DNA of 64,000 bases from Prosthecobacter sp. (GCF_020439865.1 NZ_JAGRPF010000220.1:1-64000), one strand, 5' to 3'. Shown: positions 1 to 64,000, counted from the stretch's first letter. A program made the numbers and translations. Notes: a model not told the origin generated them from the letters alone.

Positions 1-1254
1 ACGGGCACGTATCCGCACGTGAACGGCATGGTCGCCAATGACCTGCGTTTGCGCGAGGAGCGCGTGACGATCGCCGAGATGCTACGCGATGCGGGCTACC
101 GCACCGGCTTCATCGGCAAGTGGCATCTCGACGGCGGCCCGCGTGATCCGGGCTTCGTGCCGCCGGGGCCGCGCCGCCAGGGATTCGAGTTCTGGGCGGC
201 CTACGAATGCCATCACAAGCACTTCGAGCCCGATTACTTCCGCGACACGCCGGAGCGCATCGTGGTGAACAAGTTCGAGCCCGAGGCCTCATGTGACTTC
301 GCCGTCGAGTTCCTGAAATCGCAGCCGAAAGACAAGCCCTTCTTCCTCACCGTTCAGATGGGACCTCCGCACGATCCGTATGGCGCGCCGGACAACTACA
401 TGAAGCAGTATGACGCGGAAAAACTCACGCCCAACGTGAGCTGGCAGGCGGGCAGCGAAGGACGGCCGACACCGAAAGGCGGACTTCGACGCGGTCCCTT
501 GGCGAATCGCTTCGTGCCAGTCGGCGGCAAAGAGGAAATAGCCGCCTACTACGCAGCGATCACGGCGATCGACGATCAGGTGGGCCGCCTGCTCGCCACG
601 CTGAAGGAAACCGGCGCGGACGAGAATACGATCATCCTGTTCACCTCCGACCACGGCGACATGCTGGGCGACCACGGCATGCGCCGGAAACGCAAGCCTT
701 ACGACGAATCCGCCCGTGTGCCGGGCATCCTGCGCTGGCCCGCCCGCGTGCCGAAGGGACAGGTCGTGGACTTGCTCTTCAGCCACATCGACATGGCCCC
801 CACGCTGCTCGCGCTTGCCGGACAAACCGTGCCGAAGGACATGCAGGGCGCTGATCTCTCCCGCGTCGCACTCGGCCAGACCACAGACGGCCCCGAAGCC
901 GTGCTGCTGCAGATCTTTGTGCCCTTTCATCCCGATGGCATCACCACGCCGTGGCGCGGCATCATCACGGAGGACTACACGTATGCGCGTTATGAAAACG
1001 AGCCGTGGGTGCTGTTCGATGACAAGGCCGACCCGCATCAGATGAAAAACCTCGCCGCTGATCCTGCGGCGAAGGACTTGCGCGAGAAACTCGACGCCCA
1101 GCTCGCCGCGCTGATGAAAAAGAACGGCGACTCCTGGAGCTTCAATTCCCCTGAGCTTGTTGAAGAAGGCGGCCGCCTCTACAAGCACGGCACCTTCTAC
1201 ACCGTGCAGGAATACATCGACTGGGCCAAGGCGCATCCGGATCAGGTGAAGTGA
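1..1254 (+). CDS. Sulfatase, 5'-truncated by window edge
   Basis: This is the C-terminal part of a type I (formylglycine) sulfatase, which hydrolyses sulfate esters, probably outside the cytoplasm. The frame is open from base 1 and reads TGTYPH into VNGM, the stretch that normally follows the catalytic Cys motif, so roughly 70-80 residues (signal peptide and active-site Cys) lie upstream of the window. Visible family signatures are FIGKWHLDGG near the start of the fragment and the metal-site segment TSDHGDMLGDHG. A GTG at 19 is an internal codon, not the start. It heads a plus-strand run of sulfatases. The substrate cannot be read from this fragment. Confidence 0.93.
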   Translation, partial: TGTYPHVNGMVANDLRLREERVTIAEMLRDAGYRTGFIGKWHLDGGPRDPGFVPPGPRRQGFEFWAAYECHHKHFEPDYFRDTPERIVVNKFEPEASCDFAVEFLKSQPKDKPFFLTVQMGPPHDPYGAPDNYMKQYDAEKLTPNVSWQAGSEGRPTPKGGLRRGPLANRFVPVGGKEEIAAYYAAITAIDDQVGRLLATLKETGADENTIILFTSDHGDMLGDHGMRRKRKPYDESARVPGILRWPARVPKGQVVDLLFSHIDMAPTLLALAGQTVPKDMQGADLSRVALGQTTDGPEAVLLQIFVPFHPDGITTPWRGIITEDYTYARYENEPWVLFDDKADPHQMKNLAADPAAKDLREKLDAQLAALMKKNGDSWSFNSPELVEEGGRLYKHGTFYTVQEYIDWAKAHPDQVK

Positions 1255-1264
1255 TCCTGGATGA

Positions 1265-1663
1265 TCATCGGTTTTTGAAGTCAGCTGGTTGGGAACGACG
1301 TGCGTGCTTCGCACGCTGCGCCTGATTCGACGGAGTGTCCGCGAAGTCACGCTCCGAAACGGTTGTCAGGAAACCGTATGTCATCACTGCATAAACAAGG
1401 TTCAAAGCCGCCATCACGATAAGGACGACGTGTGCGATGCGACACAGCAAACCACGGCCTGCGGGCAGGCATGCCGTCCAGAGCAGCAGGATGAACCCAA
1501 TGGCCACAAGGCCGAGCATGTGAGGACTGAACCAGTTTGGTCCTTGATGGGGAGATTCAAAGGGCACCAGCGGAGACATGACGCCGAAGAAGATACGGCA
1601 CAAATGCTGCACCACGTAGAACGCTGCATTGATCACCAAGGCGATGCAGAGCGTTGTCTTCAT
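1265..1663 (-). CDS. Small multi-pass membrane protein, unknown
   Basis: About 132 residues starting at MKTTLCIALVINAA, with three hydrophobic segments (roughly residues 3-25, 48-66 and 72-95) and a polar C-terminal tail. I do not recognise a family. An upstream in-frame ATG at 1708 exists, but the chosen start places a hydrophobic helix directly at the N-terminus. It lies between two plus-strand sulfatases on the opposite strand. The last 30 or so residues (after SERDFADTP) are encoded by sequence that looks like an interspersed hairpin repeat (1302-1356), so the original C-terminus may have been replaced. Confidence 0.6.
   Translation of the reverse strand: MKTTLCIALVINAAFYVVQHLCRIFFGVMSPLVPFESPHQGPNWFSPHMLGLVAIGFILLLWTACLPAGRGLLCRIAHVVLIVMAALNLVYAVMTYGFLTTVSERDFADTPSNQAQRAKHARRSQPADFKNR
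1302..1356. repeat. REP-like hairpin element
   Basis: Two inverted repeats lie side by side: GCGTGC (1302-1307) with GCACGC (1311-1316) around a three-base loop, and CGGAG (1331-1335) with CTCCG (1352-1356). The composition and position, at the 3' end of a minus-strand gene and downstream of a plus-strand gene, suit an extragenic palindrome or a weak terminator for either strand. There is no U-tract. Confidence 0.4.
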
Positions 1664-1746
1664 GAATGCGATGCTGACGGCCTGAGAGCATTCCGTCAAC
1701 AAAGACAATCCGTTGAAGAATCACGCGCGCTTCGCGTTCCCAGCCC

Positions 1747-3153
1747 ATGCTTTTTCGCGCCATCCTGCTGTTCGCGTTCGTCTGTGCCCACGCTTGCGCT
1801 GAGCCGGTCATCAAAAACGTTCTCTTTATCGTCTCGGACGACCTGCGTGCGAGCGTGCTCGGTTGTTATGGTGACACGAGGTGCTCGACGCCGAACGTGG
1901 ATCGCCTCGCGGCACGCGGGATGGTGTTTGAGCGCGCTTACAGCCAGGGGACGGTGTGCGGACCATCGCGGGCGTCGTTCATGCGCGGGCGTTACCATGG
2001 CGGCAGCGAGATCACGCTCGGCGAGCACTTCATTGCGCAAGGACGCACGACCGCACGTGTCGGAAAGATCTTCCACATGCGCGTGCCGGGGGACATCATC
2101 GCGGGAACAAACGGCGACGACGTGGAGGCATGCTGGACTCAGCGATTCAACTCGCAGGGCAACGAGGCACACACGCCGGGCAACTACGCCTGCCTGAACC
2201 TGAACATCTTCACCACCGAACTGGAGGGCCGCCAGTCCACCGGTGATCCGCATCGTCCTTTCGTCACCGTGAGTTACGAGGGCGACGGCTCCGACCAGCC
2301 AGATGCTAAAACGGCGGCGAAGTCCATCGAGCTGTTGCGCGAGTTCAAAGCAGCCGGGAAGCCTTTCCTTCTTGCTGCCGGTTTTGTGCGTCCACACTAC
2401 CCGATGGTCGCCCCGCGTCCGTTCTTTGATCGCTATCCGCATGCGAAGATCGAAGTGCCATTCGTTCCGGAGCATGATCTCGACGACATCCCGCCTCTCG
2501 GCATCTCAGGCTCGAATTCGAAGAAAAACGGCCTCGCGAAGTATCCAGAGAACCAGCAGCGCATGTGGTCCGGCTATTACGCCGCCGTGACCTTCATGGA
2601 CACGCAACTGGGCCGCATTCTTGACGAGCTCGATCAGCTCGGATTCGCTGACAGCACGGCCATCGTCTTCACCAGCGATCACGGCTACCACCTCGGTGAT
2701 CATACCTTCTGGCAGAAGTCGAACGTGCATGAGCAGGTCACGCACGTGCCGCTCATCATCGCTTCTCCCGGCGTTCCACCGGGCCGCAGCCGCTCCATCG
2801 TGCAACTCGTGGATGTCTTCCCAACCTTGTGCGAGCTGACGGGCGCGCCGATTCCCGCGAGCGTGGAGGGAGCGAGCCTTGTGCCTGTTTTGCACGATCC
2901 CACCGCGAAGGTTCATGAGGCCGCCTTGTCTTATGACGGCCAGCAGCACTCACTGCGCTCCGACCGCTGGGCCTACATGCGCTACACTGACGACAGCGAG
3001 GAACTCTACGACATGGATGCCGATCCCGGCCAGCTCACAAACCTCGCGAAGAATCCGGCGCATGGCGCGACACTCGAATCCTTCCGCCAGCAGTTGCAGG
3101 CACTCGTGAAGCGATCGGGTGAACCGAAGCGCAAGAAGAAGGCAAAGAAGTAA
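1747..3153 (+). CDS. Secreted sulfatase (iduronate-2-sulfatase-like)
   Basis: A complete type I sulfatase of 468 residues with a Sec signal peptide (residues 1-18, cleavage near AHACA-E). The metal-binding segment IVSDDLRASVLGCYG is followed by the catalytic motif CGPSR with Cys71, which would be converted to formylglycine by a maturase not present in the window. Further signatures are FVRPHYPM and FTSDHGYHLGDH around residues 215 and 310. The order VSDDLR, CGPSR and RPHYP matches the iduronate-2-sulfatase-like branch, so a sulfated uronic-acid substrate is possible but is inference. The C-terminus is Lys-rich. It is followed 18 bp later by another sulfatase. Confidence 0.93.
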   Translation: MLFRAILLFAFVCAHACAEPVIKNVLFIVSDDLRASVLGCYGDTRCSTPNVDRLAARGMVFERAYSQGTVCGPSRASFMRGRYHGGSEITLGEHFIAQGRTTARVGKIFHMRVPGDIIAGTNGDDVEACWTQRFNSQGNEAHTPGNYACLNLNIFTTELEGRQSTGDPHRPFVTVSYEGDGSDQPDAKTAAKSIELLREFKAAGKPFLLAAGFVRPHYPMVAPRPFFDRYPHAKIEVPFVPEHDLDDIPPLGISGSNSKKNGLAKYPENQQRMWSGYYAAVTFMDTQLGRILDELDQLGFADSTAIVFTSDHGYHLGDHTFWQKSNVHEQVTHVPLIIASPGVPPGRSRSIVQLVDVFPTLCELTGAPIPASVEGASLVPVLHDPTAKVHEAALSYDGQQHSLRSDRWAYMRYTDDSEELYDMDADPGQLTNLAKNPAHGATLESFRQQLQALVKRSGEPKRKKKAKK

Positions 3154-3171
3154 TCGCCGCCCCAACCTTTC

Positions 3172-4680
3172 ATGAAGCACCTCCTCCTCATCGCCACGCT
3201 GATTTCGGCATTCGCCATTCCGCGTTCGTCCTTTTCGGCGCAGCCGAACATTCTTTGGTTTGTCGTCGATGACATGTCGCCGAGCTTTGGCTGCTACGGC
3301 GAGACGTTGATTCAAACACCTGCGGTGGACAAACTGGCGGCAGAGGGGACGAAGTTCACGCGGGCCTATGTCACCGCGCCGGTGTGCTCCACCTGTCGCT
3401 CGGCATTGATCACGGGGATGTATCAAACCACGATCGGCGCGCATCATCATCGCAGCGGACGCGGTGAGTTGAAGATCCAACTGCCGCCAGATGTGACGCC
3501 GGCGCCGGTGCAGTTTCAGAAGGCGGGCTACTACACCTGCATCGGCAGCGGACTGCCGGGTTTCGATCATCGCGGGATGCCGTTCGCCGGTGGCAAGGGC
3601 AAGAAGAAGGCAGGCGGCGGCTCGCGGCTCGGCAAAACGGACTACAACTTCGAGTGGGACCCGAAGATGTACGACAGCCACGACTGGGCGGAGCATGGCG
3701 ACAAACCGTTCTTCATGCAGGTGCAGCTTCACGGCGGAAAACTGCGCGAAGGTGATGAAAAGGCGCGTGCGGCCTTCAAGCAGCGCGTGATCGCCGAACT
3801 CGGCAGCGCCACCGATCCGGAGAAGGTCACGCTGCCGCCCTACTACCCGCCTGATCCGGTGATCCTCGACGACTGGGCGCTCTACCTTGATGCCGCACGC
3901 ATGACGGACCAGCACGTGGGCCGCGTGATCGCGCGATTGGAAAAGGAGGGACTGCTGGAGAACACGTTCATCATTTTCATGACCGACCACGGCATCAGCC
4001 ATGCACGTGGCAAGCAGTTCCTATACGACGAGGGCACGCACATTCCGTTCGTCGTTCGTGGTCCAGGCATCGCGAAAGGCGCGGTGCGTGATGACCTCGT
4101 CATGCAGATCGACATGGCGGCGATGTCGCTCGCAGCCGCCGGCATTCCCATTCCACCGTCCATGCAGGGACGCGACATCCTCGCGAAGGATTGCCAGCCG
4201 CGCGATGCCATCTTCGCCGCGCGAGATCGCTGCGATGAGACCGTTGAGTATCTCCGCAGCGTGCGCACGGACCGCTTTCTCTACATTCGGAACTTCCTGC
4301 CACAGCGCCCGCATCTGCAACCCAACGCTTACAAAGACGGCAAAGCCATCGTGCAGACGCTGCGTTCGCTGCATGTCGAAGGGAAGCTGCCTTCCGTCTC
4401 CGAAGACCTGCTCTTCAGCCCCACGCGTCAGCCAGAAGAACTCTACGACTACCACGCCGATCCTTTCCAGGTCACGAATCTCGCTGCCAATCCCGACTTC
4501 AAAGCTGAACTCGAAGCACGCCGCGCCCAGCTCGATCAATGGATCGTCGAATCGGGCGACAAAGGCCCTGAATCCGAGGCCATGTATGACAGCGACATGG
4601 TCGAGTACACAAAGAAGAAGAATCCCGAAGTGGAGAAGAACATCGCGCTCATGAAGCAGTGGGCGAAAGAGGGGAAATGA
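3172..4680 (+). CDS. Secreted sulfatase with CSTCR active site
   Basis: A type I sulfatase of 502 residues. The signal peptide covers residues 1-23 (cleavage near SFSA-Q), followed by PNILWFVVDDMSPSFGCYG. The catalytic motif is CSTCR with Cys72, a Thr variant of the usual C-x-P/S-x-R signature with a second Cys. The segment after it (MYQTTIGAHHHRS) and the later FMTDHGISHARGKQFLYDEG recall heparan N-sulfatase (sulfamidase)-like members, so an N-sulfated or O-sulfated glycan is possible. It sits 18 bp after the previous sulfatase and about 40 bp before the next. Its signal-peptide codons contain ATTCG-type microrepeats shared with neighbouring genes. Confidence 0.92.
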   Translation: MKHLLLIATLISAFAIPRSSFSAQPNILWFVVDDMSPSFGCYGETLIQTPAVDKLAAEGTKFTRAYVTAPVCSTCRSALITGMYQTTIGAHHHRSGRGELKIQLPPDVTPAPVQFQKAGYYTCIGSGLPGFDHRGMPFAGGKGKKKAGGGSRLGKTDYNFEWDPKMYDSHDWAEHGDKPFFMQVQLHGGKLREGDEKARAAFKQRVIAELGSATDPEKVTLPPYYPPDPVILDDWALYLDAARMTDQHVGRVIARLEKEGLLENTFIIFMTDHGISHARGKQFLYDEGTHIPFVVRGPGIAKGAVRDDLVMQIDMAAMSLAAAGIPIPPSMQGRDILAKDCQPRDAIFAARDRCDETVEYLRSVRTDRFLYIRNFLPQRPHLQPNAYKDGKAIVQTLRSLHVEGKLPSVSEDLLFSPTRQPEELYDYHADPFQVTNLAANPDFKAELEARRAQLDQWIVESGDKGPESEAMYDSDMVEYTKKKNPEVEKNIALMKQWAKEGK

Positions 4681-4719
4681 TGAAACCAGAATGATGAATG
4701 ACGAATAAAATCCCAAGCC

Positions 4720-6117
4720 ATGAAACACCTCACGCTGCTCATCCTCCTTTCGGTATTCCTCATTCGCCCTTCGTCATTTTCGGCGCAGCCGAACCTCATC
4801 CTCATCCTCGCCGATGACCTTGGGTACTCCGATCTCGGCTGCTACGGCAACACCTTCAACGAAACACCGAATATCGACCGTCTGGCACGCGAAGGCATGC
4901 GCTTCACGCAGTTCTATGCGGGACCGGTGTGCTCGCCGACGCGCTGCAATCTGCAGAGCGGTCAGGATCAGGCGCGCTTCGGCATCACGCAGCACATCCC
5001 GGGACATAAGCGGCCGTTTGCGAAGCTGTCCGATCCGGTCGTGCCGCTGCAGATGCCGCTGGAGGTGGAAACCTTCGCCGAGTGTCTCGCGAAGGCGGGT
5101 TACGCGACCGGCTATTTCGGCAAATGGCATCTCGGAGGCGCGGGTTTCAGCCCTGCGGATCAGGGATGGCAGACGGCACTCGAGTGCAACGGCAACACCC
5201 AGCCGCCGAAAGTCACCGGAAGCGCGGAGGTGCGACGCACCACCGACTTTCTCGCTGACAAGGCCATCGAGTTCATCAATGCACACAAGGACAAGCCCTT
5301 CCTGCTGCAGGTCTCGCACGGCGCCGTGCACATCCCGCTCTCCACGACGCCGGAGTTGAAGAAGAAGTATGAAAACAAATCGCCGATGCCCGGTTATCCG
5401 AGCAATGCCGAATACGCCGGCCTCACCGAAGAGCTCGATCAAAGCGTCGGTCGTGTCGTTGAGGCCGTTGAGAAGGCCGGCATCGCTGACAGCACGCTCA
5501 TTCTCTTCCTCAGCGACAACGGCGGACTCGAGCACGAGCAGAGCGGACGCGTCGTCACCTCGAACAAGCCGCTGCGCAGCGAAAAGGGCACGCTTTACGA
5601 AGGTGGCATCCGCATTCCCGCCATCGCCCGTTGGCCGGGCAAAGTGCCGGTCGGCAGCCAGTGCGACACGCCGCTCATCACGATGGACGTGCTGCCCACC
5701 TTCGTCGAACTCGGCGCCGCAGCGATGCCGAAGAACCAGCCTTGCGATGGCGTGAGCCTCGCCGCCGTGTTTCGCGATCCGGCGGCCACACTCGCCCGCG
5801 ACACGCTCTACTGGCACTTGCCGCACTATCATCACAGCACGCCCGCCAGCGCCATGCGCAAGGGCGACTGGAAGCTCATCGAGTTCTTCGAAAACAGCGC
5901 GCTGGAGCTCTACGATTTGAAGACCGATCCGGGCGAGGAAAAGAACCTCGCCGCGGCGGAGCCGGAGCGAGCCAAGGCCATGCACACCGCGCTGCAAGCC
6001 TGGCGCAAGGAAGTGAACGCGCTCATGCCTGTGCCGAATCCCAACTACGATCCCGCGAAGGCCGATCAACTCGGCAAAGGCGGTAAAGAAGGCGGCCGCA
6101 AAAAGCAGAAGAAGTGA
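4720..6117 (+). CDS. Secreted arylsulfatase, CSPTR type
   Basis: A type I sulfatase of 465 residues. The signal peptide is residues 1-22 (cleavage near SFSA-Q), followed by NLILILADDLGYSDLGCYG. The active-site motif is CSPTR with Cys71, the standard formylglycine signature, followed by GYFGKWHLGG near residue 135 and FLSDNGG near residue 265. The C-terminal ALELYDLKTDPGEEKNLA is the usual end of the arylsulfatase A-like group. It closes a three-gene tandem of sulfatases; the first 20 residues resemble those of the preceding one (MKHL start, PSSFSAQPN end), which suggests recent duplication or exchange of the leader. Convergent with the SulP transporter gene, 20 bp apart. Confidence 0.93.
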   Translation: MKHLTLLILLSVFLIRPSSFSAQPNLILILADDLGYSDLGCYGNTFNETPNIDRLAREGMRFTQFYAGPVCSPTRCNLQSGQDQARFGITQHIPGHKRPFAKLSDPVVPLQMPLEVETFAECLAKAGYATGYFGKWHLGGAGFSPADQGWQTALECNGNTQPPKVTGSAEVRRTTDFLADKAIEFINAHKDKPFLLQVSHGAVHIPLSTTPELKKKYENKSPMPGYPSNAEYAGLTEELDQSVGRVVEAVEKAGIADSTLILFLSDNGGLEHEQSGRVVTSNKPLRSEKGTLYEGGIRIPAIARWPGKVPVGSQCDTPLITMDVLPTFVELGAAAMPKNQPCDGVSLAAVFRDPAATLARDTLYWHLPHYHHSTPASAMRKGDWKLIEFFENSALELYDLKTDPGEEKNLAAAEPERAKAMHTALQAWRKEVNALMPVPNPNYDPAKADQLGKGGKEGGRKKQKK

Positions 6118-6137
6118 GCGCGCTCATCGATGGCGCG

Positions 6138-7619
6138 TTAGTGCGTCAGGATGTCTTCGATGGCGCCCGGTTTGTCGTGAACACCAAGGCGATCGACGAG
6201 CGTGGCGCTGGCTTCGTTGAGACCGAGCACTTCGACCTCCTTGCCCTCGCGACGGAACTTCAGCACGACTTTGTCGAGTGAGGCAACAGCGGTGAGATCC
6301 CAGAAGTGGGCGTGTGTGACATCGAGCCGGATTTTCGAGACGGCTTCTTTGAAGTCGAAGGCACGCACGAATCCGCCTGCCGAGGCGAAGAAGAGCTGCC
6401 CGACGACGGTGTAGGTGCGGCGGGAGCCGGATTCATCGAGCTCGCTGCTGACGCGCAGGAAGTGCGCGACTTTGCGCGCAAAGAACAACGCGCTGAGGAG
6501 CACGCCGACACCGACGCCAAGCGCCAGATTGTGCGTGAGGACGACGACCAGCACGGTGGCGATCATGACCACGCTCGATGATTTCGGATGCCGCCGCATG
6601 TTGCTGAACGAAACCCACGAGAAGGTGCCGATGGACACCATGATCATCACGGCCACGAGCGCGGGCATGGGGATCTGTCGCACCCATGGGCCGAGCACAA
6701 CGAGAAGGATGAGCAGAAACACGCCTGCGACGAAGGTGGAGAGACGGCCGCGGCCGCCGGACTTCACGTTGATGACGGATTGTCCGATCATCGCACAACC
6801 AGCCATGCCGCCGAAGAGACCGGCGACGATGTTGGCGATGCCCTGACCGCTGCATTCGCGGTTCTTGTCGCTCGGCGTGTCCGTCATTTCATCGACGATC
6901 TGTGCGGTGAGCAGCGACTCCAGCAGACCGACGGCGGCGAGACCGGCGGAGTATGGCAGCACGATCCACAGCGTCTTGAGCGTCCATGGCACCTGCGGCC
7001 AGAGGAAGACGGGCAGCGCGTCCGGCAGTTCGCCGAGATCACCCACGCGGCGCACGTCGAGCTTGAAGACGATGGCGATGATGGTCATCACAATGATCGC
7101 CACCAACGGCGACGGCACTGCCTTCGTGAAGCGCGGCAGGATGTAGATGATGGCAAGCGCTCCGGCGACCATCGCATACATGGTGAGGCCGGCGCCTTTA
7201 AACTCGGGGAGCTGCGCCATGAAGATGAGAATGGCCAGCGCATTGACAAAGCCGGTCATCACCGACTTTGAAACGAAGCGCATCACATCACCGATGCGTG
7301 CCAGTCCGGCGATGATTTGAAACACGCCCGTGAGAAGCGTGGCGACGAGCAGGTATTGCAGCCCGTGTTCCCTGACCAGGGTCACCATCAGCAACGCCAT
7401 CGCGCCAGTGGCGGCGGATATCATGGCGGGGCGGCCGCCGAAGAAGGCCGTCACCACGGCGATGCAGAAGGAAGCATACAATCCGACCTTCGGATCCACA
7501 CCTGCGATGATGGAAAATGCGATGGCCTCCGGGATGAGGGCAAGGGCGACAACAAGACCGGCGAGCAGGTCAGCGCGAATGTTGGAGAACCATTCCTGGG
7601 AGAAGTTTTTGGAAAACAC
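6138..7619 (-). CDS. SulP-family anion transporter with STAS domain
   Basis: A membrane protein of 493 residues. The N-terminal SulP signature is clear: [20 protein letters not shown], followed by 10-12 hydrophobic segments to about residue 385, then a cytosolic C-terminal STAS-like domain ([12 protein letters not shown] onward). SulP proteins carry sulfate, bicarbonate or other anions across the cytoplasmic membrane, usually coupled to H+ or Na+. Its place inside a sulfatase array, on the opposite strand between the third and fourth array members, suggests it imports or disposes of released sulfate, but bicarbonate transport cannot be excluded from sequence alone. Confidence 0.9.
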
Positions 7620-7854
7620 GAAAGCAATGAGGGGATGAGAGATGGGGGCGACGACAATCCCGACGGGGTCGGCAGAATGCCGCTCGAACCAAGCCTTCGC
7701 GCCAGTCCGTCAGGACCGCGCACCAACCTCGGAAACTGTCAGGAAACAGCGCCCGTCTTCGTGCTGCCTGATGAGCCAGCTGGCAACCCCTTTTCGAGCC
7801 TCGCAGCGCACGATTGCCCGGCAAGACCCTCTGGCAGCCCGCGTTTCCAGCCTC

Positions 7855-9492
7855 ATGCGGCCCTTCCTCCTGCTTTCATCATTCCTCATTTTGATTTCGT
7901 CATTGTCGGCGAAGCCAAACATCCTCTTCGTTCTCTCAGACGATCACAGCTACCCCTTCATCGGCTGCTACGGACGCAAGGAGATGAAGACGCCGAGTCT
8001 CGACCGCTTCGCGGCGGAGGGGATGATGTTTCGTCGCATGTTCACCGGTGCGCCGCAGTGCGTGCCGTCGCGTGCGACGATCATGACGGGACGCTCGCCG
8101 GTTGCGGCGCGCATTACGCGCTTTTCGTCGCCACTGCCGCGCGATGAGATCACGTTCCCGGAGATCTTGAAAAGCGAAGCTGGCTACTTCGTCGGCGTGT
8201 GCGGCCGCAGTTATCATCTCGATGGTTCCGGACGTGCACCGGCGGCCACGGAGTCGGTGTTCGAAGAACATCACATGCAGACGTTCAAGGAACGCTTCGA
8301 TTTCGTCGATGCCACCGGGCAGGAAAACGTGCCGGCGAAGATGAACGAATTCTTCGACCAGCGTCCGAAGGACAAGCCCTTCTTCCTCTGGGTGAACTTC
8401 AGCGATCCGCATCATCCCTGGAACAGCGGCAAGAATCCGCCCGATCCTGCGAAGCTCGAAGTGCCGGGCTTCCTTCCCGATCTGCCCGGCGTGCGCGAGG
8501 ATCTCTCGCGTTACGAAGGCGAGATCGAGCACTGCGACGGCGACTTCCAGCGCGTGCTCGACATCGTGAAGGAGCGCGCCGGACTCGACAACACGCTCGT
8601 CTTTTTCATGGGCGACAACGGCATGGCCTTTCCTGCCGGAAAAGGTTCGCTGCATGATCCCGGATTGAACGTGCCGCTGCTCGCATGGTGGCCCGGCGTG
8701 GTCAAACCCGGCGGCGACACCAGCGCGCTCATCTCCGGCGAGGACATCGCGCCAACCTGTCTCGAAGCTGCGGGCCTCCAAGTGCCGCAGCGCATCAGCG
8801 GCGTGAGTTTCCTGCCGTTGCTCAAGGGCGAATCCTTCCCGAACGAACGGAAACACATCTTCGCCGAACGCGGACCGCATGGCAGCGCCACCTTTGACCT
8901 GAACACCGCCGCCAGTGCCGTGGACTACAGCCGCTGCGTGCGCAGCGCGCATTACAAGCTCATCTACAACGTCACGCCGCATCAGCGCTACGCGCCTGTG
9001 GACAGCGCGGGTGATCCGGGCTGGAAGGACATCGTCAAAGCGCACGAGGAGAAGGCGCTCGCAACCGAGTTCGAGGAACTCTGGTTCACCAGCCCGCGTC
9101 CAGTGTATGAGCTTTACGATCTGGAGTCTGATCCGAACGAACTGCACAATCTCTACGGCCAAAAGGGCCTCGAAGAAGTCACGTTCGAGCTCAAGACGAC
9201 GCTGCAGCGCAAGATGATCCTCGACTTCGACTACCTGCCGCTGCCGATCGCCGCAGATCCCAAAGGCAAGGGCAAGGCCGCAACGAAATCGAAGGCCGAT
9301 CCGAAGCGCGCCGAGATGTTCAAGAAGCTCGACGCCGATCGCGATGGCAAACTGAGCAAAGCCGAGTTTGGCAAGGGCCGCAAACCCAACGAAGCCGAGG
9401 CCTGGTTCAAAGCCCGTGACCGCAACGCCGACAGCTTCCTCGACGAAGCCGAATACACCGCGAGCAGTGTGCCGGACGCTCCGAAGTTCTGA
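7855..9492 (+). CDS. Secreted sulfatase with C-terminal EF-hand pair
   Basis: A type I sulfatase of 545 residues from the ATG at 7855, which gives a clean signal peptide (cleavage near SLSA-K); the frame is open further upstream but without a leader. SDDHSYPFIGCYG is followed by CVPSR with catalytic Cys69. The C-terminus, after a Lys-rich linker, carries two EF-hand-like calcium loops: DADRDGKLSKAE and DRNADSFLDEAE. EF-hand pairs are uncommon on sulfatases and may bind calcium to stabilise or anchor the enzyme outside the cell. Its signal-peptide codons (7875-7905) are nearly identical to an intergenic sequence at 55609-55639. Confidence 0.93.
   Translation: MRPFLLLSSFLILISSLSAKPNILFVLSDDHSYPFIGCYGRKEMKTPSLDRFAAEGMMFRRMFTGAPQCVPSRATIMTGRSPVAARITRFSSPLPRDEITFPEILKSEAGYFVGVCGRSYHLDGSGRAPAATESVFEEHHMQTFKERFDFVDATGQENVPAKMNEFFDQRPKDKPFFLWVNFSDPHHPWNSGKNPPDPAKLEVPGFLPDLPGVREDLSRYEGEIEHCDGDFQRVLDIVKERAGLDNTLVFFMGDNGMAFPAGKGSLHDPGLNVPLLAWWPGVVKPGGDTSALISGEDIAPTCLEAAGLQVPQRISGVSFLPLLKGESFPNERKHIFAERGPHGSATFDLNTAASAVDYSRCVRSAHYKLIYNVTPHQRYAPVDSAGDPGWKDIVKAHEEKALATEFEELWFTSPRPVYELYDLESDPNELHNLYGQKGLEEVTFELKTTLQRKMILDFDYLPLPIAADPKGKGKAATKSKADPKRAEMFKKLDADRDGKLSKAEFGKGRKPNEAEAWFKARDRNADSFLDEAEYTASSVPDAPKF
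7875..7905 (+). repeat. ATTCGTCATTC-type microrepeat inside a signal-peptide region
   Basis: This stretch of 31 bases matches the reverse complement of 55609-55639 at about 27 of 31 positions, including TTCATCATTC at the left end. Related ATTC/TCATT runs occur in the leader codons of the sulfatases at 3202-3240 and 4750-4786 and in the gap at 4687-4709. Here it encodes most of the hydrophobic core of the signal peptide. Confidence 0.55.
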
Positions 9493-9495
9493 CCT

Positions 9496-10557
9496 TCATC
9501 GCGGATCAGTGCCGTAAACGCCCTCCTTCTCCACCGTGGGCAGCCTGGGCTTCGAGTATTGCGGTTTGTCCTCGGCAAACCAGCGATTCCTCTCGAAGCG
9601 GAAGCTCTCAGGAGAGGTGCCGCCGCCGACATTCACCTCGGTCTGCACCTGCGAACGATGGAATACGATGCGGTTGTCGCGCACGACCACGTTTCGACAC
9701 GGAGCAAAGCCCGGCTCGCGTGTTTCCTGCAGGATGCGGAAGATCCACTTCGTGGGGAACAAAATCGTGTTGCCGCTGAACTGCGCACCATCGACGCCGA
9801 CGAATGCGGCGGCGCACAGACTGCCTTCGATGATGTTGTCGCGGGCGATCAGCCGCGCGGCTTCAAACTTCGTTCCCTGGGGACGAAAAAAAGGAAGGCC
9901 GGTGGAGCCGCCGAGATTGAGCGGGCGCTCACCGGCATTCTTGAAATGGCACTTCTCCACGATCACATCGCTCGTGCCACCTTTGAGTTGGATGCCTGCG
10001 CTGGCGGTGAAGCCGTCCTTGCCGATGAAACGACAGCCGGTGATGAGCGAGTGATGGCAGCCCACGAAATCGATGCCCTGCCCGCCCCAGCCGGTGATGG
10101 TACAGTCGCGGATGGTTAGCTTGTCGAGGCCGGAGCACTTGATGCCGTCATGATTGCCACTGGGGCCGATGTCGCTGATCTCCAGGTGATCGAGTGTGAT
10201 GCCGGTGACGGGACTTGTGAGATCGCCACCGTCATCGAGGTTCAGCCCGTTTCCGGTCTGGCCGCTGACCCGCAGATTTCGCAGCGTGAGATCGGCACAA
10301 CGTGAGAACTGCCAGCCATTCGTGCCTCCTTTGAAATGCGGCGGGTATTTCGGATCGAGCGCTTCGATGGTCAGTTTCGTGACATTGGCGACATGATGCC
10401 CTCCAGGATAGTCGCCGGGAGCAATCTTCAGCGTGTCCCCCGATTTGAGACCTCGAAGCGCAGTGCGCAGCGAATCGGCGTCACGAACGATGATTTCTCC
10501 CGCCAGAGCATGGGCTCCCAGAAGCGACAGGGCGATGACGGACAAAAGCGGCTGCAT
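9496..10557 (-). CDS. Secreted right-handed beta-helix protein
   Basis: 353 residues with a signal peptide (cleavage near HALA-G). The sequence has the repeating pattern of a right-handed parallel beta-helix: successive runs such as LTIEALD, LTLRNLRVSG, ITLDHLEISD, LTIRDCTITG, SLITGCRFIG and VIVEKCHFKN, each about 22-25 residues apart. The opening, with IIVRDADSLRTALRGLKSGDTLKIAPGDY split around a turn, resembles PL6/chondroitinase B-like and pectate-lyase-like proteins. A polysaccharide lyase role is therefore plausible next to sulfatases, but no catalytic residue is certain. It ends 3 bp after the upstream sulfatase on the opposite strand, and its start lies 33 bp from that of the next, divergent sulfatase. 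Confidence 0.8.
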   Translation of the reverse strand: MQPLLSVIALSLLGAHALAGEIIVRDADSLRTALRGLKSGDTLKIAPGDYPGGHHVANVTKLTIEALDPKYPPHFKGGTNGWQFSRCADLTLRNLRVSGQTGNGLNLDDGGDLTSPVTGITLDHLEISDIGPSGNHDGIKCSGLDKLTIRDCTITGWGGQGIDFVGCHHSLITGCRFIGKDGFTASAGIQLKGGTSDVIVEKCHFKNAGERPLNLGGSTGLPFFRPQGTKFEAARLIARDNIIEGSLCAAAFVGVDGAQFSGNTILFPTKWIFRILQETREPGFAPCRNVVVRDNRIVFHRSQVQTEVNVGGGTSPESFRFERNRWFAEDKPQYSKPRLPTVEKEGVYGTDPR

Positions 10558-10590
10558 GAATCTCCCCCAACGCTCGTTCCCGCATCCATC

Positions 10591-12582
10591 ATGCGCCGCC
10601 TTCTCATCCTCCTCTCGTCGTTCATCGGTCTGGCTTCGTCATTCGCTGCCGAGCAACCCCCGAATTTCCTCCTCGTCATGGTGGATGACATGGGCTTCTC
10701 CGATCTTGGCTGCTACGGCAGTGAGATCGACACGCCGAACATGGACAAGCTTGCGGCGAACGGCGTGCGCTTCACGCAGTTCTACAACACGGCGAAGTGC
10801 CACTCATCACGTGTGAGCCTGCTCAGCGGTCGCTGGTGCCGTCAGGCGGGTGATGAGAGCCTGAAGCGTGCGGTCGTCATTCCGGAAGTGCTCGCGCCTG
10901 CGGGATACTTCACGGCGATGACCGGTAAATGGCATCTGAGCAAGGAGCCGACGGACTTCGGCTTCCAACGCTACTTCGGGCACCTCTCTGGAGCCTGCAA
11001 TTACTACCTTGGCGACAAGACCTTCCGTCTGAACGGCGAAAAGTGGACCGTGCCTGAGCAGGGCTTCTACACCACCATCGCGAACGTCGATCGCGCCATC
11101 GAGTTCATCGGTGAAGCACGCGCCGCGAAGAAGCCGTGGTTTCAATACGTCGCCTTCAATGCACCGCACGCGCCCCTGCAGCCGCTGGAGGCCGATTATA
11201 AGAAGTACCTCGGCCGATACGATGTCGGCTGGGACACGATCCGTGTCGCACGCGTGGCAAAACAGAAGCAGATCGGCCTGCTGCCGACCAGTTTGCAGGA
11301 ATCGCCGCGTCCCGATCACGTTCGTGCGTGGGACAAGCTCGATGACGCGCATCGTGCGTGGGAAGCGAAGCGCATGGCCGCGTATGCCGGCATGATCGAT
11401 CGCGTCGACCGGGAAATGGGCCGCCTCATCGGCGATCTGGAGACGCACGGTGAACTCGACAACACCGTTATCCTCTTCGTCTCTGACAACGGTGCGTGTC
11501 CCTATGATCGCGGCGCACCGCAGCCGGACGCGCAGCCGTTTGATCCGAACACGCACTGGAGCGACAGCACCGGCTGGGCTTGGGCGCGCAACTCGCCCTT
11601 CCGCTATTACAAGCAGAACCAGTTCGAAGGCGGCATCTCCTCGCCTGCCATCCTGCACTGGCCCGCCGGATTGAAGCAAAAGCCCGGCAGTGTCATCGAC
11701 CAGCCCGCGCATCTCGTCGATGTGCTGCCCACCTTCGCCGAACTCGCCGGTGCGAAGGTGCCCGCGACCTTTCCCGACCGCGAGCTCACACCGCTCGTCG
11801 GCATCTCGCTTGCGCCGCTCATCGCCGGTGGTGAGATCAAGGCGCGCCCGCCGATTCATCTGCTCTTCTCCAGCGACCGCGGCCTGCGCGATGGTGACTG
11901 GAAGATCGTCAGCTACAAGAGCCAGCCATGGGAGCTCTATCACATCTCCACCGACCGCACGGAACTGCGCGACGTCGCCGCTCAACATCCCGACATTGTC
12001 GAGCGCATGGTCAGGCAATGGCATGACATGAGCGAGCACGTCCTCATGACGAAGGGCAAGGAACTCGCCCCCGTCGCCACCGAGGCCACACCGCAGACAA
12101 ATCGTGAATGGACCGACTACGACAAACCGCTCATGGGCAGTGAAGCCAAACGCAAGAAGGGCAAAGGCAAGGCCAAATCCGCCGCCGCTGAACTACCCCG
12201 TGCCCGCAAAGGCACGAAGCTCACCGTCGAAGGCGATCAACTCGTCCTGACCTGCACCGGCGACGATCCCGGCCTCGCGTTCGACAAACTCGTCATCGAA
12301 CAACCCGGTCCCTACACCCTCGAATTCAAACTCCAAAGCAAGTCCTCCGGCTCTGGCGAACTCTACTGGACCACCGACACCGAAACAACCCTCCCCCAAG
12401 GCAAACACCTCGGCTTCGATGTCAAACACGACGGCGAATGGCACCAACACGCGATCCGCATCGACGAACTCAAGACCATGCATGCGCTGCGACTGGATCC
12501 GTGCGGCGGTGAGGGCGAGGCCCGCATTGGAGGACTTGTTCTGAAAGCAGCGGACGGCAAGGAGCTGGCCAAGTGGCCGTAA
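10591..12582 (+). CDS. Secreted sulfatase, CHSSR type, with C-terminal sandwich domain
   Basis: A long type I sulfatase of 663 residues from the ATG at 10591 (signal peptide to about residue 20, SSFAA-E). VMVDDMGFSDLGCYG is followed by CHSSR with catalytic Cys70, a Ser-containing variant of the formylglycine motif. MTGKWHLSKEP and FVSDNGACPYDRG are further signatures. After a Lys-rich linker near residue 520 there is an extra region of about 130 residues with alternating beta-strand pattern (LTVEGDQLVLTCTGDDPG, YTLEFKLQSKSSGSGELYW, GEWHQHAIRI), resembling a carbohydrate-binding-like sandwich. It is followed 12 bp later by a secreted esterase, probably in the same transcript. Confidence 0.92.
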   Translation: MRRLLILLSSFIGLASSFAAEQPPNFLLVMVDDMGFSDLGCYGSEIDTPNMDKLAANGVRFTQFYNTAKCHSSRVSLLSGRWCRQAGDESLKRAVVIPEVLAPAGYFTAMTGKWHLSKEPTDFGFQRYFGHLSGACNYYLGDKTFRLNGEKWTVPEQGFYTTIANVDRAIEFIGEARAAKKPWFQYVAFNAPHAPLQPLEADYKKYLGRYDVGWDTIRVARVAKQKQIGLLPTSLQESPRPDHVRAWDKLDDAHRAWEAKRMAAYAGMIDRVDREMGRLIGDLETHGELDNTVILFVSDNGACPYDRGAPQPDAQPFDPNTHWSDSTGWAWARNSPFRYYKQNQFEGGISSPAILHWPAGLKQKPGSVIDQPAHLVDVLPTFAELAGAKVPATFPDRELTPLVGISLAPLIAGGEIKARPPIHLLFSSDRGLRDGDWKIVSYKSQPWELYHISTDRTELRDVAAQHPDIVERMVRQWHDMSEHVLMTKGKELAPVATEATPQTNREWTDYDKPLMGSEAKRKKGKGKAKSAAAELPRARKGTKLTVEGDQLVLTCTGDDPGLAFDKLVIEQPGPYTLEFKLQSKSSGSGELYWTTDTETTLPQGKHLGFDVKHDGEWHQHAIRIDELKTMHALRLDPCGGEGEARIGGLVLKAADGKELAKWP

Positions 12583-12594
12583 TCAAATTCTGCC

Positions 12595-13527
12595 ATGAGA
12601 TTCATCGCTCTGTTTTCGTTGTGCGCATTGTTTTGCAGCTCGCTACTTGCTCAGCAAGCCAAGAAAAAATCCAACAAGACCAACACCGTTGATATGTGGG
12701 TCACATCGCCGGTTCCCACACTGCCGACGGGTGTCACGCATCACACGTTCCGCAGCGACTCGATGAAGCGTGAGGTCGGTTACTGCATCTACCTGCCGCC
12801 GGGTTATGCGACGGACACGGAGCGGCGGTATCCGGTCATTTATCATCTGCATGGTGCGGGCGGGAATGAAACGCGGAGCGTGTATTCGGCCAGCGTGCTG
12901 CACGAGGGCATCTTGGCGGGGAAGCTGCCGGAGATCGTGATGGTGCTCCCGAATGGCGGACGTTCGACGATGTATCAGGACTCGGGCGACGGGCGCTTCA
13001 TGGCGGAGACGATGATGATCAAGGAACTCATCCCGCACATTGACGCGACGTATCGTACCATCGCGGATCGCAAGGCGCGCTGCATCGAGGGTTTCAGCAT
13101 GGGCGGACGCGGCTCGACAAACCTCGCGATGAAGCATCCGCAGCTCTTCGGCTCGCTCTTCAACCAAAGCGGCAACGTCTACCACGTCTCCGATTCGAAG
13201 AACCTGCCCAACGCCTACCTCGGCGACGATCCGCAGCGCCTGCGCGACAACGACGCGTTTCTGAATCTTGAGAAGAACCTCGATTACATCAAAGCGAACC
13301 TCCGCATCCAGGTCGCCTGCGGAACGGCCGACCCCGATCACCTCACGACGGTGCGCGAGTATCACGAAGCGCTGACGAAGCTCGGCGTGCAGCACAGCTA
13401 CTTCGAAGTCGAAGGCCTCGATCACAACCAGAAGAAGATGATCGACGGTCGCAAAGACACGTGGTTCGATTTCCAGATCGAGTCGCTGAAGCTCAACCAA
13501 GTTCCGCTGCATTATCTCAAGCCATGA
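12595..13527 (+). CDS. Secreted esterase (esterase D / feruloyl-esterase-like)
   Basis: A 310-residue alpha/beta hydrolase of the PF00756-like esterase group. Signal peptide residues 1-19 (SLLA-Q). YPVIYHLHGAGGNE forms the oxyanion-hole strand and GFSMGGRGS contains the nucleophile Ser168; a likely catalytic Asp lies in CGTADPDHL and the His in EGLDHNQ. Such enzymes remove acyl groups from polysaccharides. It follows a sulfatase by 12 bp and precedes an NHL protein by 29 bp, so it likely belongs to the same unit and would deacylate the same glycan. Substrate is inferred from context only. Confidence 0.87.
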   Translation: MRFIALFSLCALFCSSLLAQQAKKKSNKTNTVDMWVTSPVPTLPTGVTHHTFRSDSMKREVGYCIYLPPGYATDTERRYPVIYHLHGAGGNETRSVYSASVLHEGILAGKLPEIVMVLPNGGRSTMYQDSGDGRFMAETMMIKELIPHIDATYRTIADRKARCIEGFSMGGRGSTNLAMKHPQLFGSLFNQSGNVYHVSDSKNLPNAYLGDDPQRLRDNDAFLNLEKNLDYIKANLRIQVACGTADPDHLTTVREYHEALTKLGVQHSYFEVEGLDHNQKKMIDGRKDTWFDFQIESLKLNQVPLHYLKP

Positions 13528-13556
13528 GGCTTGTTCTCTCTTTGTTTCTTTAACCC

Positions 13557-14513
13557 ATGCGTCACGCCGTCCTGCTTCTGTTGCTGACTGTGGTGGCACG
13601 TGCCCAGTCGCTGCACGAGGTCGTTCCCGACTGGCCGCAGCTGCCGGAAGGGCATGTGCTCGGTCTTTGCGCGGGCGTTGGCGTGGATGCGCAGAACCGC
13701 GTGTTTGTGTTTCATCGCAGCGGCCGGAAATGGTCGAATCCGTTTCCGAAGGAGCCGATTGCCCAGCCGACCGTGACCGTGATCGATGGCGCGAGCGGCA
13801 AGGTGCTCAGCACGTGGGGCGAAAACCGTTTCATCATGCCGCACGGGCTCACGGTGGATCACGAGGGCAATCTCTGGCTGACGGATGTGGGCCTTCATCA
13901 GGTCTTCAAATGCACTCCGGAGGGCAAAGTCTTGATCACGCTCGGCGAGCGTGCGAAACCGGGCAACGACGACGCCCATTTCAACCTGCCCACCGATGTC
14001 GCCGTATTGCGCGACGGCTCGTTTTACGTGAGCGACGGCTATAAGAACACGCGCGTGGTCAAATTCAGCGCCGAGGGGAAGTTTGAGTTCGAATGGGGTG
14101 CGAAGGGAAAGGGAAATGGCGAGTTCAACCTGCCGCACGGCATCGCCATCGATGCGCAAGGACGCGTGATCGTATGCGACCGCGAGAACGAGCGGCTGCA
14201 GGTCTTCGATGCAAAGGGCGGCTTTCTTGATGTGTGGAAAGGCGCGCAAATCGGCAAGCCTTACGGTATTGAAACCGGCCCGAACGGCCATCTGTTCGTG
14301 ATCGATGGTGGATCACCTTCGTTGAAGCCGGAATTGCGTGGCAAAGCGATCGAACTCGACATGAAGGGCACCGTGATCGACGCCTTCGGCTCGTTTGGCA
14401 AAGCGCCCGGCCAATTTCAGCTTGGCCACGACATCGCGGTGGGACCGGACGGCGCGGTGTACGTCGCCGAAGGCACGGGAGCGCGGGTGCAGAAGTTTGT
14501 GCGGCGTAAATGA
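13557..14513 (+). CDS. Secreted NHL-repeat beta-propeller protein
   Basis: 318 residues with a short signal peptide (cleavage near VVARA-Q). At least four NHL-type repeats can be seen: MPHGLTVDHEGNLWLTD, LPTDVAVLRDGSFYVSD, LPHGIAIDAQGRVIVCD and LGHDIAVGPDGAVYVAE, consistent with a six-bladed propeller such as peptidylglycine lyase-like or streptogramin-lyase-like proteins. No catalytic residues can be assigned, so it may be a binding scaffold or a lyase. It lies between the esterase and a sialidase-like gene on the same strand. Confidence 0.83.
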   Translation: MRHAVLLLLLTVVARAQSLHEVVPDWPQLPEGHVLGLCAGVGVDAQNRVFVFHRSGRKWSNPFPKEPIAQPTVTVIDGASGKVLSTWGENRFIMPHGLTVDHEGNLWLTDVGLHQVFKCTPEGKVLITLGERAKPGNDDAHFNLPTDVAVLRDGSFYVSDGYKNTRVVKFSAEGKFEFEWGAKGKGNGEFNLPHGIAIDAQGRVIVCDRENERLQVFDAKGGFLDVWKGAQIGKPYGIETGPNGHLFVIDGGSPSLKPELRGKAIELDMKGTVIDAFGSFGKAPGQFQLGHDIAVGPDGAVYVAEGTGARVQKFVRRK

Positions 14514-14553
14514 GCTGCCATATCGACCGGCGGAGGCACGTAGTTTGCAGGCC

Positions 14554-15720
14554 ATGACCAACCGTCGCCGCTTCATCGCCACCACCGCTCTCGCGCTCCC
14601 TTTCATCGTCCGGGGAGCTGCTCCGACCGCGAAGATTCTCGAAACGAAAGTCATCTCGCAGCAGCCGGAGTTTTATCATGGCTGGCCGACGGTGGCGCAG
14701 CGTGCGAATGGCGAGCTCTGGGTGACGTGCTCCGGCGGACGCGAGGCGCATGTGTGTCCATTTGGGAAGGTCGTGTCGATTAAATCGACCGATTTCGGCG
14801 GCACGTGGTCCGCACCCCGAGTGATCTATGACGGGCCGATCGATGATCGTGACTCAGGCGTGCTGGAAACGGCGAAAGGCACGCTACTGGTGACCACCTT
14901 CACCTCGCTGGCCTATGAGGACTCGTTCAAAAAGGCCGCGGCGATGGCGGAGTTGACGCCCCAGGGCTGGGTGACCAAGGCGATGCCTGCAGAGCGTTAC
15001 GCGCGATGGAAGGCGGCGCATGAGAAGCTCAGTGATGAAGAACGCAAAGCGCAGCTCGGCGAATGGGTGCTGCGCTCCACTGACGGCGGCGAAACGTGGT
15101 CAAAGCCGATCCCTACGGTCGCCAACAGTCCGCACGGACCGATCCAGCTCAAAGACGGCCGTCTACTCTATGCTGGAAAGCAATTGTGGACCGGCGAGAA
15201 GAAGATCGGTGTCGCGGAATCGAAGGACGACGGTCTCACGTGGCAGTGGCTGGCGGAGATTCCGACGCGCAAAGGCGATGACACCACGAAGTCGTATCAC
15301 GAGCTGCATGCCGTGGAGGCGGCCGACGGCACGATCATCGCGCAGATTCGCAATCACAACGAAGTGAACAAAGGCGAGACGCTGCAGAGCGAATCGAAGG
15401 ACGGCGGCAAAACGTGGAGCGAGCCGCATTCCATCGGCGTGTGGGGTCTGCCCTCGCATCTGCTGCGCCTGCGCGACGGACGCCTGCTCATGACCTACGG
15501 CCACCGCCGCAAGCCCTACGGCAACCAGGCCCGTCTTAGCACCGACAACGGCCAGACCTGGGGCGAGGCGATGATTCTCTCCGGTGACGGCAAAGGCGGC
15601 GATCTCGGCTATCCGAGCACTGTCGAACTGCCCGACGGCACGCTGCTCACCGTCTGGTATGAGAGCATGACCGAGCCCAAACTCGCCGTGCTGAGGCAGG
15701 CCACGTGGCGCATCGAGTGA
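14554..15720 (+). CDS. Tat-exported BNR-repeat sialidase-like protein
   Basis: 388 residues from the ATG at 14554. The N-terminus TNRRRFIATTALALPFIV is a Tat-like signal. Asp-box (BNR) motifs S-x-D-x-G-x-T-W are visible: STDGGETWSKP, SKDDGLTWQWL, SKDGGKTWSEP and STDNGQTWGEA, the mark of a six-bladed sialidase propeller. The family includes exo-sialidases and many exported proteins with unproven activity; the FRIP-type Arg motif is not obvious, so sialidase activity is uncertain. A paralog lies at 31743-32867 and a remnant of a third copy at 35060-35109. Confidence 0.86.
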   Translation: MTNRRRFIATTALALPFIVRGAAPTAKILETKVISQQPEFYHGWPTVAQRANGELWVTCSGGREAHVCPFGKVVSIKSTDFGGTWSAPRVIYDGPIDDRDSGVLETAKGTLLVTTFTSLAYEDSFKKAAAMAELTPQGWVTKAMPAERYARWKAAHEKLSDEERKAQLGEWVLRSTDGGETWSKPIPTVANSPHGPIQLKDGRLLYAGKQLWTGEKKIGVAESKDDGLTWQWLAEIPTRKGDDTTKSYHELHAVEAADGTIIAQIRNHNEVNKGETLQSESKDGGKTWSEPHSIGVWGLPSHLLRLRDGRLLMTYGHRRKPYGNQARLSTDNGQTWGEAMILSGDGKGGDLGYPSTVELPDGTLLTVWYESMTEPKLAVLRQATWRIE

Positions 15721-15724
15721 CGAA

Positions 15725-16942
15725 TCACTTTCTTCGTGGATTTTCCGCGAGGTATGCCGCCAGCGCACGACCCAGGCCTGCGCCGACCTTGCCGTAACCC
15801 TCCGCCGACATCAGCGGACTGTTCCAGCCGGTTTCAAGCGTGACTGAAATCGTGAAGTCGCCCGTGTTTGGCCGGACCCAGCCGCTGCTCATGCGACCAC
15901 GTTCTTCATCGGTCTTCACATAGGTCGCGAAGCGATATTTTGAATCGACCTTGCGCGGCTCGATGATGTTCTCGGCGGCGAGGTCAATCCAGCGCTGGTA
16001 ATTGCGCTGCTGGATGCCCGTCATGCGTTCAAAAGCGAAGGGACCGAAGAAAAAGATCGGATCGTTGGCTCCGGGATTGTGCAGGTCGATGAAGACATCG
16101 AGGCCGTGCTTCGTGTGAATGTCGCGGATCATGCGCTGCGCTGCGGCGACTTCGGGATAAACCGGCTCGGCGGCCCAGTCGCGATTGTGATCACGTGGGA
16201 TCGCCTCCTTGCCGCCCGCGCCGAGCGCGGCGTTGTCCACGTCCATGATCGGGATGTAATGCAGGCAGGTTTGCGCACGCAGCGCCTTCGCTTCATCGCT
16301 CGCATACCAGCGGATGAAGCCGCGCCCCACCTGACTGCCGCCGGCCTCCCATGCGTGCTGACGTGAGCCGATCCACACCTGATGCGGCGCGTTTTCATCG
16401 CCGATGCGGATGCCGTTCACCGGACGTCCGCCGCGCGTCTTCGCCAGCTCGAAGCGTTTCGCCTCCGGCAGCTTGGCTGCGATCTCGGCGAGTAGCTTTT
16501 CGGCATCGCTCGGCACAAACGGCGGGCCCCATGCCACGCTCATCTGCGGCGCGGTCGCCTTGATCGTGTAACTCATCACCTTGTCAGCGCTGAGCGTGCC
16601 CGCCTCACTCGGTGTCCACGTTTCGTCATCACTGCTGAGCCACGCATGCTTCGGCTGGCACCACGAAGCGGCGAGCACTGTCTTGTCGCGAAACGGTTTC
16701 GTCTGCGCCTGCACTTCAAGGGTGAATGCCTCGCCCGCCGTCAGCCCGTCGAGCGTGAAGAACCACCAGCACGGCCACCCGCGTCCTTCACGCAACGCAG
16801 GCATGATGCGCAGCGTCTTCGTGGCTTGATCGAGTTTCACGACCTCCGCATTGCCTCCTTCGAAATCGGAGCTGACGCTCAGTTCGGCGTGGGCGGCGAT
16901 CGTCAGAAGCGGAAGAAGCAGGAGCCGATGAATCATCTGCAC
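15725..16942 (-). CDS. M14 zinc carboxypeptidase-like secreted protein
   Basis: 405 residues with a signal peptide (TIAAHA-E). The N-terminal 150 residues look like the beta-sandwich that often precedes M14 domains (GRGWPCWWFFTLDGL). The catalytic region shows SRQHAWEAGGS, supplying His and Glu of the H-x-x-E zinc site, and FIDLHNPG, supplying the third ligand. Members of this branch cleave C-terminal residues from peptides or muropeptides; in this neighbourhood it may act on glycoprotein-derived peptides, which is inference. It is convergent with the sialidase-like gene (4 bp gap) and divergent from the PQQ-type propeller gene, 21 bp away. Confidence 0.8.
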   Translation of the reverse strand: MQMIHRLLLLPLLTIAAHAELSVSSDFEGGNAEVVKLDQATKTLRIMPALREGRGWPCWWFFTLDGLTAGEAFTLEVQAQTKPFRDKTVLAASWCQPKHAWLSSDDETWTPSEAGTLSADKVMSYTIKATAPQMSVAWGPPFVPSDAEKLLAEIAAKLPEAKRFELAKTRGGRPVNGIRIGDENAPHQVWIGSRQHAWEAGGSQVGRGFIRWYASDEAKALRAQTCLHYIPIMDVDNAALGAGGKEAIPRDHNRDWAAEPVYPEVAAAQRMIRDIHTKHGLDVFIDLHNPGANDPIFFFGPFAFERMTGIQQRNYQRWIDLAAENIIEPRKVDSKYRFATYVKTDEERGRMSSGWVRPNTGDFTISVTLETGWNSPLMSAEGYGKVGAGLGRALAAYLAENPRRK

Positions 16943-16963
16943 TCAACGTCACGTTCTGGCTTC

Positions 16964-18370
16964 ATGAAGCATCTCGGTCTCGCTTTTTCTCTTCTCGCCT
17001 CCACCTGCCTCGCTGAATCGAACTGGCCGCAGTTTCGCGGTGAGGACGGACTCGGCATCGGCACAGGAAAGCCGCCGGTGGAGTTTTCGGCGGAGAAGAA
17101 TGTGAAGTGGCAGGCCGAGGTGCCGTTCGGACATTCGTCGCCGTGCATCTGGGGTGACAAGATCGCGCTCACGGGTCTCGCGGATGGCAAGCTGGTGACG
17201 TTTTGCCTGAACAAAGCCGACGGACGTGAGCTGTGGCGCGTGGCGGCTCCGGCTTCGAAGATCGAAGGCGCGCATCGCATCGGCAGTCCGGCCGCGCCGA
17301 CGTGCTGCACGGATGGCGAGCGCTTGATCGCGTATTTCGGATCGTTCGGCGTGCTGGCTTATGACTGGAACGGCAAGGAGCTTTGGAACAAGCCGCTGCC
17401 GGCGCCGGTTGTCGAGTTCGGCACGAGTTCATCGCCGATCATCGTGGACGGCAAGGTGATCATCGTCGCGGATCAGGACGTGGGCAGTTACCTGCTCGCG
17501 TTGGATGTGAAGACGGGCGCGGAAGTGTGGCGCGTGGATCGCAGCGAGTTCCGTCGCGGATTCGCGACGCCGTTTGTCTGGAAGCATGACGGCATGCAGG
17601 AGCTGGTCGTCTGCGGATCGCTCTGGCTGCGCAGCTACGACATCAAAGACGGCAAACAACGCTGGTCCGCACGCGGCATGGCGCGCGTGGCCAATGCGAG
17701 TCCGGTGGCGGCGGACGGGGTGCTGCTCGTGTCGAGCTGGAACGTCGGCGGCGATGAAGGCGAGCGCATCGAGATGGAGCCGTTCGAGGCTTTTGCCGCC
17801 GTGCAGGATGCCGACAAGGATGGCCTGCTGACGCTGGACGAATTTCCTGCGGGTCCGATCAAGGGCCGCTACTCGCAGATTGATGCGGACAAAGACGGCA
17901 AGGTCACGAAGCCAGAGTACGAATTCGTGCGCGGCATGTTCGCCGATGCCGTGAACCAGATCTTTGCCATCAAACCCGGCGGCAGCGGCGACATCACGAA
18001 CACGCACGTCGTCTGGCAGCAGAGCAAGCATCTGCCGTATGTGTCGTCGCCCATCGCGGTGAACGGCCGCGTGTTCACGATGAAAAGTGGCGGCCTCGCC
18101 TCGGCTTACGATGCGAAGAGCGGCAGTCCGGTTTATCAAGCGGAGCGCGTCGATGCTTCCGGCGATTACTATGCGTCGGCAGTTGCCGCAGACGGTCGCG
18201 TCTATGTCATCTCGCAACGTGGTACCGTCGTGGTGCTCGATGCGACGAGCGACAAGCTCAACGTGCTCGCACGAAATGACCTCAAAGCGCCCGTGTTTGC
18301 CTCGCCAGCCATCGTCGATGGCGTGATCTACATCCGCACGGACAAGAAGCTCTACGCCTTCGCGCAGTGA
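16964..18370 (+). CDS. PQQ-like beta-propeller protein with inserted EF-hands
   Basis: 468 residues from the ATG at 16964, with a signal peptide (TCLA-E) and the typical opening WPQFRGEDGLG of planctomycete/verrucomicrobial PQQ-like outer-membrane-B-type propellers. Propeller strands include LALDVKTGAEVWRVD and YDIKDGKQRWSARG. Two EF-hand loops, DADKDGLLTLDE and DADKDGKVTKPE, are inserted around residues 285-320, between propeller halves. Function is unknown: binding scaffold or quinoprotein-like redox role. An in-frame ATG at 16928 would add 12 residues. Its 3' end overlaps that of the opposite-strand MFS gene by 19 bp. Confidence 0.85.
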   Translation: MKHLGLAFSLLASTCLAESNWPQFRGEDGLGIGTGKPPVEFSAEKNVKWQAEVPFGHSSPCIWGDKIALTGLADGKLVTFCLNKADGRELWRVAAPASKIEGAHRIGSPAAPTCCTDGERLIAYFGSFGVLAYDWNGKELWNKPLPAPVVEFGTSSSPIIVDGKVIIVADQDVGSYLLALDVKTGAEVWRVDRSEFRRGFATPFVWKHDGMQELVVCGSLWLRSYDIKDGKQRWSARGMARVANASPVAADGVLLVSSWNVGGDEGERIEMEPFEAFAAVQDADKDGLLTLDEFPAGPIKGRYSQIDADKDGKVTKPEYEFVRGMFADAVNQIFAIKPGGSGDITNTHVVWQQSKHLPYVSSPIAVNGRVFTMKSGGLASAYDAKSGSPVYQAERVDASGDYYASAVAADGRVYVISQRGTVVVLDATSDKLNVLARNDLKAPVFASPAIVDGVIYIRTDKKLYAFAQ

Positions 18371-19647
18371 TCTTCGGCGTCAGGCGCGCCGTCGAACATG
18401 TTGGGCTTCGTTTTCATCAGCAGCCAGAACAGCGATGAGCCGGCGTAGAGCGCCGTGAAGCAAATCAACACCGCATCCCAGCCACCGGCGTTGGCGAGCA
18501 GCCAGGGCACGAAGACGGGAAACGCCGCCGCGCCCAGATTGCCGCACATGTTCATCACGCCGCTGATCGTCGCAACGTGCGAGCCGCCGACGTGCATCAT
18601 CACCGTGCTCACACAGGGATTGCCCACCGCCGCACAGAACATGCCGAGGCTGATGATCAGCACCGCCGTGAGCGCATGGCTGACAAACCACGCCGAGAAC
18701 ACCAGACACGCGCAGATGAACAACGCGATCGCCGCGAGGCCCTGACGCGCGAGCCGCTGGCTGCCGGTCTTGCGCAGCACGGCGTCGGACACTGCGCCGC
18801 CGAGCAATGATCCCGTCAGATCGCCGACGAGCGGCAGCGCCGTGAGCAAGCCGGAGGTGATCAGCTCCACACCACGCGCCTCCTGCAGATACGTCGTGAA
18901 CCAGCTGCCGAAGAAGATGTAGCCCGCGGATCGAAATGCCTGCTGCACGCAGATGCACCACATCGCCGGACTCGTGATGAGCAGACGCCACGGCACGGCG
19001 GGTGGTTTTGAATGCACCTTCGCGGGGACTTTTGAATCCGCTGCAATCAATTGGGCCTCCGCTTCATTCACCGACGCGTGTTCGGCAGGATCATTGCGAT
19101 ACCATCGCGCGAACCACACGGCCCACACGATGCCCGGCAGCGCATACCACAGGAACATCGGCCGCCAGCCGCAGACGATGATCAACCAAGCGGTCAGCGG
19201 CGCGCCCACAATGCTGCCTGCCGACATGAATCCACCAAACGCACCGGAGGCGAGACCTTGTCCCGCACGTGGAAACCATCGCGCCATCACCGCAATCGCC
19301 ACCGGCACGAGTCCCGCCTGCGCCACACCCATCAGTGCACGCGAAACGACCATCGCCGCGAAGCCGCCCATGCCGAACAACGCCGTGGCCAGCGACCAGA
19401 GCACCGCGAACAACGGCAGCGCGCGTCTTGCACCGAGACGAAGCGAAAGCGCCGCCGCCGGGATCTGACACAACGCATACGACCAGAAAAACGCGCTGCT
19501 CAACCAGCCCGACTGCTCCTTCGTGAGCCCGAGATCATCCCGAATCGTGCTCTCCGCCGTCCCGACCGCGTTGCGCGTCAAATACGCCAGCGCCGCAGCC
19601 ATGCACAGACCGGCGAGGACGATGAAGCGGGCGCGCGTGGGTTTCAT
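18352..19647 (-). CDS. MFS transporter, anion:cation symporter (sugar acid) type
   Basis: 431 residues with about twelve hydrophobic segments. The start (LTRNAVGTAESTIRDDLGLTKEQ) and the FFWSYALCQIPA, ALMGVAQAG and MARWFPRAGQG segments are characteristic of the ACS branch (hexuronate, glucarate, galactonate carriers). It lies 4 bp downstream of the galactonate dehydratase-like gene on the same strand, so the pair probably imports a sugar acid and dehydrates it. The exact substrate is inferred from the partner. Confidence 0.88.
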   Translation of the reverse strand: MKPTRARFIVLAGLCMAAALAYLTRNAVGTAESTIRDDLGLTKEQSGWLSSAFFWSYALCQIPAAALSLRLGARRALPLFAVLWSLATALFGMGGFAAMVVSRALMGVAQAGLVPVAIAVMARWFPRAGQGLASGAFGGFMSAGSIVGAPLTAWLIIVCGWRPMFLWYALPGIVWAVWFARWYRNDPAEHASVNEAEAQLIAADSKVPAKVHSKPPAVPWRLLITSPAMWCICVQQAFRSAGYIFFGSWFTTYLQEARGVELITSGLLTALPLVGDLTGSLLGGAVSDAVLRKTGSQRLARQGLAAIALFICACLVFSAWFVSHALTAVLIISLGMFCAAVGNPCVSTVMMHVGGSHVATISGVMNMCGNLGAAAFPVFVPWLLANAGGWDAVLICFTALYAGSSLFWLLMKTKPNMFDGAPDAEDHCAKA

Positions 19648-19651
19648 GAGA

Positions 19652-20830
19652 TCACCAGTCCGTCACGGCACCATCCGGGCTGAATTCGCGGAGCACGATC
19701 TCCTGCTGGAAGGGATGCTTCTTCACCTCGGCTTCGTTGATGGTGATGCCGAGGCCGGGTTTGGTGTTCGGGCGGACGATGCGGCCTTCCTTCTCGATGA
19801 CGAAGCCTTCCTCGACCACGTCCTGTCGCCACGGCACGTCGTTGTGTACGGTTTCGCAGATGATGTAGCTCGGCTGTGAGAAGCCGAACTCGAGCGACGC
19901 GGCGGTGCTGACAGGGCCTTGCGGATTGTGTGGAGCCAAGGCGATGCGATGCGCCTCGGCGAGTGCGGCGATGCGTTTCGCGGCACTGAGACCGCCGCAG
20001 TGCGTGATGTCGAGCTGGCAGATCTCGACGGCGCGTTTCTCAAACATGTCTTTGAAGGCCTCCAGATTCGTCACGCGCTCGCCGCTGGCCACGGGCGTGG
20101 TGAGCGCGGCGTTGATCTTCGCGAGACCATCGACCGCTTCCGGCCAGCATGGCTCCTCGAAAAAGTAGAGGCCGAAATCATCGAGCGCTTTGCCGAACTT
20201 GAGCCCCATCGCTGGCGAGGGCCGCGCGTGACAATCCACCATGATGTCGATGTCCGGCCCCACGGCATCGCGCATGGCTGCCACGGCAGCAGCGGCAGCG
20301 CGGACGGGTTTCATGCCTTCGATCGGCATCGTGCTGGGCACCGCCATGCTCTTGAAGGCCGTGTAACCATCCGCCACGGCCTGCTGCGCGAGTTCGGCGA
20401 AGCGTTTCGCGTTGTCAGCGGGCGTTTGATAAAAGTCCTCCATCTTCCCGCCGCCGAGATGGCAGTAGGTCCGCACCCAATCACGCACCGGACCGCCGAA
20501 GACCTTCGAAAGCGGCATGTTCGCCACCTTGCCCACGATGTCCCACAGCGCGAGGTCGATGCCCGCGATGGCTGTGGCGCGCACGATGCCGTGCCCGTGC
20601 CAGAAGTGCTGGCGATACATCACCTGCCACAGATACTCCACGCGCGTCGGATCTTCGCCGATGAGAAGGTGCGACATGTCTTCAATCGCGCCCACGATGC
20701 TGCGCGTGTGCCACTCCAGCGTCGCCTCCCCCCAGCCGATGAGGCCGGGCTGATCCGTGACGACTTTCACAAACACCCAGTTTCGCATCCGGGCGTGGCA
20801 GACAAGGGTTTCGATGGCGGTGATTTTCAT
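19652..20830 (-). CDS. D-galactonate dehydratase-like enolase superfamily enzyme
   Basis: 392 residues of the mandelate racemase/muconate lactonising group. [23 protein letters not shown] opens the capping domain in two recognisable strands, and the barrel carries metal ligands in [10 protein letters not shown] (Asp), FFEEPCWPE (Glu) and VASGERVTN (Glu), plus the base His in [11 protein letters not shown]. This arrangement matches galactonate dehydratases, which convert D-galactonate to 2-keto-3-deoxygalactonate in the cytoplasm; other aldonate substrates are possible. It leads a two-gene operon with an MFS carrier. Two CCACTGATC copies 22 bp apart lie just upstream (20855-20885). Confidence 0.87.
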
Positions 20831-20854
20831 GGACGGAAAGGACAGGCGTTTGAA

Positions 20855-20885
20855 CCACTGATCAAACGCTCATCAGCCACTGATC
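20855..20885. promoter_or_regulatory. Candidate operator: direct repeat CCACTGATC x2
   Basis: Two copies of CCACTGATC start at 20855 and 20877, exactly 22 bp apart (two helical turns), 25-55 bp upstream of the galactonate dehydratase-like start codon. The first runs into TGATCA, a palindrome. The spacing suits a dimeric regulator such as those controlling sugar-acid genes. No regulator gene is adjacent. Confidence 0.3.
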
Positions 20886-21308
20886 CATCCAATTTGGGAG
20901 GTGTCGGGTTAAAACACTGTAGAGCTTGGGAGAACATGGAGAATTGAAGCCAAACAACGTCTCTGCGTCCTCCCAATATCCGCGATCCAAGTCCGTGTTC
21001 CCCGGAGGCATACAGACAACTTTCTCTCCCCTGCAATGTCTGACCTCCATTCGTATGACTGATGCAAAGATCGAAATAGTCGATTATCATCGTGGGCCTG
21101 ATCATGTAGGCTGCTCGCATGAATGAAACAAAATGGCATGGCGAGTTTTGCGTCGATAATACGCGGGCCCCTGAGATGACTGAATGTTCCGACGGCCAAA
21201 AGCCGTGGAGGGACCGAAATAGAGGGCGCATTTCTCGCAGCAGAAGTTTCCTGACGGCGGAGTGGTTCGATGCCGTCTCCATGTCAGTTCAATAACCGGA
21301 GCGATCTT
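20886..21308. other. Intergenic stretch without a convincing gene
   Basis: About 420 bases that are less GC-rich than the neighbours. Short open frames exist on both strands, but none shows a signal peptide, a known motif or plausible codon use. It lies between the divergent sugar-acid operon and the next membrane-protein gene, so it must contain their promoters; a decayed gene cannot be excluded. A GGAG at about 21298-21301 is the ribosome site of the following gene. Confidence 0.5.
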
Positions 21309-21896
21309 ATGTGGTTCTTATCTCTTCCAGCAGCGATCATCGGCGGCCTGATCGGACTGGCCATTGCCTTAGTGGGGGTCATTGTGGGCATGATTCTGAC
21401 GGGCCGAAGCTCACGGGTTTGGCCTTGGGCCTGGCCAACGTTTTTCGGACTTTGTTCGGTGTTTGTCCCTGGTTTCATTGGCATGGTGCATCTTTTGGCG
21501 ACTAATTTCTCGACCAGTTATCACGGCGATTTTTTGAACCGCCTTGGAGAAGCGATGACCGAGTTCTGTCTAATCGTCGCGAGCTTCGTCGCCTGTCCTG
21601 GGCTGGGCTTCTTTATGGCAGGAGCGGTCACGAAACTCTGCTCCAGACACAAACTGCCACAGCCGCCTGGCGAAAAAGTGCCACACTCCAATCTGGCACG
21701 ATGTCTCACGGCCAGCATCCTGGGCGCATGGATCCTGGTGGGTTGGTTTTATTTCTATTATAAGCCTCGCGTGAAGGAGGAGATGTATCGGGAAATGTAC
21801 ATGAAAGAGGAGAAAGAATATCGACAATGGAAAAGTCATCCGGTTCTCCCCACGAATGCAAGCAAAGTCACCCCTCCTGTAGTTGACGAGCCCTAG
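21309..21896 (+). CDS. Multi-pass membrane protein, unknown
   Basis: 195 residues from the ATG at 21309, chosen because GGAG lies seven bases upstream. About four hydrophobic segments are visible (MWFLSLPAAIIGG onward; FFGLCSVFVPGFIGMVHLL; FCLIVASFVACPGLGFFMAG; ILGAWILVGWFYFYY) followed by a highly charged tail (KEEMYREMYMKEEKEYRQWK) and a Pro-containing end. No family recognised. It stands alone between the sugar-acid operon and a ceramidase-like gene, with less GC-rich codons than its neighbours, so recent acquisition is possible. Confidence 0.65.
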   Translation: MWFLSLPAAIIGGLIGLAIALVGVIVGMILTGRSSRVWPWAWPTFFGLCSVFVPGFIGMVHLLATNFSTSYHGDFLNRLGEAMTEFCLIVASFVACPGLGFFMAGAVTKLCSRHKLPQPPGEKVPHSNLARCLTASILGAWILVGWFYFYYKPRVKEEMYREMYMKEEKEYRQWKSHPVLPTNASKVTPPVVDEP

Positions 21897-21984
21897 TGGC
21901 ATTCAATGCCACCTACCGGCACTGCGATGGGCAAGCACGCAGCAGAGAGACAACAGGTATTCTCCCGCTCCTTTCGAAGCTTGT

Positions 21985-23418
21985 TTATGAATTCGTCACC
22001 GTGATACGCTCTGCAATCACCTCGATCAACTGCTCCAAACTTCCCGCAGCGACAATGGCGATGCTTTCCTGGTAGATGCCGGTGTCGTAGAGCTCGCGGG
22101 GCGGGAGGTAGGAGGCGCCCCAGTCGGCGGCGATGCTTGCGACGACGATGATCTTGTCGGGGAAGCGGCGGCGGAGCTCGGTTTGGAGGAGGTTGTAGCT
22201 TTCGCCCTGCACACCGAGCCAGATGGCATCGCCGATGTGCCACAACACGACTTGCAGCGGGTAGGTGTCGCCGGGCGGAAGCTGATGGAGGCGATGCAGC
22301 AGACGGTTTTTGCGTTCGGCGAGGGCGCGCAGGTCGGCGGCGCGTGTTTCATCGCCAGCGGAGCGGGCGGTGGCTTCGTCGGCTTGGAATTGATCGAGTT
22401 CGGCCTGGGTTTGCTCGATCGTCGGCTGGCCGGGACGATAGTGCAGCGGCTCGTGCCAGCGTTGGAGTTTCCATCCGGCTTTGGAGGTCGTGTCGATGGG
22501 TTGATGCTTCCACGAGCCAAGTGTCGCGCCGGAAACAACGGGACCAGCATAGACAAAGTTCGTTCCGGCGGCGGCAAGAGCGGTGAGGGCTGAAAGCGCG
22601 GCGTAACCGAGTTCGCGGCCATTGCGATCCGCCACGGCGGTGTCACCGACGAAGCCTTCACGCGGGCCGAGTTCGCCGCTGGCTCCTTGCAGGAACAAAC
22701 ACGGTGCACCAGTGTCGCGTTCGACGACTTCGCGCATGGCGCCGATGTAGTCGGGGCTGATAAGCGTGTTCTCCCACGCGAGTGTGGTGGGATGGCAGGC
22801 GTAATTCACGATGCTGGCGAGCATCTGGCCCGCATTATCGGTGACACGCGCGACGATGACGGTGTCGTCGGCAGGCACGCCGGGATTGTGACCGCAGACG
22901 AACTGCTTTCCGTCCCAGAAATCGCGATGCGTGGCCAGCGAGCACTTTGCTTTGCCATAAACGATGCCCGCGGGTTGCAGCGAGGCCAGACACTGCTTCA
23001 CGAGCGCCCCGGCTTTCTCACCAAGTGATTGCAAGTAAGGCGGAATGAGATCACCGCCGGGCAGATTCGCCCGATCGATGCCCATGAGGCCCGCGCCGTG
23101 TGTGTGCGAGAAGGCGACGAGGATTTCTTCTCTGGCAACGCCGCCGATCTCCGCAGCCTGCGCGACGAGATTCGCATGCTCGGTGGCTCCCATCACGCAA
23201 TGATCGAGCGCTAGCACGATCTGCTGCTCACTTCCTTCCATCGGTGCAAAGATGGCCACGGTCGCTCGCAGCGGACGATGCACACCGGTGGCTCGGTCAT
23301 GCTTTGCCGCGCCCCACATCCGATGGTAGATGTTCGCAGGCGGTGTGATGTCGCACCACGCGAGTGCGAAACGGCAGCGGCTCTGCGGCGTGGGGTCTTC
23401 GGTGTGGGAAGGCGTCAT
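21985..23418 (-). CDS. Ceramidase-like protein without signal peptide
   Basis: 477 residues related to the N-terminal domain of neutral/alkaline non-lysosomal ceramidases. Supporting motifs are LAWCDITPPAN at the start, VAFSHTHGAGLMG (zinc ligand region, like the SATHTHSGP of ceramidases), NYACHPTTLAWENTLISPD and FLQGASGELGPR. No signal peptide is present, unlike the secreted relative at 49219-50589, so it may act in the cytoplasm. True ceramidase activity is not established for these bacterial short forms, which often sit near glycan-degradation genes. Divergent from the propeller glycosidase-like gene, 160 bp away. Confidence 0.8.
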   Translation of the reverse strand: MTPSHTEDPTPQSRCRFALAWCDITPPANIYHRMWGAAKHDRATGVHRPLRATVAIFAPMEGSEQQIVLALDHCVMGATEHANLVAQAAEIGGVAREEILVAFSHTHGAGLMGIDRANLPGGDLIPPYLQSLGEKAGALVKQCLASLQPAGIVYGKAKCSLATHRDFWDGKQFVCGHNPGVPADDTVIVARVTDNAGQMLASIVNYACHPTTLAWENTLISPDYIGAMREVVERDTGAPCLFLQGASGELGPREGFVGDTAVADRNGRELGYAALSALTALAAAGTNFVYAGPVVSGATLGSWKHQPIDTTSKAGWKLQRWHEPLHYRPGQPTIEQTQAELDQFQADEATARSAGDETRAADLRALAERKNRLLHRLHQLPPGDTYPLQVVLWHIGDAIWLGVQGESYNLLQTELRRRFPDKIIVVASIAADWGASYLPPRELYDTGIYQESIAIVAAGSLEQLIEVIAERITVTNS

Positions 23419-23578
23419 CGGGCTGGTGGAGTGATGAAGGGTAAAATGCTGGTGAGGCTGGAATCCTTCAGAACATGAGTTTGCCCGTCATTATTTTATC
23501 ATCTGTCATGCGGTTTCCGATCTCTGGTCTGTTTGTCCTACCAGCGATTATTTCACCGTCCCGCGGCGTAGTTCTGTC

Positions 23579-25102
23579 ATGAAGCTGTTCTGCACTGCCA
23601 TTCTGCTCTGTTCCTCCCTTGCGGCGGATGCTCTCGACATCGGTTCGCGTCGCGAGCTGTTCGTGGATGATCTGCTGATCGACAAACTCAGCGGCAAGGC
23701 GGAGCAGATGCTGCATCATCCGCAGATCCGTGAGATCGCGATCAAACATGACGCGCCGTGGGAGGGCAGCGGCAGCGGTTACCACAGCGTCTTCAAGGAC
23801 GGCGACAAATACCGCATGTATTACAAGTCGTGGCAGCTCACCGTCACGGATGGCAAGGTGAACACGGGCGAGCATCCGCTCTTCACCTGCTACGCGGAGA
23901 GCGACGATGGCATTCACTGGCGCAAGCCGGAGCTCGGCCTGCATGAGTTCAAAGGGTCGAAGGCCAACAACATCGTCATTCCCAAAGGTATGATGGGAAA
24001 GGTGAATCCCGATGGCGGGCATCCCGCCGTCTTCAAAGACGACAATCCGAACGCGGCGCCCGATGCGAAATATAAGGCCATCCTGCGTTCAAACTCACCA
24101 AAGGGCCTGCTCGCGCTCAAATCAGCCGACGGATTGCGCTGGTCGCCGATGGCCGATGCGCCGGTGATCACGGACGGCGCGTTTGATTCGCAAAACCTCG
24201 CGTTCTGGGATGCGAACGCCGGTTTGTATCGCGCCTACTGGCGTTACTTCACCGAAGGCACGACGGATGAGAAGAACTGGAAGCCCTCCGGTCTCCGCGC
24301 CATCCGCACGGCGACCTCGAAGGACTTTCTGCATTGGGAGAACCAGCACGATTTGACCTATGTCGATTCTCCCGGCGAGGCGCTCTACACGAATCAGGTG
24401 AAGCCGTATCATCGGGCACCGCATCTGCTGATCGGCTTTCCCACGCGCTATGTGGAGCGCGGCTGGTCGGAGAACATGCGTGTGCTGCCGGAGCGCGAGC
24501 ATCGCGAGTGGCGCTCGAAAGCCAGCGACCGCTACGGCATGGCGATCACGGAAGGTCTCTTCATGGCCAGCCGCGACGGTGTGAAGTTCAAGCGCTGGAA
24601 CGAAGCCTTCCTGCCGCCCGGCATCGAACGCCCCGGCACCTGGAACTACGGCCATCAATACATCGCCTGGCATCCGGTGGAGACGAAGTCCGCGCTCGAA
24701 GGCGCGCCGAACGAACTGAGCTTCTACGCCACCGAAAGCTACTGGACAGGTAAGAGCAGTGAACTGCGCCGCTACACACTGCGTCTCGATGGCTTCGTTT
24801 CCATTCATGCGCCGATGAGCGGCGGCGAACTGATCACGAAGCCGTTCACCTTCACCGGCAAAGCACTCACGATGAACTTCGCGAGTTCTGTCGCCGGTGG
24901 CATCCGTATCGAAATTCAGGATGCGAAAGGCAAACCGGTGCCGGGATTCACACTCGCCGATTCCGAAGAGCACTTCGGTGATTCGATTCAACGCACCGTC
25001 GTCTGGAAAAACGGCACCGATGTCAGTTCGCTAGCCGGTAAAGCGGTGCGCCTGCGCTTCGCGCTCAAGGACGCGGACCTCTACGCGATCAAGTTCGAGT
25101 GA
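23579..25102 (+). CDS. Secreted five-bladed-propeller glycosidase-like protein
   Basis: 507 residues with a short signal peptide (AADA-L), opening with IGSRRELFVDDLLIDKLSG. Repeated motifs of the GH43/GH32/DUF-type propeller are visible: YRMYYKSW, CYAESDDGIHWRKPELGL, DSQNLAFWDANAGLYRAYWR and TATSKDFLHWENQ. The C-terminal 120 residues (FVSIHAPMSGGELITKPFTF) form a predicted beta-sandwich. The same architecture occurs in the minus-strand protein at 39922-41835, which carries an extra N-terminal sandwich. Activity on a plant or algal oligosaccharide is possible; the family is largely uncharacterised. Confidence 0.78.
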   Translation: MKLFCTAILLCSSLAADALDIGSRRELFVDDLLIDKLSGKAEQMLHHPQIREIAIKHDAPWEGSGSGYHSVFKDGDKYRMYYKSWQLTVTDGKVNTGEHPLFTCYAESDDGIHWRKPELGLHEFKGSKANNIVIPKGMMGKVNPDGGHPAVFKDDNPNAAPDAKYKAILRSNSPKGLLALKSADGLRWSPMADAPVITDGAFDSQNLAFWDANAGLYRAYWRYFTEGTTDEKNWKPSGLRAIRTATSKDFLHWENQHDLTYVDSPGEALYTNQVKPYHRAPHLLIGFPTRYVERGWSENMRVLPEREHREWRSKASDRYGMAITEGLFMASRDGVKFKRWNEAFLPPGIERPGTWNYGHQYIAWHPVETKSALEGAPNELSFYATESYWTGKSSELRRYTLRLDGFVSIHAPMSGGELITKPFTFTGKALTMNFASSVAGGIRIEIQDAKGKPVPGFTLADSEEHFGDSIQRTVVWKNGTDVSSLAGKAVRLRFALKDADLYAIKFE

Positions 25103-25249
25103 CCGGCATGGATGTAGCGCCTGCCGCCATCGTGCATCGCACGAGATACTCATCGCGCTCCGGTGGGACTGTGCCTACAATGGCTGTGGCGATCAGGAAC
25201 TTTCACCCGCGAGTCTGAGCCTCGGTTCAGACTTTCGCACCACCGAACC

Positions 25250-26038
25250 ATGAACTCTTCCCTTCTCACCATCCGGAGTTCAACCGCACGCCTCCGCACG
25301 GCCGCGCTTGGACTGTTTGTCATCGCGCTGGCAGCCTCCAGCTTTGCCCAGCAGCCGCCTCAAAACCCGGCGCCCTCAGGCGGCCTGCCCGATCCTGCCA
25401 AACTTCCTGCGCTAAAGTTCAAAGAGGAGAAGGTTGGCAACTACGAAAACGCCCTCGTCAAAGTCGAAGGTCTGGTCGTCGGGTCATCGTTCACGATCGA
25501 CTCCGCGTTCACGACCAAGTACGAAAACAACCCACCGAGCGCGCCTTTTAAAATCATCGTTCCCAAGAGCAAGAACGTGCTCGTCATTCCTGGAGGAAAG
25601 AAATCCGGCCTTCCCGAATTCGTCAAAGTGATCCTCGCCAGCGAGGACAAGAAGGCGGTGGAGATCGTCCGCTTTACCAACCTGAAGACACCCAAGCTCG
25701 CCAACGCCGAGGACCGCCTGAAAATCTGCGCCTACCTGCTGCAGTCCCAGGCACTGGACGGCATTGGAAAAGGCTACGAGAAGCGCAAGGTGCATGAAGT
25801 GTACGCCACCAAGATCCGGGGCAACGACGCCGTGGTCTTCAATGCTGAGATGACCGAACCGAAGAACTCGATCCGCTACTTTGTCAAAGTGATCGCCCTG
25901 CCGGATCCAGAGTCCGAAGGGGGCCTCATGGCCTTCAGCATGTCCGACGCAACGCTGAGCGATGTGAAAGATCCCGCCGACCTCGGTTCCAAAGGCTTCG
26001 CCCTGCGTGTGCTCCATTCCGTGGAGTTTGTCCGTTAA
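25250..26038 (+). CDS. Secreted protein of unknown function
   Basis: 262 residues from the ATG at 25250. A signal peptide with a long n-region ends near ASSFAQ, then a Pro/Gln-rich linker (QQPPQNPAPSGGLPDPAKLP). The mature part is mixed alpha/beta without a motif I recognise; recurring strand pairs such as ALVKVEGLVVGSSFTI and NSIRYFVKVIALPDPE suggest a beta-rich fold. A monocistronic gene followed by a strong hairpin. Confidence 0.6.
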   Translation: MNSSLLTIRSSTARLRTAALGLFVIALAASSFAQQPPQNPAPSGGLPDPAKLPALKFKEEKVGNYENALVKVEGLVVGSSFTIDSAFTTKYENNPPSAPFKIIVPKSKNVLVIPGGKKSGLPEFVKVILASEDKKAVEIVRFTNLKTPKLANAEDRLKICAYLLQSQALDGIGKGYEKRKVHEVYATKIRGNDAVVFNAEMTEPKNSIRYFVKVIALPDPESEGGLMAFSMSDATLSDVKDPADLGSKGFALRVLHSVEFVR

Positions 26039-26065
26039 AGCGAGCCAAATCGTGAGTTGTCACAC

Positions 26066-26101
26066 GATCCGTCGGCCGTTTCTCCAAACAGCCGACGGAT
26101 C
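26066..26101. terminator. Bidirectional hairpin terminator
   Basis: Perfect 11-bp inverted repeat GATCCGTCGGC (26066-26076) and GCCGACGGATC (26091-26101) around a 14-base loop, located between two convergent genes. No clear U-tract follows on either strand, so termination efficiency is uncertain. Confidence 0.65.
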
Positions 26102-26133
26102 AAATGCAGGGACAGAATCGAGAGGACCTCGCT

Positions 26134-28394
<2,261 letters not shown>

Positions 28395-28504
28395 CCCCGA
28401 GGGGACCGCAGATTCCATGCCCGACGGGCTTTCTATCCGCCAATCCTGCGCTCAGGGCTTCTCGCGAAAATGGCGGATTTTGGCGGTAGCGGCGGGAACC
28501 CGGG

Positions 28505-30478
28505 TTAGTTCAAGTCCAGATCGTTGGTCCGTTTCTTCTTGGTCTTCGGCGGTGGGAAGTCGGGATGCAGGCCGGGCATGCGCGGTGTGCTGGGACGAAT
28601 GGGGCCCCAGTTCAGCGAATAGGGGTGATCGGCGACGAGTTTTTCGATGGTGGTCCAGTTCTGCTTCACCCGCGCGGCGATGGCATCGTCCTTCTTTTTC
28701 CAGTAGCGGTCCATGAGCGTGATGTTCTGCATCTGCAGCTTGGTGTAAGTGAGGCCTGCCTGGATGAAGGCGACGCGCTTCGCGTGGATCGAGTCGGCTG
28801 ACACTGCGGCGGAAGCGCGATCGAGCCGGGCCTGCGATTCGTTGAGCAATGCGGGCGTGTAGAGTTGTGGAAAGCTGAACACACCGGCTTCGCCGTTCTT
28901 CGCCGTGAAGACCATGCGATCCTTCTCGATGCTTTCGAAATACTCGCGCACATGTGGCGCGGCGGGACCGAAGGCGCGGTCGTAGTAGTCCTTGAGGATC
29001 GCATCGGCATCGGCGGCGGGATTCCATGCGAGCTGCGCCATGATGTAGTAGAGCGGGCCGACGGTGGCCCAGTGCTCCCACACGCCGTCGATGTAGATGC
29101 CGATGCAGTTCGCGGCGGCCACGTCTTTAAAGTCGCGAATCGTCTGCGCGACGTGGATGTCCGGCAATCCCTGCTGCCAACCTGCGGGGCTGCCGGTGTT
29201 GGGACGCCAGAACATCGAGGGCACGATCTTCGCCCACGCTTCAAACTGCTGCCGGTAAGTGTCGCCACGCGTCGAGCCGCGATCCACGAGACCCGTGCGG
29301 CCGAAGAAGTTGGCGACGATGGTCATGATGACGTTGTCCGCAGGTCGTGCTTTGACCGGCGCGGGGCGTGAATGGCCGTAGCTGAGCATCATCACGCGGT
29401 AGTCTTTGCCGGGATACTTCTGCTTGAGCAATTCGCCGAGTTTGTTGGCGAAGGTGACATCACGATCGCTCGTGGCCGGGCGCTCCTTGTTCAGGTGATA
29501 CCAGTTGAACACGCGCGGTTCGCCATCTGGATGGTCCCAGGCGCTGCATTTCTCGCACACACAATGTCCGCTCGCCCAACCATCGTTCGGCGAAGCGTTG
29601 AAGACGGTGCGATGCGGGTCCTGTTGGAGTTCGGCGGCCACTTCTTCGAGCCACAACTCCCAAACCTTCGGATTCGAACTGCACAGCTTCGCATTGTGCG
29701 GACTCGGATGTCCGCTGCGCGTACCGTCCGGCTGCAGCGCGAAAATCTCGGGATACTTCTCATGATAGCGATCCCACCAATCGCCGAAACCGTGCCCGCC
29801 CTCGATCGCGAGCGAATCGAGCTGCAAGCGCTGGCGCATCGTCCACTCCTGCGACTTCCCATAGCCTTTGTTGCCGAGGCGGCAGTAGTTGAACATGCTG
29901 CCGCGGGCGCGCATCTGCGGATGATAGCGGTATTCAAGCGGCGTGCTGATCGCGATGCGTTCGCTCTTTGGCACGTCCTCGCCAATTTCGCCCGGCCAGA
30001 ACCAGCGCACGCCGAGTTGGTCCTGCAGGAAGGTATAAACCGCGTTGATGGTGCCATACTCCTGCTGCACGCCCTTGATCACGCCCTCGCGCGTCTCGAT
30101 GTCCAGCTTCGCCGGATCCCAGCGGTCGCGTCCGGCGATGACGACATGGTTTTCATTCGCCGCAATGACGATCTCCTCGGGATGTTTGAAATCGAAGTCG
30201 ATTTTAGGGAACAACGTCCTCACCGCTGGCTGCACGCCAATCCAGATCGCACCCGATGGTATCGGGTTCGATGCACCAAGCATCACCAGCGGCTTTTTCC
30301 CGCTGATCTTCTCGATGTAGTCCGCCAGAACCGTCGCGGCTTCACGCGTGCGTGGCGGCGCATCTTGGTAAACGACGATGGGAACTGGGTGCGTGTCTTT
30401 CGCGACGAGAACGAGATCAGCGGCGAAGGATGGGCCGCAAACGAGAGCAATGAATGCAAAGAGGAAGCTGTGTTTCAT
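28505..30478 (-). CDS. Secreted DUF4838 protein (glycoside-hydrolase-like)
   Basis: 657 residues with a signal peptide (GPSFAA-D). The N-terminal region (LADYIEKISGKKPLVML) looks like the glycoside-hydrolase family 67/20-type N-terminal alpha/beta domain, followed by the DUF4838 core around residues 180-480, with VWELWLEEVAAELQQDP and CVCEKCSAWDHPDGEP. Family members are predicted TIM-barrel glycosidases related to alpha-glucuronidases, with few tested. It ends with a Lys-rich tail. It lies in a minus-strand run with an alpha/beta hydrolase and a BNR protein, which fits glycan processing. Confidence 0.8.
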   Translation of the reverse strand: MKHSFLFAFIALVCGPSFAADLVLVAKDTHPVPIVVYQDAPPRTREAATVLADYIEKISGKKPLVMLGASNPIPSGAIWIGVQPAVRTLFPKIDFDFKHPEEIVIAANENHVVIAGRDRWDPAKLDIETREGVIKGVQQEYGTINAVYTFLQDQLGVRWFWPGEIGEDVPKSERIAISTPLEYRYHPQMRARGSMFNYCRLGNKGYGKSQEWTMRQRLQLDSLAIEGGHGFGDWWDRYHEKYPEIFALQPDGTRSGHPSPHNAKLCSSNPKVWELWLEEVAAELQQDPHRTVFNASPNDGWASGHCVCEKCSAWDHPDGEPRVFNWYHLNKERPATSDRDVTFANKLGELLKQKYPGKDYRVMMLSYGHSRPAPVKARPADNVIMTIVANFFGRTGLVDRGSTRGDTYRQQFEAWAKIVPSMFWRPNTGSPAGWQQGLPDIHVAQTIRDFKDVAAANCIGIYIDGVWEHWATVGPLYYIMAQLAWNPAADADAILKDYYDRAFGPAAPHVREYFESIEKDRMVFTAKNGEAGVFSFPQLYTPALLNESQARLDRASAAVSADSIHAKRVAFIQAGLTYTKLQMQNITLMDRYWKKKDDAIAARVKQNWTTIEKLVADHPYSLNWGPIRPSTPRMPGLHPDFPPPKTKKKRTNDLDLN

Positions 30479-30587
30479 GATGGGGTCGGCTCAGCACAAT
30501 TAAACTTCTGCCCGTAACGAATCACGGCACTCGGATCGTGCGGCAAATGACGTCATTACTTGCGAGGAAGACGAAACCGCGATGGCA

Positions 30588-31691
30588 TCATTGCGCTTTC
30601 AGCTCGCGTGCGAGCAGCGGAATCGCATTCTCACCATTCCAAACATGTCCGTTGTCGAAACGATGGACGAAAAAGTTTTCTGGTTTTCCCGCGGCTGAAT
30701 AGGCGCGCTCCATTCGCGCGGATGCTTTCTCCAACCAGCCCGGAACCATCAGCGAATCACGCAGTCCCGCCTCCCAGATCACCGGCCGGGGTGCGATGAG
30801 CGATCCGATCTCCGGTGTGTCGCCAAACTCAAGCAGGCCCGGAATCACCTGCGCCCCGCACGAGTAGCCGGCGCCACGTACGCGCTCTTGAAACACATTC
30901 AACGCACCTGAAATCACCGCCACCCGCACACGCGAATCGAGCGCGGTCACCATCATTGTCATGCGTCCGCCGTAGCTCAGCCCCACGCAACCGATGCGAT
31001 CCGCACGCGTGTCTTTGCGCGTCGTGACGTAATCCAGCGCCCACTGTGCGTCGCGCAGATTCTCCCCGAGCAAGGTGCGGCCGAGATACATCAGGCGCAC
31101 AAACTCCACCGCGCAGGCGTCCATGCGCGTCGTGCGCGCCTTGGCATCGAGACGGCGTCCGAATGGCGTGAAACACGGCGCCACCGTGAAATAGCCTTCG
31201 CGCACGAGCTGACGCGCGTAGTCGTAGTTCGATTTGCGAATGGCCTCCTGTAACTCCGGTGTGTCATCCACGCCCGCGACAGGGTCATGTCCGAATTCAC
31301 CATGGCCATGCAGACATAGCACGACGGGAAACGGTCCGTCGCCTTTCGGACGCAAGACATAGAGCGGCAGGCTCGGCGTGCCATCTGCCTCAAGCAGCAA
31401 CTCCTCACGCGTGTGGTCGGGGAACTCGCGCGTCGAGAGGGTCCCGACCTTCCAGCTATTCGGCGGCGTGTGGGGGCCGACGAGCGAATCGAGCTTCGCA
31501 CGGAATTCGCCCTGCCACGCCGAGAGATCGGCGGGCGTCGTGCCATGGAACTGCATCTTCAGCGGTGCTGCGTCGAGCGCGCGAAGAATCTCCTCGTTCA
31601 CCGTCGGCAAAACAGCGGGAGGATCGCCGGCATGCAGCGTGACGAACGACGCAATGAAAAAGGCGATGGTGAGAATGCTGATGTGGTTCAT
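30588..31691 (-). CDS. Secreted alpha/beta hydrolase (acetyl-xylan-esterase-like)
   Basis: 367 residues with a signal peptide (VTLHA-G). The core has LCLHGHGEFGHD for the oxyanion region and CVGLSYGGRMTM with nucleophile Ser239; PRPVIWEAGLRD and HRFDNGHVW are candidates for the acid and His positions. This resembles dienelactone-hydrolase/acetyl-xylan-esterase-like bacterial hydrolases, which deacylate glycans. The gene is on the minus strand between the DUF4838 and BNR genes, with gaps of 110 and 51 bp. Confidence 0.82.
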   Translation of the reverse strand: MNHISILTIAFFIASFVTLHAGDPPAVLPTVNEEILRALDAAPLKMQFHGTTPADLSAWQGEFRAKLDSLVGPHTPPNSWKVGTLSTREFPDHTREELLLEADGTPSLPLYVLRPKGDGPFPVVLCLHGHGEFGHDPVAGVDDTPELQEAIRKSNYDYARQLVREGYFTVAPCFTPFGRRLDAKARTTRMDACAVEFVRLMYLGRTLLGENLRDAQWALDYVTTRKDTRADRIGCVGLSYGGRMTMMVTALDSRVRVAVISGALNVFQERVRGAGYSCGAQVIPGLLEFGDTPEIGSLIAPRPVIWEAGLRDSLMVPGWLEKASARMERAYSAAGKPENFFVHRFDNGHVWNGENAIPLLARELKAQ

Positions 31692-31742
31692 AAAGATTTT
31701 CGCGTTCCCGTCACAGCCAGCCCATGCCTTTGCGAAAGAGTG

Positions 31743-32867
31743 CTACCTCACCATCGCATCCGTCGTCTTCAAATTGAAGCGCACGCTCACGACGCTGTTC
31801 TTCTCCGGACCGGGCGTATACTTGATGTAGGTCGTGGCGACGATGGTGCCATCAGGCAGGAGTTCCATGCCGGGATAACCGCAATCGCCCACGTTCTTCG
31901 CATAACTGTTTAGCAGCTTCACGCGATACTGGCCGGGCTTGCCATTCTTGATGTCATCATAAGTGCCGACCCACGCGACGAAGTGACCTTTGGTCGGACT
32001 GCCTTTCGCCTGATCACGAAACGCGACCACCATGCGGCCGTCCTTCGTGAACACGCCCGCATGACGATCACCCGTGAGACCCCACGGCGTGTTCACCGGT
32101 GTGCTCCATGTTTTGCCCTCGTCTCGGCTGAACATCATGAGGCTGCGTTCTTTGTGCGTGTTCTCGCGCATCAGGCAGCAAAGCTCGCTGCCATCCGGTG
32201 AACGAAAGACAAAGGGCTCGCAGGGATTCTTGCCTTCCACGCTGGCGACGACCTTCGGTTCGCTCCACGTGAAGCCTCCGTCAGCGGTGATCGTCTGCAA
32301 TACTTCGAGCGGTGCTTTGTCCGCGCCGCCGGGGCCTTTGTGGAAGAGGCCGAGATAACTGCCATTCTTGAGCTTCACGATGCTGCTGAAGGTCATGACG
32401 CAGGGAAAACCGAGCGGCGGCATTTCCTTCCACGTCTTGCCCGCGTCTTCGCTCATGATGCTCGGCATGCCCGGTCCTTTGCGCGTGTCCTTGGCGGCGG
32501 AGAAGACCCACAGGCGCTCTTTGCCCGACGGATCGGTCATGCGGTAGATGCTCGGGCAGTTCAGATGCGTCTTGTAGCCGAGTGGCATGAGTTCGTCGAT
32601 GCGCGCCCACGTCACGCCACCGTCATCGCTGCGCGCCATCGGACCCGCGGCACCGCCGTGATTGATGCACCACACGCAGAAGATGGTCTTGCCGTCGGCG
32701 AGCATCGTCGTCGTCGGATGCCCTTGATAAACCTCCTCCGTGCCCGCAGCGATCACGATCTGGCGGTCTTTTTGATCCGAGATGTCCACGATCGGCAAAT
32801 CGGGATGCTCTTCAGCGGAAACGAGCGAAAGGGCGGTGAGCAGAGATGTAAAAATGGCGAGGCGCAT
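31743..32867 (-). CDS. Secreted BNR-repeat sialidase-like protein
   Basis: 374 residues from the ATG at 32867 (signal peptide to SLVSA-E); the frame is open upstream without a leader. Four Asp boxes are visible: [33 protein letters not shown] and [11 protein letters not shown]. The segment [15 protein letters not shown] is partly preserved in the remnant at 35060-35109. The sialidase fold is secure, the activity is not. It shares the family, but not the Tat leader, of the protein at 14554-15720. Confidence 0.87.
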
Positions 32868-32911
32868 GGGAAAAGTAAACGCCAGTGCCCCGACCTTTCT
32901 GCACCTCCATT

Positions 32912-33334
32912 TCAAGGCAGCACGATCATCCCCACCGGATGGGTCGTTCCATTCGGATCCAGATAAACGACGGAGTAGGACCCGGGAGGATGAGCCGAAA
33001 GATCGAGGGTGCCGCATTCGGAAGACATTCCCTTTTCGAGCACGCTGGTTACGACCGACAACTGGAGAATGCTCGCAACGCGAGAGCACTTGATTCCGCG
33101 CACACCCATTGCGGAGTTCATCAGGGTAGGTTTGATGGTGACGGTCTTTAGACCTGAGACGTCGCACTCCACGAGGAGGCGATGTCCTTTCGTGGACACC
33201 TTCATGCCCCCGACTTCCTGGATGAAGCTCCAGGGTTGATGTTCCCTGGTCAGGAAACCTGCCAGTCCTGCTTCACACGGGCTGGCGATCAGCAAAGCGA
33301 TCAACGAAAGAGTCAGCGAACAAAGGTTTTTCAT
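32912..33334 (-). CDS. Small secreted protein, unknown
   Basis: 140 residues with a strong signal peptide (IASPCEA-G). The mature part is beta-rich ([38 protein letters not shown]) and has three Cys. No family recognised. It lies 77 bp downstream of the sigma-factor gene on the same strand, so it could be a target or companion of that regulator. Confidence 0.6.
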
Positions 33335-33411
33335 GGATGGGTTCGGAAGAAGATGGGATCAGAATGTGTCGGCGAGTTTTGGAATTCTGCATGCCGATGC
33401 ATGGAGCGTGC

Positions 33412-34887
33412 TCATTCTTGAGCGGCGGAGCGAGCATTGAGTGCTCGCCTCTGCATCAGGTCACTCCGCTTCCAGGCGAGCATGGTCACGATGACGATCA
33501 AGAGTGTCGTTCCGCTCAGAGCAGCAAGAAGCCCACCTCTGTCTGCTGCGGCGGTTGTCGCAGAGTCGGTCTGCGACTTCAGTCCCGACCAGGTGACCAG
33601 GATCGCGACCATTCCGGTAACCCCCGCAGCGTTTGCCATCAGCAGGAAATACTTTCTTGGCTGGCGGAAGCAAGCTGCGGATCCGAGGCCGCATGCCAGG
33701 CTTGCCGTCAGGACAATGAGCGCAAGGTCCACCCAATCGCGCATGAAAATGGCAAGAGCGGCCAGAGGAGCGGCCACCCCAAAGGTTCCGGCCGCAAATC
33801 GGGCGACTACGCCTTGCCGGCTCAAGAAGTCGGCACCATCGCCGGTCACCGGTTGATCCTCCACCCAGGTCTCCTCCTCGATGCGAATCCTTTTCACGTG
33901 CCGGCTCACGAAAGACAGGACTGCGATGAAGGGGAAGAGCAGGATTATCATCAGCACGGCGGGCCTGTAGGGGCTTTCGGCCATGAACTGCTCCAAACCG
34001 ATCCATTTCGGAGCAAAGAGCGCGATGCAGTAGAGTGAAAGCGCTCCCAATCCGCCCAACAAGACCTGAATGTAGAGTCGTCTCTCGCGGGGAGACCGTG
34101 TGGCGTCGAATCCGACTTTGGCGCACCAGCCAGCCACCATCAGTTGAATCGCCGGGAGGGCTCCCATTCCTTTGAAGACAGATGTCGATGTCTTGGCCAC
34201 GGTTCCCGCCGTTCCAGCGGCCGCTGCCGACTGGGGAGCAGCGAGGGGCAGTGCCATGAGAACTCCGGCCGTGAAGGTTCCGGCGGGTTTGGATTTCGTC
34301 AGAGCCGACTCCACCAGATGCGTGACTTCCTGCCGCAGCATTTCCCGCCCGCGGGACAGGCGTTGCTTCACGGTATCCGGCGTCAAATCCAGGGCTTCGG
34401 CAACCCGGCGGATCGATTGATCTTCGCGATAGTAGAGCACCAGCGGTTCCCGGTAGGTGTCCGGGATATTTTCGAGGGACTGCCACACGAGCGCCTCGTC
34501 TTCGGCACGGATTGCTTCCTCAGCCGGGGAAAGTTCGCCTCCCGCTGTCTCCGCAACCAGCTCAAGCGAAGCCGCCGTGGCGACCGGATTGCGACTCTCC
34601 TTTCGGATCGACTGGTGAATCAGATTCCGCGCGATGCCACACAGCCAGGCTTTGAACTTGTTCAGATCCTGCAGGCTTTTCAACTGCACCCAGGCGGTGA
34701 CAAAAGTCTCCTGGGCGAGATCCTCGCTGCGCGAATGGTTTCCAAACGCACTGTAGGCCATGGAGCAGATCAGGTTTTGATACCGCCGCACGACCTCTTC
34801 GAAAGCAGCCCGGTCACCTTTCATACAAAGGTTCAAGATCTGGATTTCACCGGAGAGGGCCATGTTGGTTGGAAGGTTGGCAATCAT
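33412..34887 (-). CDS. ECF sigma factor fused to a multi-pass membrane domain
   Basis: 491 residues. Region sigma2 is clear around residues 22-90 (FEEVVRRYQNLICSMAYS, SEDLAQETFVTAW, FKAWLCGIARN), and region sigma4 around 135-195 (IPDTYREPLVLYYREDQS, TPDTVKQRLSRGREMLRQ). After residue 205 come about six hydrophobic segments (for example LYIQVLLGGLGALSLYCIAL and AVLMIILLFPFIAVLSF). Typical ECF factors have about 190 residues, so the C-terminal 290 residues are an added membrane module, which could act as a built-in anti-sigma or sensor. A GAGG ribosome site precedes the start. A TGTCACC element at 34926-34920 may be an autoregulatory promoter. Confidence 0.87.
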   Translation of the reverse strand: MIANLPTNMALSGEIQILNLCMKGDRAAFEEVVRRYQNLICSMAYSAFGNHSRSEDLAQETFVTAWVQLKSLQDLNKFKAWLCGIARNLIHQSIRKESRNPVATAASLELVAETAGGELSPAEEAIRAEDEALVWQSLENIPDTYREPLVLYYREDQSIRRVAEALDLTPDTVKQRLSRGREMLRQEVTHLVESALTKSKPAGTFTAGVLMALPLAAPQSAAAAGTAGTVAKTSTSVFKGMGALPAIQLMVAGWCAKVGFDATRSPRERRLYIQVLLGGLGALSLYCIALFAPKWIGLEQFMAESPYRPAVLMIILLFPFIAVLSFVSRHVKRIRIEEETWVEDQPVTGDGADFLSRQGVVARFAAGTFGVAAPLAALAIFMRDWVDLALIVLTASLACGLGSAACFRQPRKYFLLMANAAGVTGMVAILVTWSGLKSQTDSATTAAADRGGLLAALSGTTLLIVIVTMLAWKRSDLMQRRALNARSAAQE

Positions 34888-35059
34888 GTTCGCCTCTAAA
34901 GTGGTCCTCCGACAGGAAAGGTGACAAAAAACCTGTGAGAAAGCGATCGGGGATCGTTTTTGGCCATCAAAGCGTCGGTGACTTCGTCATGCCTGCCGCA
35001 GGTAAAGGACAGCGGTATTTCAAGACCTTGCCGGTCTCAGGTGGGGATTCGGGTAGAGC

Positions 35060-35109
35060 GTACCATCGGTCCGGCCGCGTGGCCATGGTTAATGCAACAC
35101 ACGCAGAAG
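35060..35109 (-). pseudogene. Remnant of a BNR sialidase-like gene
   Basis: Read on the minus strand, this stretch encodes FCVCCINHGHAAGPMVRS, matching [18 protein letters not shown] of the gene at 31743-32867. About 37 of 50 bases agree. The frame is closed on both sides by stop codons or frameshifts, so only a fragment survives, upstream of the lactonase gene. Confidence 0.6.
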
Positions 35110-35139
35110 CTTCGTTCCGTTCAAAGCGTTTGTGAGGAC

Positions 35140-36138
35140 ATGAACCGACTTCTCGCGTCTGCCATTCTCGCTTCCCTCACTACTGTGTCCCACGCCCTCG
35201 ACTACTCCGGCATCGACTCCGCCAAGTATCTAGGCCCAGTGTTGATCGAAGCGACCGTCACGAGCGAAAAGTATTTCACCGAGGGGCCGGCCATGGATGC
35301 GCAAGGGAATGTGTTCTTCACCAACACGGGTGAAATTCTCAAGTTCATCCCGAAGACGAAGGCGTTGGAGGTTTTCCGCAAGCCGAGCACTGCGAATGGA
35401 TCGTGCTTCGACGCTCAGGGTCGTTTCATGAACTGCGAGGCTGGTGACGGCACAAACGGCCGTGTGACGCGCACCGATCTGCAAACCGGCAAGATCGAGG
35501 TGCTGTGCGACTCGTTCGGCGGTTTTCCGCTCGGCGGACCGAACGACCTGACGATCGACTCGAAAGGCCGCATCTACTTTACCTCGCGCCTCGCGAACAC
35601 CGATCCCGTGAAGGGCAATGTGAACGCCGTGTATCGCATCGATCCCGATGGCAAAACGTCGCGCATTCTCGCCGCGCCGGAGACCGACATGCCAAACGGA
35701 CTCGCCGTCTCTCCCGACGAGAAAACGTTTTACCTCATCGAGGCGGACGGACGCGAGGGGCGCTCGCGCAACATCCGCGCCTACGATCTGCAACCCGACG
35801 GCAGCGTCACAAACATGCGTGTGCTCATCAATCTCTATCCAGGCCGCAGCGGTGACGGCATGGAGCTCGATGAGCAGGGCAATCTCTACGTCGCCGCCGG
35901 TCTGCACAAGCCACGCGGCACCAGCGAGACGCTCGACACGCGGCCCGGACTGCACGTGTTCTCACCGCAGGGAAAACTGCTCGCCTTTGTCGAGACACCT
36001 GAAGACACCGTGACGAACTGTGCCTTCGGCGGCGATGATCTGCGCACGCTTTACATCACCTGCGGCAAACACCTGCTCAGCGTGCGCACCACGATCCCTG
36101 GCCAGCCGCGTTACCGTGTGGGCACGATGAAGAAGTGA
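35140..36138 (+). CDS. SMP-30/gluconolactonase-like secreted protein
   Basis: 332 residues from the ATG at 35140, preceded by GAGG. A signal peptide (SHA-L) is followed by an SMP-30 type six-bladed propeller: YFTEGPAMDAQGNVFFTN carries the first metal ligand Glu, GPNDLTIDSKGRIYFTS the Asn site and YPGRSGDGMELDEQGNLYV the Asp site. Family members hydrolyse sugar lactones with a divalent metal. Exported location suggests periplasmic lactone opening before uptake; aldonate use would fit the galactonate unit at 18-21 kb. It starts a plus-strand run with the cytochrome and DUF1552 genes. Confidence 0.84.
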   Translation: MNRLLASAILASLTTVSHALDYSGIDSAKYLGPVLIEATVTSEKYFTEGPAMDAQGNVFFTNTGEILKFIPKTKALEVFRKPSTANGSCFDAQGRFMNCEAGDGTNGRVTRTDLQTGKIEVLCDSFGGFPLGGPNDLTIDSKGRIYFTSRLANTDPVKGNVNAVYRIDPDGKTSRILAAPETDMPNGLAVSPDEKTFYLIEADGREGRSRNIRAYDLQPDGSVTNMRVLINLYPGRSGDGMELDEQGNLYVAAGLHKPRGTSETLDTRPGLHVFSPQGKLLAFVETPEDTVTNCAFGGDDLRTLYITCGKHLLSVRTTIPGQPRYRVGTMKK

Positions 36139-36195
36139 CGCCCACGCAGAGTTTTTCGACGACATTTGCAGATCAAACACAACCTTTCGCCCCAC

Positions 36196-38646
36196 ATGCA
36201 CCGCCCTTTTGCCGTCTGGTCCTTGCTTGCTGTTTCCGCCTTTGCCTTCGAGCCGAAGGTGCGCCCGCTCATCGACGCGCATTGCATCGAATGTCATGGC
36301 GACGACGTGCAGAAGGGAGGTCTGCGGCTCGATGGCGAAGTGAGCATGGCCGCTTGGACCAAGGTGCATGACAAGCTCGCTTCGGGCGAGATGCCGCCGA
36401 AGAAGGCCGACCAGCCGCCGCAGGCGCTGCGCGATGAGTCGGTGAAAGCGGTGCACGACGCGCTCCATGCCGCGTCCTTGGAAAAACAGCGCACGCAGGG
36501 CCGGGTGCTGATCCGTCGGCTCAACGGCACGGAATACGAAAGCACCGTGCGCGAACTCGTTGGCACAAACGTGAAGCTCAAGGACCTGCTGCCTGCAGAG
36601 AGCAGCGCGGGCGGATTCGACAATGTCAGCACGGTGCTGGACCTCTCCTCGACACATCTGCTGCTCTATCAGGAGGCGGCGGTGAACTCGGCGATTCCGA
36701 AGCATCCGCATCTGCCCGTCAAAGAGCGCCGCACCGGGCGCGAGATGTCGGAGAAGGGGTCCAATTTCAAACAGACCCTCACGCGCAGTTGCTTCCTCAA
36801 AGACGACGCGCTCGTCGTTTACAGCAAGCTGCCGCGCTATGGCCTCGTCTGCACGCCGAACGTGCAAGGAACAGGCCGCTACAAAGTACGCATGTCCGCC
36901 AGCGCCGTGGGTGCGGCGGATCTGCCCGTGCCGGTGGCCTACTGCACGATCGATCGCGGACGCGAGCCGCCCGTGGTGCGTGACACGGTCGATTTCCTGC
37001 CCGGAGCGCCGCGTTTGATCGAGACCGAAATCGATCTCGAAGCAGGCGAGGCGTTTGTGCTGCAGCTTCAGCTCAACTGGGACATCCGCGCCACGAGGAA
37101 ACCGATCGAGGACTACACGGGTCCCGGTTTTCTCATCGAGTGGCTCGAAATCGAAGGTCCCATCGATGCATTCCCGTCACAGGCCTATCGCACGCTCTTC
37201 GGTGACGCCGAACTGATGCCGAAGTCAGCGGTCAAAGCGAAGGCGGAAGGCCGCAAGCCGCAGGACTGGAGCAAGCGCAACAACATCTACCAGTGGCTGA
37301 ACGATCCGCTCGAACCGGTGAGCGCCACGCCGAAGGAAGACGCGGACAAGTTGCTGCGCGCCTTCGTCCCGCGTGCGTTTCGCGGCCCGGTGGATGAGGC
37401 GACGGTGAAGCACTTCATTGACCGGGTTCACGCGAAGCTCGATGCGGGCGAGAGCTTCGTGAACGCGATGACCTTCGGCTACAAGAGCGTCCTCACCTCG
37501 CCGCATTTTCTGTTCTTCAACGAGACTCCGGGAACGCTGGATCGCCACGCGCTCGCCAACCGCCTCGCTTATTTCCTCACGTCACTGCCACCGGATGCGG
37601 AGCTGCTCGCCGCCGATGTGACGAAGCCGGACGAACTGCGGAAGCAAACCGAACGCCTGCTGAACTCGCCTCGCTCACGCGGCTTCACGGAAAACTTCAC
37701 CGGCCAGTGGCTCGAACTCCGCAAGATCGACGCCACTATTCCGGACCCGAATCTGTATGGAGACTTCGACGGCACGCTGTTGTGGGCCATGCCGGAGGAG
37801 ACGCGGCGCTTCTTTGACGACGTGCTTCACAATGACCGCAGCGTGATGGAGTTCGTCGATTCATCGTGGACCATCGTGAACCGACGCCTCGCGGAGCACT
37901 ATGGCATCTCGGAAGCTTTCAGTGCTGCAAAGCCGCAGAACTCCACCACTCCATCTCTCCCGTCTTCCGCCCCGCAGTCCGAATTCCGGCGCGTGAATCT
38001 ACCCACGGGATCGCATCGCGGCGGCGTGATGACGCAGGGCAGCGTGTTGAAGGTCACGGCCGATGGCACGACTACGTCGCCTGTGCTGCGCGGCAAGTGG
38101 GTGCTGGAGCACATCCTCGGCAAAGCACCGCCACCTCCGCCGCCCGACGTTCCCGCCATCGAACCGGACATCCGTGGCGCAACGACGATCCGCCAGCAAC
38201 TCGACAAGCACCGCAGGATCGCCTCGTGCAATTCCTGCCATCAGCACATCGATCCGCCCGGCTTTGCGCTCGAGTCCTTCGATCCGATCGGTGGCTATCG
38301 TGAATTCTACCGCGCTTCCGCGAAGACCAAGGCCGGCATCGTGCAACTTCCCGGCTACACGGGCCGCGCGTTTTATCGCGGACCCGATGTCGAGAAAGGC
38401 GGCACCACGCATGATGGCAAAACCTTTGAGACCGTGGAAGACTACAAGCGCCTCCTGCTCGCCGATCCGGATCAAATTGCCCGCAACCTCGCCGAAAAAC
38501 TCCTCACCTACGCCACCGGCGCCGAGCCACAGTTCGCCGACCGCGAAGTCGTCGAGCAAATCGTCGCCATCATGAAGACCAAGGATTACGGCCTGCGCAC
38601 GCTGGTGCATGAAATCGTGCAGAGCCGCCCGTTTAAGAACAAATAA
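36196..38646 (+). CDS. Planctomycete-type cytochrome c protein (DUF1587/1592/1588/1585)
   Basis: 816 residues from the ATG at 36196, with a signal peptide (SAFA-F). The N-terminal cytochrome c-like part has CIECH as heme-attachment motif at about residue 33. It is followed by DUF1587 (LIRRLNGTEYESTVRELVG), DUF1595 and DUF1592 in the middle (FTENFTGQWLELRKIDATI), then DUF1588 and DUF1585 at the C-terminus. CNSCHQHIDPPGFALESFDP is the DUF1588 signature and contains a second C-x-x-C-H. These large exported proteins almost always pair with DUF1552 proteins, as here. They are thought to serve extracytoplasmic oxidation of carbohydrates or other substrates; the activity is unproven. Confidence 0.93.
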   Translation: MHRPFAVWSLLAVSAFAFEPKVRPLIDAHCIECHGDDVQKGGLRLDGEVSMAAWTKVHDKLASGEMPPKKADQPPQALRDESVKAVHDALHAASLEKQRTQGRVLIRRLNGTEYESTVRELVGTNVKLKDLLPAESSAGGFDNVSTVLDLSSTHLLLYQEAAVNSAIPKHPHLPVKERRTGREMSEKGSNFKQTLTRSCFLKDDALVVYSKLPRYGLVCTPNVQGTGRYKVRMSASAVGAADLPVPVAYCTIDRGREPPVVRDTVDFLPGAPRLIETEIDLEAGEAFVLQLQLNWDIRATRKPIEDYTGPGFLIEWLEIEGPIDAFPSQAYRTLFGDAELMPKSAVKAKAEGRKPQDWSKRNNIYQWLNDPLEPVSATPKEDADKLLRAFVPRAFRGPVDEATVKHFIDRVHAKLDAGESFVNAMTFGYKSVLTSPHFLFFNETPGTLDRHALANRLAYFLTSLPPDAELLAADVTKPDELRKQTERLLNSPRSRGFTENFTGQWLELRKIDATIPDPNLYGDFDGTLLWAMPEETRRFFDDVLHNDRSVMEFVDSSWTIVNRRLAEHYGISEAFSAAKPQNSTTPSLPSSAPQSEFRRVNLPTGSHRGGVMTQGSVLKVTADGTTTSPVLRGKWVLEHILGKAPPPPPPDVPAIEPDIRGATTIRQQLDKHRRIASCNSCHQHIDPPGFALESFDPIGGYREFYRASAKTKAGIVQLPGYTGRAFYRGPDVEKGGTTHDGKTFETVEDYKRLLLADPDQIARNLAEKLLTYATGAEPQFADREVVEQIVAIMKTKDYGLRTLVHEIVQSRPFKNK

Positions 38647-38660
38647 CCCGATTCACCGCC

Positions 38661-39917
38661 ATGCCACGCCACGTCCTCGACCGCCGCACGTTTTTGCGCT
38701 CCTCCGGCATTGCCATCGGGCTGCCGTTTCTCGATGCGATGATGCCTTTGAGCGCCGCTGAGGCGAAAAAGGCTGCCGCAACTCCGAAGCGAATGCTGCT
38801 GGTCGGAAGACCGCTAGGCATGCACGCACCAAATTTCTTCCCGACCGACACAGGCAAGAATTACACGCCGAGCCGCTACCTGAAGTTTCTGCAGAACCGC
38901 CGCGATGACTTCACCGTCTTCTCCGGCCTGTCGCATCGCTACGGTGCGGGGCATTACGCGGAGGTCGGACTCTTCACTGGTGTGCATCCCGATTTCATCC
39001 GGCCGAACGACATCAAGAACAGCATCTCTCTGGACCAGGAGCTCGCGTCGCACCTCGCAGGACAGACGCGATTCAATTCACTCGTGCTCGGCGGCGGCAG
39101 CGCGGCATGGAATCGTCGAGGAGTGCGACTTCCGGCAGAACAGCGCGTGAGCAGTGTCTTCAAGCAGCTCTTCATTCAGGGCACGGCGGATGAAACCGCA
39201 CGCGAAATGCGCCGCATCAAGGACGGGCAGAGCATTCTCGATGACGTGCGCGACCAGCTTGGCAGCTTGAACGCCAAACTCGGCAGCGAGGACCGTGAGC
39301 GCCTGGATCTGTATGTCTCCTCGATCCGCGAAGCGGAACTCAAACTTCAGCAGGACGAGACGTGGCAGGTCACGCCCAAACCGCAGGTGGAGATGAAGCC
39401 TCCTGTCGAACTCAGCAGCGCCCAGCTCGTCGAGCGCAGCCGCCAGTGGTATGATCTGATCCATCTCGCGTTTCAGACGGACTCCACACGCGTGGTTTCA
39501 TTGTGGCTCGGCTCGCAGGACAAGCCGGAGATTCAAGGCGTGAACATCGGCCACCACGACGCCTCGCATCACGGACAGGATCCGGGCAAGCTGGAGCAGC
39601 TCGCGCTCATCGAAGACGCTGAGATGAAGGTCTTCGGCGAGTTCCTCGACAAAATGAAAGCCAGCTTCGAGGGCGAACAATCGTTGCTCGACCGCTCGTC
39701 CATCTTCTTCGCCAGCAACCTCGGCAACGCGTCGAACCACGACAACACCAACCTGCCCGTCATCCTCGCCGGTGGCGGTTACAAACACGCGGGCCACATC
39801 GCGCACGACAAGCAGAACAACACCTTCCTCTCGAACCTCTTTGTGCGCATGATTCAGCAAACAGGCATCGAGCTCGACAAGTTCGGCGCGAACACGGGCG
39901 TGCTCAGCGAGGTGTGA
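38661..39917 (+). CDS. Tat-exported DUF1552 protein
   Basis: 418 residues starting with the Tat signal DRRTFLRSSGIAIGLPFLD. Conserved DUF1552 features follow: RMLLVGRPLGMHAPNFFP, a GAGHYAEVGLFTGVHP segment, and IGHHDASHHGQDPGKLEQL near residue 295. The gene starts 15 bp after the DUF1592-type cytochrome gene, the standard pairing. The fold is related to DUF1501/alkaline-phosphatase-like proteins; catalytic function is unknown. It ends 4 bp from the convergent propeller gene. Confidence 0.92.
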   Translation: MPRHVLDRRTFLRSSGIAIGLPFLDAMMPLSAAEAKKAAATPKRMLLVGRPLGMHAPNFFPTDTGKNYTPSRYLKFLQNRRDDFTVFSGLSHRYGAGHYAEVGLFTGVHPDFIRPNDIKNSISLDQELASHLAGQTRFNSLVLGGGSAAWNRRGVRLPAEQRVSSVFKQLFIQGTADETAREMRRIKDGQSILDDVRDQLGSLNAKLGSEDRERLDLYVSSIREAELKLQQDETWQVTPKPQVEMKPPVELSSAQLVERSRQWYDLIHLAFQTDSTRVVSLWLGSQDKPEIQGVNIGHHDASHHGQDPGKLEQLALIEDAEMKVFGEFLDKMKASFEGEQSLLDRSSIFFASNLGNASNHDNTNLPVILAGGGYKHAGHIAHDKQNNTFLSNLFVRMIQQTGIELDKFGANTGVLSEV

Positions 39918-39921
39918 GCAG

Positions 39922-41835
39922 CTACGAACCCTTCACAAAGCGCAGCGAGAACACGTCTGCGTTTTCCATTCGCAGGCGAAGTAGCACGGGTTTGCCGGCG
40001 AGCGCGGAAACGTCGGAGCCCTTCTTCCACGTGGCGATGTGGGACAGTTCGTTGCCGAAGAGCGTTTCGGATTCGTAAAGGCTGAAGCCCGGCAGCGCCT
40101 TGCCATCCATGTCGCAGAGCTCAAAGCGAATCCAACCGGTCGCGTCGGTGCTGTGATTGATTTCAAGTCGGTCGCCGCTGAAGACGAGCGGACGCGTGAT
40201 CATTTCGCCGGGAGCACCCTCGGAATGCAGCGAGACGAAACCGTCGGTACGGATCACGCCACGGCGCAGCCGCATGCCGGGATGGCGGTAGTGCTCGGTC
40301 CAGTACACAGACAACTCACCGGGCGCGGTTTCGATGACATTCCATGCGGGGTAGTTGTTGCGGTCCGTCCACACTTCGGGCTCGGTGCTCGGGCGGATGA
40401 AGGCCTGCGACCAGCGGTCGAAGTGCAGGCCGTCACGGCTGCTCATGAGCACCGCGTCGCTCACACCGGGGTCTTTGCGATCTTTGATCTTGGTGCGGCC
40501 CGGCACGAAACGCGCGGGCAGTCCGAGGTAGAGATGCGGCGCACGCGGATAGGCGAAGATGCCGTTCGTGTAGAGGTGTTCTTTGCGTGGGTCGCCGTAT
40601 TCGAGGAACACGGGCTCCGACCACGTGCGGAAGTCCTTGCTGGTGCAGGTCATGATGTCGCGCACGCCATCGCGGCCTTTGCGATGAAAGTCGACGTAGC
40701 ACTGCCGCTGCGAATCCCAGAACGCGAGATTCTGTGAATCAAACGCGCCATTGGTGATCGCGGCATGATCGAGCAGTTCGCGCCAGTGAACGCCGTCCGG
40801 CGAGGCAAACACGCCCAGCCCGCGACCGTGATGCGAATAGCCCATAGCCTTGAAGCGCTCGTCCTTCGGCGCGGCGGGATTGGGATCGAGGAAAGGCGTG
40901 AAGTTATGCGCGGCGACACCTTTCCAGATGATGTTGTTGTCCTTCGAGCCTTCGAACTCGAACAAGCCGGCGTTCACACGCGTGAAGTGAACGCCGTCGC
41001 GGCTTTCGGCGAGACAGCAGACCTGCCCTTCGCTTCCTGGTCCTGCCTGACCGCGGTAATACATCAGCACACGCTCCCCGTCCTGCAGCATGGCGAAGTA
41101 GGCTGAGGTCTCGCCTTCCCACGGTTGATCGAGCTTCAGCGCGATCTCGCGCGGTTCCGGATGAAGCAGACGGCGCTCGATGTTGCCGCTTTGACCATCG
41201 AGCAGGAAGTCATCGACAAACAGCTCGCGACGCGTGCCGATTTCATACGCGTCCTTCTTTCCCGGCGTTGCACGCTGCAGACCTGCGGTGCCGGGCTCGG
41301 TGCCGCCTTGCACGGTGAGCTCCGCGTCATCGGCGTCAAAGGTGCCCACATCGCCGGAGTAAGCGTAAAACGACACCGTCACCTCCCAGGCATCAGCAGG
41401 CGCGGTCTCCTTCACCTCCACGCGCCGCCAGTCGCCGGAGCCGTGCTCAAGCCGCGCGAAGCGATGTGCCACGCGCTCGCCGTAGAGGTCGTAGAAATTC
41501 ACATACACACCCGGCTTGCACTTGTCCGTGGTGCGGAACCATCCCGCCGCCGTGTAAACACCGCCTGGCCTTGCAGGAACGCGGCGGCATTCGAGGAACT
41601 GCCCGGCCTTCGGATCTTCGTCGCGGAACCGCGCATACGCCGCGCCCGTGTGGCCGCCATCGGTGCGACGCTCCACGGGAATGCCCGAACGCGTCGTCCA
41701 GTCATCGGCGATCACGCCGACCGCGTCCGCGTTTTCAAAGGAGGGATTGAGGGCGAGGTTGTCGCTGTCTTTGGCCGCGACCGCCGAAACGGCGGCGATG
41801 ACGAGCGAGGCAATGAGAGACGGTTTCGCGATCAT
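39922..41835 (-). CDS. Secreted glycosidase-like propeller with N-terminal sandwich
   Basis: 637 residues from the ATG at 41835 (MIAKPSLIASLVIAAVSA, signal peptide). Residues 25-185 form a carbohydrate-binding-like beta-sandwich (NLALNPSFENADAVGV, typical of CBM/laminin-like modules). The rest parallels the protein at 23579-25102: IGTRRELFVDDFLLDGQSG, CLAESRDGVHFTRVNAGL and DSQNLAFWDSQRQCYVDFHR. Thus a paralog pair differs by an extra glycan-binding domain. The family is not functionally assigned. Convergent with the DUF1552 gene. Confidence 0.8.
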   Translation of the reverse strand: MIAKPSLIASLVIAAVSAVAAKDSDNLALNPSFENADAVGVIADDWTTRSGIPVERRTDGGHTGAAYARFRDEDPKAGQFLECRRVPARPGGVYTAAGWFRTTDKCKPGVYVNFYDLYGERVAHRFARLEHGSGDWRRVEVKETAPADAWEVTVSFYAYSGDVGTFDADDAELTVQGGTEPGTAGLQRATPGKKDAYEIGTRRELFVDDFLLDGQSGNIERRLLHPEPREIALKLDQPWEGETSAYFAMLQDGERVLMYYRGQAGPGSEGQVCCLAESRDGVHFTRVNAGLFEFEGSKDNNIIWKGVAAHNFTPFLDPNPAAPKDERFKAMGYSHHGRGLGVFASPDGVHWRELLDHAAITNGAFDSQNLAFWDSQRQCYVDFHRKGRDGVRDIMTCTSKDFRTWSEPVFLEYGDPRKEHLYTNGIFAYPRAPHLYLGLPARFVPGRTKIKDRKDPGVSDAVLMSSRDGLHFDRWSQAFIRPSTEPEVWTDRNNYPAWNVIETAPGELSVYWTEHYRHPGMRLRRGVIRTDGFVSLHSEGAPGEMITRPLVFSGDRLEINHSTDATGWIRFELCDMDGKALPGFSLYESETLFGNELSHIATWKKGSDVSALAGKPVLLRLRMENADVFSLRFVKGS

Positions 41836-41987
41836 GATCCCGAAAGATCGCTCCACCACGAAGGAGAATTGCATCAGCGACTCGCAAAAGAGGACCCATT
41901 TCGCACATAGGAAGCCAATTGTCGCAGTGAAGGCGAGGGTGGTTCAGGGTATGAGTCAGGTGGCATGGCTGGCCGTGCCTGAAAGGA

Positions 41988-43058
41988 ATGTCGCTGACAT
42001 TCGATCCAACCGCTTCCTCAATCATGAACTCAGCCTTCGAACATATGTCTTCGGAGTCATCATCGGCGACGTGCTGCTGGAAGAGAGCTTGGAAACGAGG
42101 TGTGGCCTGCTTGCTCGCCGGCTTCTTCGTTTGCATCGCTTCAGGCGTTGGGGCGCAGACTGAAGCGCCGAGCAAATCCGCTTCGCTGCTGGCCGCCGTG
42201 GATGAGTTTGTGCAGCTCATGCGGGGAGATCCGGAACTGGCGGTCGATCTCATGATGTCCGCCGAAGCCTCCATCCGCTTCGAAGCTGGAGGTGCGATGG
42301 TGCCGGTGGCGCTCCGTTATTTCAGCCACGGCATCATTCCGTTCACGCAACCGCTGGATGGCGACGTCGCGCTGATTGGCTTCTATCATCCGTGGTCGGA
42401 TGTGATCCTTCTCTCGGAGTGGCGTCTCTCAGATCCGCAGCGGTGGATGATTGTGGACTGCGAGCTGGTGCCCGCCGATTTCATCCGGGAGGGTGGTGAA
42501 CCGCCCTATGACTTGTTGCCGCGGTGGCGCCGACCGGGCTTGTCGAAGCTGCCTCCCGAAGCCGTGATCAAAGCGACCGACGAGGCGGCTGCGTCTTTCG
42601 ATGCAGTGTTCCGAGACGCCCGGCCCGGAGTGTGGCGTGATGAGATTCATGCCCTCCACACGCCGGAAATGCTCGCTGTGGGCAGCGCGCTTGCCGTTCG
42701 GCGGCTGCGAGACGTCATCTCCACGCTCACGCTCCTCAAGCAAAGAGGCCGGCCCACGCATCTTGGGCGAAGCCTGCAGGAGCTCCTCACGCAGGCCCTC
42801 GACTCGGGGCTGGAAACGATGGATTCGAAGACAGGCATCTCCTCCGGGGTGAAAGCCCTTCCGCGGAAGACCTGGGAACATGCCCAGCTGCTAGCCGTGG
42901 CGCCCCTGGCAGATGGAGCATTTGTTTTTCTGACGGCCCCTGGCACGCGCTCATGTTTCATCAGCGGTTGTTTTCAGGACGGCAAGGAAGGCGCGCGTCT
43001 GCTCCGGATGGATCTGCTGTCCCTCGAAGACCTTCCCACCCCACAAACTGCCAAATGA
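41988..43058 (+). CDS. Secreted protein of unknown function, first of a three-gene cluster
   Basis: Up to 356 residues. The start is uncertain: ATGs at 41988, 42024 and 42045 are possible; the last gives the most typical signal peptide (KRAWKRGVACLLAGFFVC, cleavage near GVGA-Q). The mature protein has a mixed alpha/beta pattern (AAVDEFVQLMRGDPELAVDL, VALIGFYHPWSDVILLSEW) with no recognised domain. Its stop overlaps the start of the next gene by the four bases ATGA, suggesting translational coupling. Confidence 0.68.
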   Translation: MSLTFDPTASSIMNSAFEHMSSESSSATCCWKRAWKRGVACLLAGFFVCIASGVGAQTEAPSKSASLLAAVDEFVQLMRGDPELAVDLMMSAEASIRFEAGGAMVPVALRYFSHGIIPFTQPLDGDVALIGFYHPWSDVILLSEWRLSDPQRWMIVDCELVPADFIREGGEPPYDLLPRWRRPGLSKLPPEAVIKATDEAAASFDAVFRDARPGVWRDEIHALHTPEMLAVGSALAVRRLRDVISTLTLLKQRGRPTHLGRSLQELLTQALDSGLETMDSKTGISSGVKALPRKTWEHAQLLAVAPLADGAFVFLTAPGTRSCFISGCFQDGKEGARLLRMDLLSLEDLPTPQTAK

Positions 43059-44581
43059 AGACCCGACCTTCGATCTGTCTGTCTGCGGGCTGGATGCTCG
43101 TCCTTTTCATGGCATCCGCGACTCCCAGCGCTGCGGAGCCTGGCCTTCTCGACCGCTACTGGGACTGGTGCGACCGCCAAAACGACGATGACGATGTTGA
43201 GGGCGTGGACGATGCCATCCAAATCTTCGACAACCACTTACGCAAGACGGATCTCGACGAGCTCACGCGAGTGCGGAGCCGTTTCAACAGCGTGCAGAAG
43301 GCCATGGACGAGCGTCTGGTCACCGCCTTGGGCCATGAGTCACGACTGAAGGCAGAGCTCCACGCTGAGTACGTGGTACAAAAAGCTGCTAATCCTGGGC
43401 GCAGTGTCGAACTCACCCTCCAGCGCGCAAAAGAGAGCACCAACTACTCTCAAAGACTGGCTTTGCACCGCGCGGATTCGCAGTCGCTTTCCGCCATGCG
43501 CGCGGAATCAGCCACGAACGCGTCACGTCTTGAACAGGTGGGCAATAAGATCGAACAAGCCGAGGAAGGCCTCGCTGCTGGGAAATCCAAATCGCCATTC
43601 AAAGTCAAAGGCTGGCTGCAAGGATTGGGGAAATTTCTGGAAGCCGCCGACCTCGTCGGTACCGCAGTCACGTGGTTTGCCGATGTTCACGGAATTTATG
43701 AGGGTGACACCAGTGTTCAGGATCTGGCCGAGCGAGTGGGCGGGGACTTGGCCAAGCGGGCGGTCCTTTCCAAAGCCGCCGCCGGAGCTGGAGCCATGGG
43801 TTCGGCCACGGGGGTGCTGGCTCCTGTGGCCATCCCGGTCTTGGTGATCGCTGCAAGTGAGAAGGTCTCCACAGATTTCGACAACTCCGTGGGGGCGCTC
43901 ATGGATCGCCGCCGTCAGGAACGTGCGGATGAGCGAGCTCGTCAGCTCTATGCCATGGAGCCCGAGGAACTTGCCCGACGGAGGGCGGAAAACCGGGCAC
44001 GATCGCAGCGTGAGAACGCGGAAGCGGCCGCCTTGGCGCAACGCCAGCCAAAAGGAGTCAGCATCGACCAGCTGCGTTCGGATGTGCAGGCCTGCTATGC
44101 CAGGTGGGATGAAGAAAAGAAGAAGGAGCAGCAGGCCCAGGCGGCCGTTCCTCCACCCGCGCCCGACATTGGCGCCGCTTTGCATTCGGTGGGAACGATG
44201 ATCACGAGCACGTTGAGCAATTCCACCCTGAACTCGATGCTGAGTCCGGATCTGCAGGCCGCGCTTGCCTCGGTCAAGAGCCTGCTGCAACCACCCGCTG
44301 CGCCGCCTGTCCCGACCACGCCCCCACCGGCCGTCATCGCGACGTTGCAGCAACAGGCTGCCGCTGAAATCTCGACCGTGGTAGTCCAGCAACTGCAAGC
44401 CTCCACCAAGGCTGAAACAACCGCCAAATCACAACCCGTTCCCAGCAGGAAAAGCGCCGCGCCCATTCAGACGACACAATCCAAAGAGTCCTCTTCGGAG
44501 GACTTGGATGAGATCATACGCCAGATCCGGATCAAGGCCATTCAGGCGGCGAGTGACGCTGTGACCAAGACTCCGCGTTGA
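43055..44581 (+). CDS. Secreted coiled-coil protein of unknown function
   Basis: 508 residues from the ATG that overlaps the upstream stop codon. Signal peptide residues 1-27 (ATPSAA-E). Residues 30-190 are highly charged and heptad-like, predicted coiled coil. A glycine/alanine-rich hydrophobic stretch near 235-266 (AAAGAGAMGSATGVLAPVAI) resembles membrane-inserting segments of pore-forming or phage-like proteins. After it come Arg/Glu-rich helices and a Pro-rich tail. No family recognised. Partner of the flanking genes at 41988 and 44606. Confidence 0.68.
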   Translation: MKTRPSICLSAGWMLVLFMASATPSAAEPGLLDRYWDWCDRQNDDDDVEGVDDAIQIFDNHLRKTDLDELTRVRSRFNSVQKAMDERLVTALGHESRLKAELHAEYVVQKAANPGRSVELTLQRAKESTNYSQRLALHRADSQSLSAMRAESATNASRLEQVGNKIEQAEEGLAAGKSKSPFKVKGWLQGLGKFLEAADLVGTAVTWFADVHGIYEGDTSVQDLAERVGGDLAKRAVLSKAAAGAGAMGSATGVLAPVAIPVLVIAASEKVSTDFDNSVGALMDRRRQERADERARQLYAMEPEELARRRAENRARSQRENAEAAALAQRQPKGVSIDQLRSDVQACYARWDEEKKKEQQAQAAVPPPAPDIGAALHSVGTMITSTLSNSTLNSMLSPDLQAALASVKSLLQPPAAPPVPTTPPPAVIATLQQQAAAEISTVVVQQLQASTKAETTAKSQPVPSRKSAAPIQTTQSKESSSEDLDEIIRQIRIKAIQAASDAVTKTPR

Positions 44582-44605
44582 ACCAACCCTTGCTCAGCCA
44601 TCCTC

Positions 44606-45880
44606 ATGAAAGCCATTCACATCTTGCTCATCCTCGTGTCGTTTGCCTGCCCATGCGGTGAACAGGTCATGGGGCAGTTGGTTGAACCGCCGGATGTATC
44701 CACTGCACGTTTTCGAAACCTGAGCCGCCAGTTGCATGCACAGGGGCTGCCGGAGATCGAAAAGGCGGAATGGGAAAAGTCGATCCTCGTCGTTCGCCTC
44801 CTCACGCCGCCTGACAATGACACGTCTTTGCAGGAGCCCCGGCAATTGCTGCCTGCACTTTTGCTCGGCTATGGACTGGTGCGGGATGCCGGCCTTTCTG
44901 CCAGCGCCCTTCGCGTGGCATGCCCGCTGCCGGACGGCGATCGATTGGAGGCCGAGGCCACCGTCGATCGTCTGGCAGACTTCGTCGGCAAGCGTTCGTC
45001 GCTCGACGACTTTGTCAGTCAGGCGAAACTGACCCGGGTGGCCTGGCGGCCGCCGGACGGCACGAAGGATGGGATAACGACTGCTTTCTGGGAACACGGG
45101 AAGAAGCTGTTCGAGAAGAAGCAAATCACGCAGGCCCTGACTGCATTCCGCGAGGTGGAGAAACGAAATCCGGGTTTTCCAAAACTCGCTCAAGCCCTCG
45201 CTCTTGTCCTCTTCCATGCCAGCCAGTTTTCAGAGGCCGTTCCATGGCTGGAAGCTGCCTTCAAAGAGAATCCTGCCGATGCCTCATTGCCGAAAATTGG
45301 TGTGGCGTTGAGCAACGAGCTGTTTCAGGCTGGTCAGTTGGAACAGGCGATCCGTGTCACCAATCTTTTCGACGTCGATCCGACGGACATCAATCTGAAG
45401 ACCATGCGCCTCATTCGAGCCATGGCGGAGGTCAAAGGAGGAAATGCCGCCAAGGGTGAGCAGACAGCTGAAGAGGCGACCCGACTGATGCCGGAATCTT
45501 GGGAGCCTTGGTTTTGGCTGGCCAATGCTTGTGCTCAGCAAAACAAATGGCCGCGTGCCATCGAGTTTGCCACCAAGGCTTTGGAGCGAAACCCTGCGCA
45601 TACCGATTCCCACTTTCTCCTCGGTCGTGCCCAGGTGGCAACCGAGCAATACGGGCCGGCCGTGCAGTCGCTTGGCAAGGCCTTGGAGCTCATGCAAAAG
45701 GAGGGAATCACCCCGCCAGAAAACTTGTTTGTGCAGTTGTCCTACGCCCACGCTCAACTGAATGACGCGGCGCAGGTCGTGAAGGCCGCCGAGGCCGGCC
45801 TCGCATGCTATCCCCAAAGCGCGAGTCTTCAGACCAATTACAAAGCGGGTTACAAAGCCATGCTGGCCAGGAAGAAGTAG
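44606..45880 (+). CDS. Secreted TPR-repeat protein
   Basis: 424 residues with a hydrophobic leader (ILLILVSFACPCG; a Cys near the cleavage site would allow a lipoprotein, but no clean lipobox is seen). Residues 150-420 contain about six TPR-like helical pairs, for example FWEHGKKLFEKKQITQALTA, WEPWFWLANACAQQNKWP and THTDSHFLLGRAQVATEQYG-like units. TPR arrays mediate protein contacts; no enzyme domain is present. It starts 24 bp after the coiled-coil gene, in the same direction, and completes the cluster. Confidence 0.78.
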   Translation: MKAIHILLILVSFACPCGEQVMGQLVEPPDVSTARFRNLSRQLHAQGLPEIEKAEWEKSILVVRLLTPPDNDTSLQEPRQLLPALLLGYGLVRDAGLSASALRVACPLPDGDRLEAEATVDRLADFVGKRSSLDDFVSQAKLTRVAWRPPDGTKDGITTAFWEHGKKLFEKKQITQALTAFREVEKRNPGFPKLAQALALVLFHASQFSEAVPWLEAAFKENPADASLPKIGVALSNELFQAGQLEQAIRVTNLFDVDPTDINLKTMRLIRAMAEVKGGNAAKGEQTAEEATRLMPESWEPWFWLANACAQQNKWPRAIEFATKALERNPAHTDSHFLLGRAQVATEQYGPAVQSLGKALELMQKEGITPPENLFVQLSYAHAQLNDAAQVVKAAEAGLACYPQSASLQTNYKAGYKAMLARKK

Positions 45881-45883
45881 GGT

Positions 45884-45985
45884 TCATTGCGTTTTCACCA
45901 GCCTGACGTAATCCAGGCCAACGTAGCGGTTCTGCACGGCGCTCGGATGAGTGCGGAGGCCCAGCGAGGAATGGAAGAATTGCAT
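45884..45985 (-). pseudogene. Short C-terminal-like gene remnant
   Basis: A 33-codon frame that begins at an ATG overlapping the stop of the upstream hydrolase gene (TGATG) and ends in a stop at 45884. Its end, NRYVGLDYVRLVKTQ, looks like the last beta-strands of a carbohydrate-binding-type domain rather than a free peptide, so a remnant of a lost gene is the better reading. A coupled small peptide is the alternative. Confidence 0.35.
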
Positions 45986-46941
45986 CAGCGGCCCGCTTTG
46001 AGCGTGGCGATCAGGAAGTCGGTGGGCGTCGCATGCTTCACGTTGGGCGCGCCGGGATAGACGAGTTCACAGGGCACGCCTTTGGCACGGCAGTGCTCCT
46101 GAAGTTTCACGCCGAAGTTCGATGTGTGCGTGGGATCCTTCTGATCCTGCCCGAGTGCGGGAGGAGCGCTGTAAATGAGATACACCGGCGGATCGCCGGA
46201 GCCGACCAGCGCGTAGGGCGAATACTCTGCGATCCATGGCAGGATCTTCTCCCGCCAGGCGAGAAACTCGGTAAATGAGGACAATCCGAACGCGTGACCG
46301 CCGTAGCGGCTGTTGGGCGTCCACTCCTTCATCTGCTGCGGGTCGAGCGTGGTCTGCGCTCCCGTCACCGCGGCGCATTGCAAACGCGATGACTCGCGTG
46401 CGACAGGATCCTCGCTCTTCGGATCGGCGAGATCATCATGAAACGCGAGCCACAGGCTCGAGCAAGCGCCTGCAGAACCTCCGGCCGCGCCCACGCGATC
46501 TTTGTCGATGTTCCACTCCGCTGCCTTGCTGCGGATGAACTGCAACGCATGCGCCGCATCATGTAACGGCGCCTTCACCGGAGGACGGATGCCTCCCGCC
46601 TCGGCTATCTTGATGAAGCGGTAGTTGATCGCGGCGACGGAGATGCCTGCTTTCAAAAGTGCCGCGACATCGACAAAGCGATCGACGCGCTCCTTGCTGC
46701 CGCCGGACCAACCGCCGCCATGGATTACAAACGCAAGCGGTGTCGGCGTGGCTGACTCCGCCTTCCAAAAGTCGAGGATATGACGCTCATGCGGGCCGTA
46801 GTGCACCTCAGTGAGCGTCGGCTTCGGCACTGAGGCAGCATAGACCTCCACTTTCGCAGGGGCTTTGGGCTTGCCGGGCGTCTGAGCTGAAACCGCCAAC
46901 GAGATGGAGAGCAGCAGAGAGAGAGTGAGGAGACGTTTCAT
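45985..46941 (-). CDS. Secreted alpha/beta hydrolase (BD-FAE/lipase-like)
   Basis: 318 residues from the ATG at 46941, with a signal peptide (AVSA-Q). HGGGW (residues 74-78) is the oxyanion signature of hormone-sensitive-lipase and feruloyl-esterase-like enzymes, and GGSAG holds nucleophile Ser156. YSAPPALGQDQKDPTHTSNF near the C-terminus would supply the Asp and His region. The family includes bifunctional xylan/feruloyl esterases, so an ester linkage on a glycan is plausible. The frame extends upstream to 47043 but lacks a leader there. Confidence 0.84.
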   Translation of the reverse strand: MKRLLTLSLLLSISLAVSAQTPGKPKAPAKVEVYAASVPKPTLTEVHYGPHERHILDFWKAESATPTPLAFVIHGGGWSGGSKERVDRFVDVAALLKAGISVAAINYRFIKIAEAGGIRPPVKAPLHDAAHALQFIRSKAAEWNIDKDRVGAAGGSAGACSSLWLAFHDDLADPKSEDPVARESSRLQCAAVTGAQTTLDPQQMKEWTPNSRYGGHAFGLSSFTEFLAWREKILPWIAEYSPYALVGSGDPPVYLIYSAPPALGQDQKDPTHTSNFGVKLQEHCRAKGVPCELVYPGAPNVKHATPTDFLIATLKAGR

Positions 46942-47055
46942 GAGCAAAAAACGGAACGACCTCTTTGCATGCCAGCTTTCGCCCAGTCGTCCCGGATTTT
47001 TCTGTGAATGCTGCCGACTAGGGGCGTACACCTGACCGCCCAATCATGTCATGAC

Positions 47056-47337
47056 CGCACGATTTTGTTTCTGATCCTCGCGCTCGGTGTTTCACTCGCA
47101 GGTGCCGCTCCGCCGAACATGGTCTTCATCCTCGCCGACGACCTCGGCTGCTACGGGCAGAAGCTGATTCAGACGCCAAACATCGATTGCATGACGGCAG
47201 ATCGCATGAAGTTCACCCATTTCTATGCGGGTGGCAGCGTGTCTTCGTCGCAGGCCGTGCTGATGGATGGCTGGAGGAAGGCGATTCGCACCGGCAGTGC
47301 GACTACGCCGATCGATCTCTATGCTCTGGCAACAATG
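47056..47337 (+). pseudogene. Decayed sulfatase with internal deletion
   Basis: The frame encodes a signal-peptide-like stretch ([15 protein letters not shown]), then [16 protein letters not shown] and [21 protein letters not shown], a clear sulfatase N-terminus. The catalytic Cys motif is gone (VSSSQAVLM where C-x-P-S-R would be), four residues are missing before CYG, and [12 protein letters not shown] runs straight into PIDLYALAT, a typical sulfatase C-terminus. About 300-350 residues have therefore been deleted. The frame is open into the next gene by chance. Confidence 0.72.
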
Positions 47338-47403
47338 GCTAGGTTGTCGCCTTCCCGCACGTTGTGTTCATACCGAAACCATCCAATCGGAGGCAGACAC
47401 GCC

Positions 47404-48441
47404 ATGAATCGAAAAGAATTTCTCAAGCTCTACGCTGGCATCGTCGGCGGGCTCAGCATTCCCGGAGTGCTCGGTGAGTCCGCCAGCGCGGCGGAGACCG
47501 CATCCGTCAAAGGCATCGCTCTCGACGAATCGTATCTGGTGAAGGGCCTCACAGCCATGGTCCGCGCGAGCACGTGGTTTCCTGCGCATTGGGGCGCCGG
47601 CATTCTCGCGGGCTATTATCTGTGCCGCGACAACGCCCTCGGCGAGGAGACGACGCTCGGCATCCAGAAGCAACTGGACGCTGCCATCGCGTCGCAGCCG
47701 GAGCAGTTCGCTCCGCTTCCCGATGAGCCGGCGGACAAGGCGCTGATCGAGGAGGTGCCGAAAGCGCTGCTGCCTGCCATGCAGGGCGGCCTGCGGGCTC
47801 ATGGCCACGCGGTGATCTTTGCCTCGCTCTCCATTAAGGCGATGGGTGATGCGCCGCACATGGCCCGGCCGTCGTTCATCAAGGCCTTGTGCGGTCTCAG
47901 CCGGCAGATTGCCAAACACGCCCCGCAACGGCCGACCGGATCCGAAACGTCGTATGCCGACACTCAGACCATGATCGATGCGTTGTTCGACAGCCTGGCG
48001 CGCTTCGAACCGCTGCTCGGTCGTCCCTCCATCCGCCGGCCGAATTTCACGCACATGGTCACGCATACCGAGGCACTGATGAACCTCGAGATGATGGGCT
48101 ATGCAGATCTTGCCAGAGCCGGTCATCCCGGCCATCACGCGCACATCGGCGCGCCCGTTCCAGCAATCGATCCCTCTCTTCCACCTGCGGCGGAGAACGT
48201 GTCTTTGGAGACGGTCATGAGCAAAGACTACTGGGCCGATCCGAAGAACCAGGAACGCTGGAATCACAAGTTTGCCATCCCGAACAACCCGAACGGCGAC
48301 TGGATCGCCTCAGGGCATCTCTTCAAAGTGCTCTACAGCTATCATCGTCTAATCGGCCGAGTGAAGGACAAAGAGAAGGTGAAACTGTGCAGCCAGATCC
48401 TGCTGGAACGCTACATCAATCCCGATGTGCAGGGCGGGTGA
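47404..48441 (+). CDS. Exported protein of unknown function
   Basis: 345 residues from the ATG at 47404, with GGAGG ten bases upstream. The N-terminus [20 protein letters not shown] is Tat-like but has a single Arg (RK). The mature part is mainly helical, with conserved-looking His-rich spots [28 protein letters not shown] and [10 protein letters not shown], which could bind a metal or cofactor. No family recognised with confidence. It follows the sulfatase remnant; an uninterrupted upstream frame is not part of the protein. Confidence 0.68.
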
Positions 48442-48493
48442 GAATCCGTCCGCAATCACGGAAGCGAAGACGAGTCTTGGCGGCGCCGAATGA

Positions 48494-49222
48494 TCAGGGC
48501 GTGGTGAGCTCCTTGATGAAGATGTTCCGAAACTCGACGGCGTCCTTGTGATTCTGCAACGTGATCGGTCCCTCGGCGGGGATGTCCTTCACGCGCGCGC
48601 CTTGGATGACTTGAATGCCGTTGAGCAAGACATCGACGCGATCACCACGCAGGGTGATGATGAAGCGATTCCATTCGCCAGGACCTTTGTCGGCGCGGGT
48701 GGAGGGCATGGTTTTGAGGCGTTCGTCTTTCGTTGCCGTCATGTCCTTGAACTTGGTGCCGACCTCGCCGCTGCCGCAGGGCTGGCACCAGATGTTCACC
48801 TGCGCGAGTCGTGCGCCGCGCAGATACACGCCGCTGTCGCCCCAGGTGAGATTGTCCTTCATGATCGTCTTGCCTTCGGCGTCGGTGTGAAAGGTTCCGT
48901 CGTCCTGCAGCCATTGATGCGGCTTCACATGCGGCTCGCCGGTGAGACGCCAGTCGATCATCAGCGTGAAGTCTTTGAAGTGCTGCTTCGTGGAGAGGTT
49001 GTAGTCCTGGCCCTTCACACGCGGCGGTTCGTCGGTGCGCAGTCGAATGACGCCGTCGGCGATGTCCCAGACACCATCGAGGTGCGCGGGATGATTCCAC
49101 TGCGCCCAGGTCTTGCCATCAAAGAGGGCGATGAAGCCATCAGGTGCTGGCTCGTTTCCGCATGCGAATCCGGCATGCAGCAGGAGCGTCCCAACGGCGA
49201 TACACAAGATGTTACGTTTCAT
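48494..49222 (-). CDS. Secreted DUF1080 protein (3-keto-disaccharide hydrolase type)
   Basis: 242 residues with a signal peptide (GFACG-N). DUF1080 (PF06439) features are FIALFDGKTWAQWNH, the concanavalin-like strands FKDFTLMIDWRLTG, GDSGVYLRGA and WNRFIITLRGDRVDVLLNG. Family members have been linked to hydrolysis of 3-keto-glycosides. It is the last gene of a five-gene operon; its start codon overlaps the upstream stop by ATGA. Confidence 0.88.
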   Translation of the reverse strand: MKRNILCIAVGTLLLHAGFACGNEPAPDGFIALFDGKTWAQWNHPAHLDGVWDIADGVIRLRTDEPPRVKGQDYNLSTKQHFKDFTLMIDWRLTGEPHVKPHQWLQDDGTFHTDAEGKTIMKDNLTWGDSGVYLRGARLAQVNIWCQPCGSGEVGTKFKDMTATKDERLKTMPSTRADKGPGEWNRFIITLRGDRVDVLLNGIQVIQGARVKDIPAEGPITLQNHKDAVEFRNIFIKELTTP

Positions 49223-50589
49223 TTCTTGGTTAGTTCCTTGAGCAGTTTCAGCACGGCCTTCACCAGCAACTCGCCGGAACCTTGCGCACAGCGGGCGCTG
49301 ACGACTTCGTAATTGCCCTGCGGATAGGCGCGGCTGTCGGGAATGTAGCCGATGCTGCCGTTGGCGAGTTCAGCGATCATCGTGTGCTTGAAGGGTGACT
49401 GTTTTTTCAGCGCGAGTCCGAGTTCGACGAAGATCTCGCCCGGCAGCGCCACGATGGCGGCGTCATCACTGAAGGCGATGGCCTGCACCTCGACGCTCAG
49501 CGGTTCGTTTTGTTTCGAGATGGTTTCAAGGATGCACACGGCCTCGGCCATGGTCACCGTGCCGAGGTTCTTGGTGACCATGCGCGTCGCGATATCCTTG
49601 GCCTTGGCGATTTCGGCTTCGGAATAGCTACGGCGGTTCAGCATGACGCGCGTGGAGGCAATGCGCGGAGCGAAGGTCTTGAGCGGCTTCAAGTTCGGCC
49701 ATGCTGCGTCAGTGGCATCGGCGAGCAGGGCGCCGATTTGCAGATGATTGCGGCGCGTGCCGGTGAAGTAGTCGTTGGGATTGATGTTGCCGCAGCAGCC
49801 GTTGGCGAAGACGGAGACCATGTCCGGCCCGTGGCGTTCGTTGATCAGTTTGGTGAACACACCTGGGAAGTCCGCGGAGACTTTAGTGCCCGCACCGACG
49901 GAGGTCGGATGCATGGCGAAGTTCAGCAGGCTGGCGACTGGTTTTGACGCTGCTGCATTCGAGTTGAAGACGAGCACGCCGATCTCCGGATCGACGGGGC
50001 CTGCGGGCCGCATGGTGGCGGGATCGAAGGTCTTCGGCTGCCAGAGCGCCTGCGTGGTGCCTTCCTTCAGCACGCGACGATTGAAGCTGATGCCTTTGCC
50101 ATCGCCGATGGCGAAGGCCGGTGTCACAGGCGCGAGTTTCGCTTTGGCTTCGTTTACCGACTTCGCGATCAAGTCGGGCAACGACTGCATGTAGGCCACA
50201 CCCGGCGGTGAATCGGCCTGCGTGAGCTTGTCCATGAGGTTCAGTCGCGGCAAGGTCGGACCGGTGTGCGTGTGCGTCGCCGAGATCATGACGTGATCGC
50301 CTTCGATACCGCACTGCTTCTGAACCGCCGCACGCGCGGCATCGACGAGAGCCTGCGTGGTGTAGGCGACATCCAGCACCACCAGCGCCGCATGCACACC
50401 GTCCTGCTCCATGATGATCGTCTTGGCATAAAGCGGATCCAACATGCCCGCGACGGCGCGCGCATGATAGTAACCGGCGAGCGGCGTGCCGTTCTTCGGC
50501 GTGATCTCGACTTGGGACGCGGCAGCGCGGAAATCACCGGCCTGCAACGATGTGGCGAGAACGAGGAGCGTTAAGTAGACGAGTTTCAT
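49219..50589 (-). CDS. Secreted ceramidase-like protein
   Basis: 456 residues from the ATG at 50589, with a signal peptide (TSLQA-G). Neutral-ceramidase-type motifs are RAAASQVEITPKNGTPLAGY, MISATHTHTGP (zinc ligands), NFAMHPTSVGAGTKVSADFP and FANGCCGNINP. C-terminal immunoglobulin-like domain of full ceramidases is absent. Substrate could be the amide of a lipid or of an amino sugar. ATGA overlaps connect it to both neighbours in the operon. A cytoplasmic relative lies at 21985-23418. Confidence 0.86.
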   Translation of the reverse strand: MKLVYLTLLVLATSLQAGDFRAAASQVEITPKNGTPLAGYYHARAVAGMLDPLYAKTIIMEQDGVHAALVVLDVAYTTQALVDAARAAVQKQCGIEGDHVMISATHTHTGPTLPRLNLMDKLTQADSPPGVAYMQSLPDLIAKSVNEAKAKLAPVTPAFAIGDGKGISFNRRVLKEGTTQALWQPKTFDPATMRPAGPVDPEIGVLVFNSNAAASKPVASLLNFAMHPTSVGAGTKVSADFPGVFTKLINERHGPDMVSVFANGCCGNINPNDYFTGTRRNHLQIGALLADATDAAWPNLKPLKTFAPRIASTRVMLNRRSYSEAEIAKAKDIATRMVTKNLGTVTMAEAVCILETISKQNEPLSVEVQAIAFSDDAAIVALPGEIFVELGLALKKQSPFKHTMIAELANGSIGYIPDSRAYPQGNYEVVSARCAQGSGELLVKAVLKLLKELTKK

Positions 50590-51737
50590 GCGGGTTGGAA
50601 GGGCTTGGAGAGTGTGAGCGTGCGTTCGGCTTTGGCGTAGAAGCCGGCGGGCGCGAACTGATCGGTGTGCAGGTAGCACTGCACGCGGAGTTCGCGTGAT
50701 TGCGGCGTGAAACTGAGCAGACGCGACATTGGCAGCGTGGTCTTCGCAGCGTGGTAGCGGCTCAGCGCGGCACAGTTGATGAAATGCACTCCCCACTTCG
50801 TCTCGATGTGCGAGCGTCCACCGAGGGTGTCGTCCGGATTCGTGTGCGTGTGGCCGCCGAGCCAGAGCGCGACCGCGCCGGGATGTTCGGCGAGGTATTT
50901 CTCGAACGCGCCCGCATCCGGCGTTTCGTCGAGCCAGTAGAGATAGCTCGCGCCCTTCGGTCCGCCTTTGGGGAAGTAGCCGTGGTAGTGCGAGACCCAG
51001 TTGTCTCCTTTCTTTTTGAATCCTTCCCACGGCCCCGAAGCGACCGTCGTCTCACGCAGCATGTGATGATGCGCGCAGACGATGATCGAGTCGCGGTTCG
51101 TCTCCACCTGCTGCTTCCACCATTCGAAGGTGTCGCTCGTCACCGCGCCCGCCGGATAACCGCCCACCTCCGCGCGACCACGCGGCGGACCGCCGTCGTT
51201 GCGATCGGACATGATGAGGAAGAGCAGGTTGCCGACGCGGAAGGAATAGCGCTCCCAGGTGCCTGAAACCGGATAGCGCCGCTTCTTCGGATCGACTCCC
51301 GAAGTCGCCGTGTTTTCTCCAGTGGGATCGACCCACTTCTTGAACCACCACTGCGTCTCTTCGTCGGGACCGGAGGCATCGTGGTTGCCCGCGAGATCAT
51401 ACACATCCTCGCGGCGATGCTTTTTCAGTTCGCCGTATTGCTTCACCACCTCTCGCCCTTCTTTGTCATCCGGCGCACCCTGACCACCGGCGAGATCGCC
51501 GACGTGAATCGCAATGTCCCAGTCAAAAGAGGGTGCCCCCAGCTTCTCGTCGCCAAATTCCGACTGGCGAATCGCCTTCGCCAAAGATTCGCGCCCTTTC
51601 TTGATATCGGTGCCGACATGCGAATCACCGCAGGCCCAGAGATGAAACGGCTTCCGTGACTCGGCAGCGATCGACGGAGTCAAACCACCCGCGGCCAGCG
51701 CGGCGGAGGTGCTGAGGAATTCGCGGCGTGTTTTCAT
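50586..51737 (-). CDS. Tat-exported calcineurin-like metallophosphoesterase
   Basis: 383 residues. Tat signal KTRREFLSTSAALAAGG. The five metallophosphoesterase motifs are present: CGDSHVG, HVGDLAGG, LAGNHDASG, CAHHHML and GGHTHTNP, giving a two-metal centre. Such enzymes cleave phosphomono- or diesters. The third gene of the ATGA-coupled operon, exported like all other members, so it probably dephosphorylates the same extracellular substrate as the sulfatase. Confidence 0.9.
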   Translation of the reverse strand: MKTRREFLSTSAALAAGGLTPSIAAESRKPFHLWACGDSHVGTDIKKGRESLAKAIRQSEFGDEKLGAPSFDWDIAIHVGDLAGGQGAPDDKEGREVVKQYGELKKHRREDVYDLAGNHDASGPDEETQWWFKKWVDPTGENTATSGVDPKKRRYPVSGTWERYSFRVGNLLFLIMSDRNDGGPPRGRAEVGGYPAGAVTSDTFEWWKQQVETNRDSIIVCAHHHMLRETTVASGPWEGFKKKGDNWVSHYHGYFPKGGPKGASYLYWLDETPDAGAFEKYLAEHPGAVALWLGGHTHTNPDDTLGGRSHIETKWGVHFINCAALSRYHAAKTTLPMSRLLSFTPQSRELRVQCYLHTDQFAPAGFYAKAERTLTLSKPFQPA

Positions 51738-52615
51738 CGTTCGACCAGATCTTGAGCGAGCTTACGCGCAGAGTTTTCCCACGAGCCCGGCGTGTCGTTG
51801 CCGAACGCCGTGACCATGCGCCACGTTCCATTGAATCCGGCGGGCACGGTGGCGTTGTTGAAGCACTTCAGGTAAAACTTCCGGTAGGTGTCCGGCACGT
51901 TCCAGATGGTGGAGATGTGTTCTCCGAGTTCCGGCGCTTCGAGCAGGCGCGAGACACCGAACTGGCCGCTCTTCGGTTCGTACACTGCCATCCAGTCGAC
52001 GCGCTTGTTGATGTAGAATTTGCGCGCCACTTCCGCGTCATCGAGAAGAGGGCCGGCGTCGTCTGCGGTGAGAAACGCTGAGACGCTGGGTGTCCACGCA
52101 TGCATGAAGTGATACACGAGCTTCAGCGGCACGGCTTCGTCGGTGTGGACGGTGGTCGTTTCGTGCAGTTGGTTGTCCTTGATCTCGATGATATTCGTCA
52201 GATCAAAGGCGCGGATGCGCGACTTGCGCTCCAGGCGGAACGAAGAGCCCTTCATCTCCGCCGCGGGCGTTTCGACCTTCTTGTCATCGAGGAAGAAGGC
52301 GAGCGACTGCAGCTTCTCCGGTTCGTTTTCCAGATGCGCGGTGCCGATGAAGCCGACATCGGGAAACGAAAACACGGTTCCATAGGCGCTGCGTTCTGTC
52401 GTCATCGCGTGACCGCGATAATCAATGCGGCCCGCCGTCCACTGCGTTGCCTGCCGCAGCAGCAGGGTTACGTCACCGCAGGTGACCGTGATCGTCGGCA
52501 GATCGGGGCCGAGATTGGGTTTGAAGGGTTCTTTGGCAGGAAGAGCACCCGCAAGAACAACGAATGCGACCATCATCCACTTTTGCTTCAAGATAGACAT
52601 GAGGTGACGGTTCAT
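51734..52615 (-). CDS. Secreted protein of unknown function
   Basis: 293 residues from the ATG at 52615, which overlaps the sulfatase stop by ATGA. Signal peptide to about residue 26 (AGALPA-K). Beta-rich mature part (LPTITVTCGDVTLLLRQA, SFRLERKSRIRAFDLTNII) resembling a galactose-mutarotase or heparinase-type sandwich, without identifiable catalytic residues. Its stop overlaps the phosphoesterase start in the same way. Confidence 0.75.
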   Translation of the reverse strand: MNRHLMSILKQKWMMVAFVVLAGALPAKEPFKPNLGPDLPTITVTCGDVTLLLRQATQWTAGRIDYRGHAMTTERSAYGTVFSFPDVGFIGTAHLENEPEKLQSLAFFLDDKKVETPAAEMKGSSFRLERKSRIRAFDLTNIIEIKDNQLHETTTVHTDEAVPLKLVYHFMHAWTPSVSAFLTADDAGPLLDDAEVARKFYINKRVDWMAVYEPKSGQFGVSRLLEAPELGEHISTIWNVPDTYRKFYLKCFNNATVPAGFNGTWRMVTAFGNDTPGSWENSARKLAQDLVER

Positions 52616-54150
52616 TGCTGTTTCCATGTGTTGAATGCCTGTTCCATTTCCGCGACGCGTTCTGGCTGCTGCTTGGCCAGGTCGTTCAGCTCGGTGCGAT
52701 CGACGCTCAAATCGTAGAGCTCCCACGGTCCCTTCGGAAGCGCGACGAGCTTCCACGAGCCCATGCGCACGGCTTTCGCACCCGAGGTGGACCAGCAGAG
52801 CGACTCGCGCTGCTCACGCGTGCCGGTCTTGAGCACGGGCAGGAGCGAACGCCCTGCGAGCGGCGTGACTTTTCGATCATGAAAAGTCTTCGGATAGGCC
52901 TGACCCGCCACGTCGAGGCAGGTGGCGGTGATGTCGGTGATGTGGCTGAGTTGGTTGCTGATGCCGCCGGTTTGCGTCACGACACCGGGCCACCAGACGA
53001 TGAGCGGCGAGGCGATGCCGCCTTCATGGTTTGTCTGCTTGTGTTCGCGAAACGGAGCATTGGATAGATTGGACCATGCCGGACCGGCGGTGACAAAGTT
53101 GTCCGCAGGACCAGGCTGGATCGAAGGATCATTGCCCGCACGAGTGCGCGTGCCGTCGCTGCGCCAGGTGAGATCAGGTTTGTCGAGTTTCCCGACCGCC
53201 TTGTCTGACGCACCATTGTCGCTGAGGAAGAAGACGAGCGTGTTTTTGTCCGCGCCAGTGCTCTTCAGCGTCTCCATCACGCGGCCTACGCTTTGATCTA
53301 GACAGTCGATTTGTGCGGCGAAGACCGCCATGCGTTCCGCCTCCCAGTCGTGGAACTTGGAATCTTCCCAGGCGGTGGCATGTGAATCGCGCGGCGGCAG
53401 TTTCGTTCCCGCTGGCACGAGTCCTTTTTCAATCAGCCGTTGCAGGCGCTGTTCGCGCGCCTTGTCCCAGCCGAGCTGGCGATACAGCTCGCGATACTTC
53501 GCAATGTCCTCCGGCTTCGCGTGCAGCGGCCAGTGCGGCGCATAGTGCGAAAGGTAGAGGAGGAAGGGCTTTGATTTGTCCGCACCGCGGATGAAATCGG
53601 TCGCGAAGTCGGTGATGAGATCCGTCTTGTAGCCACCGTCCGGAATCGAATAGAGCTCGCCGTCGCGGTAGAACTCCGTGTTGCGCACGTCCTTGAAGTA
53701 GTTGCCGGGGCCTTTGTGGCCCGTGCTGCCAAAGAAGCGGTCCACGTAGTGTGCGATGTTTTTTGGATCATGCCAGTCCTCCGCCGTCACCATGTCGAGC
53801 CGGCCGACGGCACAGGTGGCGTAGCCCGCGCCTTTCAGCAGTTCAAAGACGGTGACGCAGCGGTTGTTGAGCAGACCCGTCCAGCCGCTGATGCCGACTT
53901 GATGCGGATGCAGCCCGGTCATCAGCGCCGAACGCGAGGGACCACAGAGAGCGCAGTTGTAGAACTGCGAGAAGCGCAGGCCTTCCTTGGCGAGGCGGTC
54001 GAGGTTCGGCGTCTGGATCTCGCCGCCATAGCAGCCGAGATCCGAGAAGCCCATGTCGTCCGCCATGATGAGGACGATGTTGGGGCGCACGTCGGCGAAG
54101 CAGAGGGACGCGAGGCTGAGCAGGACGGCGGAGAGGAGTCGCATCTTCAT
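52612..54150 (-). CDS. Secreted sulfatase, CGPSR type, operon leader
   Basis: 512 residues with a signal peptide (SLCFA-D). NIVLIMADDMGFSDLGCYGG leads to CGPSR with catalytic Cys69; FLSDNGASDKAVGK is the second metal segment. It resembles the CHSSR sulfatase at 10591 in overall layout, but lacks that protein's C-terminal sandwich. It heads the five-gene operon 54150-48494. The maturase that converts Cys69 to formylglycine is not in the window. Confidence 0.93.
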   Translation of the reverse strand: MKMRLLSAVLLSLASLCFADVRPNIVLIMADDMGFSDLGCYGGEIQTPNLDRLAKEGLRFSQFYNCALCGPSRSALMTGLHPHQVGISGWTGLLNNRCVTVFELLKGAGYATCAVGRLDMVTAEDWHDPKNIAHYVDRFFGSTGHKGPGNYFKDVRNTEFYRDGELYSIPDGGYKTDLITDFATDFIRGADKSKPFLLYLSHYAPHWPLHAKPEDIAKYRELYRQLGWDKAREQRLQRLIEKGLVPAGTKLPPRDSHATAWEDSKFHDWEAERMAVFAAQIDCLDQSVGRVMETLKSTGADKNTLVFFLSDNGASDKAVGKLDKPDLTWRSDGTRTRAGNDPSIQPGPADNFVTAGPAWSNLSNAPFREHKQTNHEGGIASPLIVWWPGVVTQTGGISNQLSHITDITATCLDVAGQAYPKTFHDRKVTPLAGRSLLPVLKTGTREQRESLCWSTSGAKAVRMGSWKLVALPKGPWELYDLSVDRTELNDLAKQQPERVAEMEQAFNTWKQQ

Positions 54151-54177
54151 CTCCAGAAAATCGCACGCAGAACCGTG

Positions 54178-54429
54178 CTATTTCCGGAACGACTTCAGAA
54201 AATTGAAGATCAGCCAGATTTGGGCGAAGCCGACGGCAATGAGCAGGACACCGAGTTCGATGGCGTTGTCCTCCTTTGGCACGGCGAGGCGCAAGATAAA
54301 CGCCAACAGAATCAAGCTGATGAACGAAAGCACCGCACCAACCACCGAGCTGCCTCCGGAATGTGTGTCCGGGGTGGGGATGTGCGACGGCAGTCCTTCC
54401 TTCCGAGGATCGTCGGGTTGTTCACTCAT
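54178..54429 (-). CDS. Small two-helix membrane protein
   Basis: 83 residues: a Pro-rich polar N-terminus of about 27 residues and two hydrophobic helices (VVGAVLSFISLILLAFIL and LGVLLIAVGFAQIWLIF). No family recognised. The start is 28 bases downstream of the tRNA-Cys 3' end on the same strand, so it is probably read from the tRNA promoter unless the tRNA is followed by termination. It lies 28 bp upstream of the sulfatase operon. Confidence 0.65.
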   Translation of the reverse strand: MSEQPDDPRKEGLPSHIPTPDTHSGGSSVVGAVLSFISLILLAFILRLAVPKEDNAIELGVLLIAVGFAQIWLIFNFLKSFRK

Positions 54430-54456
54430 GGAGGTGCGACGTGGCAGGTGGGGAAA

Positions 54457-54531
54457 TGGAGGCGAGGGCGGGAATTGAACCCGCGCATACCGGTTTTGCA
54501 GACCAGTGCATTACCACTTTGCTACCTCGCC
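54457..54531 (-). tRNA. tRNA-Cys (anticodon GCA), CCA encoded
   Basis: On the minus strand the acceptor stem GGCGAGG pairs with CCTCGCC, followed by discriminator T and an encoded CCA (54459-54457). The anticodon stem CTGGT/ACCGG encloses the loop CTGCAAA, with anticodon GCA. The T loop is GGTTCAATTCC. U73 is the identity base expected for tRNA-Cys. Confidence 0.96.
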
Positions 54532-54549
54532 ATGCTCGAAAGCGGGCGG

Positions 54550-54578
54550 AGAGTAGGGGGAAAGGCTCCCTCTGTCAA
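54550..54578 (-). promoter_or_regulatory. Strong sigma-70 promoter of tRNA-Cys, overlapping queG stop
   Basis: TTGACA (54578-54573) and TACTCT (54555-54550) are separated by exactly 17 bases, about 18 bases upstream of the tRNA 5' end. The -35 hexamer contains the TGA stop codon of queG (54577-54575). Confidence 0.7.
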
Positions 54579-55600
54579 CCGTCGTGGCGCAGGCGGATTT
54601 CCCCCATGGCCCAGACGGCGTGCTCGGCGATGAGCGGGTGTGGATCGGCTGCGGCGGCTTCGAGGGCGGGTAAATCCTCGGGCGAGCCGGTATTGCCGAG
54701 GGCGACGCAGACGTTGCGCAGGAAGGCGGGGCGTTTGATGCGCTTGATCGGGGATTTGGCAAAGAGGGCGCGGAATTCGTCGTCGGAGAGCGAGAGGAAG
54801 TCGCGCAACGACTTGCGGAAGAGCGTCTCACGCGCATGAAAGGAGGCCTCGCGCGACTCCTGCGCATGACGGTTCCACGGGCAGGCGTCGAGGCAGGCGT
54901 CGCAGCCGTAGATGCGATCACCCATGGCCCGGCGGAACTCGGGCGGGATGCTACCCTTGCTTTCGATGGTGAGATACGAAATGCAGCGCCGCGCATCCAT
55001 GCGACGCGGCGCGGTGATGGCCTTCGTGGGGCAGGCATCGATGCAGCGCGTGCATTTGCCGCACATGTCCTTCGCGGGCGTGTCGGCAGGAAGTTCGAGC
55101 GTGGTGAGGATGTCGGCCAGGAAGAACCACGTGCCGAGATGGCGGTGAATCTGCATCGTGCTTTTGCCGCCCCAGCCAAGACCGGCCTCGCTGGCGAAAT
55201 CACGCTCGAGCACGGGACCGGTGTCCACATAGCGTCGCTGCGTGCCGCCGTGGGAGATGAGAAAGTCATCGAGCTCGCGCAGCTTCTTCTCGATCAGGTC
55301 GTGGTAGTCGTCATTCCACGCGTAGCGGGCGATGCGGTAGTCAGTCTGCGGACCGGGACCTTGATAGTAGTTCATCGCCAGCACGATCACACTTTGCGCA
55401 CCAGGCATCACAATGCGGGGGTCCGTGCGGCGTTCGACGTTGCGCGCCATCCAGGCCATGTCGCCGTGCTTGCCTTCGGCAATCCATTGCTCATACAGAT
55501 CGCGATGCGCGGCGGGCTGCGCGGGCGCGATGCGGCAGTCGTCAAAGCCGAGCAAACGGGCCTTGGCGATGAGTTCGGTTTTGATCTCGGCGGGAGACAC
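54575..55600 (-). CDS. queG: Epoxyqueuosine reductase QueG
   Basis: 341 residues, usual length for the family. It reduces epoxyqueuosine to queuosine in tRNA, using cobalamin and two [4Fe-4S] clusters, in the cytoplasm. Cluster cysteines are in MCGKCTRCIDACPTKAI and GCDACLDACPW. LGFDDCRIAPAQPAA and the ERDFASEAGLGWGGKSTM segment are conserved. A HEAT-like C-terminus (LPALEAAAADPHPLIAEHA) is the long-form extension. Downstream of the dynamin-like gene (63 bp gap). Confidence 0.95.
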   Translation of the reverse strand: MSPAEIKTELIAKARLLGFDDCRIAPAQPAAHRDLYEQWIAEGKHGDMAWMARNVERRTDPRIVMPGAQSVIVLAMNYYQGPGPQTDYRIARYAWNDDYHDLIEKKLRELDDFLISHGGTQRRYVDTGPVLERDFASEAGLGWGGKSTMQIHRHLGTWFFLADILTTLELPADTPAKDMCGKCTRCIDACPTKAITAPRRMDARRCISYLTIESKGSIPPEFRRAMGDRIYGCDACLDACPWNRHAQESREASFHARETLFRKSLRDFLSLSDDEFRALFAKSPIKRIKRPAFLRNVCVALGNTGSPEDLPALEAAAADPHPLIAEHAVWAMGEIRLRHDG

Positions 55601-55608
55601 GGGGGAGA

Positions 55609-55639
55609 GAATGACAAAATCAGAATGACGAATGATGAA
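55609..55639 (-). repeat. ATTCGTCATTC-type microrepeat upstream of queG
   Basis: Read on the minus strand this matches 7875-7905 (inside a sulfatase leader) at about 27 of 31 positions. It lies nine bases upstream of the queG start codon, in the gap to the dynamin-like gene. Confidence 0.55.
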
Positions 55640-55663
55640 CTCTTCCCCGGAAGAGGACAGCCA

Positions 55664-57427
55664 TCATTTGGCGCCCGCGGGAGTCAGGGCACGGATCTGT
55701 TTGTCGAGGCCGTCGAAGGACTCGGAAAGCTGGCGCAGGCGCTCGACATGCGTGGCCTGCTCGCGCTCCAGATGCACGGCGCTGGCCTGGGCGGGGTTCA
55801 GCGTGTCGAGGAACTTGGTGAAGATCCCGGTGACGTCCTCGGTGACCTGCTTGGACAGCATCTCGCGGAGCGTGATGGAGGACTCTTCGAGCTTGTCGAG
55901 GATGGCGTTGCGGGCCGTGCTCAACCGCACCTGGGTGAGGAGATAAACGACGGCGAGCAACAGCACGCCCGCTCCGGCGGCGATGCCCGCGCTCATCGGC
56001 CCGTCCAACCAGCCGCTCACGGCGGTCGCGATTACCACGGGCAGAATGAGCCGTGGCAGCCAGCGAGCGGTCACGCGTGCGCTTTCGAGTCCGGGTTCAA
56101 TGTGTTCATCAAGCTGCAGGCCGATGACGAAGCGGCGCAGCGAAGAATCGACATGGGTGCCAAACCGGCGGCGCAACTCGCTCTCCTCCTCGCCGTAGTC
56201 ATGCGACGGCATGATCACATCCACGGGAAACAAAACGCCGCGCCCCTGGGCATACATGAAGCGCTCGAATTGATGCACATCCTCCTCCAGCACGAGGCTG
56301 ACCTGCCGCCAGCGGTCGCCGGTTCGATGCTGCAATTCCTGAAACAGGCGGTGGTCGAGGCTCTGCTGACGCACCTCGGAGCCTTCGTCATCGAGTGGTG
56401 ACCGCCGCTGAAACGCCTTGCGCGTCGCAAGCGCGTCGTTGGCGAGTCCTGCAACACGCATCACCGACTCATGATAGTCGCGTTCGGTGGCGTCGAGCGC
56501 GGGCAGGATTTTCTTCAGGGTGCGGTCCACTTGCAGTTCGCGTTCCGTCTGCAGTTCCTGCAGCACGGCTGCCTTGCGCTTCGCATTCTGCATGTTGACG
56601 GCGAAGCGATCACGCGTGGTGTCGAGAATATGACGCGCCAGCTTCATCGTACTGGCCAGCTTGTTCAGACGCGCCGTGTTGTGCCGCACGAGACCGGAGA
56701 TGTGCGCCTCCAGCGCATTGAAACCGCTGTCCTGCAGCAAACGGTCGCGGTCGATGCCCGAGCTGCGCGCGAGGAAGGCTTTTTTGGCCGAGACGGCGAA
56801 CAGCGGAAAGTCACGGCCAAAGCGCTGGCGTGTGAGCTGGCCCATGTAGTCGGTGATGACCTGGATCTCCTCCGGGCTGCGCAGATCGCTTTGCTGAAGG
56901 ACGAAGATGACGTGACGCATCCACTCGCGGTGCACCTTTTCCAGAAACTGCCACGCCGAGGCGCCCCAGGGATTCATGGCGGAGAAGACGAAGATCACCA
57001 GGTCCGCGATGGGCACGAAGCGCTCGGTGATGAGCTGATGCTCGTTCTCCACGGAGTTCGTGCCGGGCGTGTCGACAATGTGGAAGTCGCGCAGGAAATC
57101 GACGGGCGCATAGACTTCATCGAGCGTGGGAGTCACGGGAGCCACGTGATGTTCCTCGCCGTGACGGAAGAAGAGAATCTTGCCGGTGGTCGGCATCACG
57201 CCGGTGCGTGAGAAATCCTGGCCGAAGAGCGCATTGAGGAAGGTCGATTTGCCGACGTTCACCTCGCCCACGACGACAAAGACAAACGGCTCCTTCAGGC
57301 TGGCGATGAGGTTGTCGATCGTCGAAGCCGCCTCCAGGTCGCCCCCGGCCTCACGCAGCGCCGCAGCGAGAGCCAGCAGGTCCGTGCCGATGCGTGAACG
57401 CAGTTCGAAATAGTCGTCGCCAATCAT
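55664..57427 (-). CDS. Dynamin-family GTPase with membrane hairpin
   Basis: 587 residues from the ATG at 57427. P-loop GEVNVGKS (54-61), a switch Thr in GVMPTTGK, G3 IVDTPGTNS and a G4-like region QQSDLRSPEE make a GTPase of the dynamin superfamily. A helical middle region follows, and two hydrophobic helices near residues 460-510 (LILPVVIATAVSGWL and AGIAAGAGVLLLAVVYLL) form a membrane paddle. Bacterial dynamin-like proteins remodel or repair membranes. It starts 15-108 bp from the divergent membrane-protein gene. Confidence 0.88.
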   Translation of the reverse strand: MIGDDYFELRSRIGTDLLALAAALREAGGDLEAASTIDNLIASLKEPFVFVVVGEVNVGKSTFLNALFGQDFSRTGVMPTTGKILFFRHGEEHHVAPVTPTLDEVYAPVDFLRDFHIVDTPGTNSVENEHQLITERFVPIADLVIFVFSAMNPWGASAWQFLEKVHREWMRHVIFVLQQSDLRSPEEIQVITDYMGQLTRQRFGRDFPLFAVSAKKAFLARSSGIDRDRLLQDSGFNALEAHISGLVRHNTARLNKLASTMKLARHILDTTRDRFAVNMQNAKRKAAVLQELQTERELQVDRTLKKILPALDATERDYHESVMRVAGLANDALATRKAFQRRSPLDDEGSEVRQQSLDHRLFQELQHRTGDRWRQVSLVLEEDVHQFERFMYAQGRGVLFPVDVIMPSHDYGEEESELRRRFGTHVDSSLRRFVIGLQLDEHIEPGLESARVTARWLPRLILPVVIATAVSGWLDGPMSAGIAAGAGVLLLAVVYLLTQVRLSTARNAILDKLEESSITLREMLSKQVTEDVTGIFTKFLDTLNPAQASAVHLEREQATHVERLRQLSESFDGLDKQIRALTPAGAK

Positions 57428-57534
57428 GAGGGTGGCCCAAAGTGTCGCGTGGCTCTCGCACCGCAACCTTCGAGCACAGGTTTCCGCCGCATCGCTGCTT
57501 GCCGCCGCTGCGAAGCGCTCCTAATGAACGCGGA

Positions 57535-58533
57535 TTGACTGATTCGACGCCAGCACGTGAACCCTCACACGCCAAGCGCACGCCATGGTGGCTGTGGCCG
57601 CATGTGCTGAGTCTCGAAGCGCCCCTGGTGGCCGTGCTGTGGCAGCGCGCTCTGGCGCATGCGCACGGCATCCGGCTCACGCCGATGCTGGACGTGGGCC
57701 TCGCGCTTGCGTGCTGGGTCATCTATGTGCTCGACCGCACGCTGGACACGTTTTCCGTTCAGAGCAGCGGCGAGCTGGACACGCGGCATCTGTTTTACCA
57801 TCGCCACCGCCGCGTGCTGCTGCTGGGCGTGATGCCGCCGGTGCTGCTCGCCCTCGGATGGATGGCGTTCTGGGTCATTCCCCAGGGCGTGCTGTGGCAG
57901 GCGGTCGGTCTGGCGCTGCTGGTGGCGCTGTATCTCGCGTCCTTTTCGTCGCAGGGCAGCCGGGTGTCGCGGGACGTGTTCGTCTCCTGTGCGGGGCTCG
58001 GCGGCATCATCCTCATCTCGCGCATGCCGACGCCCGCGGGCTATCGCCTCACCCTCAGCCTGCTCGTGCTCGCCGTGATGGTGCTGTCGTTTCTGCGGCA
58101 GCTGGATCTTCGCATGGGGCAGGTGCTGCCGAAGGAAATCACAGCCGCGCTGCTCTTTGCCATGGGCTGCACCACCAGCACGCGCTTTCTCGCGATGCCG
58201 GAAACGATTCTCGAGCCCATTCTCGAATCTCTGCTGCTGGCGCTGCTGTTCGCCTGCAACCTCCACGGCATCTCCTGTCATGAACAAGCCGCGGACAGGA
58301 AGAACCGGCATCCGCAGCTCGTGTTCGGCACGCTGATTTTCTGCCTCGCGGTGTTCGGCTTCGCCCGGTCCGGTGTACTGGAGAACTCGCTGCGCGGCCC
58401 GGCGCTGGCAGCTTTCGGCGCCGCGGCGCTGCATTCGATGGTGCATCTGTTCCGCCGGCGCTTGTCGATCGACGCCTATCGCGTGCTCGCCGATCTCGTG
58501 CTGATCCTGCCGTTGCCTCTGGTGTGGGTGTGA
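57535..58533 (+). CDS. Multi-pass membrane protein, UbiA-like pattern
   Basis: About 332 residues if started at the TTG at 57535; a GTG at 57442 would add 31 residues of poor coding character. Eight to nine hydrophobic segments. The motif IYVLDRTLDTF (Asp-x3-Asp) and the later LPKEITAALLFAMGC segment recall UbiA-type prenyltransferases, though the second Asp-rich motif is not evident. Function therefore uncertain. It precedes the TPR gene by 38 bp. Confidence 0.7.
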   Translation: MTDSTPAREPSHAKRTPWWLWPHVLSLEAPLVAVLWQRALAHAHGIRLTPMLDVGLALACWVIYVLDRTLDTFSVQSSGELDTRHLFYHRHRRVLLLGVMPPVLLALGWMAFWVIPQGVLWQAVGLALLVALYLASFSSQGSRVSRDVFVSCAGLGGIILISRMPTPAGYRLTLSLLVLAVMVLSFLRQLDLRMGQVLPKEITAALLFAMGCTTSTRFLAMPETILEPILESLLLALLFACNLHGISCHEQAADRKNRHPQLVFGTLIFCLAVFGFARSGVLENSLRGPALAAFGAAALHSMVHLFRRRLSIDAYRVLADLVLILPLPLVWV

Positions 58534-58571
58534 TTGCGCAATTCCGCCCGCCACCCACGTTTGAAGCTGCC

Positions 58572-59201
58572 ATGAAACGACGACTTCTTCCCCTGCTGCT
58601 GCTCGGCCTGCTTTCCTCAGTCCGCGCCCAGGACAACCCCGACGCGCTGTTTCAGCAGGGTGTGGATCTGTTCTTCGCCGCGAAGCCGAAGGAGTCCGTC
58701 GCCGCATTCGACAAACTCATCGCTCTGGTGCCGCAGTCGAAGCCGCAGCTCTGGCAGCGCGGCCTCGCTCTTTACTACGCGGGCGATTTCAAAGGCGGAC
58801 GCGAGCAGTTCGAGGTGCATCAAACCGTGAACGGCAATGACGTCGAGAACGCCGCGTGGCATTTCCTCTGCATCGCCAAAGGCGAAGGCGTCGAGGCCGC
58901 GCGGAAAGTCTTCATCCCCATCGAAGGCGACTCACGCATCCCGATGAAGCAGGTGCACGAACTCTTCGCCGGCAAAGGCAGCGAGGAGGCCGTGCTCAAG
59001 GCCGCCGAGGAAGGCGAAGGCGAGCGCCTGCGCAACCACCGCTGCTACGCCCACCTCTACCTCGGCCTCTACTACGAGGCGACCGGCGACGACGCCAAGG
59101 CCAAGGAGCACATGCTCAAAGCCGCCCACGACTTCGCCATGGACCACTACATGGGCCGCGTGGCGCAGGTGCATGTGAAGATTCGCGGGTGGGAGAAGTG
59201 A
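58572..59201 (+). CDS. Exported TPR-like protein
   Basis: 209 residues from the ATG at 58572 (signal peptide LLSSVRA-Q). Helical repeats typical of TPR/NlpI-like proteins are visible: LFQQGVDLFFAAKPKESVAA, WQRGLALYYAGDFKGGREQF and AHLYLGLYYEATGDDAKAKE. It probably scaffolds periplasmic enzymes. It likely shares a transcript with the upstream membrane-protein gene. Confidence 0.82.
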   Translation: MKRRLLPLLLLGLLSSVRAQDNPDALFQQGVDLFFAAKPKESVAAFDKLIALVPQSKPQLWQRGLALYYAGDFKGGREQFEVHQTVNGNDVENAAWHFLCIAKGEGVEAARKVFIPIEGDSRIPMKQVHELFAGKGSEEAVLKAAEEGEGERLRNHRCYAHLYLGLYYEATGDDAKAKEHMLKAAHDFAMDHYMGRVAQVHVKIRGWEK

Positions 59202-59234
59202 GGGAGCGCACTGGCAGTCCGTCAGCGCCCGGCA

Positions 59235-60188
59235 CTAAGGGGTGATGCATGGGTTCACACGCTTTCGGCCCCGTCCCTTTCGCACTAACAGCCAAATCGA
59301 CGCGATCAGCAGAACCAGCAGAAGAACGATGAGAGGCCAACCTCGCCAGCCAGAGAGTTCGTTGCTGGCACCTACCTGAGAGATGGTCGTTTTGGCCCCC
59401 TTGAGTTCTGCCATCGGCGGATAGCCGGGTGGCAGCACCACCCCCAGATCAGCCAACTTGCGGCGGTAGGGCGCGGCTTCCCCACTCTTCAACCACCAGT
59501 GCTGCACTCTCTCAAACCAGCCCGGCGCTGATTTAGCCGCCGCTTTGATCTCCTCCGCCACACCAGGCTTGCGCCGCAACAAGCCCGTTAGATATCCTGC
59601 CACTTCGTATTTGATGGTCTTGGGCACGCCCAAGGTCAGTGGCGGCATCGGACCCGTCACATCCGGATTGCGGTCATCAAACAGAAAGCGCCCCAGCTCC
59701 ACGATGCTCTCGTCGTCGCCGATCACTGAAAGACTTTCGATTAGCGCCCCTCTTTGACTGTCCTTTCCTAGTACGGTCGCCAGAGTTTCGATGCGCTCTC
59801 CGAGATAGTGCGGCAGGCCGGACAGCTGCCTTAGGCGCTCCTCCGCGCGTTGTTGCACTTCCAGGTTCAACGCCCGCCGCTGCTCATCAGTGTACTGCGT
59901 CTTCTGCACTTCCTCCGGAGTGTTCCAGCGTGGATAGCCAAACTGCCGGTTTTTGGCCAGATAGTAGTAAGTAATCAGTTGATCGGCCTCTTTTGAGGCA
60001 AAGGCCTCATCGATGGGACTGAAATCGTGCTGCTGGTTGATCAAACCCCGGGCGCGTAGTTCCTCATTGAGACGCCATTGCTTGTCTTTGGTGTTGAACT
60101 GCTGGGCGAACAGCGGAACCAAACCCAAGGCGAACAGCAGGCAGAAACTTGTGAATCGTGTTGCGGTCACAACGAGTATTCCATTCAA
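59235..60188 (-). CDS. Secreted membrane-anchored protein, unknown
   Basis: 317 residues: signal peptide (VPLFA-Q), a helical extracytoplasmic part with HEAT-like features (GALIESLSVIGDDESIVELG), and a C-terminal helix WPLIVLLLVLLIASIWLLV followed by a basic stop-transfer tail (RKGRGRKR). No family recognised. It stands alone, convergent with the TPR gene. Confidence 0.72.
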   Translation of the reverse strand: MNGILVVTATRFTSFCLLFALGLVPLFAQQFNTKDKQWRLNEELRARGLINQQHDFSPIDEAFASKEADQLITYYYLAKNRQFGYPRWNTPEEVQKTQYTDEQRRALNLEVQQRAEERLRQLSGLPHYLGERIETLATVLGKDSQRGALIESLSVIGDDESIVELGRFLFDDRNPDVTGPMPPLTLGVPKTIKYEVAGYLTGLLRRKPGVAEEIKAAAKSAPGWFERVQHWWLKSGEAAPYRRKLADLGVVLPPGYPPMAELKGAKTTISQVGASNELSGWRGWPLIVLLLVLLIASIWLLVRKGRGRKRVNPCITP

Positions 60189-60375
60189 GGATCATTGAAG
60201 AAGAACCGGGCGATGGAGTCACGCTCAATTTTGTCAGGCAACCATGTCTGGCTGTCCCAGCCCCTCGGCTCTCATCTCTTGCGCATCATTGTTCCTGTCT
60301 TGTCAGAGTGGGCCGTGAGCGCAACAAGGCAGAGGATTGCATGGTAGGTTCGAGGACAAACCCATTCCCCTATCC

Positions 60376-61719
60376 ATGAAAATGCACCGTCTTTGCTCCG
60401 GCAATCATAGCAACCTCTTCGCGACCGCCCAAGGGCGTCGTGACTTCCTTCAGGTGGGGGCCATGGCGGGTCTGGGGCTCACGCTGCCGAACCTGCTCAA
60501 GCTGCAGGCCGCGGAACAGACGCTCGCCATGCCGGCGGTGGAGAGCTACAAGCCGATCGCCACATCAATCATCCACATCTATCTGCCGGGCGGGATGGCG
60601 CAGCATGAGTCCTGGGATCCGAAGCCCTTTGCCTCCCCGGATTACCGCGGACCCTTCAGCCCGATCAAGGGCGTGACCGGCGAGTATGTGGGCGAGAAGT
60701 TCGCGAACATCGCGAAGATCCTCGACAAGATCAGCATCATCCGCTCGGTGACCCACGGCGAGGCGGCGCATGAGCGTGGCACGCACAACATGTTCACCGG
60801 TTACCGCCCCAGCCCGGCGATCAAGTTCCCGAGCTTCGGCTCCATCGTCTCCCACGAGCAGGGATCGCGGAACAATCTGCCGCCCTACGTGGCGATTCCG
60901 AGCGTCTTCGCACCCGAGCAGGGCAGCGGCTACATGAGCAGCGCCTTCGGTCCCTTTGCGCTCGGCAGTGATCCGGCGGACGGCAACTTCACCGTGCGCG
61001 ATCTCGCCACACCGAAAGACATCGATCAGAAGCGCTTCGATCGTCGTCGCAGCCTGCTGGGAGCCGTGGACGAGCACTTCCGCAGCACCGAGAAATCGGA
61101 TGGTCTCGCCGCGATGGACAAATTCTACACGGCCGCCTACAACCTGATCAGCAGCCAGCAGGCGCGTGAGGCCTTCAACCTCGCCTCCGAACCGGCCAAG
61201 CTGCGCGATGAGTACGGCCGCAACGCCGCAGGTCAGCGCTTCCTGCTCTCCCGTCGTCTTGTCGAGGCCGGCGTGCGCATGGTTTCCGTAAACTTCGGCG
61301 GCTGGGACCACCACTCGAACATCAAAGGCGCGTTTGAAAGCCAGGCGCCGCAGTTTGACCAGGCCTTCGCACGCCTGATCAAGGATCTCGACGAACGCGG
61401 CATGCTGGACACCACGCTGGTGCTCGTCAGCTCCGAATTCGGCCGCACGCCGAAGATCAACAGCACCAACGGCCGCGACCACTACCCGCGCGTCTTCTCC
61501 GTGGCGATGGCCGGTGGCGGCGTGAAGAAAGGTTTCGTCTATGGCAAGTCCGACGCCCTCGGTGGTGAGCCGGATGAAAACCCCGTCGGTCCCGAAGATC
61601 TCGCCCGCACGATGTACCGTCTGCTCGGCATCAACGCCAGCAAGCGCATCGTCGTGGAAAACGTCCGGCCGGTGGACATCGTCAACGGCGGTCGTCTGAT
61701 CAACGAGCTGATCGCGTAA
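60376..61719 (+). CDS. Tat-exported DUF1501 protein
   Basis: 447 residues from the ATG at 60376. Tat signal RRDFLQVGAMAGLGLTLPNL. DUF1501 features are IIHIYLPGGMAQHESWDPKP, SVTHGEAAHERGTHNMFTGY, NFGGWDHHSNIKG and VLVSSEFGRTPKINSTNGRD. The fold belongs to the alkaline phosphatase/sulfatase superfamily. Its usual partner, a DUF1549/DUF1553 cytochrome protein, is not adjacent here, so it is an orphan member. Confidence 0.92.
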   Translation: MKMHRLCSGNHSNLFATAQGRRDFLQVGAMAGLGLTLPNLLKLQAAEQTLAMPAVESYKPIATSIIHIYLPGGMAQHESWDPKPFASPDYRGPFSPIKGVTGEYVGEKFANIAKILDKISIIRSVTHGEAAHERGTHNMFTGYRPSPAIKFPSFGSIVSHEQGSRNNLPPYVAIPSVFAPEQGSGYMSSAFGPFALGSDPADGNFTVRDLATPKDIDQKRFDRRRSLLGAVDEHFRSTEKSDGLAAMDKFYTAAYNLISSQQAREAFNLASEPAKLRDEYGRNAAGQRFLLSRRLVEAGVRMVSVNFGGWDHHSNIKGAFESQAPQFDQAFARLIKDLDERGMLDTTLVLVSSEFGRTPKINSTNGRDHYPRVFSVAMAGGGVKKGFVYGKSDALGGEPDENPVGPEDLARTMYRLLGINASKRIVVENVRPVDIVNGGRLINELIA

Positions 61720-61740
61720 GCGAACCGAGAACAGACGCGT

Positions 61741-63216
61741 TCACAGGCTGAACCCGTTCGCTTGAAACATGTCCCGCACCTGCGTCTCGATCGTCTCGAG
61801 TGTGCGGTCTCCAAGCAGGATGTTGAGATGCTTCGCGCAGACGGCGTCCGGATCGGTGTTGTCTGGCGGTTCGGGCTCTTTGGGCGGTTCCGGTGGAGGC
61901 GCCGGTGGCGCAAGGTTCTTCGGATAGGAGAAACGGCCGTTGCCGAGATCCTGAACGCCGGGCTTCTGCATGAAGAGCTTCATCTCGGCGCGGTAGGCAT
62001 CATAAGCAGGCCGCAGCTTGTCGAGTTCGGCGTTGTGGGCCTTCACCTGCTCCCAGAACGCGGGCCATTTCTTTTTCTCCTCATGCAGGGCGTCGAAGTA
62101 CTGCATCAGGCGTTTGCCACCATTCTCATGCACGAAGAAATACGCCAGGATATGGGAGGAGCGGTAGCGACCTGCGAGCTGCTCCATCGAAGGAGGCAGC
62201 TGATTGAAAACCTGCCCGTTTCGACTCTTCCGGTCGGACACCTGAGTGCTGGTGATCTCGTTGCGGGTGCTGATGTCCGTGGTGTAGCCCCACAGGTCTT
62301 TCACACCAATCCACCCGGCCTGATACCGTGAACCGAGCAGCCCACGCCGGCGAGACCCAGATTGCTTCGCCTGAAAGGCAGATCCATCAGAGGCGACGGA
62401 GAACATGCCGCCCTTATAGCCGATGTTCGACGTGTACTCCGCCAGGCCCTCGATCAACCACACCGGCATGTAAGGCAGATACTCGTGCATCATCTGATGC
62501 GTGATCTCGTGAGTGATGGTGTCGTTGTTGATTTCGCCTTTTCGATAGTAGGCACCATTCGCGCCGACGGTGTCGGAGATGCCGAGTTCGGCGAAGGGCA
62601 TGCGGAAGACCTTGTCTTTGCGCACATACACGCCCGCAGACCACGTCGGTGCACCCGAGGCGAGGTACTGGTCGCGTGTGGCAAACAGCTCGGCCTGAAA
62701 CTTCTTCCGCCCTTCCTCCGGTCTTGGCACGATGCCCCAGGGCATCAGCCGAACCAGTTCGTAGGTGCTTTCGAAGGCACGACAGACATCCTTCATCAAA
62801 ATGGCGCCCAGTTTGGCGCTGGTCTTGAACTGGAAGTGACCGGACTCGTAGATGCACTCACCCGGCTCCTCCTTCACCACCTTGATGTTCATGTAGAGCA
62901 TCGGCTCCTTCACTTCCGTCGGCATGCGTCGTTTGTCCCAGGGGATGCGAGCGGCATCCGCAGGATCGACGACACTGACGACGGCTTTCGACGCGTTCAA
63001 CCTCACCCAGGTTTGATCATCGGCGGAGAGGCTCGTCAGAGGCACCGAGGCCGGCTGACCGTTGGTCAGGATCAACGTGACGTTGCCGTCCTTGATGCCG
63101 CCAAACGTGGCTTCGATCTGCTTCCCCTGTGCATTGGTCCACGAGCGCGGCTCACTCATCGCGAGAGAACAAACCATCAGGCTCAGCAGAGCCAGGGTGA
63201 ATGGGCGCAGGATCAT
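61741..63216 (-). CDS. Secreted SHD1-domain metalloprotease-like protein
   Basis: 491 residues from the ATG at 63216, with a signal peptide (SLAMS-E). Residues 24-76 are an SHD1-type beta domain (RSWTNAQGKQIEATFGGIKD). The central region contains HEITH (236-240), a gluzincin zinc-binding motif, followed by WLIEGLAEYTSN with the third-ligand Glu. The C-terminus has a Pro-rich linker (PPAPPPEPPKEPEPPDN) and a short helical tail. This is the DUF1570-like putative peptidase group, exported, substrate unknown. Confidence 0.82.
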   Translation of the reverse strand: MILRPFTLALLSLMVCSLAMSEPRSWTNAQGKQIEATFGGIKDGNVTLILTNGQPASVPLTSLSADDQTWVRLNASKAVVSVVDPADAARIPWDKRRMPTEVKEPMLYMNIKVVKEEPGECIYESGHFQFKTSAKLGAILMKDVCRAFESTYELVRLMPWGIVPRPEEGRKKFQAELFATRDQYLASGAPTWSAGVYVRKDKVFRMPFAELGISDTVGANGAYYRKGEINNDTITHEITHQMMHEYLPYMPVWLIEGLAEYTSNIGYKGGMFSVASDGSAFQAKQSGSRRRGLLGSRYQAGWIGVKDLWGYTTDISTRNEITSTQVSDRKSRNGQVFNQLPPSMEQLAGRYRSSHILAYFFVHENGGKRLMQYFDALHEEKKKWPAFWEQVKAHNAELDKLRPAYDAYRAEMKLFMQKPGVQDLGNGRFSYPKNLAPPAPPPEPPKEPEPPDNTDPDAVCAKHLNILLGDRTLETIETQVRDMFQANGFSL

Positions 63217-63339
63217 GACGTGGAAACCATGCCGGAGGAAAACGGTCGCTGACAAGATCAAAATGGGGCTCCGCTCAATCATCCTCTTTTCAGAGCATCA
63301 AAAGTGCGCATTCTCCCCGCGGTTCGAATTTGAACCCCC

Positions 63340-63918
63340 ATGGAAGCAGTCAACATCCAGTTCGCACCCGCGACAGGCACCGAGGAAGAGTGGAACGAGG
63401 CGTATGCGCGCCTCGCCGACTACTTTCGTTCCTACCAGCTTCACAACCGGATCCGGCGCACGCAGCTGATCCTCGAAACCCTGCGCAACGCCGCCAAGGC
63501 GCATTCCGACGATCCCTCGCGCACGCCGACAGCGCATTCGATCGAGCAGGCGCGCCTCATGCTGCGCGAGTGGCTGGGTTCGATTTACAGCGATCTCAAT
63601 CTCAACGAAGCGCAGCTCGAGGCCACGGGCCGTCTGGGCTTCCATCTCGCCGGCGGTCCCACACGCTGGCCGCAGTTCTTTCTCGATGAACAGAACATGC
63701 CCGACGACATGGCCGAGGCCATGCGTTCCGCCATCCGTACTTCCGGTCCGGGGATGCAGGTGAGCAAAATGACACCGCGTGACATCGACCTCGGCATGTT
63801 CACCGACGTGGCGGACGACACCTTCGACCGCCTGGGCCGTCATCCGGTCCTGCGCTACTCGGTGCTGGCCGTCATCGTCGCCAGCGTGCTGGGCTACCTC
63901 TATTCCCTCTTCACATGA
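63340..63918 (+). CDS. Tail-anchored protein, unknown
   Basis: 192 residues: a helical soluble domain and a single C-terminal membrane helix (YSVLAVIVASVLGYLYSLF) with almost nothing after it, so the body should face the cytoplasm. No family recognised. Its stop overlaps the start of the next gene by ATGA. Confidence 0.75.
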   Translation: MEAVNIQFAPATGTEEEWNEAYARLADYFRSYQLHNRIRRTQLILETLRNAAKAHSDDPSRTPTAHSIEQARLMLREWLGSIYSDLNLNEAQLEATGRLGFHLAGGPTRWPQFFLDEQNMPDDMAEAMRSAIRTSGPGMQVSKMTPRDIDLGMFTDVADDTFDRLGRHPVLRYSVLAVIVASVLGYLYSLFT

Positions 63919-64000
63919 GCGTCCCCGTCGGCAGCCAGACCGCGAACATCGCGATGACCGTCGGCATGCCGCCAAAGCACATCTCGCGCACCCGGCGCGC
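63915..64000 (+). CDS. Start of a gene cut by the window end
   Basis: An ATG overlapping the upstream stop (ATGA) opens a frame reading MSVPVGSQTANIAM onward without a stop to the window end. About 28 residues are visible, too few to name a family. The coupling suggests it works with the tail-anchored protein. Confidence 0.55.
   Translation, partial: MSVPVGSQTANIAMTVGMPPKHISRTRR

What the first reader, a model, noticed from the sequence alone, without database searches (positions are those of the whole stretch)
41988..45880. Cluster of three unrecognised secreted proteins (unknown, coiled coil, TPR)
The first two genes overlap by ATGA and the third follows by 24 bp. The middle protein combines a long coiled coil, a Gly/Ala-rich hydrophobic segment and a Pro-rich tail, a layout seen in envelope or pore-forming machines; the third is a TPR scaffold. 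None matches a family I know, and none is an enzyme of the surrounding glycan system.
Basis: partly seen in the sequence, partly recalled or inferred. Interest (0 to 1): 0.65.

Follow-up and report, generated by a model that had tools for sequence, protein, structure and literature searches.

The report
Unnamed exported protein-pair operon with TPR
Three exported bacterial proteins with no named family turn out to be a conserved unit: the first two travel together across several phyla, and in some bacteria their relatives sit inside the gene cluster for Tad pili, so they probably build a piece of cell-surface machinery, although what it does is unknown.

Summary
The trio is real. P0001, P0002 and P0003 form one operon, all with export-signal-like N-termini. 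P0001 and P0002 match no curated family; P0003 is a TPR protein with an unnamed N-terminal domain. P0001 and P0002 are absent from 47 congeners, yet a P0001 profile finds relatives in Nitrospirota, Acidobacteriota, Pseudomonadota, Thermodesulfobacteriota, Kiritimatiellota and other Verrucomicrobiota. In all 13 free-standing loci the next gene (overlapping, or within 23 bp) encodes an exported protein with a Gly/Ala-rich hydrophobic core, which P0002 shares weakly but above controls. One other Verrucomicrobiota genome has the full trio in the same order; a Nitrospirota locus has the pair plus TPR genes. AlphaFold models P0001 as two tandem NTF2-like domains, the layout of beta-class VirB8 proteins, but the genome has no VirB4. 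A sister clade of the pair lies in Tad pilus minor-pilin loci; the window's genome has no Tad-domain gene. Best reading: an unnamed, horizontally mobile envelope module, with P0001 a periplasmic scaffold for P0002, whose Gly/Ala hairpin inserts in a membrane, and P0003 a dock. The pairing is well supported; the mechanism is inferred.

The parts
41988..43058 (+). P0001 (356 aa): exported protein, defining member of the conserved family; start could also be 42024 or 42045
   Evidence: ORF; relatives in 12 genome-contig loci, A3 profile; no curated family
42162..42527 (+). P0001 first NTF2-like domain (residues 59-180) with the family signature FYHPWSD (residues 132-138; P135, W136, D138, W145, R167, W180, F204 invariant in 13 rows)
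   Evidence: AlphaFold2 model, VIA-align Z 6.9 to NTF2-like folds, alignment A3
42744..43031 (+). P0001 second NTF2-like/cystatin-like domain (residues 253-348)
   Evidence: Model; Z 6.3 to a designed cystatin fold and to TraM of pIP501
43055..44581 (+). P0002 (508 aa): exported partner, all-helical, directly after P0001 with ATGA overlap
   Evidence: ORF; model; partner position conserved in the relatives read
43199..43576 (+). P0002 two long helices (residues 49-112, 119-174), probable coiled-coil hairpin
   Evidence: Model, pLDDT about 67-83; weak coiled-coil type Pfam hit PF07926, E 6e-4, below cut-off
43712..43954 (+). P0002 Gly/Ala-rich hydrophobic segment (residues 220-300), part of the core shared with partner proteins of other loci
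   Evidence: Leave-one-out profile 15.1 bits, above all non-partner background proteins and 299 of 300 local shuffles; hydropathy
44147..44374 (+). P0002 Pro-rich stretch in the tail (approximate limits)
   Evidence: Read from the translation
44606..45880 (+). P0003 (424 aa): exported TPR protein
   Evidence: Pfam TPR_2, E 1e-17; homologue in the same place of the G054 trio, E 4e-38
44693..45061 (+). P0003 N-terminal domain (about residues 30-152), unnamed, shared with the G054 homologue
   Evidence: E 5e-14 over residues 30-172 in G054 only, of 387 order genomes; alignment

Best explanation
The three genes encode one exported cell-envelope module. P0001 sits in the periplasm or on the membrane and works as a double NTF2-like scaffold that binds P0002. 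P0002 inserts its Gly/Ala-rich hydrophobic hairpin into a membrane and carries a coiled-coil stalk and a lineage-specific tail. P0003 docks the pair to other envelope parts through its TPRs. The pair is a horizontally mobile building block: a sister clade has been fixed inside Tad pilus minor-pilin (tip) loci, while the window's copy is free-standing. Shown by sequence or model: the operon, export-like N-termini, conserved pairing across phyla, modelled tandem NTF2-like fold, Tad loci of the sister clade. Inferred: physical binding, membrane insertion, docking, and any surface function.
For: Pairing: in 13 of 13 free-standing loci, window included, the gene after the P0001 homologue (from 4 bp overlap to 23 bp gap) encodes an exported protein, and all 13 have a Gly/Ala-rich hydrophobic segment. 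Partner homology: with P0002 left out, the core profile still gives it 15.1 bits, above every non-partner background protein (next 6.1) and 299 of 300 shuffles. Full trio in G054; pair plus two TPR genes and a CsgG-type lipoprotein in Nitrospirota L039. Scaffold: P0001 modelled as two NTF2-like domains. Anchoring: relatives carry FHA plus a hydrophobic, transmembrane-like helix (L046, L047) or look like lipoproteins (L042, L045, L048; read by eye). Tad: the seven tree members of the sister clade (100/99 support) come from loci with Tad, TadE or prepilin-peptidase domains or pilin-like ORFs.
Against: No binding or membrane test exists. The P0002 model has pTM 0.36 and no fold match. Direct sequence similarity of P0002 to other partners is weak, and the core profile used limits chosen by eye. 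Four Tad-clade partners (L033, L034, L066, L068) lack a clear Gly/Ala hydrophobic segment. TPR partners are missing in several free-standing loci. The window's genome has no Tad-domain gene, so the Tad context cannot be carried over directly.
Confidence: 0.42

Rival explanations
1. The pair is a secreted membrane-active effector (pore former or similar) with its carrier or neutraliser: P0002 acts on membranes of other cells, P0001 keeps its hydrophobic hairpin soluble or protects the producer.
For: Partner tails differ between loci (lipase-like region in L034, Cys-rich tails, other tails). Patchy, horizontal distribution. NTF2-like folds occur in immunity proteins such as Tai3. Tad tips of Myxococcus serve killing of prey (PMC12075869).
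Against: P0001, not the tail, is the conserved part, which is unlike an immunity protein that follows its toxin. P0002 has no toxin domain in Pfam and no PADLOC hit. No fold match to pore formers (but the model is weak).
Confidence: 0.2
2. P0001 is a VirB8-like assembly factor of an unrecognised conjugation or type IV secretion system.
For: Same layout as beta-class VirB8 proteins OrfG and TcpC: membrane anchor, then two NTF2-like domains (PMC11753425); TcpC 3ub1 Z 6.2, TraM 4ec6 Z 6.3, IcmL-like 5cnl Z 5.5.
Against: No VirB4-type ATPase (PF03135) in the window's genome or in nine other carrier genomes, while the two Novosphingobium carriers and the Caulobacter control ring. No T4SS gene recognised beside any copy read. 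Z under 8 is common for this fold (note).
Confidence: 0.08
3. The module is simply a Tad pilus accessory, inherited with Tad and now orphaned in this genome.
For: Sister clade inside Tad loci.
Against: The window's P0001 groups with free-standing copies (98/97), and most of their genomes lack the Tad domain.
Confidence: 0.12
4. The trio serves the surrounding polysaccharide-degradation genes, for example as a surface glycan-binding or delivery complex.
For: Neighbours are sulfatase, esterase, PSD/HXXSHH-type and SGL genes; an F5/8 domain is fused to P0001 of L044 and a CBM/glycosidase gene lies near the pair in L043.
Against: No glycan gene is conserved beside the module; congeners that have the family of the 39922-41874 gene lack the pair.
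Confidence: 0.08

Closest known systems
Beta-class VirB8-like proteins (OrfG of ICESt3, TcpC of pCW3, Orf13 of Tn916)
   Different: No T4SS genes recognised nearby and no VirB4 in the genome; no sequence match; partner is a Gly/Ala-core protein; own signature FYHPWSD
Tad pilus minor-pilin Tip complexes (KilLMN / TadE-TadF-TadG)
   Same: Sister-clade copies lie beside TadG-like and TadE/F-like genes; tips carry variable domains (PMC12075869)
   Different: P0001 and P0002 are not pilins by their modelled folds; the window's genome has no PF13400 gene
ClyA-type alpha-pore-forming toxins (one to three components)
   Same: Helical protein with long helices and a hydrophobic segment; two- or three-gene systems exist
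   Different: No Pfam or fold match; here one component is NTF2-like and one is TPR
CsgG-type lipoprotein clusters
   Same: In L039 and L043 a CsgG-FN3 lipoprotein and a further shared exported protein accompany the pair
   Different: None of these lies beside the window's trio

Membership tests
[quoted passage not shown]
   Model of P0001, Z 6.9 and 6.3 for the two halves; moderate Z, predicted model only
VirB8-like (beta-class) T4SS subunit | Works within T4SS machinery, which needs a VirB4-type ATPase in the genome | tested here: not met
   PF03135 absent from G000, Caulobacter control positive
Tad pilus system | Tad/TadE-type minor pilins in the genome | tested here: not met
   PF13400 finds none in G000; positive in G614, G469, G656 and Caulobacter
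ClyA/Hbl-type alpha-PFT | Family sequence profile | tested here: not met
   No such family in hmmscan of P0002 and relatives
ClyA/Hbl-type alpha-PFT | Helical-bundle fold with hydrophobic tongue | tested here: inconclusive
   No fold match, but model pTM 0.36
ClyA/Hbl-type alpha-PFT | Forms pores in membranes | not testable with these tools
   Needs purified protein
Family of P0001-P0002 pairs described here | P0001 homologue followed directly by an exported Gly/Ala-core partner | tested here: met
   13 of 13 free-standing loci including the window; P0002 core 15.1 bits leave-one-out
TPR repeat protein | TPR profile above curated cut-off | tested here: met
   P0003, TPR_2 62.9 bits against cut-off 27
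Known anti-phage defence system | PADLOC model match | tested here: not met
   No match for the trio at E 0.01

The most novel reading that the evidence does not exclude
A previously undescribed, horizontally mobile surface module in which a double NTF2-like protein loads a membrane-inserting glycine-rich helical protein with swappable tails, used free-standing in many phyla and captured by Tad pili as a tip-associated membrane-acting device.
Probability: 0.13. Interest if true: 0.82.

Novelty: new variant of a known kind. Interest (0 to 1): 0.52.

Why it matters
The pair is unnamed in Pfam and NCBIfam although it recurs in at least six phyla. It links free-standing envelope genes to Tad pilus tip loci, whose customisation is an open question. 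It gives two testable predictions (P0001 binds P0002; the Gly/Ala core enters membranes) and a signature motif for annotation.

Tried and rejected
P0002 alone finds no relative: genus, order, genome contigs, phages. P0001 finds none in plasmids or viral contigs. Weak P0001 hits in L037 and L038 look like an RNase-type and an oxidoreductase-type protein and were dropped. The PDB sequence hit of P0001 to cytochrome P450 (E 0.03) was taken as chance. Direct hhalign of P0002 to the partner alignment A4 (E 0.09, cores out of register) and a first partner profile (score like shuffles) gave nothing; only the core-restricted profile separated it. An internal repeat of the P0001 halves is not significant by sequence (E 0.04). 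Foldseek gave no significant match for P0001 or P0002; the P0002 list held only helical noise. Glycan-system membership, T4SS, Tad and defence were considered and set aside as above.

Full report
What is there. Three plus-strand genes, 41988-43058, 43055-44581 and 44606-45880, form an operon with an ATGA overlap and a 24-bp gap. The genes on either side run the other way, so the trio is self-contained. G+C is ordinary for the window; third-position G+C is slightly lower than in neighbours (0.68-0.70 against 0.71-0.78).

Known families. P0001 and P0002 hit no Pfam family above its cut-off, no NCBIfam family and no PADLOC family; P0003 is a TPR protein. The surroundings are a sulfatase/esterase/PSD-type gene neighbourhood. 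No second copy of any of the three was found in the genome at the thresholds used (a 51-residue P0002 match at E 0.01 was not followed).

Distribution. P0001 and P0002 have no counterpart in 47 congeners (one 68-residue P0001 match at E 0.003 was not followed), and a P0001 profile finds only one other carrier among 299 genomes of the order, G054. P0001 finds distant relatives in the phylum, and P0003's N-terminal part finds G054. In G054 the same three genes occur in the same order, with P0001-like and P0003-like proteins at E 2e-15 and 4e-38 (small database) and a Gly-rich exported protein between them. An alignment-based scan of 84,980 species gave 12 loci in Nitrospirota, Acidobacteriota, Pseudomonadota, Thermodesulfobacteriota, Kiritimatiellota and Verrucomicrobiota.

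The pair. In all 13 free-standing loci (the window and the 12, among them the G054, G691 and G435 loci found before) the P0001 homologue is followed by an exported protein, with spacing from -4 to +23 bp. All 13 have a Gly/Ala-rich hydrophobic stretch; of secreted-like or membrane background proteins 19 of 114 do at the same threshold. A core profile built without P0002 gives it 15.1 bits, above all 274 non-partner proteins (the one higher entry is a fragment of the G435 partner) and all but one of 300 local-composition shuffles; L050, L042 and L062 behave alike, while L065 and L039 do not separate. So P0002's membership is moderately supported, not proven, and the core limits were chosen by eye.

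Architecture of relatives. P0001 homologues carry an FHA domain plus a hydrophobic helix in L046 and L047, an F5/8-type domain in L044, and lipobox-like N-termini in L042, L045 and L048. The signature is [FY][YF][HQ]PW[SN]D, with P135, W136, D138, W145, R167, W180 and F204 invariant in 13 rows. Partner tails differ between loci.

Structure. AlphaFold2 with 13 sequences gives P0001 at pLDDT 73 and pTM 0.70: helices then four strands, twice. The best VIA-align matches are NTF2-like folds, Z 6.9 for residues 59-164 and 6.3 for 253-349, including the conjugation proteins TraM and TcpC, an IcmL-like protein and chains of the Tae3-Tai3 complex. Foldseek alone was not significant, and Z under 8 is common. 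Beta-class VirB8 proteins have this layout and form trimers (PMC11753425). P0002 is modelled as all-helical, with two long helices and low confidence in the hydrophobic part; pTM 0.36 and no fold match.

The Tad link. Searches also found a second clade of P0001 relatives (100/99 support), from G614, G469 (two copies), G653, G668, G423 and G429, with a near-identical copy in G408. In these loci the pair lies beside genes with Tad, TadE or type IV prepilin-peptidase domains, or pilin-like ORFs. For L062 (second copy of G469) the neighbours seen were a pilin-like ORF and an FHA gene. Tad minor pilins form tip complexes with variable domains, used for killing in Myxococcus (PMC12075869). The window's own genome has no PF13400 gene, and its P0001 groups with the free-standing clade (98/97).

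Mechanism. The simplest reading is an exported scaffold (P0001) for a membrane-inserting helical partner (P0002), with a TPR dock (P0003). A VirB8 role is disfavoured because the genome has no VirB4-type ATPase. An effector role stays open because the partner tails vary and the pair is mobile, but the conserved member is P0001 rather than a tail-specific immunity protein, and no toxin domain was found in P0002.

Limits. Many loci come from metagenome-assembled genomes. Gene calls in relatives were made with a simple longest-ORF script. Signal peptides, lipoboxes and transmembrane helices were judged by eye and hydropathy. The genome samples were drawn evenly and the first look is loose, so absence claims hold only at that sensitivity.

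Noticed in passing
window 39922-41874 (-): Gene without a Pfam hit at E 1e-5 belongs to a family present in 39 of 47 genomes of the genus, five matches in this genome; its first 200 or so residues are mostly outside the matches.
   Followed up: no
window 33412-34887 (-): ECF-type sigma factor (regions 2 and 4) with a C-terminal extension of about 300 residues without a Pfam hit.
   Followed up: no
window 49219-51030 (-) and 21985-23418 (-): Two proteins related to neutral/alkaline ceramidase, the second below the cut-off.
   Followed up: no
window 54460-54531 (-): A tRNA gene, the only Rfam hit of the window.
   Followed up: no
L071 2342-9880 (-): In G691, on the same contig as the pair, a 2512-aa RHS-repeat protein with a C-terminal Tle1-like phospholipase domain.
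   Followed up: partly
L042 13740-14672 (+): The gene after the G054 trio carries an NADase-translocation type F5/8 domain (PF25302, E 1e-24).
   Followed up: no
L039 7122-7973 and L043 11571-12500: Shared unnamed exported protein (IDEKxLGT motif, read by eye) beside CsgG-FN3 lipoproteins and the pair in two phyla.
   Followed up: partly
L034 7224-9038 (+): The Tad-locus partner protein has an N-terminal lipase/thioesterase-like region, below Pfam cut-offs.
   Followed up: no
L042 12253-13737 (+): The P0003 homologue of G054 has an N-terminal zinc ribbon and a hydrophobic helix before the TPR part.
   Followed up: no
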